Positions 1 through 49,866 of a stretch of 49,866 bases of DNA are shown piece by piece. The notes beneath the pieces were generated by a model. That model worked only from the letters and a program-made list of their open reading frames with translations, was not told the origin of the DNA and ran no database searches. A program made the translations under genes and the position numbers. The stretch lies in the NCBI GenBank assembly GCA_014860565.1, contig JACZJN010000212.1:1-49866 (forward strand), in the 5' to 3' direction. This DNA is from Bacteroidota bacterium. GTDB taxonomy: Bacteria > Bacteroidota > Ignavibacteria > SZUA-365. Positions within the stretch are counted from its first letter, which is position 1, and every line of letters begins with the position of its first letter.

Positions 1-856
1 TCGCAACGAAAGCGCCGCTGCCGCTGCCGGGATTACGAAACTCATCGCTTCCGAACGGATTTCCAGCACGGTTGCGGCCGCCGCGGCCGCCGCCTGTAAA
101 TCCGTCGCCGCCATCAGAGCCGTTTCCGGTAAAAGCGCAGAAATTTCCACCACCACCACCACCACCCGGTCCCCCGTGCTTTCCGTTTGCGTCAACGTTG
201 ACGATGGTTGTGCTTCCGGTGCGTACAGGACCTTTCGAGATAATCGTCACGGGGAGAAATCCCTGATTGCCCGGTGTACCGGGATCACAATCCGCCGACG
301 ACACACCGTAACTGCTTCCGCGCAAGTCCAGGCTGTCGACAATCATTGCACCATTACGCGAACGCAAGCCCCAGATGCCTCCGCTTCCCAGATCACCATC
401 CGCAGCGGTATTGATAGCGGGCTGCGGCCGAACAATGTAGAATGTTGCCGCATTCTGTGTGACTCCGTTGTACCGTACCTGGAGAGGAATGATGAATTCC
501 GCGGAAACCGCCTGCCAATTGTCGCTGTTCGGCCGCAGGTCGGGATGAATAAAGATCTGGGCTGAGATCATCCTCCCGTTCCATGAAACAACCAGCGGAC
601 CGATGATCAGTTTGGCGGAGTCGGCGGCGTTCGCGCATTCAAGCCGCAGGGCATCACCGACATTATTTGGATAAAATCCGTCCGCCCCGAAATTCCCCAC
701 CAGATCGTGTGGGCCGATCACTTCCACATAGGTGTTCAGTCCCGGTGTACCGATGTCAGGAATGATATACGAGATCGCCTGCGCTCGAGCGCCCTGCGCG
801 AATGCAAATAGAACCATGAGCAGGATCATGCTTGTGCGGAAATTCATTCGCGTCAT
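1..856 (-). CDS. Glycine-rich secreted protein, C-terminus outside window
   Basis: This frame stays open from an ATG at 856 to the window edge (about 285 residues seen). The leader (MTRMNFRTSMILLMVLFAF, then AQGARAQ) is a typical Sec signal peptide with cleavage after an A-x-A site, so the product is exported. A GAGGG motif lies 7 bases before the ATG at 856; a second in-frame ATG lies at 847. The body reads like an extracellular beta-rich domain. Around residues 225-245 comes a glycine run encoded partly by an ACC/GGT triplet repeat near 148-166, followed by a Gly/Asp/Asn/Arg-rich stretch that continues off the window. No enzyme motif is seen. The missing C-terminus might carry a type IX sorting domain, but that cannot be seen. 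Function unknown. The gene precedes nothing on its own strand here and lies downstream of the mutB terminator. Confidence 0.75.
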   Translation of the reverse strand, partial: MTRMNFRTSMILLMVLFAFAQGARAQAISYIIPDIGTPGLNTYVEVIGPHDLVGNFGADGFYPNNVGDALRLECANAADSAKLIIGPLVVSWNGRMISAQIFIHPDLRPNSDNWQAVSAEFIIPLQVRYNGVTQNAATFYIVRPQPAINTAADGDLGSGGIWGLRSRNGAMIVDSLDLRGSSYGVSSADCDPGTPGNQGFLPVTIISKGPVRTGSTTIVNVDANGKHGGPGGGGGGGNFCAFTGNGSDGGDGFTGGGRGGRNRAGNPFGSDEFRNPGSGSGAFVA

Positions 857-960
857 GCGGCTGCCCTCATCGATCCAACGGAATAGAAATGACATCAGGA
901 ATAGTAGAAAAATGTGCCAAGAGATTCAATGACAAAAGGAACACGCGTCCGACGGCACTG

Positions 961-999
961 GAAAAAATGAGGCTGCCAGGCAAAAATCCTGGCAGCCTC
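961..999 (-). terminator. Intrinsic terminator after mutB
   Basis: A perfect 12-bp stem (969-980 with 988-999, arm GAGGCTGCCAGG) encloses a 7-base loop. Read on the minus strand it is followed directly by a T-run (complement of 962-967). It lies 30 bases beyond the mutB stop, so it very probably ends the mutA-mutB transcript. Confidence 0.9.
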
Positions 1000-1029
1000 G
1001 GAAGTACCGTTCTGCTGGCCGGTTAAGAA

Positions 1030-3210
1030 TCAGATATCGGAATCCTCGTCAAGAAGAATGCGCATCACTTGCTGAGCCGCGCGTGAAATAATGGTGCCGG
1101 GACCAAAGACCGCCACGGCGCCATGGCGATAAAGGTAATCGTAATCCTGCACAGGGATCACGCCGCCAACAACCACAAGGATGTCGTCGCGTCCGATTTT
1201 CTGCAGTTCTTTCACGAGCGCGGGGACCAGCGTCTTGTGTCCCGCAGCGAGGCTGCTGACACCGACGATATGAACGTCGTTTTCCGCTGCCTGTCGCGCG
1301 GCTTCCTCGGGGGTCTGGAACAGCGGACCGATGTCCACATCGAATCCCAGATCCGCGAATGCCGTGGAAATGACTTTGGCTCCACGGTCATGACCGTCCT
1401 GTCCGAGTTTCGCGATCATGATGCGCGGACGACGGCCCTCTTTCTGGGCAAAGCGATCGGTCATGTTCTTGGCAGAAAGGAAGTCGCCATCTTCACCCGC
1501 TTCGCTGCTGTAGACGCCTGAGATGGAGCGAATAACGGCCTGATGCCGTCCGAACACCGATTCCATCGCATCGGACATTTCACCGAGCGTCGCGCGCTTG
1601 CGGGCAGCTTCGACACATGCGGCAAGCAGATTGCCGCTGCCGGCGGCCTCGCGTGCGATCGCTTCGAGGGCCAGCCGCACCTCGTCATCATTGCGTGTGG
1701 CGCGCAATTCGGCAAGCCGCTGTTTCTGGGCATCGAGTACGGCACTGTTGTCCACCTCGAGAATGTCGATGGGATCTTCCTTCGCCAGACGATATTTATT
1801 CACACCGACGATAGTGTCTTTCCCTGCATCGATACGTGCCTGCTTGCGCGCCGAGGCTTCCTCGATGCGCATTTTCGGAAGTCCCGTTTCGATGGCCTTG
1901 GTCATGCCGCCGAGGCCTTCGACTTCCTGAATCAACTGCCAGCCTCGCTGCGCCAATTCATGCGTGAGCCGTTCGACATAATAGGAGCCGGCCCAGGGAT
2001 CGATCGCGCGGCAGATATTGCTTTCATCCTGAATCAGGAGTTGCGTGTTGCGGGCGATGCGGGCGGAAAAATCCGTCGGCAGCGCAATCGCTTCGTCGAG
2101 CGCGTTGGTGTGCAGCGACTGCGTATGCCCCTGCGCCGCGGCCATTGCTTCGATGCATGTCCGCGCGACGTTGTTGAAGGGATCCTGCTCGGTGAGGCTC
2201 CAGCCCGATGTTTGACAGTGCGTGCGCAGCGACATGGACTTCGGATTTTTCGGATGGAACTGATGGATGAGCTTCGACCAGAGCATGCGCGCGGCACGCA
2301 TTTTCGCGATCTCCATGAAGAAATTCATGCCGATCGCCCAGAAAAATGAAAGGCGTGGCGCGAAGCGATCGATGTCGAGTCCGGCGTTTATTCCGGCCCG
2401 CACATACTCAAGCCCGTCAGCCAGGGTGTATGCCATTTCGATATCCGCCGTCGCCCCCGCTTCCTGCATATGATAGCCGGAAATCGAAATTGAATTGAAC
2501 TTTGGCATGTGCTGCGCGGTGAACGCGATGATGTCAGAGACGATACGCATGGACGCCGCAGGCGGATAGATATAGGTATTGCGAACCATGAACTCCTTGA
2601 GAATGTCGTTCTGGATGGTTCCGCTGAGCTGATCCATGGGAACGCCCTGCTCTTCCGCCGCGATGATGTACAATGCCATGATCGGGAGTACGGCGCCATT
2701 CATGGTCATCGACACCGACATCTTGTCAAGCGGAATCTGATCGAAAAGAATACGCATGTCGAGAATGGAGTCAATGGCAACGCCGGCCTTGCCCACATCA
2801 CCGACCACACGTGGATTGTCGGAGTCGTAACCGCGGTGCGTGGCTAAATCGAAGGCGATGCTCAGTCCCTTCTGTCCCGCCGCGAGATTGCGGCGATAGA
2901 ATGCGTTGGATTCCTCCGCAGTGGAGAAGCCCGCATACTGGCGTACGGTCCAGGGACGCGTCGCATACATGCTGCTGTAGGGTCCCCGCAGAAACGGCGG
3001 TATTCCGGAAACGAAATCCAGATGCTCGAGTCCTGCAATATCATTTTCGGTATAAAGAGTGCGCACCGAGATATGTTCCGGTGTGAGCCAGGTCAATTGT
3101 TCGTAATCATGCGCGGGTGCTTCGGCGCGAGCCTTCGCCTCCCATTCTTCGCGGGTGTGTTTCGCGGGACCGGAAGCGTTGAATGGTTGTGTTGTAAAAT
3201 CAGGTTTCAT
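1030..3210 (-). CDS. mutB: Methylmalonyl-CoA mutase, large (catalytic) subunit
   Basis: This is the adenosylcobalamin-dependent enzyme that interconverts (R)-methylmalonyl-CoA and succinyl-CoA in cytoplasmic propionate/odd-chain metabolism. The 726-residue length is normal for the alpha subunit. The TIM-barrel mutase domain covers about residues 40-560 and contains the substrate-binding GYHMQEAGA motif at 245-253. The C-terminal cobalamin domain (about 595-720) has the signature GQDGHDRG at 603-610, where His607 would be the lower axial cobalt ligand. The start at 3210 is supported by GAGG in the last codons of mutA, about 8 bases upstream. Only 2 bases separate the two genes, so they are translationally linked and form the heterodimer. 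A strong terminator follows. No meaB or epimerase gene is seen in the window. Confidence 0.97.
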
Positions 3211-3212
3211 TG

Positions 3213-5342
3213 TTATTCCTCGTTTCCGTTTTCCATAGCGACTCCCAGTCGGCGAAGAAGCTGCGTCAGCGTGGCGCCGACATCAGACCGGACATGAATA
3301 AACAACTCGACGCCTGCGGCTTTCAGCGCGTCGATACTGTCTTTCGGATATCCCGCCACGGCAACGATCATATTGCTGCCCGCGGCGCGAATCGTGTCTA
3401 TCATGCGCGGGAGCATATCGGGATAGCTCTCATCATCGCTGCATGCGACCAGGACATCCGCCCCCGATCCGAGCGCGGCTTCCGCCGCTGCTTCGGGAGA
3501 ATCGAAGCCGGGATTGTTCATCACCTCAAGACCCACGGTACCGAAAAATCCGGAAGAAAACGTCGCGCGTGCGTGACGCCAATTACCGGGTCCGTACGTC
3601 GCGAGAAAAACCCGCGGCTTGCGCTCCGATCGCGTCACCGCGTCGCGCAGTTTCTCGAAGCCCTCCGCAGCGCGAAAAGGACGCAGCGGACGAACGTGCA
3701 GTTCTTCGGTGTCACCGTTGCGCAGTACGTCGTTGACCTCGGCCACGGTGAGCCCCTCCTGCAGAGCAGCCGCCATAGAGGCGATCAGATTTCCGGATCC
3801 ACTGTGCAGAACTTTCTGCAGCGACTGCGCGAGCGTCGTCGGGTCGGACGTACGGGAGGTGACATGCGCCCGCAGCGAAGCTTCGATGGCAGTGGCAACT
3901 TTCTCGGAATCCGGTGCTGGTGTTGAAAGCGGCTTTTCCGTGAGATTCGGATACTGATTACTGCCCACGATCACATCGCGCCTGCTCGAAATATTTTTTC
4001 GCTTTTTCTCGGCGGTTGTTTCAATCATATCCTGGATGAATCCGTTTTGCACCGCAGCGAGATATCCTCCCTGCGTTTCTATATCCTGAAAAAGCTTCCA
4101 GGCGTGCCGGGCAACGGCGTCGGTCAGCGTTTCGACGTAGTAGGAGCCGGCCGCGGGATCCGTGACCTGTCCAAGCTGGGATTCTTCCCGTAAAACGATT
4201 TGCAGGTTGCGCGCGATACGTTTTGAAAACTCTCCAGGAACCCCTGCAACCTCGTCAAACTGTGCTGTGTACATTGACTCCGCTCCTCCGATCACGCCCG
4301 CCATTGATTCAATCGTTGCACGAAGCATGTTGACGTACGGGTCGTATTTTGTCTGGTGCCACCATGAAGTACGGACATGGCTGTGCATCTTTCGCGACTC
4401 ATCGTCTTTTACTCCGAAGATATCCACGATTCTGGCCCAAAGCATGCGTGCGGCGCGCAGCTTTGCAATTTCCATGAAGAAACTCATTCCCACAGGAAAA
4501 TTAAAGCGGATGCGTCGGGCAACGGCGTCTGGCGAGAGTCCTTTCTCCGTCAAACGGTGCATGTACTCCACGCCGGACGCCAGCATGCATGCGAGTTCCT
4601 CTACGGCGTTCGCCCCGGCGTTGTGATAGCACTCCCCACATACGGAGATAACCGTCGAAGGCAGCGATCTCTGGTCCACGTACCTGATTGCGTCGCTCAG
4701 CAGCGTGAAGGTTGTCTCCATCGAATACGGAAGCGTGCCTTCGCTTATCAGATGCGCGAGAGGATTGAAATCAACATGAGAGAAACACCGTTCCGTTGCG
4801 GAGGCCATGGCCAGATACACAGGTGACGACATTCCCGCAAGGAGATCGAAGTCCACGCGCGGTTGCATCTTCGAACTGATCACCTGAAAATCGGCAACAT
4901 GCTGCACCGATGTACCTCCCACTCCTGCCTGGGAAGCAGCGTCGGCAGTACCGCAGGCGTGCACGGCCGCACGGTCGAGTCGCAGTGCCACGCTGTTTTG
5001 GCCGTTTTCCCGGGCCTGTACTATTTCCCGGGCGGCGTCCGCCACCAAGGGCATGTCGGCCGATTGCGCGATTTTCCAGGGTTCCGCCGCATGTCCGAGC
5101 GCGTTGATACCACGTATATAGGGATCAAATCCCGGCAATGTGCCGAGATGCGGCAACCCATCGAGATCCTCGCGCATATACATGGGCTGCACTTGGAACC
5201 CCTCGTAGGTGCTCCATTCCAGTTTTTCGAAATCCAGGCCCTTCAGGTCGGCAACAACCTGCTGTTTCCACAGTTCTTTCGGTGGTACGGGAAACTCTTC
5301 AAAGAGCTTCTCATACTGTTCTGACTTGCCGATATCACTCAT
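3213..5342 (-). CDS. mutA: Methylmalonyl-CoA mutase, small subunit
   Basis: This 709-residue paralogue of MutB is the non-catalytic beta subunit of heterodimeric methylmalonyl-CoA mutase. It keeps the barrel fold with recognisable blocks such as [20 protein letters not shown] and [11 protein letters not shown]. The C-terminal domain has degenerated: where MutB has the cobalamin motif DGHDRG this protein has GNWRHARA, so it has lost the cobalt-ligating His, as expected for the small subunit. It is the first gene of the mutA-mutB operon. The 113 bases before it (5343-5455) separate it from murI and presumably hold its promoter; an imperfect CCGAAG/CTTCGG hairpin lies there, but no clear promoter boxes were recognised. 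The start at 5342 has a weak AGAGAAG ribosome site. Confidence 0.95.
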
Positions 5343-5455
5343 GAGTGTCTTCTCTGCATCGTTTCTGAAGGCCGAAGCTATTAGAAAGCCCTTCGGTAAA
5401 GATTGTGATAAATTTAGCGATTTCCCGCAAGATAAAAAACCGATTGTGTCCGGTA

Positions 5456-6280
5456 TTATGCGAGATGCACCTTGGTCACGCGAAGATCGGGACGATTGAG
5501 GAAAATCTGGCCGAGTTGTTTGAATTTCTGGGGAACGTCGGAGACGAAAAAAGAATAGTTGGGTTGATCTGAGGAGGTGTTGAGCAGGTCTTCCTCCCGC
5601 AGAAGCTGTTCCACTTCTCGGGCGGCTGCTTCGCCGGAATCGATAAGCGTTACATCTTCACCGACGGAACGCTGTATGACCCGGCGAAGGATAGGATAAT
5701 GCGTACATCCGAGAATGAGCGTGTCTATTTCATTCTGGCGAAGCTCGGAGAGATACTCATCGGCCACCATTTGAGAAACCGGATGATCGGTCCAGCCCTC
5801 TTCGGCCAGCGGAACGAAAAGCGGACATGGTTTAGAAATAACCTCGTACGACTTCTCCCGCTGATGCAAAGCTCGCGCATAGCTCTCGCTGGCTATAGTG
5901 GCCAGGGTTCCGATGACGCCGATCCTTCCACTTTTTGTTGCTCGCTGCGCCGCATCCGCACCTGGATCGATCATTCCGATAATGGGAATGTCGAACTGTG
6001 CCTTGAGATCATCGATTGCGACTGCCGAAACAGTATTGCAGGCGACGACAACGATTTTCACTCCCTGCTGCATAAGAAACCGCGTGTCTTCGAACGCATA
6101 TTCACGGACGACCTCAGCGGATTTGGAACCGTAGGGAACACGGGCCGTGTCACCGAAATACGTGATGTTCTCACTGGGGAGATGTTGCATCAGGGCATGA
6201 ACAACCGTCAATCCTCCTATACCGGAATCAAAGACGCCGATGCTTTTCTGTTTCTGCGATATGCTCCAGGCGCGTGACAC
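5456..6280 (-). CDS. murI: Glutamate racemase
   Basis: The enzyme converts L- to D-glutamate for peptidoglycan precursors in the cytoplasm. At 274 residues it has the family's usual length. The N-terminal FDSGIGGLTV (17-26), first catalytic cysteine in VACNTVSA (Cys81) and second in LGCTHYPIL (Cys192) are all present, as is YFGDTARVPYGSKS for substrate binding. Translation appears to begin at a GTG at 6280, only 3 bases after the glnD stop, so it is probably co-transcribed with glnD; no strong ribosome site precedes it, which suggests coupling. No in-frame ATG exists before the conserved N-terminus. Confidence 0.96.
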   Translation of the reverse strand: MSRAWSISQKQKSIGVFDSGIGGLTVVHALMQHLPSENITYFGDTARVPYGSKSAEVVREYAFEDTRFLMQQGVKIVVVACNTVSAVAIDDLKAQFDIPIIGMIDPGADAAQRATKSGRIGVIGTLATIASESYARALHQREKSYEVISKPCPLFVPLAEEGWTDHPVSQMVADEYLSELRQNEIDTLILGCTHYPILRRVIQRSVGEDVTLIDSGEAAAREVEQLLREEDLLNTSSDQPNYSFFVSDVPQKFKQLGQIFLNRPDLRVTKVHLA

Positions 6281-6283
6281 GGA

Positions 6284-8638
6284 TTATTGTGTGAGCACTG
6301 ATATTTGTTCGAGAAGTCGTTGTTTGAGGTCCTGGCGCTTCTGCGCATCGGTAAACGCCTTTCCCTCATTGTCCACCACGTAGAAGGAATCGACCACACC
6401 GTCGACCCGGGTTGCAATTTTGGCAAATACCACGTTCAATCCAAATGTGGACAATTCCGAGGCCAGCCGGTACAAAAGCCCGAATGTATCCGGGGCATAC
6501 ACTTCCACAATGGTCTGTTCTCTGCCGTCGGCAGAGTAATGCGGAAGATAGGCGACGTCTACCATGACATGACGCTTCGGAAGCTTCCGGAGTTTGCGCA
6601 CCCATTTGCGCCGGTAGCGTTCGAAAAGCTGCTCTGCATCCAATTCCCCTGCGCAGACGGATTGTATCATTTGCTTGAGCAACAGCGACTGTTCGCTACG
6701 GAGATGTTTCCCGCTGAAGATATCCACGACGCGAAATGTATCGATTACGACGTCATTATGCGTGTCTATGGAAGCATCGACGATGCTGCAGTCAGCACCG
6801 AACAACGCCGCGGAGAACTGCGCGAGCAGTTGCGGACGATCAAGGCAGAAAACGGACACTTCGCTGTAAGCCCGGTGATGCTGCAGGTGAATGCGAACAC
6901 GCTGTCCATCGAGAACATCATGGATAGCCGCGAAATATTCTTTCTGACTCAGGGCCGACTCCGGCCCCGCTTCCTCAATCTGCTGCTGCATCAATCCCGT
7001 ATCCCCCAGTTCGAGTACGTGGCGCACCGTATCGTACAATTCGCGCAGCAATTCGCGCTTCCAATCAGTCAGAATGCCGGGATTGAGCGCCGACATATCA
7101 GCGAGCGTGAGAAGGTACAGAAGATTCAGACGCTCCACCGTTCTTATCCGTTGAATGAAGGGCTGCAGTGTGGTAAGCTCGCGTATGTTGCGCCGGAAAG
7201 CCAACTGTTCCATGCTCAGATGCTCCCGAACGAGGAAAGAAACCAGTTCGCCAATTTCCATACGACCAAAGCGACGCATAATATCGGGTGCCAGATCGGC
7301 GCCGACATATTCATGGCGCGGGAGATCAATCGGTTTGGCGATGTCGTGGAGAAGTACCGCATAATAGAGAACGGAAACATCTTTTAATTCAGCAAGAACA
7401 CGTGCACTATGTTCATGCTCCCGCAAAGACGTTTCACACGCGTGAATAGCGCGAAGCGTATGCTCATCTGCAGTGTAGAAATGGTATACGTTATGCTGGA
7501 AAAAATGCTCCAACGCTGCAAATTCAGGAAGAACAAGGCTGAGCACGCCGAGTTCATGCATTGCCTTGAGCGTATCGGCGACATGATGCTGCTCTCTGAG
7601 AATGAAGTCGAATAAGCGTAGAGCTCCCGGCCCCGGTTTAATATCCCGGACATAGGAGAGCGCTCGGATGAACTCCCCGCCTGGATAACACTGCTTGCGT
7701 GCCATCTCAAGAAACAACTGCATTATGGAAATATCGTCAAGCTCGGAAATATCCTCCGGCAGCAGCAGCTGAGATGCATCCCCTGCTTGTTCCATTCCCT
7801 GTTTCTTTTTCTGATCGTAGAATACGAGTTGCAGAGCTATGTGTACCGTACGAGCATGCCGGTAATACTCGCGCATAAACTGTTCCACGCCTTTTTTCGC
7901 GTTTTTCTCATCGAAGCCAAGCACTTCCGCCACTTGGCGCTGAAGATCGTAATCGAGAGAATCGTGAAGATGACCGCTCAGCATATGCATTTTTTCTCTT
8001 ACACGAAGAAGAAATTCATACGCCTCGAGTAATGCTTCTCGACGTTCAGGCATCAGACTGAGGCTTCCGAGGACCCGACGTACGTCTGGCCAGGGATCCG
8101 TACAGACGGGAATTTCCGCGAGAAGTTCGAGCAGGGTCAGATAATAGACCGTATGGACATCTCGCAGCGTCCCTGCACTGTTTTTTACATTCGGTTCCAG
8201 CAATGCCACGGCATTTCCATACTGCTCGTAGCGGTTTTCCGTAAGCTTTTCAAGTGAATCGATGATGAACGATTTTTTTCTCATCGCCCCTTCTCGGACC
8301 GTCTGGCGAAAAAAACAGTACACCTCTTCGTTTCCTGCAAGAAATACCGCATCCATCTGAGCAACCCATGACCGGATATCCGTTTCCAGCATGGATGCTA
8401 TATCGTCCAGAGAACGCACGGAAATGCTTGCATGCTCAATCGCAGCAGTGAGAATGCTCAAAATATCATCGCTGCGGCTCGATGTTTCGTATCCATCTCC
8501 ATGGATAAGCAGCATGTCCATGTCAGAAAAAAGCGTTTCCTCATTCCTCGCGACACTGCCGCTGACGCAAAGGCAGAAACCCCGAGAGGTCCACTCGGTC
8601 ATCCACACCTGCATTGCTTTTTTCTTTCTGTCACTCAC
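6284..8638 (-). CDS. glnD: Protein-PII uridylyltransferase / uridylyl-removing enzyme
   Basis: GlnD senses glutamine and adds or removes UMP on PII proteins, controlling nitrogen assimilation. The 784 residues show the full family layout. The N-terminal nucleotidyltransferase motif SGSVARNEETLFSDMD lies at 26-41, with metal-binding Asp39 and Asp41. A central HD phosphohydrolase domain has LLHDIAKP near 430. Two C-terminal ACT domains lie at about 587-660 and 707-784. It is somewhat shorter than the E. coli protein (about 890). The start is a GTG at 8638, preceded by AAGGAAGGCGG. It lies downstream of dnaA but behind that gene's terminator, so it likely has its own promoter in 8640-8870. No glnB or glnA is in the window. 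Confidence 0.95.
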   Translation of the reverse strand: MSDRKKKAMQVWMTEWTSRGFCLCVSGSVARNEETLFSDMDMLLIHGDGYETSSRSDDILSILTAAIEHASISVRSLDDIASMLETDIRSWVAQMDAVFLAGNEEVYCFFRQTVREGAMRKKSFIIDSLEKLTENRYEQYGNAVALLEPNVKNSAGTLRDVHTVYYLTLLELLAEIPVCTDPWPDVRRVLGSLSLMPERREALLEAYEFLLRVREKMHMLSGHLHDSLDYDLQRQVAEVLGFDEKNAKKGVEQFMREYYRHARTVHIALQLVFYDQKKKQGMEQAGDASQLLLPEDISELDDISIMQLFLEMARKQCYPGGEFIRALSYVRDIKPGPGALRLFDFILREQHHVADTLKAMHELGVLSLVLPEFAALEHFFQHNVYHFYTADEHTLRAIHACETSLREHEHSARVLAELKDVSVLYYAVLLHDIAKPIDLPRHEYVGADLAPDIMRRFGRMEIGELVSFLVREHLSMEQLAFRRNIRELTTLQPFIQRIRTVERLNLLYLLTLADMSALNPGILTDWKRELLRELYDTVRHVLELGDTGLMQQQIEEAGPESALSQKEYFAAIHDVLDGQRVRIHLQHHRAYSEVSVFCLDRPQLLAQFSAALFGADCSIVDASIDTHNDVVIDTFRVVDIFSGKHLRSEQSLLLKQMIQSVCAGELDAEQLFERYRRKWVRKLRKLPKRHVMVDVAYLPHYSADGREQTIVEVYAPDTFGLLYRLASELSTFGLNVVFAKIATRVDGVVDSFYVVDNEGKAFTDAQKRQDLKQRLLEQISVLTQ

Positions 8639-8949
8639 GCCTTCCGCCTTCCTTGCTCTTCACTTGCCAATGATATTAACAAGGTTCTGATATAATGATA
8701 ATACTTATTGTTATTGAAAATGTGGATATGTGGATAACTTCAAAATTTCAGTCGCAGGTATTGAAAAGAAATGACTTCTGCCGAAGGCACCTGAAGAAAA
8801 ACTTCATGTTCGGCGAATGTTGGCAGCGTGTGTGAAAAAAAATATGGACATGCTGTCCGGAATGTCCCGTCGAAAAAAAAGCGGCCAGTCGTTCATTACC
8901 GGCCGCCCTGACACATTGTACACAGATGTTTTCCACATATGTGTATGAG
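8639..8949. promoter_or_regulatory. dnaA-glnD intergenic region with DnaA boxes
   Basis: This gene-free stretch of about 310 bases lies between the dnaA stop and the glnD start. It contains an exact DnaA box (complement of TTATCCACA) at 8729-8737. An abutting one-mismatch box (ATATCCACA on the minus strand) covers 8721-8729. A TTTTCCACA box lies at 8929-8937. An AT-rich run (8675-8725) adjoins the first pair. The dnaA terminator sits in the middle. The region may be one half of a bipartite origin, and also holds the glnD promoter (inference). Confidence 0.6.
8873..8907 (-). terminator. Intrinsic terminator after dnaA
   Basis: On the minus strand GCGGCC...GGCCGC forms a GC-rich stem (8881-8886 with 8901-8906, extendable to 9 pairs through GGT/ACT with a G·T wobble). 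An 8-base T-run (complement of 8873-8880) follows at once. It lies about 45 bases after the dnaA stop and separates dnaA from glnD. Confidence 0.85.
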
Positions 8950-10371
8950 CTATCTCGCGATGTAGGAAATCTGCTTTTGGAGTTGTTCCACGCGACTGCG
9001 CAGATCGTCGTCGTTCTCTATGTTCGCCGCGACGGTCTTGCATGCGTGAATAATGGTGCTGTGATCCCTGCCGCCAAAATGCAGACCGATCGTCTTGAGA
9101 GAGGCGCGCGTGAGGTTTTTGGCCAGATACATCGCAACCTGACGCGGAAGAACGATTTCCTGCTTTCGTGTTTTAGCGCGAAGTGAATTTTCGGGCACTT
9201 TGAAATGATCCGCGACCAGTTTCTGTATCTGCTCCACGGTCAGATCCTTTTTATCGGAAGAAATGACGTGTCGCAAAACCCGTTCGGCGAGAGCGACGTC
9301 GAGGGGACGCTGTTCGAGCGTATGCCTTGCAATCAATCCGATGTAGCAACCTTCAAGTTCTCTGATATTGGATTTCACATTCGAAGCGATGAATTCAATG
9401 ACGTCCTGCGGCAGATCGATGTGGTCTCCTTCCGCCTTCTTGCGCAGAATGGCTATGCGCGTTTCCAGATCAGGCGGTTGCACGTCGACAGTGAGACCGC
9501 ACTGAAAGCGGGATATCAGACGCTCATCAAGGCCTACGAGATCTTTCGGAGGTCGGTCGGATGAGAGAATTATCTGTTTTTTCAGCTGATGGAGAGTGTT
9601 GAAGGTATGGAAAAACGTGTCCTGCGTCCGTTCCTTTCCAGAGAAGAACTGAATATCATCGACGATAAGTACATCCATGTTCCGGTAGAAATTCGAAAAC
9701 TCGATAGTGTTGTTGCGCTCGATGGCATCGACAAAATCGATAGTGAATTTCTCGCTGCTGACGTAGTAGACCCGTTTGCCCGGGTTCGTGTACGACACAT
9801 GGTTGCCAATGGCCTGGATCAAGTGGGTTTTTCCAAGACCGACGCCGCCATACAGCACCAGCGGATTGAAGGCGGTCTCACCAGCATTGTTGGCCACATT
9901 CAGCGCAGCGGCGCGGGCAAACTGATTGCCGTCGCCGCGGATGAAACTCTCGAAAGTAAATTTCGGGTTGAGATTGCTTACGAACGGTTCGCGAACATAC
10001 ACAGGAGTAGGGAGTCCGTTTCTTTCACGGCTTTGCGAAACCGATGGTGAGCCCACCGGATACGGATTGCTTTCAACGGAAAAGGAAAGCTGCTCCTGCT
10101 TGGGAACCTTCACTGCATATTGAAGTGAAGAATCAGGACCGAGAACCTTGCGCAATGACGCCTGAAGCAGATCGAAATAATGCTCCTCAAGCCACTCATA
10201 AAAATACGTGCTTGGTACCTCCACTGTGAGCAGCCCATCATTGAGAGTGGAGGGAATGATGGGTTCAAACCAGGTACTGTATGTCAGAGGCTTGACCTGC
10301 GGTCGAATCAGTTCAAGGCAGTCTTTCCAGGCGACAACGGCGGATTTGCCGGTTTCAACATTCATTGGCAT
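8950..10371 (-). CDS. dnaA: Chromosomal replication initiator protein DnaA
   Basis: DnaA binds DnaA boxes at oriC, melts the origin and loads the helicase. The 473-residue protein shows domain I (1-95), a linker, and the AAA+ core. Walker A GGVGLGKT is at 175-182 and Walker B VLIVDDIQFF near 234-243. The C-terminal DNA-binding signature DHSTIIHACKTV starts at 436. The start is MPMNVETG at 10371; a second ATG 6 bases further is an alternative. An exact DnaA box (TTATTCACA) ends 14 bases upstream of the start codon, implying autoregulation. Unlike the common order, dnaN does not follow; glnD lies downstream after a terminator. Confidence 0.98.
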   Translation of the reverse strand: MPMNVETGKSAVVAWKDCLELIRPQVKPLTYSTWFEPIIPSTLNDGLLTVEVPSTYFYEWLEEHYFDLLQASLRKVLGPDSSLQYAVKVPKQEQLSFSVESNPYPVGSPSVSQSRERNGLPTPVYVREPFVSNLNPKFTFESFIRGDGNQFARAAALNVANNAGETAFNPLVLYGGVGLGKTHLIQAIGNHVSYTNPGKRVYYVSSEKFTIDFVDAIERNNTIEFSNFYRNMDVLIVDDIQFFSGKERTQDTFFHTFNTLHQLKKQIILSSDRPPKDLVGLDERLISRFQCGLTVDVQPPDLETRIAILRKKAEGDHIDLPQDVIEFIASNVKSNIRELEGCYIGLIARHTLEQRPLDVALAERVLRHVISSDKKDLTVEQIQKLVADHFKVPENSLRAKTRKQEIVLPRQVAMYLAKNLTRASLKTIGLHFGGRDHSTIIHACKTVAANIENDDDLRSRVEQLQKQISYIAR

Positions 10372-10843
10372 TGAAGTTATTCACAGATGACAACATTTTG
10401 CAGAAAAAAAAGGGCGGTTGCGCAGATTATGGAAAAAGATAAAATAAGCCCGCGGAATACAGCCCAAAAAACGGCCAAATCCTTTTAATAAAACAGCTTA
10501 GAAAAAGATCACAAGAAGATGTGTCGCAAGTGACGGAAGAGAATAGAACCGTCAGAATCCAACCAATCTCTATCTGGTATTTTGGAATTATCTTATCCAC
10601 AACTTATTCACAGCGCCGGCGGCTGTGATGACGCTGAGTAGTATAGACACGGAAAAGATGATTTTCAATACGCAAAAAAACGCTTCCGCACTTGACTTTT
10701 TCAAAGTACGGAAGCTGTAAGGACTTATGGGAGAATAATTTTTTCAGTTTTTTTTTGACTGCTTTTTGCAGTCTGAACACGATCCGGTCTCGGACCGCGG
10801 CCGCACTGCCGGATGCATCACTGACTTGATTTTAAGGGGTTCT
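10372..10843. other. Candidate oriC / dnaA upstream region
   Basis: This gene-free region lies between divergently transcribed dnaA and the rightward genes. It has three exact DnaA boxes on the plus strand: TTATTCACA at 10377-10385, TTATCCACA at 10593-10601 and TTATTCACA at 10604-10612. The last two are separated by only 2 bases. A/T-rich tracts occur at 10404-10412, 10433-10446, 10465-10510 and especially 10733-10760, which could serve as an unwinding element. An imperfect hairpin (GCTTCCG...CGGAAGC, about 10682-10714) and a 6-bp hairpin near 10758-10774 are also present. The combination is typical of an origin, but boxes beside dnaA can also serve only autoregulation. Confidence 0.6.
10593..10612 (+). 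promoter_or_regulatory. Tandem DnaA boxes
   Basis: Two exact TTATNCACA boxes (10593-10601 and 10604-10612) lie in the same orientation with a 2-base spacer. Such close, same-strand pairs are a hallmark of ordered DnaA assembly at origins. Confidence 0.75.
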
Positions 10844-10888
10844 ATGCGTAGAATTCATCACAGTATTCGAAATGGAATATCGGTGGCC

Positions 10889-11395
10889 ATGAACAAGTAC
10901 GTTGTTGTTTCCCTGCTCTGTCTGTTCGCGTTCCCACTGGCGTTACACGCCCAGTTTCGCGGAGAGGAACCCGGACAACCGTCCGTGCGGGACGGGGTCT
11001 ACCGGTCGTCTGGTGATAATTATATTTTTGGGTTTTTTAATCCGGATAATTTGGAAATGCGGCACAGCGTTTCCGTGAGCTACGGCAGCTACGGCGACCA
11101 GGGTCTCGGCATGTCTATGTACACCAACAGTCTGCGCTACCGCATTTCGGAACCGTTGAGCGTGCGCGCCGACGTTGCGATGATGTTTTCCCCATTCGGC
11201 AGCGCCTCGTCGATGTTTAAACAGGACCTGTCCGGGATCTTTCTCCGCAGGGCGAGCGTCGACTACCGCCCGAGCAAGGATATGCACATCAGCCTGCAGT
11301 ACCGCAACGATCCGTATGCGCTTTATAATCCCTCCGGCGTGCGTGGTTTGGGCAGCGGGATGTTTTTTAACAGCTGGGATGATGAGTTGCCCTGA
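10889..11395 (+). CDS. Secreted/outer-membrane beta-strand-rich protein
   Basis: From the ATG at 10889 the leader MNKYVVVSLLCLFAFPLALH ending in HAQ is a classic Sec signal peptide, so this start was chosen. An in-frame ATG at 10844 has a closer AAGGGG site, but only 4 bases away, and would add 15 residues. The mature part (about 145 residues) has alternating strands such as SVSVSYGSYGDQGLGMSMYT, LRYRISEPLSVRADVAMMF and DMHISLQYR, which resemble a small outer-membrane barrel. No family was recognised. It begins rightward transcription away from the origin candidate. A hairpin with a T-run follows at 11423-11451, so it is likely a single-gene transcript. Confidence 0.7.
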   Translation: MNKYVVVSLLCLFAFPLALHAQFRGEEPGQPSVRDGVYRSSGDNYIFGFFNPDNLEMRHSVSVSYGSYGDQGLGMSMYTNSLRYRISEPLSVRADVAMMFSPFGSASSMFKQDLSGIFLRRASVDYRPSKDMHISLQYRNDPYALYNPSGVRGLGSGMFFNSWDDELP

Positions 11396-11422
11396 TCGCG
11401 AAGACGTGCGTTCCATCAATGA

Positions 11423-11451
11423 GAGCCGGGGTATGCACTCGGCTTTTTTTT
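11423..11451 (+). terminator. Intrinsic terminator, rightward
   Basis: AGCCG (11424-11428) pairs with CGGCT (11440-11444) and is followed by a run of seven or eight T. The stem is short, so efficiency is uncertain. The T-run overlaps the region just before the next gene's start. Confidence 0.55.
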
Positions 11452-11464
11452 GTATATTGAGGCT

Positions 11465-11938
11465 ATGGCAAGGGTTAAGAAGAACAAACAACTTCATCCG
11501 AAACACCTTTTCCTCAACATCGTGATAGCCCTTTTGGCTGTCGTTGTTTTTTTCCTGCTTTACTCGTTCATCACCAACACGCTGACGGATAAGCCGGTCG
11601 ACTGGACAACGGATACGCCCAAGAACGGTGAGGTGTCGGCGGAAATCATACAGTTGGACGTACTGAACGGCTGCGGCGCGTCCGGTGTCGCACAGCGCTT
11701 CACCGATTATCTTCGAAAGAGGAACTTCGATGTCGTGCAGTCGACGAACTACAAGACGTTTGATGTCGAGGAATCTTTGGTGATTGATCGCACCGGTGAT
11801 CTCGAGGCCGCGCGCAAGGTTGCATATGCGCTCGGCATCGAGGATAAAAACATCGTCCAGCAGATCAATCCTGACTATTACCTGAATGTCTCCGTCGTCA
11901 TTGGAAGAGATTACGAAAAACTGAAGCCCACGAAATAA
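11465..11938 (+). CDS. LytR C-terminal domain protein, membrane-anchored
   Basis: The 157-residue protein has one transmembrane segment (residues 16-38, HLFLNIVIALLAVVVFFLLY) after a basic N-terminus, giving an inside-to-outside anchor. The exported part (about 60-155) matches the LytR_C type of domain: IIQLDVLNGCGASGVA, then AQRFTDYLRKRNFDVV, and a later EAARKVAYALGI helix. In LCP-family proteins this domain follows the catalytic part, but here it stands alone, a common arrangement in this phylum just ahead of rsfS. Its role is unknown and probably concerns the cell envelope. The ATG at 11465 was chosen; a TTG at 11450 is also in frame. It is 22 bases before rsfS and likely co-transcribed with rsfS and argS. 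Confidence 0.85.
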   Translation: MARVKKNKQLHPKHLFLNIVIALLAVVVFFLLYSFITNTLTDKPVDWTTDTPKNGEVSAEIIQLDVLNGCGASGVAQRFTDYLRKRNFDVVQSTNYKTFDVEESLVIDRTGDLEAARKVAYALGIEDKNIVQQINPDYYLNVSVVIGRDYEKLKPTK

Positions 11939-11960
11939 TTGCTCACAGAACGGATCCGCA

Positions 11961-12305
11961 TTGGAATCAAAGGAACTCGCTCAACTTACCGCAGAACTCT
12001 CTCTCACGAAGAAAGCAAAGGATGTGGTCATACTCGATCTGACCGGTCTTTCTGATGTCACGAATTACTTCGTCATCTGTACTGGCGAATCAGACACCCA
12101 GGTCAAAGCCATCGCCGATGCGATCGATGACGGCGCGCGGGAAGAAGAAGCGCGGGTCTGGCGCCGAGAAGGGTTGAAGAATCTGCAATGGGTTCTCCTC
12201 GATTTCGTGGACGTCGTCGTGCACGTTTTTCAACCGAAAGTGCGCGAGTATTACGACATCGAACGCCTATGGGGAGATGCACCCCGTACGGTCGTCAAGG
12301 ACTGA
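11961..12305 (+). CDS. rsfS: Ribosome silencing factor RsfS (Iojap family)
   Basis: RsfS binds ribosomal protein L14 on the large subunit and blocks joining with the small subunit when nutrients are low. The 114 residues cover the whole family domain. Typical blocks are ILDLTGLSDVTNYFVICTGES, with the D-x-T-D/N-Y-F-V-I-C core, WVLLDFVDVVVHVFQPKVRE, and the tail YYDIERLWGDAP. Translation starts at a TTG at 11961; no ATG or GTG lies between it and the previous stop, and the conserved region begins soon after. It lies between the LytR_C gene and argS in one direction. Confidence 0.95.
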   Translation: MESKELAQLTAELSLTKKAKDVVILDLTGLSDVTNYFVICTGESDTQVKAIADAIDDGAREEEARVWRREGLKNLQWVLLDFVDVVVHVFQPKVREYYDIERLWGDAPRTVVKD

Positions 12306-12353
12306 CCACCGCGCATCGCCGCATTTTTCACTACCGAAACAACAATACGGTCC

Positions 12354-13985
12354 ATGAAGGAATATCTGAAAGAACAGATCGCGCAGGTATTGTCCTCGCT
12401 CGAACTCGAAGCGCAGTCTGAGGACATCCAGTTTGAAAAACCGAAGATCGCGGAGCATGGAGATCTGTCGACAAATATCGCGATGACACTCGCGCGTGCC
12501 GCAAAAAAAAATCCACGGCAGATTGCGCAGGATATCGTCAACGGACTACAGTTGGATCCCACACGTATAGCGGCGGTGGAAATCGCAGGACCGGGTTTCA
12601 TCAATTTCCGTTTCGCCGGGGAGCATCTCTATGATGCCTTGAAAGACATTCTCGTGAGGGGAGATCGATTCGGCGCCAGCGATGAGAATGTCGGGAAAAC
12701 GGTGAACGTGGAATGGGTCAGTGCCAATCCGACGGGTCCACTGCATGCTGGACATGGTCGCCAAGTCTGCATCGGTGCCACGGTTTGTTCCCTGCTCGAA
12801 TGGACGGGGTGGACGGTGACGCGGGAGTACTATTTCAACAACGCCGGCAACCAGATGAACAATCTGGGGAGCAGCATACGGGAACGCTATCGCGGTCTGC
12901 TCGGTGAAGCGATTGACGAAGAGAACATCCAGTACGCAGGCGAATATATCGGGACAATCGCCCAGGCGATCTACGATGAACATGGCGACGCGCAGATCAA
13001 CGCTCCTCTTGAGTTTTTCCGCAAGCAGGGCGAGGTGCGCTGTTTCGAGATGATCAAACACACGTTGGCAACGCTCAACGTACAGCACGATGTGTTTTAC
13101 AACGAAGACAGCCTGTTTGCTGAAGGCAAGATTGATGCGGTGCTGAAGGAATTGCGCGCATCTGGTTTGGTCTACGACAAGGACGATGCCATCTGGCTGA
13201 AGACCACGGAGTTCGGTGCCGACAAGGATCGCGTGATCGTCAAGAGCAGCGGTGAACCCACGTATCGGCTTCCCGACATTGCATATCATCGCGAAAAGGT
13301 GCTTCGCGGTTATGACCGCATCATCGACATTTTCGGGGCCGATCATATCGCGACGATTCCCGATGTGCTTGCCGGGGTTCGATCGATGAATCTCCCGACC
13401 GACCATATCGATGTCATCATTCATCAGATGGTGAGCTTTGTCAACGACGGCGCCGTCGTCAAGATGAGCAAGCGCTCTGGCAATGTGTATTATCTCGACG
13501 ACCTGATTGACGATGTCGGTGTGGACGCCGTACGGTATTTCTTCATCATGCGCGGCGCCAATTCACATCTTGAATTCGATGTCAAGCTTGCGCAGGAGCA
13601 GAGCGAAAACAACCCGGTCTATTATTTGCAATACGCGCATGCTCGCATCGCCAGCATTCTCCGTTTTGCCGAGAGTGAAGGAGTCGTGAATCTCGATGAG
13701 GCTGATCTTTCGCTGCTGACGCACGAATCCGAAGTAACGCTCATCAAGGAGCTGCTGCGACTTCCGGAATGGATCGGCGTATCGGCGCGCACATACGAGA
13801 CACAGCATTTGTGCACGTATCTGCACAACTGCGCGACGGCTTTCCACAAGTTTTACCACGATTGCCGCGTCGTAACCGAGGACAAAGACCTCAGCGGCGC
13901 GCGTCTCGCACTCTGCCGTGCAACGAAACAGGTGCTCCGCAACGGATTTGCCATCATCGGCATCGCCGCCCCTGAGAAAATGTAG
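12354..13985 (+). CDS. argS: Arginyl-tRNA synthetase
   Basis: The class I enzyme charges tRNA-Arg with arginine in the cytoplasm. The 543 residues show an N-terminal tRNA-recognition (Add-1) region, then the HIGH-type motif as HAGH (131-134) within ANPTGPLHAGHGRQ, then the KMSKR loop at 370-374. The all-helical anticodon-binding (DALR) domain is C-terminal, ending in LRNGFAIIGI. Length is a little below the E. coli enzyme (577). The ATG at 12354 has no obvious ribosome site, so translation may depend on leaderless or upstream coupling. The gene ends 3 bases before the end of a convergent barrel gene. Confidence 0.97.
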   Translation: MKEYLKEQIAQVLSSLELEAQSEDIQFEKPKIAEHGDLSTNIAMTLARAAKKNPRQIAQDIVNGLQLDPTRIAAVEIAGPGFINFRFAGEHLYDALKDILVRGDRFGASDENVGKTVNVEWVSANPTGPLHAGHGRQVCIGATVCSLLEWTGWTVTREYYFNNAGNQMNNLGSSIRERYRGLLGEAIDEENIQYAGEYIGTIAQAIYDEHGDAQINAPLEFFRKQGEVRCFEMIKHTLATLNVQHDVFYNEDSLFAEGKIDAVLKELRASGLVYDKDDAIWLKTTEFGADKDRVIVKSSGEPTYRLPDIAYHREKVLRGYDRIIDIFGADHIATIPDVLAGVRSMNLPTDHIDVIIHQMVSFVNDGAVVKMSKRSGNVYYLDDLIDDVGVDAVRYFFIMRGANSHLEFDVKLAQEQSENNPVYYLQYAHARIASILRFAESEGVVNLDEADLSLLTHESEVTLIKELLRLPEWIGVSARTYETQHLCTYLHNCATAFHKFYHDCRVVTEDKDLSGARLALCRATKQVLRNGFAIIGIAAPEKM

Positions 13986-13988
13986 ATT

Positions 13989-14699
13989 TCAGAAGTAATA
14001 GCAGAGGCCGAGCGCGTAGACGTTTCCGTTGAGGTTGATGTTGGAGCGGAAGGGCTCGGTCTGAAGGGGGTAGGTGACGCCGTGGGAAGTGACCGATGGT
14101 TGAGTGAAGCGGTTTTCCACCCCCATCTGGGGATCCCGAAACAACACTTCGAAGCGCAAAGCGAACCCGGCGGCGAAAAGGTATTCGGCGCCAAGAAGGA
14201 CATGGATGCCGAATGCTGGTGTCCCGGAAATGTGCTCCGCCTCGCTTCCTGCGATCGAGTAGACGCGTTTTCCTCCATAGAGTCCCACGCCCCCCCCCAC
14301 ATACATATCGAAGCGCCGGGTAGAAAACGGCAGAGAGAATAGAGCGCTGCTTTCGAACATCGCCAGATGAAATCCGTCGACGTTCATGGTTCCTACCGCA
14401 TCCACATTTTCCGTTTCATTCACAAGATATTCGCCACGCAGCTGCAGGGCGAGCGTAGGATTGATGCGATAGCGCCAAGAAACGGCCCCGCTGTAGGAGG
14501 CACCGACATTTCTTGTCTGCTGCCGCTGCACGGGATCGGGTGACTGTGGGGAAAGGAAAATCTGTGCATCGTCGATGAAGCCGCCGTATATGGCGACACT
14601 GTGATCGGTTCGCTGAGCGAACGCAGACGCAGCGAGAAGAAAAAACAGACACCCCCGAAGGAGCGCTGAAAACAACGGCATCCATCGGGGGTGTTTCAT
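13989..14699 (-). CDS. Outer-membrane beta-barrel protein
   Basis: The 236-residue protein has a signal peptide (MKHPRWMPLFSALLRG, then CLFFLLAASAFAQ). It has at least eight amphipathic strands, including SYSGAVSWRYRINPTLALQL, RFDMYVGGGVGLYGG and GFALRFEVLF, and ends in an aromatic residue (LGLCYYF), as required for barrel assembly. This is the general form of an eight-stranded OMP_b-brl/OmpX-like barrel; no specific function can be assigned. It follows the PpiD-like gene on the same strand with a 75-base gap and converges with argS. Confidence 0.8.
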   Translation of the reverse strand: MKHPRWMPLFSALLRGCLFFLLAASAFAQRTDHSVAIYGGFIDDAQIFLSPQSPDPVQRQQTRNVGASYSGAVSWRYRINPTLALQLRGEYLVNETENVDAVGTMNVDGFHLAMFESSALFSLPFSTRRFDMYVGGGVGLYGGKRVYSIAGSEAEHISGTPAFGIHVLLGAEYLFAAGFALRFEVLFRDPQMGVENRFTQPSVTSHGVTYPLQTEPFRSNINLNGNVYALGLCYYF

Positions 14700-14774
14700 A
14701 CTGTTCCTCGCGTTCGTGGTCAGGAAATCTTGATTATTTCTCCTGTCGCGCGTGCGTTGAAAAAATCGAGCGGA

Positions 14775-16877
14775 TCAACGGAAGAACTTGTCGCGATTAT
14801 CGACGATGTCGATTTCCTTGCGCTTCTGCTCGATCCAGGACTGAATAAACTCGTTCTGCACAGAGGAAAGCTGCTGCTGGCGGATTTCATCCTTCTTGAC
14901 CTTGTAGGCAGTCTCATCGAACGCTGACTTGCTGTCGAGACGCGCGACGTAGATTCCACGCTGCCCGATAAACGGTGCAGTGACGCCGCCAACCTTGAGT
15001 CCGAGCATCTTGCCGATAAAGGCCTGATCCGCTCCGACATTCGGCACTCCTGACTGGATTTTATACGGAGGAGTATTCGCGATCGTGAGGGTGGGATTCG
15101 CCCCAACGATCTGCTCAAGCGACTTTCCAGTGCCTGCGATTTCACGCGCCTTCTTGAGCGTATTCTTCATCTGCCGGTCATAGACAACCTGCGGCTTGAT
15201 CTGCTCCTTCACCTCTTCGATGGGGCGGTAGCCGGCGGGACGTTCCTCGGAAACCATGGCGACGACGTAGCCGTTGCTCGAGCGATGCACTTCGCTGACC
15301 TGACCCACACCATATTCGAAGGCGAATTTTACCAGGGCGGGGTTCGTTCCGATGTTGGGGATATAGGAACCGGTCTGCTGCGCAAACTCGGGCGTTTCCT
15401 GAACCTGCAATTTCTGAGCAGCAGCTTCAGCTTCGAACCCGTTTTCATTGGCGAAATAGGCGAAGTCACGTGCGCGCTCGTAGAGTGCGTCCTTGGTACC
15501 CGAACCTGCTGTGATCGCCATGCGGACTTCCGCAAGCTTCACTTCACGGCTCGAGCGATCAAACACTTTGATGATGTGGAAGCCGAATTGTGTCTTGACG
15601 AGTCCCTTGATATCTCCGGGGCGAGCGCCAAAGACCGCGTCTTCAAATTCCTTCACCATGCGTCCTTTGCCGAACCAGGAAAGATCGCCACCTCGCTCAG
15701 CGGCGCCCGGTTCCTCGGAGTACTGGGCTGCGAGTTTCGCAAAGTCTTCACCCGCTTTCGCCTTGGCCAGAACCGTCAGCGCTTTTGCTTTCTGTGCGGC
15801 CTCGTCCTGTCCGCCATCGGTGCGCAGGAGGATATGTGCGGCGTGATACATCACGTTGTCGGTGTTCTTTTCCGCCATCACTTTGTAGACCGATAGTCCG
15901 GTTTCATTGGGCACCGGACCGACGACGGAACCGACCGGCTGCGAAAACACTTCCTTCGCAACATCCGCGGCGACCTGATCGCGAGTGAACCAGCGTGCCG
16001 AGTCGTATTGTTCTTCCGAATTATTTTCGACCAATTCAAGGAAGTCTGTCCCGCTGGCTGCGAGATCCTTGATTGTGCTTAACTCATTCGCAATTGCCGC
16101 CGTGTCGCTTTTCGAGGGAATTTCAGGGAAAAGGACAAACTTGATCTTGCGCATGTCTTCGGTTTTGAAGCGCTCTTTATTCTTGTCGTAGTACGTTTCG
16201 TATTCGTCCTGCGTCGGTGCTGCGGTATCCTTTGCCGCGAACACGCGGGGATCAAAGAAAACGTAGCTGCTGACGAAATCCGTATTCTGCTCGATGAATT
16301 TCGAGCGGACGCTGCTTTCCGGCACAATCACCGAAGAGGTGAGAATGTTGGTGAGCTTGGTACGCAGCAGTTCAGAACGCAGCTGCGATTCGATCGCGAC
16401 CAGCGCCTGCTGATTTTCCGGACCGGGATTCTGCAGGAACTGATTATAGGCGTCCCTGTTGAACTGCCCGGTGGAATCCTTGAAATACTGCGTGAGCTGC
16501 TCAGGAGGATTCTCGCTGAACACCCAGTCGGTGATTTCCTGGTCGGCAACGGAAATGCCGAAATCTTCGATGGCCTGCTCGACGATGGCTTGCGTCACGA
16601 AATCATTCCAGACCTGCTCACGGATCTGCATATAATCATTTTCCGTAAGCTCACGGCCTTTGTTTTGATCCTTGCGCTGCTCGGAGACGCGCTCTACGAC
16701 ATCCTGAAACTCCTGATAGGAAATCGCTTTCCCGCCGATGTTTCCAATTTCGTTCATCGAGCCTTGCATCAGCGAGCCGATATCCAGGTCGCTGAAGACC
16801 CAGAATGCAACAAAGACGACCGCGAAAGCCATGATGAAAACGTGCGCGTTGTCGCGCATTTTGGTCATCATACCCAT
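14775..16877 (-). CDS. PpiD/SurA-like peptidyl-prolyl cis-trans isomerase, membrane-anchored
   Basis: At 700 residues this has the PpiD architecture. A short cytoplasmic N-terminus is followed by one transmembrane helix (about 10-30, HVFIMAFAVVFVAFWVF), and a SurA_N-like chaperone region (about 35-190) with the QVWNDFVTQAIVEQA helix. A parvulin/PPIC rotamase domain spans about 340-437 (YHAAHILLRT ... GGDLSWFGKGRMV ... FGFHIIKV), and a second chaperone-like C-terminal half follows. It should fold proteins emerging from the Sec translocon, such as the barrels encoded nearby. It is the first gene before the barrel gene at 13989 and lies downstream of a terminator at 16991. The name ppiD is not assigned because orthology cannot be tested. 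Confidence 0.92.
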   Translation of the reverse strand: MGMMTKMRDNAHVFIMAFAVVFVAFWVFSDLDIGSLMQGSMNEIGNIGGKAISYQEFQDVVERVSEQRKDQNKGRELTENDYMQIREQVWNDFVTQAIVEQAIEDFGISVADQEITDWVFSENPPEQLTQYFKDSTGQFNRDAYNQFLQNPGPENQQALVAIESQLRSELLRTKLTNILTSSVIVPESSVRSKFIEQNTDFVSSYVFFDPRVFAAKDTAAPTQDEYETYYDKNKERFKTEDMRKIKFVLFPEIPSKSDTAAIANELSTIKDLAASGTDFLELVENNSEEQYDSARWFTRDQVAADVAKEVFSQPVGSVVGPVPNETGLSVYKVMAEKNTDNVMYHAAHILLRTDGGQDEAAQKAKALTVLAKAKAGEDFAKLAAQYSEEPGAAERGGDLSWFGKGRMVKEFEDAVFGARPGDIKGLVKTQFGFHIIKVFDRSSREVKLAEVRMAITAGSGTKDALYERARDFAYFANENGFEAEAAAQKLQVQETPEFAQQTGSYIPNIGTNPALVKFAFEYGVGQVSEVHRSSNGYVVAMVSEERPAGYRPIEEVKEQIKPQVVYDRQMKNTLKKAREIAGTGKSLEQIVGANPTLTIANTPPYKIQSGVPNVGADQAFIGKMLGLKVGGVTAPFIGQRGIYVARLDSKSAFDETAYKVKKDEIRQQQLSSVQNEFIQSWIEQKRKEIDIVDNRDKFFR

Positions 16878-16990
16878 GTTAAACTACTCCACGTATGAAG
16901 AACAGATATACAAGCTAACAAATATAGAGGAGTTGCCCTTACAATGCAATGCATGCGCAAAGGCATTCGCCAGCTGGTCCGACCGGCCAG

Positions 16991-17021
16991 AAAAAACCCC
17001 GCGGCGCTGGAAACCGCGGGG
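16991..17021 (-). terminator. Intrinsic terminator after FadL/PorV-like gene
   Basis: CCCCGCGG (16997-17004) pairs perfectly with CCGCGGGG (17014-17021) around a 9-base loop. On the minus strand it is followed by six T (complement of 16991-16996). It lies 28 bases past the stop of the leftward gene ending at 17049. Confidence 0.9.
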
Positions 17022-17048
17022 TCGTAAGAATCCGAGGCGCAGGGCCTG

Positions 17049-18533
17049 TCAGAAACGGTATGTGAGACCGAACATGAGACGGGAAATGTCAACCTTCTGC
17101 TCGGTGAGGAATGCGCTTTCGGGTACGTCAAGGTCGGGATCGGTGTAGTTGAAACCGAATGTCTGATAGTTCGACATCGTGTATGCGACCTGGATGGCGA
17201 AGTTATTTTCAAATTCGTAGCCGAGTCCCGCGGAGATGGTTTTCACGTCATACTCGGATTTGTCTTTATCGGCTTCCCACGGCGAGTAGCGATAACCGAA
17301 GCCGCCGCGCAAGTAGAGTCCGGTGTTGGGAACATTGAACTCGGCACCCAGACGGAAGTTGTTGGTGGCACGGAACAGGTTGCGGATGTCGCGGTTCAGT
17401 GACGTGGGGTTGAAATTATTTGTTTCACCGAATTCAAGATTCGAGTAATCGACGAGTTCAAAATCTCCGCTGACCGTCGCGAAATCCACGGGTGACCAGG
17501 ACGCGCCGAAGCTGTATACCGGTGCGGTGGTGATGTCGTAATTGTTGTTGTCTACCGTGAGATCGTAACTGAGGCTGGCATCCGCGAAACGGCTATAGCC
17601 TGTTTTTGAATAATCCTCGTTGACGGAAATCATGTTTGCCGTCTGCACGGCCACACCGAAGCGCGCCTTGTCATTCAGATTATAGAGGAAGCCGATGCGT
17701 ACGTTCCAGCCGGAGAGATTCTGCTGCCATTCCTCCTCGAGTTCAAGCTGTTGGAAATCCGTACGCGGAGCGTTGTCGATGCCGACGATCACATCCTGAT
17801 AGACGTTGTTTATATCTTTCTCGATAAACGATCGCTGATAGCGGTAGTTGCCGGAAAGAATGTTCAAAGAAACACCTACCATGGCATTCGGGGCGACTTC
17901 CATGCTGCCTCCGAAACTCCACTGGTTGAGACCCCCTTCCTCGAACTGGTCGATGGTCTGCTGCACGCGGTTGGCGACGGGGATTGCCAGCCATCCGGGC
18001 TTGCCTTCATCGAGGTAGCTGAGAACGAGCGTGTCTTCCAAACCGAGATTCCAGGCGAAGTCCAATCCCTCGTCGTCACCATTGTACAATGATGCCTGAA
18101 TGGAGCTCTGGGGGTTGAACACGTCGATCTGCATGGTACCGGTATAGTCGAGCAAGCGGTTGTAGCCGGCGGCCACCACGAAGCTGCCACGGGCCACAGG
18201 AAAAGGAATGGCGAGATTCAGATTCGTGAGCGTCGTGCCGCTCTCGCTGCCGTTTGTGGTCACGCCGAACATTGTGGCATCATTGCTCATGCCGACGTTC
18301 GACAGTCCGATGGAAAATTCGCGCATGCGCAGCTGACCGAGTCCCGCAGGATTCCAGTACAGTGCCGAGGCGTCATCGGCGAGCCCCACAAATGCGTTTC
18401 CCATTCCCGCGCTGCGAGCGCTGACCAGTGTTCCGCTGTGCGAAAGCCGCAGGGCGTCTTCTATAATCTGCGCCCGTGTCGTCACGACAGCGACGAACAT
18501 GAAAAAGAGGGTAAATATAATCGCGCGTTTCAT
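17049..18533 (-). CDS. FadL/OmpP1/PorV-type outer-membrane protein
   Basis: The 494-residue protein starts with a signal peptide (MKRAIIFTLFFMFVAVVTTR, then AQ). It then shows the family hallmark SARSAGMGNAFVGLADDASA, followed by LYWNPAGL, as in FadL/TodX transporters and the PorV/PorQ proteins of T9SS. The rest is a long series of amphipathic strands ending in DISRLMFGLTYRF, so it is a 14-strand-type barrel. It could transport hydrophobic substrates or act as a PorV-like T9SS shuttle; the T9SS-sorted proteins elsewhere in the window make the second idea attractive but unproven. The start at 18533 has GAGAGG 6 bases upstream. It follows the gene at 18558 by 24 bases. Confidence 0.88.
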   Translation of the reverse strand: MKRAIIFTLFFMFVAVVTTRAQIIEDALRLSHSGTLVSARSAGMGNAFVGLADDASALYWNPAGLGQLRMREFSIGLSNVGMSNDATMFGVTTNGSESGTTLTNLNLAIPFPVARGSFVVAAGYNRLLDYTGTMQIDVFNPQSSIQASLYNGDDEGLDFAWNLGLEDTLVLSYLDEGKPGWLAIPVANRVQQTIDQFEEGGLNQWSFGGSMEVAPNAMVGVSLNILSGNYRYQRSFIEKDINNVYQDVIVGIDNAPRTDFQQLELEEEWQQNLSGWNVRIGFLYNLNDKARFGVAVQTANMISVNEDYSKTGYSRFADASLSYDLTVDNNNYDITTAPVYSFGASWSPVDFATVSGDFELVDYSNLEFGETNNFNPTSLNRDIRNLFRATNNFRLGAEFNVPNTGLYLRGGFGYRYSPWEADKDKSEYDVKTISAGLGYEFENNFAIQVAYTMSNYQTFGFNYTDPDLDVPESAFLTEQKVDISRLMFGLTYRF

Positions 18534-18557
18534 TGTTGACCTCTCGATATTCTGATA

Positions 18558-19532
18558 TTACCGCGTACGGCTGCGGCCGCTGGAACCCGAAGAACTTGAC
18601 GAACCGGAACTGCTGCGTGAAGAGCCGCTGCTCGAACCACTGCTTCGCGAACCGGAGGAACCGCTGCTGCTGCGAGACGGCGGGGAGTAGCTGGGACGCG
18701 AAGAGGATCCGGAACTGCTGCGTCCGCTGGAAGGCGGCGAGTAGCTGCGTTCGCTCGAGCCGCTGCTGCTGCGTGAACGCGTGCTTTCAGAGGAACGGCT
18801 GCTGCCGGAACTTGAGCGCGGCGTTGTGCTCTCGTAACTGCGCGACCGCGTCGAGGAATTGTCATAGCTGCGTGTACGCGCGCTGTTCGATTCGCGTGTT
18901 CGCGTGTTCAGACGGTCGAACGATGTTCCTGTTGTAGAACGCGACCTCGTCGAGGAGGATCGGATTGTGCTGCTGCCGTCTGCCGAGCGTGTGACACCAC
19001 TGCTGCGTGACGCCGAACGCGAGGCGCTTCCCATGCGTGTGCGCGTGTCAACCGTACGTGAATTTCCGCCTGTGCGGATGCGCGTTCCATCGGTGCGTAC
19101 GGTGTAGCGAGAGTTCACGCCTCCATAATAGTACGATCCACCCCACCAGCCGCCGTAGCCGTGGTGATGTGAGCCCCAGTACCAGCCCGGGTTGTACCAG
19201 TAGGGATCCCAGTAATGATTGTAATAGCCCCAGTACGGAGGTGCATAGTAGTCGTAGTACCAGGGGTCGTAATATGCTGACCAGACGGATCCGAAGCGCA
19301 CAGGGTAGTAGAAGCTGAAATAGGTCCCTGAGCGGTCATACCCGTCATAGTAGTAGTTGTTGGTGACATTGTTGCCGCTGCTGTCGGCGTAGGATTCCGA
19401 ATAATCGGGATAATCGTACTCCTCGTAGCGCGGATAGTCGTCTCGCACGGTCAGCTGCGTGTAGCAGCCGGATGTCCCGAGCAGAACGACAGCCGAAGCC
19501 AGGGCTAGCAGGAGAGTAGTATTCCGTTTCAT
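18558..19532 (-). CDS. Lipoprotein with Tyr/Trp-rich and Arg/Ser-rich halves
   Basis: From the ATG at 19532 (GAGG 6-7 bases upstream; an earlier in-frame ATG at 19544 is unlikely) the leader ends in LLGTSGC, a lipobox-like site with Cys23. The mature protein has two compositionally extreme parts. Residues about 25-150 are packed with Tyr, Trp, Gly, Pro and Asp (YYDPWYYDYYAPPYWGYY). From about 160 the sequence becomes a long, basic Arg/Ser/Gly/Thr low-complexity tail (repeats of SSSGSS, SRS, RSS). Such tails are likely disordered and could bind polyanions or the cell wall. No family is recognised. It precedes the FadL/PorV-like gene by 24 bases and may be co-transcribed. Confidence 0.78.
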   Translation of the reverse strand: MKRNTTLLLALASAVVLLGTSGCYTQLTVRDDYPRYEEYDYPDYSESYADSSGNNVTNNYYYDGYDRSGTYFSFYYPVRFGSVWSAYYDPWYYDYYAPPYWGYYNHYWDPYWYNPGWYWGSHHHGYGGWWGGSYYYGGVNSRYTVRTDGTRIRTGGNSRTVDTRTRMGSASRSASRSSGVTRSADGSSTIRSSSTRSRSTTGTSFDRLNTRTRESNSARTRSYDNSSTRSRSYESTTPRSSSGSSRSSESTRSRSSSGSSERSYSPPSSGRSSSGSSSRPSYSPPSRSSSGSSGSRSSGSSSGSSRSSSGSSSSSGSSGRSRTR

Positions 19533-19797
19533 CACATACCTCATCGGTTCTCGTTTTATACGCTCAATAATAAACAACAACATTCGTGCCGAAAACGTGT
19601 CATTCCGGTGGATACGGAAAAACGCTTCCTACGGGGGAAAAATAATGTATTGCATATCAATGCGAAAAGAAAGGCTCTGTGTGGTGACCCCATGTGGAGA
19701 CACCCTGTGTACGTGGGAGGAACATCTGGAAGCAAAGCGGGGAAGCGAAGAATGCAGCGGATATGTTGGATAACAGACGTAACCCGGTTTCAGTGAT

Positions 19798-20574
19798 TTA
19801 CAGGTAACGGACGTACTGTATTCGGATTGCGCGGATGACTTTATCGTTGGAGAATTCGGAAGTGAGAAGATTCTTGAAGAGGATATCGACGTTGAAGCCG
19901 ATGTTGGTGGAAACGCGGACGCCTGTACCGAGCGATCCGTTCCAGAATCCGCGGCTGTTGCGGTCGTTGTCAAAGGCGAAATTGTACTCGATCAGCCATG
20001 AGACGATCGGACCGATCGATTTTTCCGCGCCAACATAGATATTCGGATCGAAATCGTCGTCATTGCGCTCAAGCGTGTAATTCGCCCCTCCATGGAAGCT
20101 GACGGTACCGTAAAACTGGTAATTTTTACTGGCTGCGACAAAAAAGCCGGGGCTTTTCATGACGTATTGACGCAGAAAGGGGACCCAGCCGTCATGTCCC
20201 TGCGAATCGAAGCCGACGACCACGGCCGGGTTGTACATGCTTTCTTCCATCACGCGGTAGCGCATGGACAGGCCGGGAAGATTGTCCCATGTGATGCCGC
20301 CGCTTCCGATAAGTCGTGTGCCGCCGAACGAAAGTCCGATGTTCAGGTTGGTCATCAAACCATAAGTAAAGCTGGCAAGTACACCGCCGTCCGGGTAGAG
20401 GTAGGTCTCGACTGCGCCCGCGGTAGCGGGAATGATCCCTGCGACGGGCATATCGACCAGGAACTGCGGATCGATATTTGCACGGTCACCTGCGGAACGC
20501 TGAGCGAGAGTGGGTATGGCGAGCAGAAGCAGAAATACTGCCAGCACGGCGCGCGTGAGAAAACTGCAATTCAT
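19798..20574 (-). CDS. Outer-membrane/secreted beta-barrel-like protein
   Basis: The start at 20574 gives MNCSFLTRAVLAVFLLLLAI followed by PTLAQ, a clear signal peptide; longer starts would run into fbp. The mature 230 residues have a barrel-like pattern: VETYLYPDGGVLASFTYGL, LNIGLSFGGTRLIGSG, NIYVGAEKSIGPIVSWLIEY, ending with AIRIQYVRYL. The opening section resembles YjbH-like or transporter-associated outer-membrane proteins (GxxNLxxGxSFGG-type strand), but no assignment is safe. It lies 10 bases after fbp, and so is probably the last gene of an anti-sigma/fbp/barrel transcript. The 265 bases beyond it (19533-19797) hold no recognised gene or hairpin. Confidence 0.75.
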   Translation of the reverse strand: MNCSFLTRAVLAVFLLLLAIPTLAQRSAGDRANIDPQFLVDMPVAGIIPATAGAVETYLYPDGGVLASFTYGLMTNLNIGLSFGGTRLIGSGGITWDNLPGLSMRYRVMEESMYNPAVVVGFDSQGHDGWVPFLRQYVMKSPGFFVAASKNYQFYGTVSFHGGANYTLERNDDDFDPNIYVGAEKSIGPIVSWLIEYNFAFDNDRNSRGFWNGSLGTGVRVSTNIGFNVDILFKNLLTSEFSNDKVIRAIRIQYVRYL

Positions 20575-20584
20575 GTGATTACTG

Positions 20585-21616
20585 CTACCGGGTTCCAGCG
20601 ATGAATGCTTCGGCGACGCGCACATCTTCTTCGCTGCCGAGAATGACCGGGGTGCGTTGGTGAATATCGTGCGGCTCGATTTCGAGGATGCGCCGGGATC
20701 CGTCGACGGCGCGTCCGCCTGCCTGTTCGATGATGTATGCCATCGGATTCGCTTCGTACAGGAGACGCAGTTTGCCGTTGGGATTGCTCTCGTCGGCTGG
20801 ATACGCGAATACTCCGCCGTACAGCAGGGTGCGATGCACGTCGGCGATCATGGAGCCGACGTAACGGGATTTGTAGGGGCGTCCGCTTTCGAAGTCAGGA
20901 GTCTGCAGATGTTCGATATACCGTCGGAAGCCATTGTCCCACAGCATGCGGTTTCCTTCGTTGACGCTGTAATAGCGTCCGCGTTTAGGGATGGTCATGT
21001 TGGGATGGGAGAGCAGAAAGGCACCGATAGTGGGATCGAGTGTGAATCCCTGCACGCCCTCTCCGGTCGTGAATACCATGATGGTGCTGGAGCCGTACAT
21101 GATATAGCCCGCTGCGACCTGTTTGTCACCTGATTGAACTACATCGGCTTCTGTGCCGCGTTCGCCGTCAGAGACACGATGGAAGATTGAAAAGATGGTG
21201 CCGATCGTGACGTTGACGTCGATGTTCGAGGAGCCGTCAAGCGGATCGAAAAGCATGGCATAATGCCCGCAAGGGAATTCCTCGGGAATCGGAATGATGG
21301 TCTCATTTTCTTCCGAGGCCATCACGCAGAGCTGACCACCGCTTTCCATGGCGTTAATGATCATCTGATTCGCAAACACGTCAAGCTTCTTGACATCCTC
21401 CCCATGCACGTTCGTCAGTGACGCACCGCCGAGAATATCCACCAGTCCCGCCCGGCGCACTTCGCGCGAAACGATTTTCGCGGCCAATGCGAGATTGCGC
21501 AGCAGCGTGGAAAATTCGCCGGTGGCATCGGGGTGTATACGCTCCATCTCCGCGATGTAGCGCTGGATGGTCATGATTCGGGCTTCGTCACCGGGAATGT
21601 ATGCACGATCGGGCAT
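20585..21616 (-). CDS. fbp: Fructose-1,6-bisphosphatase, class I
   Basis: The enzyme hydrolyses fructose 1,6-bisphosphate to fructose 6-phosphate, the committed step of gluconeogenesis, in the cytoplasm. The 343 residues carry the metal-binding signature FDPLDGSSNIDV (Asp124, Asp127), the upstream acidic MASEENE block and the substrate-binding SRYVGSMIADVHRTLLYGG region. The C-terminal block MAYIIEQAGGRAVDG is typical of class I. With methylmalonyl-CoA mutase in the same window, it fits growth on propionate-yielding substrates with gluconeogenesis (inference). The ATG at 21616 is the only start before the conserved part. It lies 27 bases after the anti-sigma-type gene. Confidence 0.97.
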   Translation of the reverse strand: MPDRAYIPGDEARIMTIQRYIAEMERIHPDATGEFSTLLRNLALAAKIVSREVRRAGLVDILGGASLTNVHGEDVKKLDVFANQMIINAMESGGQLCVMASEENETIIPIPEEFPCGHYAMLFDPLDGSSNIDVNVTIGTIFSIFHRVSDGERGTEADVVQSGDKQVAAGYIMYGSSTIMVFTTGEGVQGFTLDPTIGAFLLSHPNMTIPKRGRYYSVNEGNRMLWDNGFRRYIEHLQTPDFESGRPYKSRYVGSMIADVHRTLLYGGVFAYPADESNPNGKLRLLYEANPMAYIIEQAGGRAVDGSRRILEIEPHDIHQRTPVILGSEEDVRVAEAFIAGTR

Positions 21617-21643
21617 GTGATGATCCTGGGTTGATTGATGGTG

Positions 21644-22060
21644 TCAGGGAAATGAAGGCATGCGCCTGATGCTCAGGAAGACTTCCATCCCTGTTTCACC
21701 CTGGCGGAACTCGACGACGTCCATCATCGAGCGGATGATAAGCACCCCGCGGCCGCCTTCCTTGAGCAGATTGCTCTCCGCGAGCGGATCGGGCAGGTTG
21801 TCGGGAAAAAAGCCCACGCCTTCGTCGCGCACGGTGAAGTCGATGCGGTCATCGTAGCACGTGCAGCTGAGATGTACCAGCTTGTTGGGATCCGCCTTGT
21901 TCCCATGGATGATACCGTTGTTGACGACCTCGGTTATGGATATCATGATCCTGTCGAGGATCGACTCTTCGAGGTTCAGCGCATCGTTGAGTTCAAGCAC
22001 GAATGCCTCGACGACACGGATGTTCGATCGAACACTCGGAATACTGATGTCTTTTTTCAA
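21644..22060 (-). CDS. Anti-sigma-factor-type HATPase (RsbW/SpoIIAB-like)
   Basis: The whole 138-residue protein is one GHKL ATPase domain of the stand-alone serine kinase/anti-sigma type. The N box reads TEVVNNGIIHGN (Glu44, Asn47/48), the G1 box DEGVGF (79-84) and the G2 box GGRGVLIIR (102-110). Such proteins bind sigma factors or phosphorylate STAS anti-anti-sigma proteins in partner-switching signal paths, or in this phylum act with response-regulator phosphatases. No STAS or PP2C partner lies within the window, so its target is unknown. It sits directly ahead of fbp. Confidence 0.93.
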   Translation of the reverse strand: MKKDISIPSVRSNIRVVEAFVLELNDALNLEESILDRIMISITEVVNNGIIHGNKADPNKLVHLSCTCYDDRIDFTVRDEGVGFFPDNLPDPLAESNLLKEGGRGVLIIRSMMDVVEFRQGETGMEVFLSIRRMPSFP

Positions 22061-22133
22061 TACGGCGTCGCTCAGTTGGTGGGTCTCCTGCTAAGACGCG
22101 GTGAATTCGGGAATGTAAAGTAGGGAATCCAGC

Positions 22134-24059
22134 TCATAGATTCCAGAACACCCGCAACGATACATTCGGGGTCACCCGGGATGCGCTTTCATTTTCCGAG
22201 GTGAACTGATACCAGCCCTCGGCGAGAATATCGGTCGCCGGAGAGAGACGCAACCGCATGCTGGCGGTCGGACCGTAGCTGCGCAGTGTTCCTGCCTCCT
22301 TGCGGGTGAGTCCGTCATACCCGTACCGGCGCTGCTCGAAGAAACGGAAACCGAGCGCGGCCCGTACCTGTTCGCCAAGGCGGAGCAGCGAAAGAGAGAA
22401 CGTGCGCTCGTCGAAATACTGCAGAGGCCGGAGGGTGAAAGCCGACCAGCGCAGTTCGCCGCGTTCGTAGAAACGGAAATGCACCTGTGCTTCTGCCCAG
22501 ATCACACCACCAACACGCAGCAGTGTCGAATCGCTCACCGTGAGCTGGCGAAGGGAGAAACTGCGCTGCGACTGCCCGGCTGTTTCGAAATCGTAGACTG
22601 TGTAGTTCGCCACGACTTCGGCGGCATTGCGACTGACGAATGACGGTCCCAACCGCAGCTCGGTCGCGGGTGAAAGCCGGATGACGCGGTTCCACGTATT
22701 GTTCGCCGAGCGCTCGGCGAAGATGAATACGGTGTGGCGAAGGTTGACATCGCCGGCCAACGAGGCGTGGAAGACGGGGCTGAATCGATGCGCCCACCGC
22801 AGTCCGGCGAGCACAAAGAGTTCGTCGCGGTCGTCATAGTTTTCCTCACTCGGCGTATCGTACTGCATTTTTACGGTCGAAGCCGAGAGCCACAGTGTAT
22901 CGCGCGCTGTCAGCGCGTGCGAAAGCTGCAGGCCGAGCTGCGCCTGTTCGATAGCGTTGTTCTTCTGCTGCTCGAGCGCCTGCTGGCGAGTAAAGGCTGT
23001 GGGATTTGCGCCGTCGAAAGTGTTGATCTCATGCACCTCCTCGCGCTCGTTGAGTTCCATCCGCAGTTCCCCCTTCGTCCCGCTTCTGTCGTCGTACAGG
23101 AGCTGCAGGTTTCCGTTGAGGCGGAACTCGCTGATGTCGGCGTCGAAAAACGGGATGGCGTCGTCAGGATTTCGCTGCGGACGCATCCGGGTGATGTCGC
23201 GCTGGGTGAGGTCGATGCTTGCGGCCAGGCGCAGCGGATCGGTCATTTGATACTGCAGCGCATTGCTCAGCGTGACGATACGTTCATCGCGGGATTCGAT
23301 TGGGAAGGCTACGCCCCGGCTGGCCTCGAGCGAGGAATCGTACGGGAGGTAGAACTCCCGCCGCACGGAGCGAAACAGCAGCTGCGTGCGGTTGAGTCCT
23401 TCTTCCGCGAAACGCGCGAAGAAATCCGCCGAACCGCGATGTTCCTGCTGGAAGCGCGGATCGATGTACTCGGCCGAGGAATATAGCTCCGCTTGTGCGG
23501 CCGTGCGCCCGATGGTCAGATCCTGCAGCCGGGCAGTCGCGGCATACATGAAGCCCCGGTCTTCAATTCCCTGCTGATTATCGATACTCACGCCGGCCAT
23601 GGGCGCAACCTGAACCTCGGGAATGGGGGTCCAGCGCGCGCCCAGCAAGGCTTTGTTGGTGGAAAGATCGTTTAATGCCAGCGCACGATTGTCTGAGAAA
23701 ATGAAGGAAGAAAAAGATGCGGTGAGCGCCACCTGTTCCGACAGGTCATGTTCGGCGCCAAGGTTGAGGCTTTGCTCGTCCTTCACCGTGCTGCGGTCGG
23801 TGCGGATCAGCGTACGCTGAAAGCGTTCGTCTGCGCTGATGCGCCAAGGGGTGGCGTCCGTGCGCCAGCTTCCGCCGAAGTCCCAAAGATACGTATTGAC
23901 GTTGCGTTCGAAGCCGAAAGAGAGGAGGCCGGGTCCGGCGAGCGCCGCGCTGCTGTCGGCGGGCTGGGGTTCCGGCGGAACGATCTGCGCATGGATGGCC
24001 GGTGCAGTGGCGGCGAAGTGCAGCACGATTATCAGCAGAAATGCATGATGGATGCGCAT
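22134..24059 (-). CDS. Large outer-membrane beta-barrel protein of unknown function
   Basis: The ATG at 24059 gives a signal peptide (MRIHHAFLLIIVLHFAATAP, then AIHAQ); an earlier ATG at 24095 would overlap the preceding gene. The 641-residue product has a short Pro/Ser linker, then SFGFERNVNTYLWDFGGSWR and an unbroken run of amphipathic strands to the C-terminus, which ends VTPNVSLRVFWNL. No plug domain or family motif is recognised. It could be a structural partner for the FN3 lipoprotein encoded just upstream (11-base gap), since a lipoprotein/barrel pair is a common arrangement. Substrate unknown. Confidence 0.78.
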   Translation of the reverse strand: MRIHHAFLLIIVLHFAATAPAIHAQIVPPEPQPADSSAALAGPGLLSFGFERNVNTYLWDFGGSWRTDATPWRISADERFQRTLIRTDRSTVKDEQSLNLGAEHDLSEQVALTASFSSFIFSDNRALALNDLSTNKALLGARWTPIPEVQVAPMAGVSIDNQQGIEDRGFMYAATARLQDLTIGRTAAQAELYSSAEYIDPRFQQEHRGSADFFARFAEEGLNRTQLLFRSVRREFYLPYDSSLEASRGVAFPIESRDERIVTLSNALQYQMTDPLRLAASIDLTQRDITRMRPQRNPDDAIPFFDADISEFRLNGNLQLLYDDRSGTKGELRMELNEREEVHEINTFDGANPTAFTRQQALEQQKNNAIEQAQLGLQLSHALTARDTLWLSASTVKMQYDTPSEENYDDRDELFVLAGLRWAHRFSPVFHASLAGDVNLRHTVFIFAERSANNTWNRVIRLSPATELRLGPSFVSRNAAEVVANYTVYDFETAGQSQRSFSLRQLTVSDSTLLRVGGVIWAEAQVHFRFYERGELRWSAFTLRPLQYFDERTFSLSLLRLGEQVRAALGFRFFEQRRYGYDGLTRKEAGTLRSYGPTASMRLRLSPATDILAEGWYQFTSENESASRVTPNVSLRVFWNL

Positions 24060-24070
24060 GCCGCTCCGGG

Positions 24071-25090
24071 TCAGTTGCGTATCTGGAAACGCCATGCGTC
24101 GGAGATGCCGTTGGGTTTTCCGTTTGCGGCGGTGACCGAGGAGGCGCGCCAGTAGTAGGTCCCTCCTGCGCTGAGCGGAGTGCCCGTATAGCGGAATGAA
24201 AGGGTGTCGCTTCCAACGGCAGGAACGATCTGCGACCAGACTTGTCCCGTGTTTTCTGCAACCGACACGGTCAACAGATATGCCGCCGCCTCGGACACGC
24301 GCAGCCAGCGGAAAAGCGGATAGGCCTCGGCACTGCCGTTTTCCGAAGGGGAGATCAGCACGGGACGCGAGGCGATGTAATCCGCGGCGACCGGGGAGAG
24401 TTCGCTTTCGAGTCCGCCGCGGTCCACAGCCGTTACACCGTAGTAATAGCCGCGTCCGATCTGCGAGACGGAAAGATCGTCGTAATACGCCGCCGTGCTC
24501 TCGGCAATGAGCGCCGTGGGATCGGCCTTATCGAGAGGAATTTCAGATCGATAGATCCGGTACCCTGCAAGATCGGCTTCGTCGACACTGCTCCACTCGA
24601 GCCGCATCATGCGCCGGACGCCGTCGTTGAAACCATTCACGTTGCATTCGAGCGGAGAATCCGGGGGATAGACATTGCGTGCGCGCGCCGACACCGTGTC
24701 GGATGGCGCGCTTTCGTTGCCGCTTTCGTCATACGCGGTCACGAAGAAGGTGTAGGTGGAATCGTAGCTTCGCTGTTCGTCGACGTAATAGAAAACCGTG
24801 ACGGTATCGACGGCGGTATAGCGGGCGGGGTCTCCCTCTTCCGCGCGATAAACGATGTAACCGCGCAGGTCGAGCTCCTTGTTCGTGATCCAGCTGATGA
24901 AGATGTAGCCGTCGCGCGCGCCCTCGACGAGGAGTCCCGCCGGCGGCAGCGGGGCGATTTCATCCGGACTCGGATCGACGATGCGTTCACGTTCGCAGGC
25001 GGTGACGAGCACGAGCACGAGCACGAGCACGGGCATGAACACGAGCACGAGGCGGCGGTACGGCAATATTTCGTGGAGGATGGAGTGCAT
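24071..25090 (-). CDS. Lipoprotein with fibronectin type III-like domains
   Basis: The 339-residue protein has a lipobox LVTAC with Cys32. Its hydrophobic core is the remarkable run VLVLVLVLV, encoded by hexanucleotide repeats at 25005-25050. Two or three fibronectin type III-like modules follow: about 45-140 with GYIVYRAEEGDPARYT and YTFFVTAYDESGNESAPSD, about 150-240 with LAGYRIYRSEIPLDKADPTA and YYYGVTAVDRGGLESELSP, and a last beta module ending GTYYWRASSV. These usually mediate adhesion or complex formation on the cell surface. The gene is 11 bases upstream of a large barrel gene, so a surface complex is likely. A 19-base palindrome lies 16 bases upstream of its start. Confidence 0.85.
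   Translation of the reverse strand: MHSILHEILPYRRLVLVFMPVLVLVLVLVTACERERIVDPSPDEIAPLPPAGLLVEGARDGYIFISWITNKELDLRGYIVYRAEEGDPARYTAVDTVTVFYYVDEQRSYDSTYTFFVTAYDESGNESAPSDTVSARARNVYPPDSPLECNVNGFNDGVRRMMRLEWSSVDEADLAGYRIYRSEIPLDKADPTALIAESTAAYYDDLSVSQIGRGYYYGVTAVDRGGLESELSPVAADYIASRPVLISPSENGSAEAYPLFRWLRVSEAAAYLLTVSVAENTGQVWSQIVPAVGSDTLSFRYTGTPLSAGGTYYWRASSVTAANGKPNGISDAWRFQIRN
25005..25050 (-). repeat. Hexanucleotide repeat in lipoprotein leader
   Basis: About four copies of ACGAGC (25005-25030), then an imperfect unit, then a further copy and a half (25040-25050). The coding strand reads CTCGTG, giving alternating Val and Leu. Loss or gain of a unit keeps the frame but changes signal-peptide core length. 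Confidence 0.8.
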
Positions 25091-25105
25091 CGGTGAAGGA
25101 ATTTC

Positions 25106-25124
25106 CGTATGTGGATAACATACG
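25106..25124. promoter_or_regulatory. Palindrome containing a DnaA-box sequence
   Basis: CGTATGT (25106-25112) and ACATACG (25118-25124) form a perfect 7-bp inverted repeat around GGATA. The complement of 25110-25118 is exactly TTATCCACA. It lies 16-34 bases upstream of the FN3 lipoprotein start and may be an operator; the DnaA match may be chance. Confidence 0.4.
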
Positions 25125-25183
25125 TTTCCGCTGGGAGATGCGAAAGGGGTAAAACGTGGAAGGAGAGGGTTGAGGAGAGCGCT

Positions 25184-26689
25184 CTAACTAAGCTGGAGCA
25201 GTAGTGCTGCGAGTGTGACGGCGATGACGGTGGAGACGAGGTTCACGACGTCGTTGCGCAGCCAGGGAAGTCCTCGCAGGCGTAGCGCGGGGGCGTCGCA
25301 ATGCATGGGCTTTTCCGTGTCCTTGCCGCAGACCGTGCAGCGGTACTGCGCCTGCACCGTAGCGCCGAGTACGCTGTCGATGAGGCTGCCCAGCGCGCCG
25401 AAGACGACAATGGCGATGAACTGCCGTGGGGAGAGCGGGATGAACAGAAGGACTGGGAGCGTGACGATCGTGGCACCAGCAACGCCGCCAAGCGAACCGG
25501 TGAGGGAGATGCCGCCGGAAGTGCCGGGGGGAACGCGGCGCCCGCTGAGCACACTGCGCGGCTGGCGATGCGCGAGTACGCCAATCTCTGTGCCCCAGGT
25601 GTCGGCGGTGACTACGGCGACAGCCACGAGAGAAAGCAGGTACAGGCGCTCGTCCCCGGTGAAATGCCAGATCAGCGCCAGCGCACCGACGATAGCGCCG
25701 TTTGCGGCGACCTGTCCGGCATCGCGGTTGCCGCTTTTTTCGAACATGCTTTCGAACGGTGCCTTCTGCCGCTTCCGCCACTTTGAAAGAAGGCTCGACA
25801 GGATGAAAAACACGAATATGGGCAGCGTCCATTGCCACCCACCAATGCCGAAAATGATCGTGGCCAACAGAAAGGTCGCGACCGCACCCGATGGCTGCAG
25901 CATGCGCGCGGCATGGGCGGCGGCGGCGATTGCGAGTCCGAGTCCGGCGCCCGCGGCGAAACGCAGCGCGTCGGCTTCCACGCCGGAAACGAAACAGATG
26001 TGCAGCGCCGCGGCGGTCATGAGGGGAACGGTGAGATTATCGAGTCCGCGAGAGGATGTCGCCTCCCAGCCGGTGACAAAGAGCGTGATGGCGGCGAGCG
26101 CAGCAACGACGGCTGCCGGGTACGCAGCGAAAAAACGGCCGAAGGCGAGTCCGCTGCTGTCGTAGACAAGAAGTGCCGCCAAAAGCGCAGTCAGACTTCC
26201 AAGTGCCATGGCTGCCGAACCTTGTACACTCTTATGATCGGAGGTGACGCGAAAGAGGCGGGGCTTCCGCACGGACTCCCCGACAATTCCCGCGGCGGCG
26301 TCGCCAATGGCCATGACCATGATCGAGGCGACGACGAGATCAGGGGAGGAACTCCAGAACGGTGCCGCGAGCAGCAGCAGTGCCAGTGGATAGTATACCG
26401 TACCAAAGGACTTCCGCTCGGTATGATGCACCGCCTTGAGCCAGCCGCGCGCATACGCAGCTGCGTTGACGGCTACAAAGAGCGCAGCAATGAGCATGAC
26501 CGCACCGGCATGCGGAAAAAACGGTGGTGCAAAAAAAATCACCAGGCCCGTTGCGACATGCACGGTCTTGCGAGTCACCTCGTCGGGCCAGCCGAACAAC
26601 CGCCGTGCAGCTTCGCTCAGCACGAGCAACGCAAGAATCGCTGCAGCGAGTATCCCGAGACGTACGAGATCTGTTGTGGTGATGATCAT
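25184..26689 (-). CDS. Fused phytol/dolichol-kinase-like and DUF92 (VTE6-like) membrane protein
   Basis: The 501-residue integral membrane protein joins two families. The N-terminal part (about 1-200) resembles the phytol kinase/dolichol kinase/cytidylyltransferase-like group, with RKTVHVATGLVIFFAPP, the FGTVYYPLALLLLAAPF block and MAIGDAAAGIVGESV with the G-D-x-x-A motif. The C-terminal part (about 250-501) is DUF92, showing TADTWGTEIG, GTSGGISLTGSLGGVAGA, a C-x-x-C...H-C cluster (CTVCGKDTEKPMHCD) and LPWLRNDVVNLVST. In plants the two families (VTE5 and VTE6) phosphorylate phytol and phytyl phosphate in sequence. A fused pair suggests consecutive phosphorylation of an isoprenoid alcohol, but the substrate here is unknown. 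At least ten hydrophobic helices are visible. Confidence 0.85.
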   Translation of the reverse strand: MIITTTDLVRLGILAAAILALLVLSEAARRLFGWPDEVTRKTVHVATGLVIFFAPPFFPHAGAVMLIAALFVAVNAAAYARGWLKAVHHTERKSFGTVYYPLALLLLAAPFWSSSPDLVVASIMVMAIGDAAAGIVGESVRKPRLFRVTSDHKSVQGSAAMALGSLTALLAALLVYDSSGLAFGRFFAAYPAAVVAALAAITLFVTGWEATSSRGLDNLTVPLMTAAALHICFVSGVEADALRFAAGAGLGLAIAAAAHAARMLQPSGAVATFLLATIIFGIGGWQWTLPIFVFFILSSLLSKWRKRQKAPFESMFEKSGNRDAGQVAANGAIVGALALIWHFTGDERLYLLSLVAVAVVTADTWGTEIGVLAHRQPRSVLSGRRVPPGTSGGISLTGSLGGVAGATIVTLPVLLFIPLSPRQFIAIVVFGALGSLIDSVLGATVQAQYRCTVCGKDTEKPMHCDAPALRLRGLPWLRNDVVNLVSTVIAVTLAALLLQLS

Positions 26690-26721
26690 GGGGAAGGAGG
26701 AACGCGGATAGAACCGATGAG

Positions 26722-26790
26722 ACGGATTTTCACGGATGGATTTCTGAAAAACCCATCCGTGTCAATCCGTACGATCCGTCACATCCGTGT
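26722..26790. repeat. ATCCGT-type interspersed repeat cluster
   Basis: ATCCGT occurs at 26755, 26765, 26774 and 26783, a period of 9-10 bases. Its complement ACGGAT occurs at 26722 and 26732. CACGGATGG (26731-26739) pairs with CCATCCGTG (26753-26761) as a 9-bp hairpin. No T-run follows, so it is not an ordinary terminator. A related word recurs at 40281-40300. Confidence 0.75.
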
Positions 26791-27501
26791 TCAGATGCCT
26801 GCGATGGGAGTTGCGATCTGATAGGATTTTGCTTTCTCTGCCTGCCAGTAATCGGCGGTGATCTTGCCGCCCTGGGCGGTAATAAAGGCGACGCCCGTGG
26901 CCTTGGTCTTGATGATGTTCCACGGCAACAGGGCGGTCTTTCCATTTGCCTTCACGAGCTCACGCGCCTTGCCGACTTCACGGCCGTTGTCGTCGTGGAA
27001 GACCACGTTGACGATGGCGTCCTTGCCGTCGGTGTTGGCGAGCACGATGTAGACCTCCACGTCGGGATCACTGACGAAGTGGGGACAGACCAGCTTCGTG
27101 TAGCCGGCGGCGTCCTGTCCCACTGTCGTGGTGTTCTTCCACGACTCCTTGGGATCCTTGTAGAATTGCCAGTACTCGGCGACGATGTTTCCGCCCTGCG
27201 CTTCGATATGGATAGTGCCGTTGGCGACTTTCTTGACGTACTTGCCGGGATCGAGGTTGAGCTTGCCGAAAGGCTGGATGAGTTCCTTGCCCTCGCCGAT
27301 AAGATTGCCGTCATTGTCGTAGAATTTCATTGCGACGATGGGACCGTTGCCTTCGACATCCGTGATCACGAGATGTGCGTCAATGACGCTTGGATCGTTG
27401 ACGAAGTGGTTGATGATGTATTTTTCCGCGCCCTGTGCGAGCACGCGCGAGGCGAGCAGCAGAAGAGCCGCGGCGAACAGGACATTTCTGGTGTATTTCA
27501 T
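26791..27501 (-). CDS. Secreted protein with two copies of an unnamed ~100-residue domain
   Basis: The 236-residue protein begins with a signal peptide (MKYTRNVLFAAALLLLASRV, then LAQ); AGGAG lies 5 bases before the ATG. The mature part is two tandem copies of one domain. Copy 1 (about 27-118) opens with YIINHFVNDPSVIDAHLVIT and closes with GNIVAEYWQFYKD. Copy 2 (about 136-225) opens with LVCPHFVSDPDVEVYIVLAN and closes with GKITADYWQ. Shared features are HFVxDP, a D/N-G-Dx-Gxx-hG turn, and the AQGGxIxAxYWQ end. No named family was recognised. The same domain pair occurs in the neighbouring OmpA protein (27537-28640), only 35 bases upstream. The two genes are tandem paralogues, and the pair may act at the periplasm or surface. 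Confidence 0.82.
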   Translation of the reverse strand: MKYTRNVLFAAALLLLASRVLAQGAEKYIINHFVNDPSVIDAHLVITDVEGNGPIVAMKFYDNDGNLIGEGKELIQPFGKLNLDPGKYVKKVANGTIHIEAQGGNIVAEYWQFYKDPKESWKNTTTVGQDAAGYTKLVCPHFVSDPDVEVYIVLANTDGKDAIVNVVFHDDNGREVGKARELVKANGKTALLPWNIIKTKATGVAFITAQGGKITADYWQAEKAKSYQIATPIAGI

Positions 27502-27536
27502 GATTTCTCCTATGCCTTCTTTGCTGTTTCCCGTGA

Positions 27537-28640
27537 TCAGAGTTTCTTGAATTCGACGCGACGGTTGATCGCGCGATTGGCCGGCGTGTCGTTGGAGACG
27601 ATCGGCTGCTTGGGACCGTATCCGACGATGGAGAGACGCTTGGCGTCGACCTTGCCGTACTTCACGAGGTAGTCTTTCACGGAATTGGCGCGGCGTTCGG
27701 AGAGCTTCTGATTGTACTCGTCCTTGCCCACGTTGTCGGTGTGTCCCCCGACCTCGTATTTCTTGCCCTTGTTCTTGTCGCCGTTCATGGCCTTGGCCAC
27801 TTCGAGCAGATCTGCGTACGAGCGCTTCTGAATCTTGTCGCTGTCGAAATCGAACTGCACCTGCACGCGTACGATCGGATCGTCTTCGATTACTTCGGCG
27901 ATTGGGGCGCCGCCTTGCATGGCATGCGCGACCTGGTATTTCTCTTTTTCCGACACCTGCCAGTATTCGCCGGTGATCTTGCCGCCCTCGGTCTGGATAT
28001 AGGCGACGCCGGTCATCTTCTTGTTGCCCACGAGCGCCAGTGGCTGAATGGAGAATTTCCCGTACTTCGGGATCTCGATCTTGGTCTGTCCGGCCAGCTC
28101 GCCCTGGTCGCTGTAGAACTCGACGTAGACGGTCGGACCGGTGCCCTCGGCATCGGCTACGACGATGTAGCTTTCAATCGCCGGGTCGGCGACGAAATGC
28201 TGGCAGACAAGCTTGGTGGAACCGGGACCGACCGCTGCAGGCACCGCGATGTTTTTCCAGCCCAGTGCGGCGTCCTTGTAGAATTGCCAGTACTGGCCCG
28301 CGACATTCGCCGTCGAGGTGATGCGCATCGTGCCCACCATTTTCTTGCCCAGCACGTATTTTTCACCGTTGACGTTCAGCTTGCCGCCGGGGGGAATCGT
28401 TTCCGTGGCCTTGCCCACAAGGTTGCCCTGTTCGTCGAACACCGCGATGTTGACTGTGCCGCCCTTCCCTTCGACATCGCTGACCACAAGATGTCCCTCG
28501 ATGACCGCGGGATCTGATACGAAATGATTGATAATGAGCTGTTTGCCGGCCTGTCCCCAGGCTGGTCCGGCCACAAGCAGCAATACTGCCGCGACGCAGA
28601 CCTGCCTCAGCACAGACCGAATGTGCTTGGCTTGAAGCAT
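27537..28640 (-). CDS. OmpA-family protein with N-terminal duplicated HFVxDP domain
   Basis: The 367-residue protein has a very strong ribosome site (GAGGAGG, 5 bases before the ATG at 28640) and a signal peptide ending in GPAWGQ. Two copies of the same unnamed domain as in the next gene follow (about 33-125, opening LIINHFVSDPAVIEGHLVVS, and about 140-235, opening LVCQHFVADPAIESYIVVAD), each ending in a YWQ motif. A C-terminal OmpA_C peptidoglycan-binding domain (about 255-365) follows, with VQFDFDSDKIQKRSYADL, GGHTDNVGKDEYNQKLSERR and NRAINRRVEFKKL. It should tether to peptidoglycan from the periplasm. The strong ribosome site suggests high expression. It is likely the first gene of a two-gene transcript. 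Confidence 0.9.
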   Translation of the reverse strand: MLQAKHIRSVLRQVCVAAVLLLVAGPAWGQAGKQLIINHFVSDPAVIEGHLVVSDVEGKGGTVNIAVFDEQGNLVGKATETIPPGGKLNVNGEKYVLGKKMVGTMRITSTANVAGQYWQFYKDAALGWKNIAVPAAVGPGSTKLVCQHFVADPAIESYIVVADAEGTGPTVYVEFYSDQGELAGQTKIEIPKYGKFSIQPLALVGNKKMTGVAYIQTEGGKITGEYWQVSEKEKYQVAHAMQGGAPIAEVIEDDPIVRVQVQFDFDSDKIQKRSYADLLEVAKAMNGDKNKGKKYEVGGHTDNVGKDEYNQKLSERRANSVKDYLVKYGKVDAKRLSIVGYGPKQPIVSNDTPANRAINRRVEFKKL

Positions 28641-28790
28641 GAAACCTCCTCAAAAAATGGGAATGATGAAATCGCGGGTAATATAGCGAATGCCCGGGAA
28701 GCGGGAAAGTGAGAACCCGGGCCAAGACATCCGGACCGGGCAGGATACGGTTTTATGGGAATAACGTGCTGCCTTTACATTCAGAAGTAC

Positions 28791-29774
28791 TCAGCCGGAA
28801 ATCTGTCGACGGATTTCCTGCAGGTCGGAGATTGCTTCGGAAAAAAGCGTGCTCAGACGCGCTATCATCGCTTCCAGCTTCTCCGCATCCACCGCGACGT
28901 AGGTGTTGTTCCGGAGATTCTGTGCCTGCGTCGTCCGTGAGGAGGCCGGCGGTGATTTCACTGGAGCAGGTGCTCTATCCCTAGTGGACCTTTCTCCAGC
29001 TTGATTCTCGGGCGCTGCGGGCCGCGTCGGGATTGCTGCTGCAGGCTGCGCTGCGATCTTTCCGCGTTTCGCGGGCGTGATGCGTCCTGCATCCGCATCG
29101 GCTTTCATCTGCATGATAGCAGCATGCACACGGGCCGATGCCTGAGTGGATTTTCCATTGCGTATGCTGCCGATCGTCATCGCCGTTATGCCGGTGACGT
29201 TGGCCACGGCATTGGCCGACCAGCCGCCGTCGATCAGGTCGAGCAGCGCCGCGCGGGCTTCCTGCAGCTTGTCCGCGGCGGAGACCGGGACTGCAGTCGT
29301 GCTGGCTGCAGGACGTTCGGCAGGTTTTGTCTTCAGCGCTGATTTCGGGACCGCCGTGGGTTGGAGGATTGCCGGGGGCACGGCCTCGGCCGGAGGCTGC
29401 ACCATCCCTTTTCTCGCTTCGCAGACAAACTTGTGGAAGGAAAAGGAATACAAGTCAGGATTCTGCCCGATCAGACTTTCCTTGCCGATTTCCTTGAACG
29501 TGTTTTTATGCGGCACATAAAAAAGGGCATGATCGACATGCCGGAACGCCAGGTCGAGGAAGTCGGTCCAGTGGAAGCTGATATCCGAATAGCGGAATGT
29601 TTCCTTGGGCGCGAGCCGATCGATCAGAAGCGCTTCATGTACCCATTTATCAGAACCAAAGAGGTTCTTCCCGATTTCCGCGGTGTCGTACTGAATGCCC
29701 GCGGGGGCAAGCACAAACAGAATGACCGAATCCTGATATTTTGGATCGTACAGGAATTGAATAGTAGTGTTCAT
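28791..29774 (-). CDS. Unrecognised protein with central HTH-like segment and coiled-coil tail
   Basis: The 327-residue protein has no signal peptide, so it is probably cytoplasmic. Residues 1-115 form a compact domain starting MNTTIQFLYDPKYQDSVILF that matches no family I know. A Pro/Ala/Lys linker (about 120-170) follows. Then comes an HTH-like segment (about 175-220: ALLDLIDGGWSANAVANVTG, ITAMTIGSIRNGKSTQ), with the turn and recognition-helix pattern of a Cro/resolvase-type fold. A second low-complexity linker leads to a short C-terminal helix (about 290-325: AEKLEAMIARLSTLF) likely to form a coiled coil. It could be a DNA-binding sensor or scaffold. A long hairpin (29790-29851) lies in its leader and a GCCCGGG/CCCGGGC repeat (28692-28722) lies beyond its stop. 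Confidence 0.65.
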   Translation of the reverse strand: MNTTIQFLYDPKYQDSVILFVLAPAGIQYDTAEIGKNLFGSDKWVHEALLIDRLAPKETFRYSDISFHWTDFLDLAFRHVDHALFYVPHKNTFKEIGKESLIGQNPDLYSFSFHKFVCEARKGMVQPPAEAVPPAILQPTAVPKSALKTKPAERPAASTTAVPVSAADKLQEARAALLDLIDGGWSANAVANVTGITAMTIGSIRNGKSTQASARVHAAIMQMKADADAGRITPAKRGKIAAQPAAAIPTRPAAPENQAGERSTRDRAPAPVKSPPASSRTTQAQNLRNNTYVAVDAEKLEAMIARLSTLFSEAISDLQEIRRQISG

Positions 29775-29789
29775 GCTGAAAACTATGAT

Positions 29790-29851
29790 GCGAGAGGTTC
29801 TGAAGATTGATATGGTGGTTCAGGCAATCTATCAATCTTCAGCATACTCGC
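29790..29851. repeat. Long perfect inverted repeat (hairpin) before the HTH-like gene
   Basis: CTGAAGATTGATA (29800-29812) and TATCAATCTTCAG (29830-29842) form a perfect 13-bp stem with a 17-base loop. Outer GCGAG (29790-29794) and CTCGC (29847-29851) extend it across an internal loop. It lies 16 bases upstream of the ATG at 29774 and 13 bases after the stop of the neighbouring gene. No T-run follows on either strand. Confidence 0.8.
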
Positions 29852-29863
29852 AAGTCCGGAATA

Positions 29864-31420
29864 TTAATTTTTTCCGGCCAGATCGTCCAGGCTCTTGCGC
29901 CACTGCGCATAAATGGGCGGGAGGAAGAGATCCTTCTGTGCGATAAGCAATTTGAGCATCTCAACGCGCTGTGATCCTTCAAGATCGGCTGCAAGCGCGG
30001 AGGCGGGGGAATCGCCGTCCGTGGGAAACCACTCGTAAAGATAGCCCTGCGCGGCAAACACATAGACCGGGTGCTTCATATTCGCCACGGGTTGCGGGTC
30101 GAATGCGCAGGTGATCTGCTCAGGCGGAAGCAGCACGGCATAGGAATCATCGGTTCGCGAGATCTCGCTGCTGCGATCGGCCGTACCTGAACTCTGCACC
30201 GAGATCAGCGGAAGTTCGCGCATTGCGAGTGGACTGGCCGGAGCGGGGTCGATCGTCACGGCATCTATGCGCCATACGTCCGTCAGCGTGGAAAGCCGTA
30301 CACGGAGGGGACCACGGTGTCCATCTGGTATTCGCAGACGAATCGCCCGGGAAAAGAGCACCATATTCGCTTCCGGAATCATGGAACCGACAACCGTCCA
30401 TCCATCACCGTCCAGGATTTCAACCGAGAGACTGCAGTCGCCGAGCCAGTGCCTGATGCGCTCAAGCAGCACAGGATCGTTTTCAAGGGCCTGATAGAAT
30501 TGCATGGTGGCGTCGCCGAGCAGTCCGCCCACCGAGCGGTACACTTCGGCAATCAAGTCGGTATTGATGGCGTGTACGACCAGTGTCGCTTCGTGCGCAT
30601 CCTGCGGAATATCGAATTCCAGTTCCATCGCATCGCGGAATCCTGAACCGGGCGTTGTGTTCGTGAGGTCGGATTTCCACAACTGTCCGTCTGCCTTTTC
30701 GACCAGCGCGCGCGTATTCCTGCCCGAGGCGTCGCGGGCCGCGGACGGAGCAATCGGCTGCGAAAGCGGCCACAGCCGGTTGTCGACGTCAAGCACGACG
30801 CCGGCGGCATTGCCCGCGTCGGCCGCGAAGAGCTGCACGGCGTTGATCATATGCGTTTCGGGACGTTCGTTGGCGATGCGGACGGTGAGTCGGCCATCCG
30901 CCTCGGCGAGTGACGAAAGCACGCTGAAGGATTTTGCCTCCAGCACCTTGGAGATGGATGTTCCGAAAGCCTCGGCCTCCAGATGGAAAGATGTTCCGTC
31001 GAAAGAGTAGACGGTGGGGCAGGATCCCTGCGACTCCTTCGGTTCGATGGTGAAATACGTATCTGTGAACATGGTCACTGCGGCAACCGAGGCGAGCGCG
31101 ACCATCGGCACGACCCACAGGGTTTTTGCCGTGCTGAAGTGGTATCCCTCGATGAAGAGGATACGATTGAACGGCAAAGCGCCCTCAAAATCGGACATGG
31201 CACCGCGGCGCTCCCGTGTCCCGCTGCCGGTGAGCAGCGAGTCATCGAAGACATAAGTGGTAAGTGTGTAGACGGTGGAATCGGTGGTCAGAACGCGAAT
31301 CGGACCGCGTCCCATCTGCTCGGCGAGTTCATATTTCGTCTGCACCGGTGCGCTGCTTCCGCAGCCGCCGGATATAAGGATGCCGAGAAGCGGAAGAAAA
31401 AGAATGCTGCGTAATTTCAT
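29864..31420 (-). CDS. Large lipoprotein of unknown function
   Basis: From the ATG at 31420 the leader MKLRSILFLPLLGILISGGC is a lipoprotein signal with Cys20; a longer frame upstream lacks a sensible start. The 518-residue product has an early hydrophobic stretch (about 90-115, KTLWVVPMVALASVAAVTMF) that may be a second membrane segment. This is followed by SCPTVYSFDGTSFHLEAEAF, a pattern seen in some hypothetical surface proteins of this phylum. The remainder looks beta-rich, with two possible jelly-roll-like parts. No catalytic motif was found. It precedes the HTH-like gene on the same strand, with an inverted repeat between them. Function unknown. Confidence 0.72.
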   Translation of the reverse strand: MKLRSILFLPLLGILISGGCGSSAPVQTKYELAEQMGRGPIRVLTTDSTVYTLTTYVFDDSLLTGSGTRERRGAMSDFEGALPFNRILFIEGYHFSTAKTLWVVPMVALASVAAVTMFTDTYFTIEPKESQGSCPTVYSFDGTSFHLEAEAFGTSISKVLEAKSFSVLSSLAEADGRLTVRIANERPETHMINAVQLFAADAGNAAGVVLDVDNRLWPLSQPIAPSAARDASGRNTRALVEKADGQLWKSDLTNTTPGSGFRDAMELEFDIPQDAHEATLVVHAINTDLIAEVYRSVGGLLGDATMQFYQALENDPVLLERIRHWLGDCSLSVEILDGDGWTVVGSMIPEANMVLFSRAIRLRIPDGHRGPLRVRLSTLTDVWRIDAVTIDPAPASPLAMRELPLISVQSSGTADRSSEISRTDDSYAVLLPPEQITCAFDPQPVANMKHPVYVFAAQGYLYEWFPTDGDSPASALAADLEGSQRVEMLKLLIAQKDLFLPPIYAQWRKSLDDLAGKN

Positions 31421-31475
31421 GTGTATTCTCGCAGGATGATTTGACAGACTGACGTTGAAGGCAGAGACGGGAGAA

Positions 31476-32456
31476 TCAATCGATCGCGATGCGCAGGGCG
31501 AGATTCGGTCCTGCGGGAGCGATACGATAGTCCTTCCCGTCAAACGTCGTTTTCACGCCGGTCAGCGGCACAGTGAACACGAGATCGAGGATTCTGCCGT
31601 CAATGGAGATTCCGAGCTGGGCCAGCGGGTAGGTGTAGCCCGTACGGAGTTTGAGGTGGTCGTTTTCGAAGTTCCAGATGCAATGTCCCGCGCCGAAGCC
31701 GAGCACGGGACGGATAATCCCGATACTGCCCGGCCGGTATGACGCGACGGCGAGGAAACTGTGCGAAATAAAGGCTCCCTGCCAGCCAAGCATGAGGCGG
31801 AATTCCGGTTGTTCGTAGAGTGGAATGTCGAGATCGACTCCGACGAGCGGCACCACGCCGCGTTTCTCCTGCATGAGGCCTTCGACCTCGGAGATCCCCG
31901 GATTCATCATTCCCACCGAGAGGCCCAGGCGCAGCACCGCAAAGCGCGGCCGCTGTAAACCCGTGGTATTGGCCGCGAGGGGGAGGGGGGCGTCGTTCTC
32001 GACGTACCGCGCGTGTTTTCGATACCATTGCTGTTGAGACTCCGTGGCCGTTTTCGCGGAGACCGGCAGCGGAGTTCCGTCCTCGTAGAGAATCACGGGC
32101 TCTTCAGAGCCCATGACATACACCCCGTCCTTGAGCTTCTCCCAATGGCTGACGCGCTCGGCCAGCAGGCGGAGTTCCGTGTATGGAATGGACGTGATCG
32201 ACTCGGCGGAATTCCCGTCGGGCGTAGCGCGCGTGATATGCAGCCAGAGACTGTCTTTCGCGTCGACGGAAAAGGAAGCGGATCGGAAATCCTCGACATC
32301 TCGGAAAAGATCATACGCCTGACGCTCGGTTTCGTCGATCACCGGACCGACCTCGGAACTGATAATGAGCGTGCGATGCTGCTGTGCAGCGGCGGAGAAG
32401 ACCATACCGCAAGCCATGAGCATGAGCAGGATGGAGCGATAGAAGGAATAAAACAT
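31476..32456 (-). CDS. Secreted/outer-membrane protein of unknown function
   Basis: The 326-residue protein starts with a signal peptide (MFYSFYRSILLMLMACGMVF, then SAAAQ) and has a GAGGTGA ribosome site 3-4 bases before the ATG at 32456. The N-terminal half (25-165) is polar and mixed alpha/beta. The C-terminal half (about 170-326) has strand-like segments RFAVLRLGLSVGMM, EFRLMLGWQGAFI and SIGIIRPVLGFGAGHCIWNF, and could form a small barrel. It is 55 bases upstream of the large lipoprotein at 29864-31420, so the two are probably one transcript. No family is recognised. Confidence 0.72.
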   Translation of the reverse strand: MFYSFYRSILLMLMACGMVFSAAAQQHRTLIISSEVGPVIDETERQAYDLFRDVEDFRSASFSVDAKDSLWLHITRATPDGNSAESITSIPYTELRLLAERVSHWEKLKDGVYVMGSEEPVILYEDGTPLPVSAKTATESQQQWYRKHARYVENDAPLPLAANTTGLQRPRFAVLRLGLSVGMMNPGISEVEGLMQEKRGVVPLVGVDLDIPLYEQPEFRLMLGWQGAFISHSFLAVASYRPGSIGIIRPVLGFGAGHCIWNFENDHLKLRTGYTYPLAQLGISIDGRILDLVFTVPLTGVKTTFDGKDYRIAPAGPNLALRIAID

Positions 32457-32903
32457 GCGTCACCTCGTGCTTATCGTGTGCGCGTAGAAATCTGTAGTGC
32501 GAAAAACGCTTCGAGAATGGAATGAAAAATCCTGGATGAAGCTACCCTGTGTTGTTCCCGTTTCGGCGACTCCGCTGTCCCATCAAATTGTTCGGTCGCC
32601 GTATCTACAGATGAAGATGAGAAATCGAGATTTCAAAGTCAACAAGGGATGGATATATCGCCATATGAATTTTTTGTAAGAATTGGAAAGGACGAGCCTG
32701 AAGGCGCATCCCCCGGAGGGAAGGAAGAAGGACGAGCCTGAAGGCGCATCCCCCGGAGGGAAGTCGGAGAAAAGTAACTTTTCTCTATTCACGGTGTTTT
32801 ATGAGGAGAATTATCCAGTATTTCGTACACTGTTCTTTCGCATTGATAGTCCGAGGCCCGGCCTTTATTTTCATTTCAGTTGATCCAATCGAGAGGTAGA
32901 CGT
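32457..32903. other. Intergenic region before DUF1800 cassette
   Basis: This 447-base gap separates divergent transcripts and must hold promoters for both sides. It contains a 7-bp inverted repeat (CGGCGAC...GTCGCCG, around 32562-32600), the 40-base-period direct repeat at 32688-32763, and an AT-rich stretch at 32800-32880 just before the cassette. No gene or RNA was recognised. Confidence 0.5.
32688..32763. repeat. Two 36-base direct repeats, period 40
   Basis: AAGGACGAGCCTGAAGGCGC begins both copies (32688 and 32728), which are identical over 36 bases (to 32723 and 32763) and separated by 4 bases. Part of each unit (CCCCGGAGGG) is weakly self-complementary. They lie in the spacer upstream of the DUF1800 gene. 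Confidence 0.9.
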
Positions 32904-34523
32904 ATGCATGCAGCAGTCGAAGGCGCCACGCGTGTCGATACCACGATGCGCTCCGCAGCGACGGCAAGCGCGGACGCGCAGTCGGGTATGAATGCCGCGC
33001 CGCGGCCGGACTCCCCTCCCCGGCAGGGACGGCGCAAGCTTCCACCGATGCTGTTCGGAACGGAGCGACGCACTCAGGCGGGACTCGAACCATATGTTCC
33101 CTCGGCAGCGGAACCGTGGGACGCGCTGCGCGCAGGACATCTGCTGCGCCGCGCGGCGTTCCTGCCGACGCAGGCGGAGCTGACGGCGGCGCTCGGCATG
33201 GAGCCGGGTGCGCTGGTGGACGCCTTGCTCGACGTCGCAGGGGAACCGCAGCCCCCGGGCTCCTGGATCGCGGAGATTTCTCCCGAACCAACCACCGGCG
33301 AGGAAGAGGCGGCCTACGATTCGCAGAATAAAAACTGGATGAATGACCTCCGCGCATGGTGGGCGGGACTGATGACCGCGAGCGGGATGAGCATCGTCGA
33401 AAAAATGACATTATTCTGGCACGGACACATCACGGGCGAAGGCGGCATCGTCAAGGTGCCGCAGTACATGTACCAGCAGAACGCGCTGTTCCGCTCCCAT
33501 GCGCTGGGAAATTTCCGCGACCTGATGAAGGCGGTCAACCACGATCCCGCCATGCTGCGCTACCTCGACGGAGAAATCAACATCGGTTCGAATCCCAACG
33601 AGAACTACGGACGCGAGCTGATGGAGCTTTTCACCATGGGCGAGGGACGCTACACCGAACAGGACATCAAGGAGGCGGCCCGCTGTCTGACCGGCTGGCA
33701 GCTCGACGAATTCACAAGCTTCGATGCTACCTTCAGTCCGCTGTTCCATGACACCGGCAACAAGACTTTCATGGGACGCACGATCGTGGGACGTTCCTCG
33801 CTCGACGGACGCTTCGAGGGCGATGAAGTGGTGGACGTCATTTTCGAAGACGAATCCGTCGCGAAATTCATCTGCCGCAAACTCTATCTCGCCTTCGTGT
33901 ACAACAATCCCGCCGCGGTGGATGGGGACGTGGTGAATGCCATGGCCGCGGTATTCCGCGACAACGACTATGAAATCAAACCCGTGCTCGAGGTACTGCT
34001 CAAGAGCGCGCATTTCTTCGACGAAGTGAATATCGGCGCGATGATCAAGAGTCCGGCCGTGCTCGAAATCGGCATGGCGCGGCAGCTCGCCGCTGATCCC
34101 GGCGGTGCGCGGCTGGTTGCGGACATGCGCGTTCTCGAACAACATCTTCTCGATCCACCGAACGTGGCCGGTTGGGAAGGGTACCGATCGTGGATCAGCA
34201 CCACGACCTATCCTTTCCGGAAATCGTATGCCGAGCGCTTCGTCACCGGACTCCAGCCGGGCGGCTCCGGACAGACGCCGATGAATGTGGTGGCCTGGGG
34301 AAAGCAGTTCCCGGATTATTACGATGCCGACAAGCTGATCGATCACATTCTCACGTTGCTGCTGCCGAAGAAAGTGTCGGATACGCGCCGCGCGTCGTAT
34401 TTGCAGACGATGCTGGGAGGCGCGCCGGTGTACGAATGGAATATCGAGGTGCCGAACGCAGACACGAACCTCCGCAACATGCTGGTGCGCATCATCTCCG
34501 CGCCGGATTTTCAATTGCACTAG
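32904..34523 (+). CDS. DUF1800 domain protein
   Basis: The 539-residue protein has the DUF1800 hallmarks: an N-terminal HLLRRAAFLPTQAEL, FWHGHITGEGGIVKVPQYMY, the central NENYGRELMELFTMGEGRYT and ARCLTGWQLD, and the C-terminal PPNVAGWEGYRSWIS. The biochemical role of DUF1800 is unknown; it nearly always lies beside DUF1501, as here (14-base gap). The ATG at 32904 has GAGAGG 7-8 bases upstream and is preferred to an in-frame TTG at 32880. The first 60 residues are basic and rich in Ala/Pro with no clear signal peptide, so its location is uncertain. No T9SS tail is visible. Confidence 0.92.
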   Translation: MHAAVEGATRVDTTMRSAATASADAQSGMNAAPRPDSPPRQGRRKLPPMLFGTERRTQAGLEPYVPSAAEPWDALRAGHLLRRAAFLPTQAELTAALGMEPGALVDALLDVAGEPQPPGSWIAEISPEPTTGEEEAAYDSQNKNWMNDLRAWWAGLMTASGMSIVEKMTLFWHGHITGEGGIVKVPQYMYQQNALFRSHALGNFRDLMKAVNHDPAMLRYLDGEINIGSNPNENYGRELMELFTMGEGRYTEQDIKEAARCLTGWQLDEFTSFDATFSPLFHDTGNKTFMGRTIVGRSSLDGRFEGDEVVDVIFEDESVAKFICRKLYLAFVYNNPAAVDGDVVNAMAAVFRDNDYEIKPVLEVLLKSAHFFDEVNIGAMIKSPAVLEIGMARQLAADPGGARLVADMRVLEQHLLDPPNVAGWEGYRSWISTTTYPFRKSYAERFVTGLQPGGSGQTPMNVVAWGKQFPDYYDADKLIDHILTLLLPKKVSDTRRASYLQTMLGGAPVYEWNIEVPNADTNLRNMLVRIISAPDFQLH

Positions 34524-34536
34524 AGCGGGAGAACAC

Positions 34537-36093
34537 ATGAAACGTCGCGACTTTCTCAAAAGCTCTCTGCTCGCATCCGCGGGCGTGGCCTCGGTGCCGC
34601 TCATGTTCGGAGGCATTCCGGTGCACGCGGGCAGCTACCGCTCCCTCGCAGCCGACACCATGGCCGCCAACGACAACGTGCTGGTGGTGATTCAGATGTT
34701 TGGCGGCAACGACGGACTCAACACCTTCGTCCCCTTCACGAATCCGAAGTACTATCAGAATCGTCCCACCGTAGGCATCGCACCCACCCAGGTGCTGAAG
34801 ATCGCGAATCCCTCGATGGGTTTTCATCCGTCGATGACGGGCATGCGTGACCTGTTCAATGCCGGGAAGCTCGTGGCCATCCAAGGCGTGGGGTATGAGA
34901 ATTCCAACCGGTCCCATTTCCGCTCGGAGAACATCTGGTTGACGGGCTCGGGTCCGACGACCGTGCTTGAAACCGGCTGGCTGGGACGCTATCTCGAATT
35001 CACCAATCCCACCTTTCCACTCGACCTGCCGCCTGATCCCTTCGCGGTGCAGATCGGCGGCACCCTTTCGCTGATGCTGCAGAGCCAGAAGGGAAACATG
35101 GGCATCACGCTGGCCGACCCTGACACGTTTTTCCGTCTCGGCCGCAATCAGCTCGACGAGGCCGTGCCCGGAGGAACGCCGTACGGCGAGGAATACCTTT
35201 TCGTGCGCGCGATCAAGGAACAGAGCGATGTGTATTCGCAGCGGATCAACGACGCGTTCAACGCCGGAAGCAATGTCGGCAGTTATTCGAACGCCGGACT
35301 CGCGCAGCAGCTGCGCCTCGTCGCGCGGTTGATTTCCGGCGGATTGAAATCGAAGATCTACATGGTGTATCTCGGCGGTTTCGACACGCACAGCAATCAG
35401 CCCAACGCACATGCGAATCTGCTCAAGACGCTGTCAGATGCCGCCGAGCAGTTCAGCACCGATCTGCAGAACCAGGGCGTATCCAAAAACGTGGTTGGTC
35501 TGACCATGTCGGAATTCGGCCGCCGCACACGCGAAAACGGCAGCATCGGCACCGACCACGGAACCGCCGCGGTGCAGTTCCTCTTTGGCGATGCCGTCAA
35601 CAGCGGCGTGCTGGGCGCGGATCCTGATTTCGACGTCACCGATTCGAGCGGCGATCTGCTGCATACCTTTGATTATCGGCAGATCTATTCCGAGCTGCTG
35701 GAGCACGGGTTCGGCATTCCCGCCGAGGACGCCACGCAGCTGCTTGGTGGACGCTTCACACCGCTGCCGCTGATTCGCACCGCGACGCGTGTGGAAGCGG
35801 CTCCGGCGGTCAGCGATTTCGTGCTGATGCAGAATCACCCGAATCCCGTCCCGCTCGCCGGACTAACCCAGATCCCGTTTTCGCTGGGGTCGTCCGCGGA
35901 TGTGGAAATGACGCTGTTCGATACTCAGGGACAGCTGCTCGCTTCGCTGGCTTCGGGCAGATATTCCGCCGGCCGGCATTCGCTCTCCTTCAATGCGAAC
36001 GGACTCCCGCCGGGCATCTATTTCTATCAGCTGCGCGTGGGGGCGCATCACGTGTCGCGGAAGATGGTGGTACAGGGCGGAAGGGGACGGTGA
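34537..36093 (+). CDS. DUF1501 domain protein with Tat-like leader and T9SS sorting domain
   Basis: The 518-residue protein begins MKRRDFLKSSLLASAGVASV, a twin-arginine (Tat) signal pattern, then the DUF1501 domain (about 45-410). This is a sulfatase/alkaline-phosphatase-like fold, with VVIQMFGGNDGLNTFVPF, YLGGFDTHSNQPNAHANLL and MSEFGRRTRENGSIGTDHGT. The T9SS type A sorting domain (about 425-518) has FVLMQNHPNPVPL, VEMTLFDTQGQLLAS and LPPGIYFYQLRVG. It is probably exported folded and then surface-attached or released by T9SS. It is encoded 14 bases after DUF1800 and overlaps the start region of the next gene. Substrate unknown. Confidence 0.93.
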   Translation: MKRRDFLKSSLLASAGVASVPLMFGGIPVHAGSYRSLAADTMAANDNVLVVIQMFGGNDGLNTFVPFTNPKYYQNRPTVGIAPTQVLKIANPSMGFHPSMTGMRDLFNAGKLVAIQGVGYENSNRSHFRSENIWLTGSGPTTVLETGWLGRYLEFTNPTFPLDLPPDPFAVQIGGTLSLMLQSQKGNMGITLADPDTFFRLGRNQLDEAVPGGTPYGEEYLFVRAIKEQSDVYSQRINDAFNAGSNVGSYSNAGLAQQLRLVARLISGGLKSKIYMVYLGGFDTHSNQPNAHANLLKTLSDAAEQFSTDLQNQGVSKNVVGLTMSEFGRRTRENGSIGTDHGTAAVQFLFGDAVNSGVLGADPDFDVTDSSGDLLHTFDYRQIYSELLEHGFGIPAEDATQLLGGRFTPLPLIRTATRVEAAPAVSDFVLMQNHPNPVPLAGLTQIPFSLGSSADVEMTLFDTQGQLLASLASGRYSAGRHSLSFNANGLPPGIYFYQLRVGAHHVSRKMVVQGGRGR

Positions 36094-36107
36094 AGGGCGT
36101 TGGGGAC

Positions 36108-39100
36108 ATGATACCGTCTTCGCCGCCTCGCCGTGTTCGACACGGAGCACACGAAGAGCACAGAGCACACGAAGGGTTTATCGGAATTCAGGTTCTGATT
36201 ATGTTTTTCCTGTTGACGCTTGCGCTTCCCCTGCTGGTGCGAGGGCAATCGACATGCGATGGCGATAAATCCTGCGTGGGGAATGCACTGCTGTTTCCGG
36301 GCGGGGATTTCGACTATATCGATGTTTTCAACACGCCGGCGCTGGGGAGCATCGACTCCACAAACAAGATGACCGTTACGCTGTGGGCGAATGTCACCCG
36401 CCGTCCGGGAGTGGCGCAATACATCGGGGGCATATGGGGTCCGCGCACCGACCGCGACGACCGCTGGCTGCTGTACGTCGACGACAGCGACTCGCTGACC
36501 TTCGAACTGAGCAGCGCCGTCTCGAATTTCGGACAGTTCGACAATACTGTCATCAAGACACCGATGACATACGGGAGCTGGATTCACATCGCCGCGCTGT
36601 GGGACGGTGCGACACAGGAAGCGCGGTTGTACGTCGACGGCAGGCTCATGGCGCAGGGACGCAACGCCGACTATCCCGTCGATGCGCTGCGTCCGACGAT
36701 AAGCTACCTGCAGTTCGGCAGCTATAACGGACAGACCAACGATCCTTCCAGCAACAAAACGCTCGACGGACAGCTTGACGAGATCCGCATCTGGAACCGC
36801 ATTCTCGCCGAAGATGAACTGCGCTGCAACCGTTTTGCCGCGCTGCAGGGGGACGAGGCCGGGCTGATCCTGTATTTCCGCTGCAACGAAAGCGGCGGAT
36901 CCGTGCTTTGCGACGCTTCACGTTACGACGGACGCGGCAACCGCCGCGGCAGTGTGCAGTTCGCCGCCGGGACGCGCATCGTTCCGCAATCCGTGTTTCT
37001 CGCACCCGCCGCGTTTTCCTTCGCGCTCGGCTGCGTCGCTGACACGACGATCACCGTGACCATCACTGACACGTCCGCCTGCGGACAGCAGGTCGCACTT
37101 TCTCTTTCTGGAAAAGACGCCGCCGGATTTTCCATCGTCGGCAGCAGCTTCCTGACCCTGCAGCAGAACCAGCCGGTGGTCGTGCAGATCCGGACAAACC
37201 TCCGGATCAGCGGTGCGATCAATGCGCAGCTCACGGTGCGTCCGCTGAATTCCTGCAACCCGCTTACTGTCATTCCCATCGATATCACGCGGCAGACGGA
37301 GTTCACGACGTCGATGGGGCGCGTAGTGTTCGATACCCTGTACGGCTGTGTCGATCGGACCGCGGCCGACACCACGCTGCGAATCTGCAACAGCAGCGGC
37401 GGTGCGCTGACCGTGACCGGCCTGCTCACGCAGAATCCGTCCTTCATCGCCGTGCCTTCCGGATGGACATTGCCGCTCACGCTGCAGCCGGGTGAATGCC
37501 GTGACGTGCTGCTGCGTTTCGCGCCATCGGATACCGGATCCTTTGCCGATACGCTGCGCATCCTCTCGAGCGACGCCTGTCCGGGAAGCGGGCTCATTCC
37601 GCTCTTCGCGCGCAACGTGCAGATAGCACTCACCACGCTCACGTCCATCAATTTCGATCAGCCGGGGCTTACCTGCCGGCGCTCGCTGAATATTGCGGAG
37701 GCATTTTTCCTCCGGAATCTGACCGGCGAGAACTTCACCGTCGAGGACATCGAATTCACCAATGCGGCATTCAGCACGCCTACTGTGCTGCCGTTTACCG
37801 CGCGGCCGAACACCGCGCAGCGCATGTATATCCGATTCCGTTCATCGGTGGAGGGTGTGTATACCGACACCGCGCGCATTCGAATGAACTTCCGCGGCTG
37901 CCTGGTGTATATCCGCATTCCTGTATCCGGCCGCATCGTCGACGTGAAGCTCGCGGCGCGCGACACCATTGTGAATTTCGGCAATGTGATCGTCGGCCAG
38001 AGTGCCACGCTTCCGGTGACGATCGACAACAACGGCATAGACGGACGCGACATATTTACATATCTGAGTTCCGGACGCGTGTTTTCGCTCGCGGGAGGCA
38101 ATCGTTTCACGGTCGGACCCGGATCGTCGCAGTCGCTGAACGTGACATTTCGTCCTCTCGGCGCGCAGTTCTATCGCGACACGCTGAATTTCCAGGATGT
38201 GGGCTGCCAGATCATCACGCGCGTGATCCTGGAGGGGAATGGTGTCTACGGCGCTCTCATTTTCGATCCCGGCTATCTGCAGGCGCGAAACGTCGTCAAC
38301 TGCCTCTGCCGCGACGATACCGTTACCGTGACCAATAACAGCGGCGCGGCGCTGACTCTGCGGAATGTGAACATCGCCGGTTCCGCCAAATTCACCTTCC
38401 TTCCGCCGCTTCCCGTAGCGAACGAAGTGCTGACGATCGGACAGCAGCGGATGTTCGTGATCCGGTACTGTCCCGCAGGCGCCCCGGATTTCGTGACGGA
38501 GACCGCGGACCTCGTGTTCGACACCGACGGTCCCGAAGGTCAACTCCGCATGCTGCTCACGGGGACGAACATCGAGCCGAAGCTGATCATCGACGCGATG
38601 ACGAATTACGGCGACGTTGAGGTCGGCACCGCGCAGACGCGCGTGCTGCGGCTGACGAACCCGAGTCCCACTCCCGTGCGCGTGGACGCCATTCCTCCCC
38701 TGCCGCCCGGTTTCACCGTGCTTTCTGCTGTTCCTCCCATCGGATCCACCCTGCAGTACCGCGACACCATGCTCGTGACCGTGGAATTCGCACCTACGGC
38801 GAACACGACGTATGGCGGTCCGATACAGGCGACATCGTCTCTCCCCTGCAATGTGAGCACGACCGGCCAGCTTGTCGGTCGCGGCATTATCGTGCCTCTG
38901 TTCGTGCCCTGGTCGACCATCGTTTTCAGCGAAGCCACGCGTTGCGACAGCGTGCTGCGCATCATCGGGCTCGTCAACGACGGCAGCGTACCGATACGCA
39001 TCGATTCGATCTGGATTACAGGTCCCGACGCGGCCGCCTTCACCTGGAACGGTCGCACGTTCAGCGGCATGCCGCCGCGTGACACGCCCGCGCATTTCGC

Positions 39101-40253
39101 GGACAGTATCGACATCGTGTACCATCCGGCCCTTTCTCCCAACATACAGTCACAGGCGATCATGCGGATTGCCGCCACCACGCGATTGGGACAGCAGGTG
39201 TTCACGATCAACCTGGTCGGCGGACGCATCCTGCAATACATTCCGAATCGCAACGCGGTCGTGTTTCCTGCCACACCGGTGCGCAATCCCGCCGCGCCGG
39301 TGAACGTGACTTTCCAGAATCCAAGCTATCTCGAGACGCTGTATATCGATTCGGTGTCGTTTGTGCCCGATCAGGGGGTGTTTTCATACGCGGGAGCGCT
39401 GCCGCTGGTCGTTCCCCCGCGGCAGTCGCGCACGATCGCGTTCGGCTTCACACCACGCGCGGCTGTGAGCTACGCTTCGCGCGTGCGGTTGATCACGCGC
39501 GTGGGCTGTGTGGAAGTCGACACGACCATCAGCATCACCGGCGACGGATACACGCCGCCGTGGCTGGTGCGTCTTTGCGTCGATTCGACCATTACCGCGA
39601 ATATCGGCGATGTACTGCGTTTGCCTGTCATGCTGAATCGCGACATTCCACAGAATCCGCTGGATATCGACCTGTTCGTCAGTTATCACCGGCGGGCGCT
39701 CGAATATCTGGGATTCGAACCCGTGTTCACGACGATTCCCGTGCGTGACACATTGCGCACGGACGGAGTGAAGCTCTCGATCCCTGGCAATCAGGGCGTG
39801 ACGGCGGGCGTGTTCGGCTGGATCAGCTTCCGCGTCGCCGCGTCGGATTCCATGCAGTTCATCCTTCGCACCGACAGCATCAGTTTCGCCAGTGACAGCA
39901 CGTTTTTCATCGCGCTGTTTGGCGACGGCTGCTTCGAATGGGTGACGGTCAATCCCCGTTGCGGCATCAACCGGCTGGCTTTCTCCTCGAACCGGTATGC
40001 GCTCGAGCAAAATTATCCGAATCCCTTCAATGCACGGACGACGATCGAATTCGAGTCCCTCGAAGACACGCGCGTGCGCATCGAAGTGCGCGATACCCGC
40101 GGACGCACGGTGGCCGTACTCACCGATGCGTGGTATGCACACGGACGCTACCAGGTCGTCTTCGATGCCGGGACGCTTCCCGCCGGCGTGTACAGCTACC
40201 TGATGATCACCCCGAATTTCACTGCCGCGAAAACAATGATGGTGATACGATGA
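36108..40253 (+). CDS. Giant T9SS-sorted surface protein with LamG and ASH-type repeats
   Basis: This protein of about 1,380 residues has a hydrophobic leader (IMFFLLTLALPLLVRGQ). A LamG/concanavalin-like domain follows (about 45-285: GGDFDYIDVFNTPALG, WIHIAALWDGATQEARLYVD, LDGQLDEIRIWNRILAEDEL). About seven or eight ASH/HYDIN-like (choice-of-anchor D) modules span roughly 290-1130, such as TIVNFGNVIVGQSATLPVTI. A cohesin-like module lies at about 1140-1285, then the T9SS sorting domain (YALEQNYPNPFNARTTIEFE to GVYSYLMIT). It is probably displayed on the surface for adhesion or carbohydrate binding. Starts at 36090 (GTG), 36108 (ATG) and 36201 (ATG) are possible; the first ones read through repeat DNA at 36145-36174, so 36201 may be real. 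Its stop overlaps the next ATG at 40250. Confidence 0.9.
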   Translation: MIPSSPPRRVRHGAHEEHRAHEGFIGIQVLIMFFLLTLALPLLVRGQSTCDGDKSCVGNALLFPGGDFDYIDVFNTPALGSIDSTNKMTVTLWANVTRRPGVAQYIGGIWGPRTDRDDRWLLYVDDSDSLTFELSSAVSNFGQFDNTVIKTPMTYGSWIHIAALWDGATQEARLYVDGRLMAQGRNADYPVDALRPTISYLQFGSYNGQTNDPSSNKTLDGQLDEIRIWNRILAEDELRCNRFAALQGDEAGLILYFRCNESGGSVLCDASRYDGRGNRRGSVQFAAGTRIVPQSVFLAPAAFSFALGCVADTTITVTITDTSACGQQVALSLSGKDAAGFSIVGSSFLTLQQNQPVVVQIRTNLRISGAINAQLTVRPLNSCNPLTVIPIDITRQTEFTTSMGRVVFDTLYGCVDRTAADTTLRICNSSGGALTVTGLLTQNPSFIAVPSGWTLPLTLQPGECRDVLLRFAPSDTGSFADTLRILSSDACPGSGLIPLFARNVQIALTTLTSINFDQPGLTCRRSLNIAEAFFLRNLTGENFTVEDIEFTNAAFSTPTVLPFTARPNTAQRMYIRFRSSVEGVYTDTARIRMNFRGCLVYIRIPVSGRIVDVKLAARDTIVNFGNVIVGQSATLPVTIDNNGIDGRDIFTYLSSGRVFSLAGGNRFTVGPGSSQSLNVTFRPLGAQFYRDTLNFQDVGCQIITRVILEGNGVYGALIFDPGYLQARNVVNCLCRDDTVTVTNNSGAALTLRNVNIAGSAKFTFLPPLPVANEVLTIGQQRMFVIRYCPAGAPDFVTETADLVFDTDGPEGQLRMLLTGTNIEPKLIIDAMTNYGDVEVGTAQTRVLRLTNPSPTPVRVDAIPPLPPGFTVLSAVPPIGSTLQYRDTMLVTVEFAPTANTTYGGPIQATSSLPCNVSTTGQLVGRGIIVPLFVPWSTIVFSEATRCDSVLRIIGLVNDGSVPIRIDSIWITGPDAAAFTWNGRTFSGMPPRDTPAHFADSIDIVYHPALSPNIQSQAIMRIAATTRLGQQVFTINLVGGRILQYIPNRNAVVFPATPVRNPAAPVNVTFQNPSYLETLYIDSVSFVPDQGVFSYAGALPLVVPPRQSRTIAFGFTPRAAVSYASRVRLITRVGCVEVDTTISITGDGYTPPWLVRLCVDSTITANIGDVLRLPVMLNRDIPQNPLDIDLFVSYHRRALEYLGFEPVFTTIPVRDTLRTDGVKLSIPGNQGVTAGVFGWISFRVAASDSMQFILRTDSISFASDSTFFIALFGDGCFEWVTVNPRCGINRLAFSSNRYALEQNYPNPFNARTTIEFESLEDTRVRIEVRDTRGRTVAVLTDAWYAHGRYQVVFDAGTLPAGVYSYLMITPNFTAAKTMMVIR
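36145..36174. repeat. GAGCACACGAAG direct repeat
   Basis: GAGCACACGAAG occurs at 36145-36156 and 36163-36174, 18 bases apart, within a CACGGAGCACA-type low-complexity run. It falls between the DUF1501 stop and the leader of the giant surface protein, and casts doubt on the upstream start codons. Confidence 0.7.
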
Positions 40254-40267
40254 GAGGCGGGGGTGCA

Positions 40268-42220
40268 ATGCGGAAGAGGAACCACGGATTACACGGATTG
40301 GTGCTGCTGATCCTCCTCGCTTCCCCTGTTTCCGCCCAGACCACCTTTCATGTCGGCGTGCACGGCAGCTGGTTGCGGAGCTGGCACGAGACCGTACAGC
40401 CGGTGCGCTCCGATGATGGCGGCTGCGGAGCGTTCACCTCGGCGAACGGCAGCGGAATGGCGGCCGGGCTTGTGGGCGAAGTGGATCTGCTCCCATGGCT
40501 GCGGGGCACTGCGCGCCTCTCGTATGCCCGTCTCGGTGCGTCGTTCACGACCGTCTGCGACAACGGCATCATCGTGCCCACGGGAAACGACAATGAGTTC
40601 GCTCCGCTCGTGCGGGAGTACAGGAAGGACGTGCGGCTTGATTACGGGTTGATCGAACTCGGTGTGAAAATAATGCCGTTCGACATACCCCTGTTTCTCA
40701 CCGCCGGCATCAGTGTGGGTGCGCCGATCTTTGCCGCGGATTGGGCGCAGGACGAACGAATCCTTTCACCCGCCGGCGCGCTCTTCCCGGGCAACGTCGC
40801 GCGGCGATCCAACGGCGCAGCCGATTTCACCGATTCGCAGCTGCGTACCGCAGCGACCGGCGGCATCGGCTATACCATTCCGCTCCGCGGGAACGTGGAG
40901 TTTTCTCCGGAGATCACCTATGCGTATCCGCTCATCGACGCCACCACGGGCTATGACTGGAAGATCGCATACATGACCGCCGGTGCGTCGCTGACCTGGC
41001 GGTTCACGGTCGAAGAGGAAGCGCCTCCTCCCGTCGAAGCGCCACCACCACCTCCTCCCCCGGCGCCGCTTCCGCCCACGGCGCATATCGGCACGACGAC
41101 AGACGCGTCCATCGACATCACGGAGACCTTCGTCACCGAGACATACCCGCTCCTGCCGTACGTGTTTTTTGAAAAGAATTCCGCGGCGCTGCCGGATAAA
41201 TATCGGACCATGCGATCCGAAAACACCGCCGGCTTCACCGAAGCGGGACTCCCGCGGAAGACGATGCCGATCTATTATCACCTGCTCGACATCATGGGCA
41301 AGCGGCTGCGCGGCAATCCGTCGATGCGCGTGACGCTGGTGGGCAGCACCGACGACAAGGACGCCGAGCAGGGCAACACGGAACTCGCGCGGCAGCGCGC
41401 CGAAGCGGTGAAGCAATATTTCGTGAAGGTCTGGGGCGTGGAGGAAGCACGCATCGCGGTCAGTACGCAGAAGCTTCCGCAAATGCCCTCCAGCATCATG
41501 TATACGGAGGGCGACGAGGAGAATCGACGCGTGGAAATCGTGTCCGCGTCGGACGAGCTGTTTCGTCCGGTGGTGCATGAGCACTTGAGTGAATTTGAAA
41601 TCTCGCCGCCAACGCTGGAAATCGCGCTCGGGGCCGAAGGATCCGCTCCGATCGCGTCCTGGACGATGGATGTGCGTCTCGACGGCGACGCCGTGGCGCA
41701 GTTTGGAGAAAGCGGCGCTCCCCCGCCGAGTGTGCGCTGGAAGCTCAACGACGTCGTCGCGGGGATGGTGCGGGCGGAGGACACGCTCACCGCCTCTCTC
41801 ACCGTCACGGATGAAAGGGGACTGAGCAGCAGTTCGACGCTCGTGATTCCCGTCAGCAGGAAACAGAATTCCTTCGAAGTCGGCCGCCTGAGCCTGATCG
41901 TGTTCGATTTCGACCGGTCGGACATTCTCCCGCACAATCAGCGCATGATCAAGCGCTTCGTCGCCGAAGCCATCAAAGCGACATCGTCGGTTTCCATTAC
42001 CGGGTCCACCGACCGGCTGGGGGAGGAGAAACACAACGTCGAGCTTTCCGCCGCGCGGGCGGAGGAAGTGAAAGCGCTGCTGCTTTCACAGAAGCCGCGC
42101 TATCAGAAGCTGGAAGCGCGCGGCATCGGCGAAGCGCCGGATCTCTACGACAACGATCTACCCGAAGGAAGATTCTATTGCCGCACGGTTTCCGTGGAAG
42201 TGCAGACGCCGGTGGAGTGA
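40268..42220 (+). CDS. Outer-membrane protein with two OmpA-type domains
   Basis: From the ATG at 40268 (GGCGGGGGT site 5 bases upstream) the leader MRKRNHGLHGLVLLILLASP ends in VSAQ. An ATG at 40250 overlaps the previous stop as ATGA and may allow coupling. The 650-residue product has an N-terminal barrel (about 25-245), a proline linker (EEEAPPPVEAPPPPPPPAPL), and a first OmpA-like domain (about 285-420: LPYVFFEKNSAALPDKY, TLVGSTDDKDAEQGN). A beta-rich insert follows (about 430-535), then a second OmpA-like domain (about 545-650: LIVFDFDRSDILPHNQRM, ITGSTDRLGEEKHNVELSAA). It likely anchors the cassette to peptidoglycan. The 3' end overlaps convergent rsmI by 46 bases. Confidence 0.9.
   Translation: MRKRNHGLHGLVLLILLASPVSAQTTFHVGVHGSWLRSWHETVQPVRSDDGGCGAFTSANGSGMAAGLVGEVDLLPWLRGTARLSYARLGASFTTVCDNGIIVPTGNDNEFAPLVREYRKDVRLDYGLIELGVKIMPFDIPLFLTAGISVGAPIFAADWAQDERILSPAGALFPGNVARRSNGAADFTDSQLRTAATGGIGYTIPLRGNVEFSPEITYAYPLIDATTGYDWKIAYMTAGASLTWRFTVEEEAPPPVEAPPPPPPPAPLPPTAHIGTTTDASIDITETFVTETYPLLPYVFFEKNSAALPDKYRTMRSENTAGFTEAGLPRKTMPIYYHLLDIMGKRLRGNPSMRVTLVGSTDDKDAEQGNTELARQRAEAVKQYFVKVWGVEEARIAVSTQKLPQMPSSIMYTEGDEENRRVEIVSASDELFRPVVHEHLSEFEISPPTLEIALGAEGSAPIASWTMDVRLDGDAVAQFGESGAPPPSVRWKLNDVVAGMVRAEDTLTASLTVTDERGLSSSSTLVIPVSRKQNSFEVGRLSLIVFDFDRSDILPHNQRMIKRFVAEAIKATSSVSITGSTDRLGEEKHNVELSAARAEEVKALLLSQKPRYQKLEARGIGEAPDLYDNDLPEGRFYCRTVSVEVQTPVE
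40281..40300. repeat. CACGGATT repeat inside OmpA-type gene leader
   Basis: ACCACGGATTACACGGATTG contains two CACGGATT words. It belongs to the same family as the junction repeat at 26722-26790 but here lies within the signal-peptide coding part. Confidence 0.55.
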
Positions 42221-42924
42221 AGTGATCGCGCATCCTTCCCATCCACGACGATGACGAATTCCCCTTTCGGAGGGTGCGCTTCGAAATGCGCGATAACTTC
42301 TGCGAAGCTGCCGCGCACGGTTTCCTCGAATTTCTTTGTGATCTCGCGGGAAACGGAGACGCGGCGTTCGCCCATGGCCGCTTCGAGTTCGCGCAGCGTC
42401 TTGAGAAGACGGTGGACGGACTCGTAGAAAATGATCGTGCGCGTCTCCTGCGCAATTTCCGCGATCCGCGTCTGTCGCCGCTTCTTGATCGGGAGAAAAC
42501 CCTCGAAGTGGAAGCGGTCCATCTGCAGTCCGCTCGCAACCAGGGCGGAGAGTGCCGCCGATGCGCCGGGGATGGGAATGACTTCGAACCCTTCCTCGAT
42601 CGCCGCGGCGATGAGCAGCGCGGCCGGATCGGAGACGCCCGGAGTGCCGGCGTCGGAGACGACGGCGAGCGCCTGTCCCTCACGCAGCCGTTCGAGCAGC
42701 ATGGGAATGCGCTGCCGTTCGTTATGCGAGAAATAGCTGATCGTGGGCGTGGTGATGCCGTGATGGCGCAGGAGGTTGCCCGTCGTGCGTGTGTCCTCCG
42801 CGGCGATCAGGTCCACGTCGCGCAGGATGCGGATCGCGCGCAGGGTGATGTCGTCCATATTGCCGATGGGCGTGGAGACGACATACAGCGTACCGCCGCG
42901 GGGTTCGGGTCGTTCTTCTTTCAT
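42175..42924 (-). CDS. rsmI: 16S rRNA (cytidine-1402-2'-O)-methyltransferase RsmI
   Basis: RsmI uses S-adenosylmethionine to methylate the ribose of C1402 in 16S rRNA. The 249-residue protein has the tetrapyrrole-methylase fold with GTLYVVSTPIGNMDDITLRA, IAAEDTRTTGNLLRHHGI, VSDAGTPGVSDPAALLIAAA, IPGASAALSALVASGL and FYESVHRLLKTL. The start at 42924 (MKEERPEPRGG) was chosen over a TTG at 42942, which would overlap the preceding gene. It overlaps the convergent double-OmpA gene by 46 bases at the 3' end. It lies 7 bases after the DUF4249-like gene, so it is probably the last gene of that leftward transcript. Confidence 0.96.
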   Translation of the reverse strand: MKEERPEPRGGTLYVVSTPIGNMDDITLRAIRILRDVDLIAAEDTRTTGNLLRHHGITTPTISYFSHNERQRIPMLLERLREGQALAVVSDAGTPGVSDPAALLIAAAIEEGFEVIPIPGASAALSALVASGLQMDRFHFEGFLPIKKRRQTRIAEIAQETRTIIFYESVHRLLKTLRELEAAMGERRVSVSREITKKFEETVRGSFAEVIAHFEAHPPKGEFVIVVDGKDARSLHSTGVCTSTETVRQ

Positions 42925-42931
42925 GGGCGCA

Positions 42932-43765
42932 TTAATACACAATTTCCACGGGTTCTCCTACGATCTCATACCAGAAGAAGCCGATGCCGTCGCCGGTGAC
43001 GTTGAAGGCCGGGTTTTTCTGCGGCGGATCGAAGGGCGAATCGCCGCCGCTCCAGTCCCATCGGGAATTGATGTAGTCCTGGTAGGCCCGGTTGCGCGCA
43101 ATGAGGGTGTAGCGGATGCGGGGTTTCGAACCCGGGCGGGCGTATGCCCAAAGCTGGAAGGTGCCTTGGAGAATTCCTCCGGGTCTATTCGGCTGAGACG
43201 GCAGTTCCAAGGTGTACATTTCGTACCAGGAGCCGAAATCACTGGTCCAGTATTCGATCAGACAACGCAGGTCGGTATCCGCCCCGGGAGCGGGCATGGA
43301 ATAGGACACGTCATACATCTCGTAGCCGCTGGATGAGCGTTCGACGCGCAGATCGGTGAATCGAGTCGGTGCAGTTTTCGCATGTATTTCTGCTGTCGCG
43401 ATTTTCCCGCCCTGCTTCACCGTAAGTACGAAATCATCGTCGTCGCCGCGAGCCACTACCGCGCTGTAGTTGAAATCGAAATCGTACGGGTAGAATCCCT
43501 GCACCCAGTTGATCGGAAAAGATCGGTTGCCGTTCTCCACCCGCAGTTCCGCGTCGTTGACCATGGCTTTCCGCAGATCGAATTTCTCGCCAAGCGGGAG
43601 CGTGCGGTTGACACGGGCGTAAGTGAAAATCGAATCGTGTTCGAGATGCAGATAGCCGGTAACGACGAGCTTCTCGTCGTGCGCGGGCCAGTCATTCGTG
43701 TCCACGGTCTGCTCGCAGGCGGCGAGGAGAAGTAGCGAAGTTATGACGATGAATGTCTTTTTCAT
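42932..43765 (-). CDS. DUF4249-like lipoprotein, partner of TonB receptor
   Basis: The start at 43765 gives MKKTFIVITSLLLLAAC, a lipoprotein signal with Cys17. The 277-residue mature chain opens EQTVDTNDWPAHDEKLVVTG followed by a segment with NRTLPLGEKFDL and VNDAELRVENGNRSFPI, which fits the DUF4249 family (beta-rich, CE-x-V-D start, then a knob with ...RT... and an N-D-A block). DUF4249 genes regularly follow a TonB-dependent receptor in this phylum, as here (1-base gap). The pair probably captures a ligand at the surface for the receptor; the ligand is unknown. Family membership is by pattern, not search. Confidence 0.78.
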   Translation of the reverse strand: MKKTFIVITSLLLLAACEQTVDTNDWPAHDEKLVVTGYLHLEHDSIFTYARVNRTLPLGEKFDLRKAMVNDAELRVENGNRSFPINWVQGFYPYDFDFNYSAVVARGDDDDFVLTVKQGGKIATAEIHAKTAPTRFTDLRVERSSSGYEMYDVSYSMPAPGADTDLRCLIEYWTSDFGSWYEMYTLELPSQPNRPGGILQGTFQLWAYARPGSKPRIRYTLIARNRAYQDYINSRWDWSGGDSPFDPPQKNPAFNVTGDGIGFFWYEIVGEPVEIVY

Positions 43766-43766
43766 A

Positions 43767-46025
43767 TCAGAACTCGAAGCTGAGGCCAACGGTGGGAAGG
43801 AGCGGGAAGAGCGTGAGCTGCTTGAGCTGCCATGCGTCGCTCTCCCAGTCGTAATCGAGATAACGGGAAAACGGGTTCATGCGATTGTAAGTGTTGTACA
43901 GGTTGAAGCTGGCTTTCCAGTCCCAGCCGAACCATTTGAACGCGTAGCTGAAGTTCAGGTCCAGCCGGTGATACGAGGGGAGGCGGTAGCCGTTGCGGTC
44001 GCTGTAGAGCAGCTTGACGGGATCGTTGACATCGAGCTGGTACTGTGCCACGGGAAAGGTGAATGCCTGTCCGGTGCCGTACACCCAGACGGCGGTGAAT
44101 TCCCAGCGTTTTCCGAGACGATAATTCAGCACGATCGAAACGTCATGCCGGCGGTCATAGCGCGGGGGAAACGTATTGCCGTTGTTGAGTTCCGGAAAGG
44201 TGCGGTCGGTCCACGCCAGCGTGTAGCCCAGCCAGCCGGTGAAGCTGCCTTTGCGCTTCTGCACGAATAGCTCGATGCCGTAGCCCTTGCCGTCACCGCG
44301 CGTCAGCTCGTTTTCAAGCGGCGCGAAAATCGAGAAATACGCGTTGTCGCGGAATTCGAGCAGATTGTTCATCGTCTTGTAGTAGCCCTCGACGGAGACG
44401 TTGTACATGCCGTCTTCGAAATCGCGGCTGGCGCCGAGCACATACTGCAGGGAGTACGAAGGCGACAGCGTGCCGGTGGAAGGGAACCACATGTCCGTCG
44501 GCAGCGCGAGATCGTTGCGCGAGACGAGATGCAAAAACTGGTTGGCGCCGATGAACGCGGCCTTGAGCGTCACTTCGTTGTCGAGCGTGTAGAAAGCGGC
44601 GAGCCGTGGTTCGAGCCGGAAGTACGGACCGCGGTCGAAGTAGAAGGCGCGTCCCCCCAGCTGCGCGGTCAGGCGCTCGTTCACTTTCCATTCGTCCTGA
44701 AGGAACAGTGAAACCTCCGTGCCGCGGTGCGTGGGCAGATGCGGATCGAATTCGTAGAATTCGTTCTGGTCCGAAGACGCCTCCGAGGTGAAGGTGTGCA
44801 GCGTGAGTTCCACACCGCCTTTGAAGTTGTGTTCTGCGCTGTGAAAATACTCCGCTTCGCCGCGGAGGGAATAATCGAGAATACCCGACACGGTCTTGAA
44901 GCGGGTGTTGTCCCATTCCACAAGTTCTGAGCCGAAGCGATAATCGCTCACTACCGCGGAAACGTTGGTGAACAGCTTGCTGCCGAAAATGTGCGTCCAG
45001 CGCAGGTTGCCGGCGGTGTTGCCCCAGCTGATATCGAAATCGTCGGACCCGCCGCCCTCGGGATCGCCGATGACGTCACGGCCGAAAAAGCCCGAGAAAA
45101 ACAAACGGTCATTGTCCCCGAGACGGATGTTGCTCTTTGCGACGAGGTCGTAGAAGTAATACGGAAGCGCTTCGTCGGACATCAGTTCCACCAGCCAGTC
45201 GAGGTACACGCGCCTGCCCGAGAGCATAAAGGTAATGTCTTCGTTAATGGGACCATCGATCGTCAGGCGTGAGTCGATCATGCTGATGCCGCCCGCGCCA
45301 CGCAGACGGTCCTGCGCACCCTCGCGCATGGTGACGTCGATGACCGACGACAGTCGTCCGCCGTATTCCGCCGGCATGGCGCCCTTGATCAGCGTCACGT
45401 TGTTGATGGCGTCGGCGTTGAAGGTGGAAAGAAAGCCGCCGAGGTGCGAGGGATTGTACAGCACCATGCGATCGAGCAGCACGAGATTCTGATCGGGACT
45501 CCCCCCGCGGATGTACAATCCGGTGGAAAGCTCCGAGGCTTCCTGTACGCCGGGAAGCAGCTGCAGCGCGCGGAAGAGATCGACCTCGCCGCCGAGTGAA
45601 GGAAGACGGAGTATCTGTTCGATGGGGAGATCGACGGAACTGATGCGCCGGGATTCGTCCTGCCGGTCGGCCTCGATGCTGACTTCTCCCAGTTCGATGA
45701 CGGAGGGCTTGAGTTCGACGAGCAGACGAATTTCATCACTGTTTTTTATCGAGAGCGAACGCGTATCCGTCTGATATCCCACGGCGGATATGCGGAGGGA
45801 ATAGTCGCCCGGATCGAGTCCGGCGATCGCGAAGTAGCCGTAGCGGTTCGTCGCCGCGCCCTTGCCCGTACCGACCAGGATGACGTTCGCCCCGATCACG
45901 GCCTCACCAGAACCCGCTTCCTGCACGGTACCGGAGATAACGCCCTGGGCGCTTGTGATCGCAGGAAGCAGGAGGCAGGAGGCAGGAAGCAGAAGAAACA
46001 CGGCGAAGACAACGAGTCGGTGCAT
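43767..46025 (-). CDS. TonB-dependent receptor with carboxypeptidase-like domain
   Basis: The 752-residue outer-membrane receptor has a signal peptide (MHRLVVFAVFLLLPASCLLL, then PAITSAQ). A carboxypeptidase regulatory-like domain (about 28-113) follows, with GVISGTVQEAGSGEAVIGAN and YGYFAIAGLDPGDYSLRISA. The plug (about 130-240) has LPGVQEASELSTGLYIRGGS and NVTLIKGAMPAEYGGRLSSV. The rest is a 22-strand-type barrel ending TVGLSFEF, as expected. Uptake is energised by TonB-ExbBD. The leader is encoded by heptanucleotide repeats (45961-45995), and no ribosome site precedes the ATG at 46025, which follows a C-rich run. It is followed by the DUF4249-like gene. Ligand not evident. Confidence 0.93.
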   Translation of the reverse strand: MHRLVVFAVFLLLPASCLLLPAITSAQGVISGTVQEAGSGEAVIGANVILVGTGKGAATNRYGYFAIAGLDPGDYSLRISAVGYQTDTRSLSIKNSDEIRLLVELKPSVIELGEVSIEADRQDESRRISSVDLPIEQILRLPSLGGEVDLFRALQLLPGVQEASELSTGLYIRGGSPDQNLVLLDRMVLYNPSHLGGFLSTFNADAINNVTLIKGAMPAEYGGRLSSVIDVTMREGAQDRLRGAGGISMIDSRLTIDGPINEDITFMLSGRRVYLDWLVELMSDEALPYYFYDLVAKSNIRLGDNDRLFFSGFFGRDVIGDPEGGGSDDFDISWGNTAGNLRWTHIFGSKLFTNVSAVVSDYRFGSELVEWDNTRFKTVSGILDYSLRGEAEYFHSAEHNFKGGVELTLHTFTSEASSDQNEFYEFDPHLPTHRGTEVSLFLQDEWKVNERLTAQLGGRAFYFDRGPYFRLEPRLAAFYTLDNEVTLKAAFIGANQFLHLVSRNDLALPTDMWFPSTGTLSPSYSLQYVLGASRDFEDGMYNVSVEGYYKTMNNLLEFRDNAYFSIFAPLENELTRGDGKGYGIELFVQKRKGSFTGWLGYTLAWTDRTFPELNNGNTFPPRYDRRHDVSIVLNYRLGKRWEFTAVWVYGTGQAFTFPVAQYQLDVNDPVKLLYSDRNGYRLPSYHRLDLNFSYAFKWFGWDWKASFNLYNTYNRMNPFSRYLDYDWESDAWQLKQLTLFPLLPTVGLSFEF
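45961..45995 (-). repeat. Heptanucleotide tandem repeat in receptor signal peptide
   Basis: Four GCAGGA(A/G) units in a row (45961-45988) plus a degenerate fifth (GCAGAAG). The coding strand reads YTCCTGC. Since 7 is not a multiple of 3, adding or losing one unit would frameshift the receptor near codon 15. Confidence 0.8.
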
Positions 46026-46108
46026 GGGGGGGACCGGCGTTATGTTTACAACGAATATGTCATGCCGAGTGCGCGGACCGCCAACGCGGGACGCGTGTAT
46101 CGAGGCAT

Positions 46109-46169
46109 GGGTGACGGAAACGATCGCCCCTCGAGACGGACCGCTTCGCGGTCCTCCTCGGGGTGACGG
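46109..46169. repeat. Palindromic interspersed repeat between hflX and receptor
   Basis: GGGTGACGG occurs at 46109-46117 and 46161-46169. Between them GACGGACCGC-TTC-GCGGTCC forms a hairpin with a GAGG/CTCC-type outer stem (46128-46144 with 46148-46163, two mismatched pairs). The pattern resembles short REP-type elements. It covers much of the 168-base gap and no T-run follows. Confidence 0.7.
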
Positions 46170-46193
46170 GCGCGTTATAACATTCGTATCGAT

Positions 46194-47612
46194 TCAAACC
46201 ACCCGCAGCCGGTCGGCATGCACCTTGAGCAGGCGCTGCTCGACGTCGGGAGGAATGATGCAGCGGATGCGGATGTGGTCTTCCTCGTATTTCTCCTCGA
46301 CGATGCGTGCGACGCGATGGAATTCGGCGCTGAGGCTGAAATCGGGGGGACGGATCTCGAACTCTTTTTCCCGGTGCTGCTCTTCGGCCATCAGGAGAAT
46401 CGCTGCGCTGAGTTCCCCGATGTTCATGCCGCGCGCGGCGGAGATGAACACCGAGTACGGGTATTCGCCCCGGAGTCCGGCCATGGTGCCGGGATTCTCG
46501 AGGCGATCGATTTTATTGAACACCATGATCGTCGGCTTGTCGTCGGCGTGCAGTTCCTTGAGCGTATCGCGCACGACTTCGATCTGATCCTTGAAATACG
46601 GATGCGAAATATCCACCACGTGCAGGATGATATCCGATTCAACGACTTCGTCGAGTGTGCTTTTGAACGAGGCGATCAGGCGCGTCGGGAGCTTGCGGAT
46701 AAAGCCGACGGTGTCGGACATCAGCAACGCGCGGCCTTCTATTTCCACCGAGCGCACGGTGGAATCGAGCGTGGCAAAGAGCATGTCCTCGACCAGCACG
46801 TCCGATCCTGTGAGCATGTTGAGAAGAGTGGATTTCCCCACGTTGGTGTAGCCGACGAGGGAGACGCGGGTGATGTCCTTGCGTCCTTTTCGCTGCGTTG
46901 CGCGCTGACGGTCGATGCGGTCGAGTTTTTCTTTCAGATGCGCGATGCGGTCGCGCACGATGCGGCGATCGGTTTCGATCTGGGTTTCGCCCGGACCCTT
47001 GGTGCCGATGCCGCCGTACTGCTTCGAAAGGTGGGTCCACATGCGCGTGAGCCGCGGCAGCATGTACTGCAGCTGCGCGAGTTCGACCTGTGTTTTCGCG
47101 GCGTTGGAACGCGCGTGCATGGCGAAGATGTCGAGAATGAGCGCCGTGCGGTCGAGCACCTTGCGGTTGAGTGCGCGCTCGAGATTGCGCTGCTGCACGG
47201 GCGTGAGGTCGTCGTCGAAAATCACCGTTTGCACGTCGAGGGCTTCGCAGCGCTCGGCGAGATACTCCGCCTTGCCCTTGCCGATGAACGTGGTTACGCT
47301 GATCGTCGAACGGTTCTGCAGGACCTTCTCGACGATCTCCGCGCCGGCGGTCTCTGTCAGCAGTTCCAGCTCGTCGAGATGTTCGTCGGTTTCGTAGCGC
47401 ATCTGCGATTTCTGACGCGTCACGCCGACGAGAATCACCCGTTCGGTTTTCCGCGCGGTGTCGTGAATTCTGTCCGCGAGCTTGACGTACTTCTTCTCCT
47501 CCTCTTCCTCCTCGGGCTCGATGGGCGGCTCGAAGTAGGGTTCGTCGTCGTCGGCGAATTCGTTTTCGTCGTCTTCGAATTCTTCTTCGTATGTGTCGTT
47601 GTCTTCGGTCAT
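46194..47612 (-). CDS. hflX: GTPase HflX
   Basis: HflX is a ribosome-associated GTPase that splits stalled ribosomes under stress. The 472-residue protein has the family signature GIGTKGPGETQIETDRR (201-217), G1 GYTNVGKST (254-262), G3 DTVGFIRKLP, G4 NKIDR, and the N-terminal glycine-rich HflX domain with DDLTPVQQRNLE. An unusual feature is a strongly acidic N-terminal extension (residues 1-40, mostly Asp/Glu, MTEDNDTYEEEFEDDENEFA) ahead of KYVKLADRIHD. The start at 47612 is the first ATG; a later start would remove the acidic part. The gene is well separated on both sides by repeat-bearing gaps, so it is likely transcribed alone. Confidence 0.96.
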   Translation of the reverse strand: MTEDNDTYEEEFEDDENEFADDDEPYFEPPIEPEEEEEEKKYVKLADRIHDTARKTERVILVGVTRQKSQMRYETDEHLDELELLTETAGAEIVEKVLQNRSTISVTTFIGKGKAEYLAERCEALDVQTVIFDDDLTPVQQRNLERALNRKVLDRTALILDIFAMHARSNAAKTQVELAQLQYMLPRLTRMWTHLSKQYGGIGTKGPGETQIETDRRIVRDRIAHLKEKLDRIDRQRATQRKGRKDITRVSLVGYTNVGKSTLLNMLTGSDVLVEDMLFATLDSTVRSVEIEGRALLMSDTVGFIRKLPTRLIASFKSTLDEVVESDIILHVVDISHPYFKDQIEVVRDTLKELHADDKPTIMVFNKIDRLENPGTMAGLRGEYPYSVFISAARGMNIGELSAAILLMAEEQHREKEFEIRPPDFSLSAEFHRVARIVEEKYEEDHIRIRCIIPPDVEQRLLKVHADRLRVV

Positions 47613-47660
47613 ATTGCTGTCAAAGGTGGAAAAAAAGATCTACGCAACTCAACGTCCCCT

Positions 47661-47688
47661 GTAGGGGTGCAGCATGCTGCGCCCCTAC
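47661..47688. repeat. 28-base near-perfect palindrome
   Basis: GTAGGGGTGCAGCA pairs with TGCTGCGCCCCTAC with one T·G wobble. It lies in the 93-base gap between the BatA-like gene and hflX. The GTAGGGGCGCA...TGCGCCCCTAC form is a repeat type I have seen in varied bacterial genomes (recollection, unchecked). It could end transcription on either strand only weakly, as no T-run follows. Confidence 0.8.
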
Positions 47689-47705
47689 TAAGCGGTTGAC
47701 CATGT

Positions 47706-49829
47706 TTACGAATCCACAGGCTTTCTTTCGCGTGCGATGAGCATTTCGAGCACCGCGCAGAGCATCGCGAGTGCGAGCATGTATTTCCACAACTCGACGC
47801 CGAAGCGGAGCTGGGTGACGGCCTGCTTGACGTTGGCCCCGTGCGCAAGTTCGGCGATCTGCGTAATGCCGAGACGCGCAAAGAAATCCTTTCGCGTCTG
47901 ATCGTCAGCTCGCGCAAGATCCGATTCAACGGGATCGGTATTCACAGCAATGGCGCGGAGGATATCCTTTCCGCTGTTCAGGGTATAAAGGCCCGGCATG
48001 GCCGGGGATTCGATCGGAAAGACCATCCCGGAGGGCAGGGCTTTCGGGACGATGCGCTGCATTGCATCGTCGGGTCCGCGCAGCTCGAACAGCTGATCGC
48101 CGGCCAGTGCGTTCGAAACGGTGACCTCGGTATTCGCTCCCATCACGAGATCCATCGCGTTGTCTTCACGCGCGGCAAGATAGAACATCGCGCGGTTGAG
48201 CAGCGGGAGGAAGAGTCCCTTGAAGGGGAAATCGGACCAGCGCAGATCGGGCGAGACGGCGAAGACCAGCACACGGCCCTTGTCCACCTTCGCATCGAGC
48301 AGGAAGGCATCGCCGGCGCGGGTGCCGATCACTTCGCGTGCATTCTCATCGCCGTGCAAGCGGACACTGTAATAGAGGCGCGGAGATTCCACCTCGGGCT
48401 GCTTTCCTTCGGGCGTGTTTTCGAACATGCCGGAGAACAGCGGATGATCGAAGTCGATTTTGCCGAAGCTGACGAAGGAACCGTTATCGGTGAGCGAACC
48501 GGTCACGCCCGATGCTGCAGGGAGTCCCAGCCGGGGGAGCAAGGTGTTGCTCCATGCGTCGACGCTGCCGTTCGCATCCGGAAAGAGCATGACGCTGCCG
48601 CCATCGCGTACCCAGGAGGCCAGGCGCTGCGTGAACGCATCGGAGAGCGCCTGCGCGCCGAGCAGTACGACGACATCGTAGCGCGATAGGTTGGCCGAAA
48701 GCAGTTGTCCGCTGCCCATCGCATCGACCGCGAAACTCTTCACCGCTTCCGGATCCGCGGCGGCAGGATTGAGCGCAAGGCCTATGAGCTTGGCGTCCTG
48801 TCCCCCGGCCGGACCCAGCAGCACGTTCAGCGTCTGCGGGATGTGGAAGCCGAAGTAGCGGCGGTTGTCTTCGGGCAGGCGGTCGTCTTCGAGTTCGACG
48901 AAGCCCGGCACCCAGCCGGCTTGCTTCGGCAGGACGGTGAACTCCACCTGCTGTGTCCCACCAGCCGGGACGTCGACGGTTTTCTGCGCAACGCGTTCGC
49001 CGCCGAGAAATACCGACACGATGGCGTTGGACAACGGCGTCTCGGAGGCGTTGCGCACCGTCGCCGCGATATCCACCGGCTTGCCGGTTTCGAAAATGCT
49101 GTTTTTCACTTCGACCGCGCTGATCGCCGTGTTGCCCTTGTCTCCGTCGCCAACGGGAAGCATGAACACCTTGACATTCGCGTCGAACAGCTGCTGCGGT
49201 GCGCTGCCATCGTCGAAGGTGAACTGCGTGCGCTGGCGGTCGGTAATGAAGTAGACTTCCTTGTTGAAATTGCTGCTGGCCGAGAGCAGCGCGCTCGCGG
49301 CGGTGAGCGCCTGGCGGTAATTGCCATGGGCGTAGGAAACCTGCACACCGTCGATTTCCGTACGCACGGCGTTGAGCGCCGCGGTGAGTTCGTTGGATTT
49401 TTCGGGAGATGTAGTGAGAATCAGGGCTGCGTCATCGCCCGCCTGCAGGAGGTCGACCAGTTCCAATGCCTTTTGCCGCGCCTGCTTGAGCAGCTGTCCG
49501 TGTTCATCGGAACTGAGCATGCTGAAGGAGTTGTCGATAACGATGACCACCGAGCTCTTCGCTGCCGTGCCCGGCAGAAAGCCGAAGCCGCTGCGCAGGG
49601 CGGGACGCGTGAACGCCAGCACCACGAAAATAATGATCAACGTACGCAGCGCCAGCAGCAGCCACTGCTTTAGCTTGAGCTTACGGATCTTGCTGCGCTG
49701 CAATTCCTTGAGAAAAGCGAGCGTGCTGAAATCGATCACGCGCGTCTTGCGCAGGTTCAGCAGATGCAGAATAATGGGTATTGCCGCGGCGGCGAGCGCA
49801 ATCAGGTACAGCGGATTGAGAAAAGTCAT
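47706..49829 (-). CDS. BatA/vWA-domain membrane protein
   Basis: The 707-residue protein opens with the double-anchor BatA N-terminal motif MTFLNPLYLIALAAAAIPII, HLLNLRKTRVIDFSTLAFL, and a second helix (about 57-75). A von Willebrand factor A domain (about 90-215) has the MIDAS motif DNSFSML; the DxSxS is intact. A large beta-rich extracytoplasmic part follows (with VEVKNSIFETGKPVDIAATV). A GATase-like segment lies around 330-460 (VVLLGAQALSDAFTQRLASW). The C-terminal membrane helix is at about 680-700 (WKYMLALAMLCAVLEMLI). In this phylum such genes lie after a MoxR ATPase and a DUF58 gene, forming an aerotolerance/stress complex. Its start overlaps the preceding stop (TATGA). Confidence 0.92.
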   Translation of the reverse strand: MTFLNPLYLIALAAAAIPIILHLLNLRKTRVIDFSTLAFLKELQRSKIRKLKLKQWLLLALRTLIIIFVVLAFTRPALRSGFGFLPGTAAKSSVVIVIDNSFSMLSSDEHGQLLKQARQKALELVDLLQAGDDAALILTTSPEKSNELTAALNAVRTEIDGVQVSYAHGNYRQALTAASALLSASSNFNKEVYFITDRQRTQFTFDDGSAPQQLFDANVKVFMLPVGDGDKGNTAISAVEVKNSIFETGKPVDIAATVRNASETPLSNAIVSVFLGGERVAQKTVDVPAGGTQQVEFTVLPKQAGWVPGFVELEDDRLPEDNRRYFGFHIPQTLNVLLGPAGGQDAKLIGLALNPAAADPEAVKSFAVDAMGSGQLLSANLSRYDVVVLLGAQALSDAFTQRLASWVRDGGSVMLFPDANGSVDAWSNTLLPRLGLPAASGVTGSLTDNGSFVSFGKIDFDHPLFSGMFENTPEGKQPEVESPRLYYSVRLHGDENAREVIGTRAGDAFLLDAKVDKGRVLVFAVSPDLRWSDFPFKGLFLPLLNRAMFYLAAREDNAMDLVMGANTEVTVSNALAGDQLFELRGPDDAMQRIVPKALPSGMVFPIESPAMPGLYTLNSGKDILRAIAVNTDPVESDLARADDQTRKDFFARLGITQIAELAHGANVKQAVTQLRFGVELWKYMLALAMLCAVLEMLIARERKPVDS

Positions 49830-49866
49830 AGGCGGACGCGCCAGTCTCCTGTGATAGCGGAAAGAT
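49826..49866 (-). CDS. C-terminal end of a gene just upstream of the BatA-like gene
   Basis: One minus-strand frame gives LSAITGDWRVRL followed by TGA, whose bases overlap the ATG of the BatA-like gene (CTATGA). Such overlaps are typical of coupled genes. In this family the preceding gene usually encodes a DUF58 protein; the 12 visible residues cannot show that. Confidence 0.35.
   Translation of the reverse strand, partial: LSAITGDWRVRL

Follow-up and report, generated by a model that had tools for sequence, protein, structure and literature searches.

A probable bipartite chromosomal origin around dnaA in an uncultured Ignavibacteria-like lineage

Described origins and the dnaA locus

The bipartite chromosomal origins of Bacillus subtilis, Helicobacter pylori and Clostridioides difficile carry clusters of DnaA boxes on both sides of dnaA and have their unwinding element in the intergenic region 3' of the gene, where boxes lead into AT-rich DNA (PMC8235120, PMC7561715), and the locus considered here resembles them in both respects. 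In Escherichia coli, DnaA prefers box pairs 2-3 bp apart, with one bound site at dnaA itself (PMC11317965). For the basal unwinding system (BUS), distances from box to first DnaA-trio peak at 10-13 bp (PMC8287927).

The window, meaning the whole stretch of DNA analysed (49.9 kb, contig C72), belongs to a genome of 4.75 Mb that is distributed over 223 unordered contigs and is 97.8% complete. Its DnaA is complete, with N-terminal, AAA+ and helix-turn-helix domains all present (Pfam), and its entire length can be aligned to B. subtilis DnaA (8btg). Because the nearest relatives of this protein come from metagenome genomes under the name Bacteroidetes bacterium SZUA-365 and from uncultured Ignavibacteria bacteria, the source is assigned to an uncultured, Ignavibacteria-like lineage within the Bacteroidota group. 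Neither Rfam families nor tRNAs were found in the window. The features around dnaA are as follows.

8660..8728, no strand: predicted DNA unwinding element, AT-rich, marked by duplex instability, with the cumulative GC-skew minimum at 8668
8691..8720, minus strand: 3-nt spacer (8718-8720) and DnaA-trio-like tract, degenerate here; the trio-bearing strand is plus
8721..8737, minus strand: two DnaA boxes sharing one base, TTATCCACATATCCACA, in an 8-bp register; core of oriC2
8831..8839, minus strand: weaker DnaA box TTTTTCACA, which several relatives also have at about +110 from the stop
8878..8909, minus strand: predicted intrinsic terminator of dnaA, with a stem of 12 pairs and a T run
8916-8924 (+), 8929-8937 (+, TTTTCCACA) and 8940-8948 (-): weaker DnaA boxes at the stop codon of dnaA, of which those at +13 and +26 recur in the family
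8950..10371, minus strand: dnaA, replication initiator (Pfam Bac_DnaA, Bac_DnaA_C, DnaA_N)
10377..10385, plus strand: exact DnaA box beside the dnaA start codon, conserved in the family
10593..10612, plus strand: tandem DnaA box pair with 2-bp spacing, the single such pair in the genome
10640..10668, minus strand: predicted dnaA promoter TTGAAA-17-TATACT, sigma-70-like, 10/12 consensus positions

Box clusters and GC skew

An initial annotation had proposed exact TTATNCACA boxes on both sides of dnaA, and four are present, at 8729-8737 (-), 10377-10385 (+), 10593-10601 (+) and 10604-10612 (+), together with the one-mismatch neighbour it had mentioned (8721-8729 (-), ATATCCACA) and its TTTTCCACA box (8929-8937 (+)). 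These four, out of six exact boxes in the window, compare with 0.04 expected in the two intergenic regions beside dnaA (P <= 2e-4, dinucleotide shuffles); for the 3' intergenic region alone, the same kind of shuffle gives P = 0.027 for exact boxes. DnaA-box clusters are found on both sides of dnaA, and the boxes hold their positions across the family. The AT-rich tracts were likewise correctly recognised, with 24-34% GC at 8650-8749 versus 57% overall. Genes had been read as running leftward on the left and rightward on the right; the former stands, and the latter extends over about four genes (10.9-14.0 kb) before the strand flips. Away from the origin region, isolated exact boxes occur in the window at 1796-1804 (+) and 25110-25118 (-).

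Since the contigs of the window's genome are unordered, whole-genome skew was taken from a complete relative of the same family, G007 (single contig, 5.24 Mb, sampled at 20 kb per 65 kb), which shares with the window the gene order mutB-mutA-murI-glnD-dnaA / LytR_C-rsfS-argS-omp-ppiD. This check, suggested by the initial annotation, returned one clear V with its minimum after the 3.51-Mb sample and its maximum after the 0.91-Mb sample; this maximum is roughly half a chromosome away from dnaA, which is at 3.568 Mb. At base resolution (3.43-3.68 Mb scanned) the minimum falls at 3569711, approximately 38 bp beyond the 3' box pair. Corresponding minima lie 11 bp beyond this pair in G001 (20669; 35.8 kb scanned) and approximately 32 bp beyond it in G005 (41668; 80 kb scanned), and agreement in G004 holds only within +/-10 kb. 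In G152, a complete genome from another family of the class that was sampled from position 1 to 1.58 Mb, a local minimum at 1202330 lies 58 bp beyond the pair, with 15/15 samples negative left of 1.17 Mb and 5/5 positive right of 1.23 Mb.

In the window itself, where a minimum had been expected at about 8.7-10.8 kb, it was located at 8668, 53 bp beyond the pair, although its amplitude is small, and codon-position skew within the window, including that at third positions, is mixed. The window's skew alone would not prove an origin, and a skew minimum beside dnaA is present in G007, G001, G005 and G152 and weak in the window. The switch between dnaA and glnD does not arise from a change of coding strand, because both genes run in the same direction.

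The boxes might instead regulate transcription of dnaA (perhaps also glnD) only, the origin lying elsewhere. DnaA boxes are indeed common at dnaA promoters and the contigs of the home genome do not yield a whole-genome skew curve, but skew minima in the sequences of four relatives, synteny with G007 and the unique conserved 3' element render this reading very improbable. The evidence for the location of the origin is strong, and the proposal of a bipartite oriC around dnaA is supported by skew in G007, G001, G005 and G152 and by family-wide box positions. We assign a probability of roughly 0.85 to the locus being the chromosomal origin, bipartite around dnaA, with opening on the 3' side and tuning or looping on the 5' side.

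The two sides of dnaA

The core of the origin is the 3' side, at 8660-8737, where the elements on the dnaA strand run in the order stop codon, approximately 213 bp, TTATCCACATATCCACA, 3-nt spacer, trio-like tract and AT-rich DNA. The position of the overlapping pair, approximately 213 bp after the dnaA stop, is conserved both within the family and more widely in the class, the family member G006 having a poor copy with four mismatches. The 17-mer at 8721-8737 is single-copy in the 4.75-Mb genome, even with one mismatch allowed. On a 60-bp scale the lowest duplex stability of the whole window is at 8669-8728, and its least stable 100-bp DNA is likewise at the 8660-8728 element, with the pair (8721-8737) near this AT-rich DNA (8660-8728) and oriented towards it. 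Unwinding most likely takes place on this 3' side, at the overlapping pair.

The trio-like tract has the family consensus (C/T)TAATAA(T/C)AAT, the complementary strand reading as 3'-GAT/TAT-5' units with the first trio 11 nt from the first box; trio orientation was inferred from the trios of C. difficile and from 5'-tail scaffolds (PMC8287927, PMC7561715). Its three-base periodicity is seen across 29 class loci, with summed trio runs of 126 vs 72.5 +/- 6.9 in shuffles. Under the BUS rule of at least three consecutive NAN trios no more than 16 nt from a box, 23/29 class loci qualify when the second box is taken as reference. In the window, where the tract reads TCA ATA ACA ATA ..., middle bases have been lost and the longest run is 1, so that the window is described as BUS-like rather than as a BUS member.

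On the 5' side, the arrangement TTATNCACA-N0-4-TTATNCACA is found in the 4.75-Mb genome only as the tandem pair at 10593-10612. Both this double box and the box at 10377-10385 point away from dnaA, and 214-218 bp separate them in most family members. The double box lies approximately 20-40 bp into the predicted dnaA transcript, the predicted promoter being conserved in the alignment of relatives. As a co-oriented pair 2 bp apart, it conforms to the E. coli-type double-box rule of co-oriented boxes with 2-3 bp between them; the 3' pair at 8721-8737, with its overlap of 1 bp, does not. Its promoter-adjacent position and E. coli-like 2-bp spacing suggest that the 5' cluster would be well placed for dnaA autoregulation. 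The GAGTAGTATAGA string (~10634-10645) beside the 5' pair was considered as a set of DnaA-trios and rejected, both for lying on the wrong strand for the box orientation and for overlapping the sequence complementary to the -10 hexamer predicted for dnaA. Further upstream, at 10690-10730, a strongly conserved TTGA(C/T)TTTTTCAAAGTA string precedes the divergent gene and is perhaps its promoter or a site for another protein.

Unwinding on the 5' side (AT-rich 10350-10760), with the 3' side as auxiliary, would accord with three exact boxes against one on the 3' side and with AT-rich flanks. Such a reading is nevertheless unlikely, given that skew minima and duplex stability favour the 3' side and that the TAGTAT string by the 5' pair, complementary to the predicted -10 hexamer, lies on the strand opposite to that needed for trios. 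A more substantial, if still doubtful, alternative is a monopartite origin confined to the 3' intergenic region, in which the 5' boxes would be a dnaA autoregulatory operator with no role in initiation. The double box does lie just downstream of the conserved predicted dnaA promoter, and its 2-bp gap is that of the regulatory double boxes in E. coli, which include one at dnaA (PMC11317965); the trio-like tract and least stable DNA occur on the 3' side only. Yet the 5' boxes keep their 214-218-bp spacing, opening in C. difficile needs both sides (PMC7561715), and regulatory and origin roles of such boxes can coexist.

The bipartite reading therefore stands in refined form, with opening placed at the 3' overlapping pair, while the 5' pair may regulate dnaA. 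That pair might serve as oriC1, in autoregulation or in both, and it may, as its counterpart in C. difficile does (PMC7561715), act as a functional second part of oriC.

From the computed location, conservation, element order and duplex instability of the preferred bipartite origin, we infer a course of DnaA binding, unwinding, looping and autoregulation. DnaA would fill the boxes 3' of dnaA, pass from the overlapping pair (8721-8737) onto the trio-like tract (plus strand, ~8691-8717) and open the AT-rich element at ~8660-8720, whereupon helicase loading would come next and forks would depart both ways. At 10593-10612 and 10377-10385, DnaA would tune dnaA transcription and so set the DnaA level, and the 5' complex would probably contact or tether the 3' complex with dnaA looped out between them, a configuration described for Bacillus, Helicobacter and Clostridioides.

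Conservation, neighbouring genes and a second box locus

Across the class, the pattern TTATCMACATATCMACA is present in 35/294 genomes; it lies on the dnaA strand ~165-280 bp past dnaA in 24 of these 35, elsewhere in six, and is unplaced in five. When degenerate forms are counted, 22/29 loci match better than shuffles (p < 0.01). Ignavibacteriales carry AT-shifted versions of the pair at +201 to +230 in 3/5 loci, and Bacteroidia loci yielded chance-level matches to the pair only. Among the six genomes with the pattern elsewhere is G127, in which TTATCAACATATCCACA has 13 copies that seem to belong to a dispersed repeat.

Of 11 actinobacterial loci of Microbacteriaceae type gathered by DnaA similarity (L027-L033, L035-L037, L041), 10 have TTATCCACATATCCAC(A/C), with at most two mismatches, 170-184 bp past dnaA. 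A conserved GTTAAgACGATTA-like string follows the actinobacterial pair. This likeness may stem from either descent or convergence. A tentative proposal is that TTATC(C/A)ACATATC(C/A)ACA, lying 3' of dnaA and before the trio-like tract, could be an ancient initiator platform of at least the Bacteroidota group and Actinobacteria. On this proposal the two boxes of the pair could not be filled in the usual double-box register, so that DnaA might use them alternately or in an uncharacterised geometry for single-strand handover. Within the literature searched, the 17-mer was not found, and mentions of overlapping DnaA boxes there used the term in other senses only.

The unusual gene order reported in the initial annotation was reproduced, in that glnD (6284-8638) directly follows dnaA and the sole dnaN found in the genome is on contig C136. 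In many other class members dnaN directly follows dnaA across the same intergenic element; glnD takes its place in the window's family and in two members of the order. Because glnD occupies dnaN's place beyond the same element, the origin kept its place at dnaA when dnaN departed.

A second conserved DnaA-box locus, TTATCCACA-N12-TTATCCACA in a 21-bp register, was observed between guaB and a pepQ-like aminopeptidase gene.

G000 C80:11087-11116 (L211): second DnaA-box locus; relatives L212-L219

A third exact box lies 94-129 bp upstream. The locus occurs once per genome in 11/12 family genomes, its flanking sequence is not conserved, and the N12 pair is found anywhere in only 7/282 other class genomes. 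In G007 the guaB/pepQ-like locus is ~1.83 Mb from the origin. It may serve to titrate DnaA or as a regulatory site. For E. coli, binding of DnaA inside guaB has been both reported and disputed (PMC11317965).

Comparison with known origins

Altogether, the replication origin of an uncultured lineage is placed to within ~60 bp, with its anatomy, which enables metagenome growth-rate estimates from coverage slopes as well as a direct unwinding test. The locus also shows the persistence of the origin beside dnaA after the loss of dnaN from this position. The overlapping pair recurs at the equivalent position in another phylum, against the E. coli spacing rule, which makes DnaA loading from it directly testable.

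Relative to the bipartite oriCs of B. subtilis, H. pylori and C. difficile, the window has fewer exact boxes, its boxes on the side of the unwinding element overlap by one base, and looping is predicted; in B. subtilis and C. difficile, moreover, dnaN follows dnaA where the window has glnD. The predicted oriC of Melioribacter roseus (Ignavibacteria) is similarly intergenic, directly 3' of dnaA and at a GC-skew transition, but has dnaN after dnaA (PMC3534657); the searched text of that source makes no bipartite or BUS claim for it.

The likeness to the BUS (PMC6669920, PMC8287927, PMC10721633) comprises a co-oriented box pair, a short spacer, a trio-like tract and AT-rich DNA, and the 11 nt from first box to first trio fall inside the published 10-13 peak (PMC8287927). 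Unlike the BUS, the window has its pair in an 8-bp register and its trios are degenerate, though good in several relatives. The 5' pair resembles the double DnaA boxes of E. coli, including one at dnaA (PMC11317965), in being co-oriented, 2 bp apart and promoter-adjacent; in E. coli, however, dnaA lies away from oriC (PMC8287927), whereas the window's double box is inside the origin locus. The unusual feature is the overlapping pair, which does not keep to the 2-3 bp that E. coli DnaA prefers between boxes, and the origin is otherwise of a known type.
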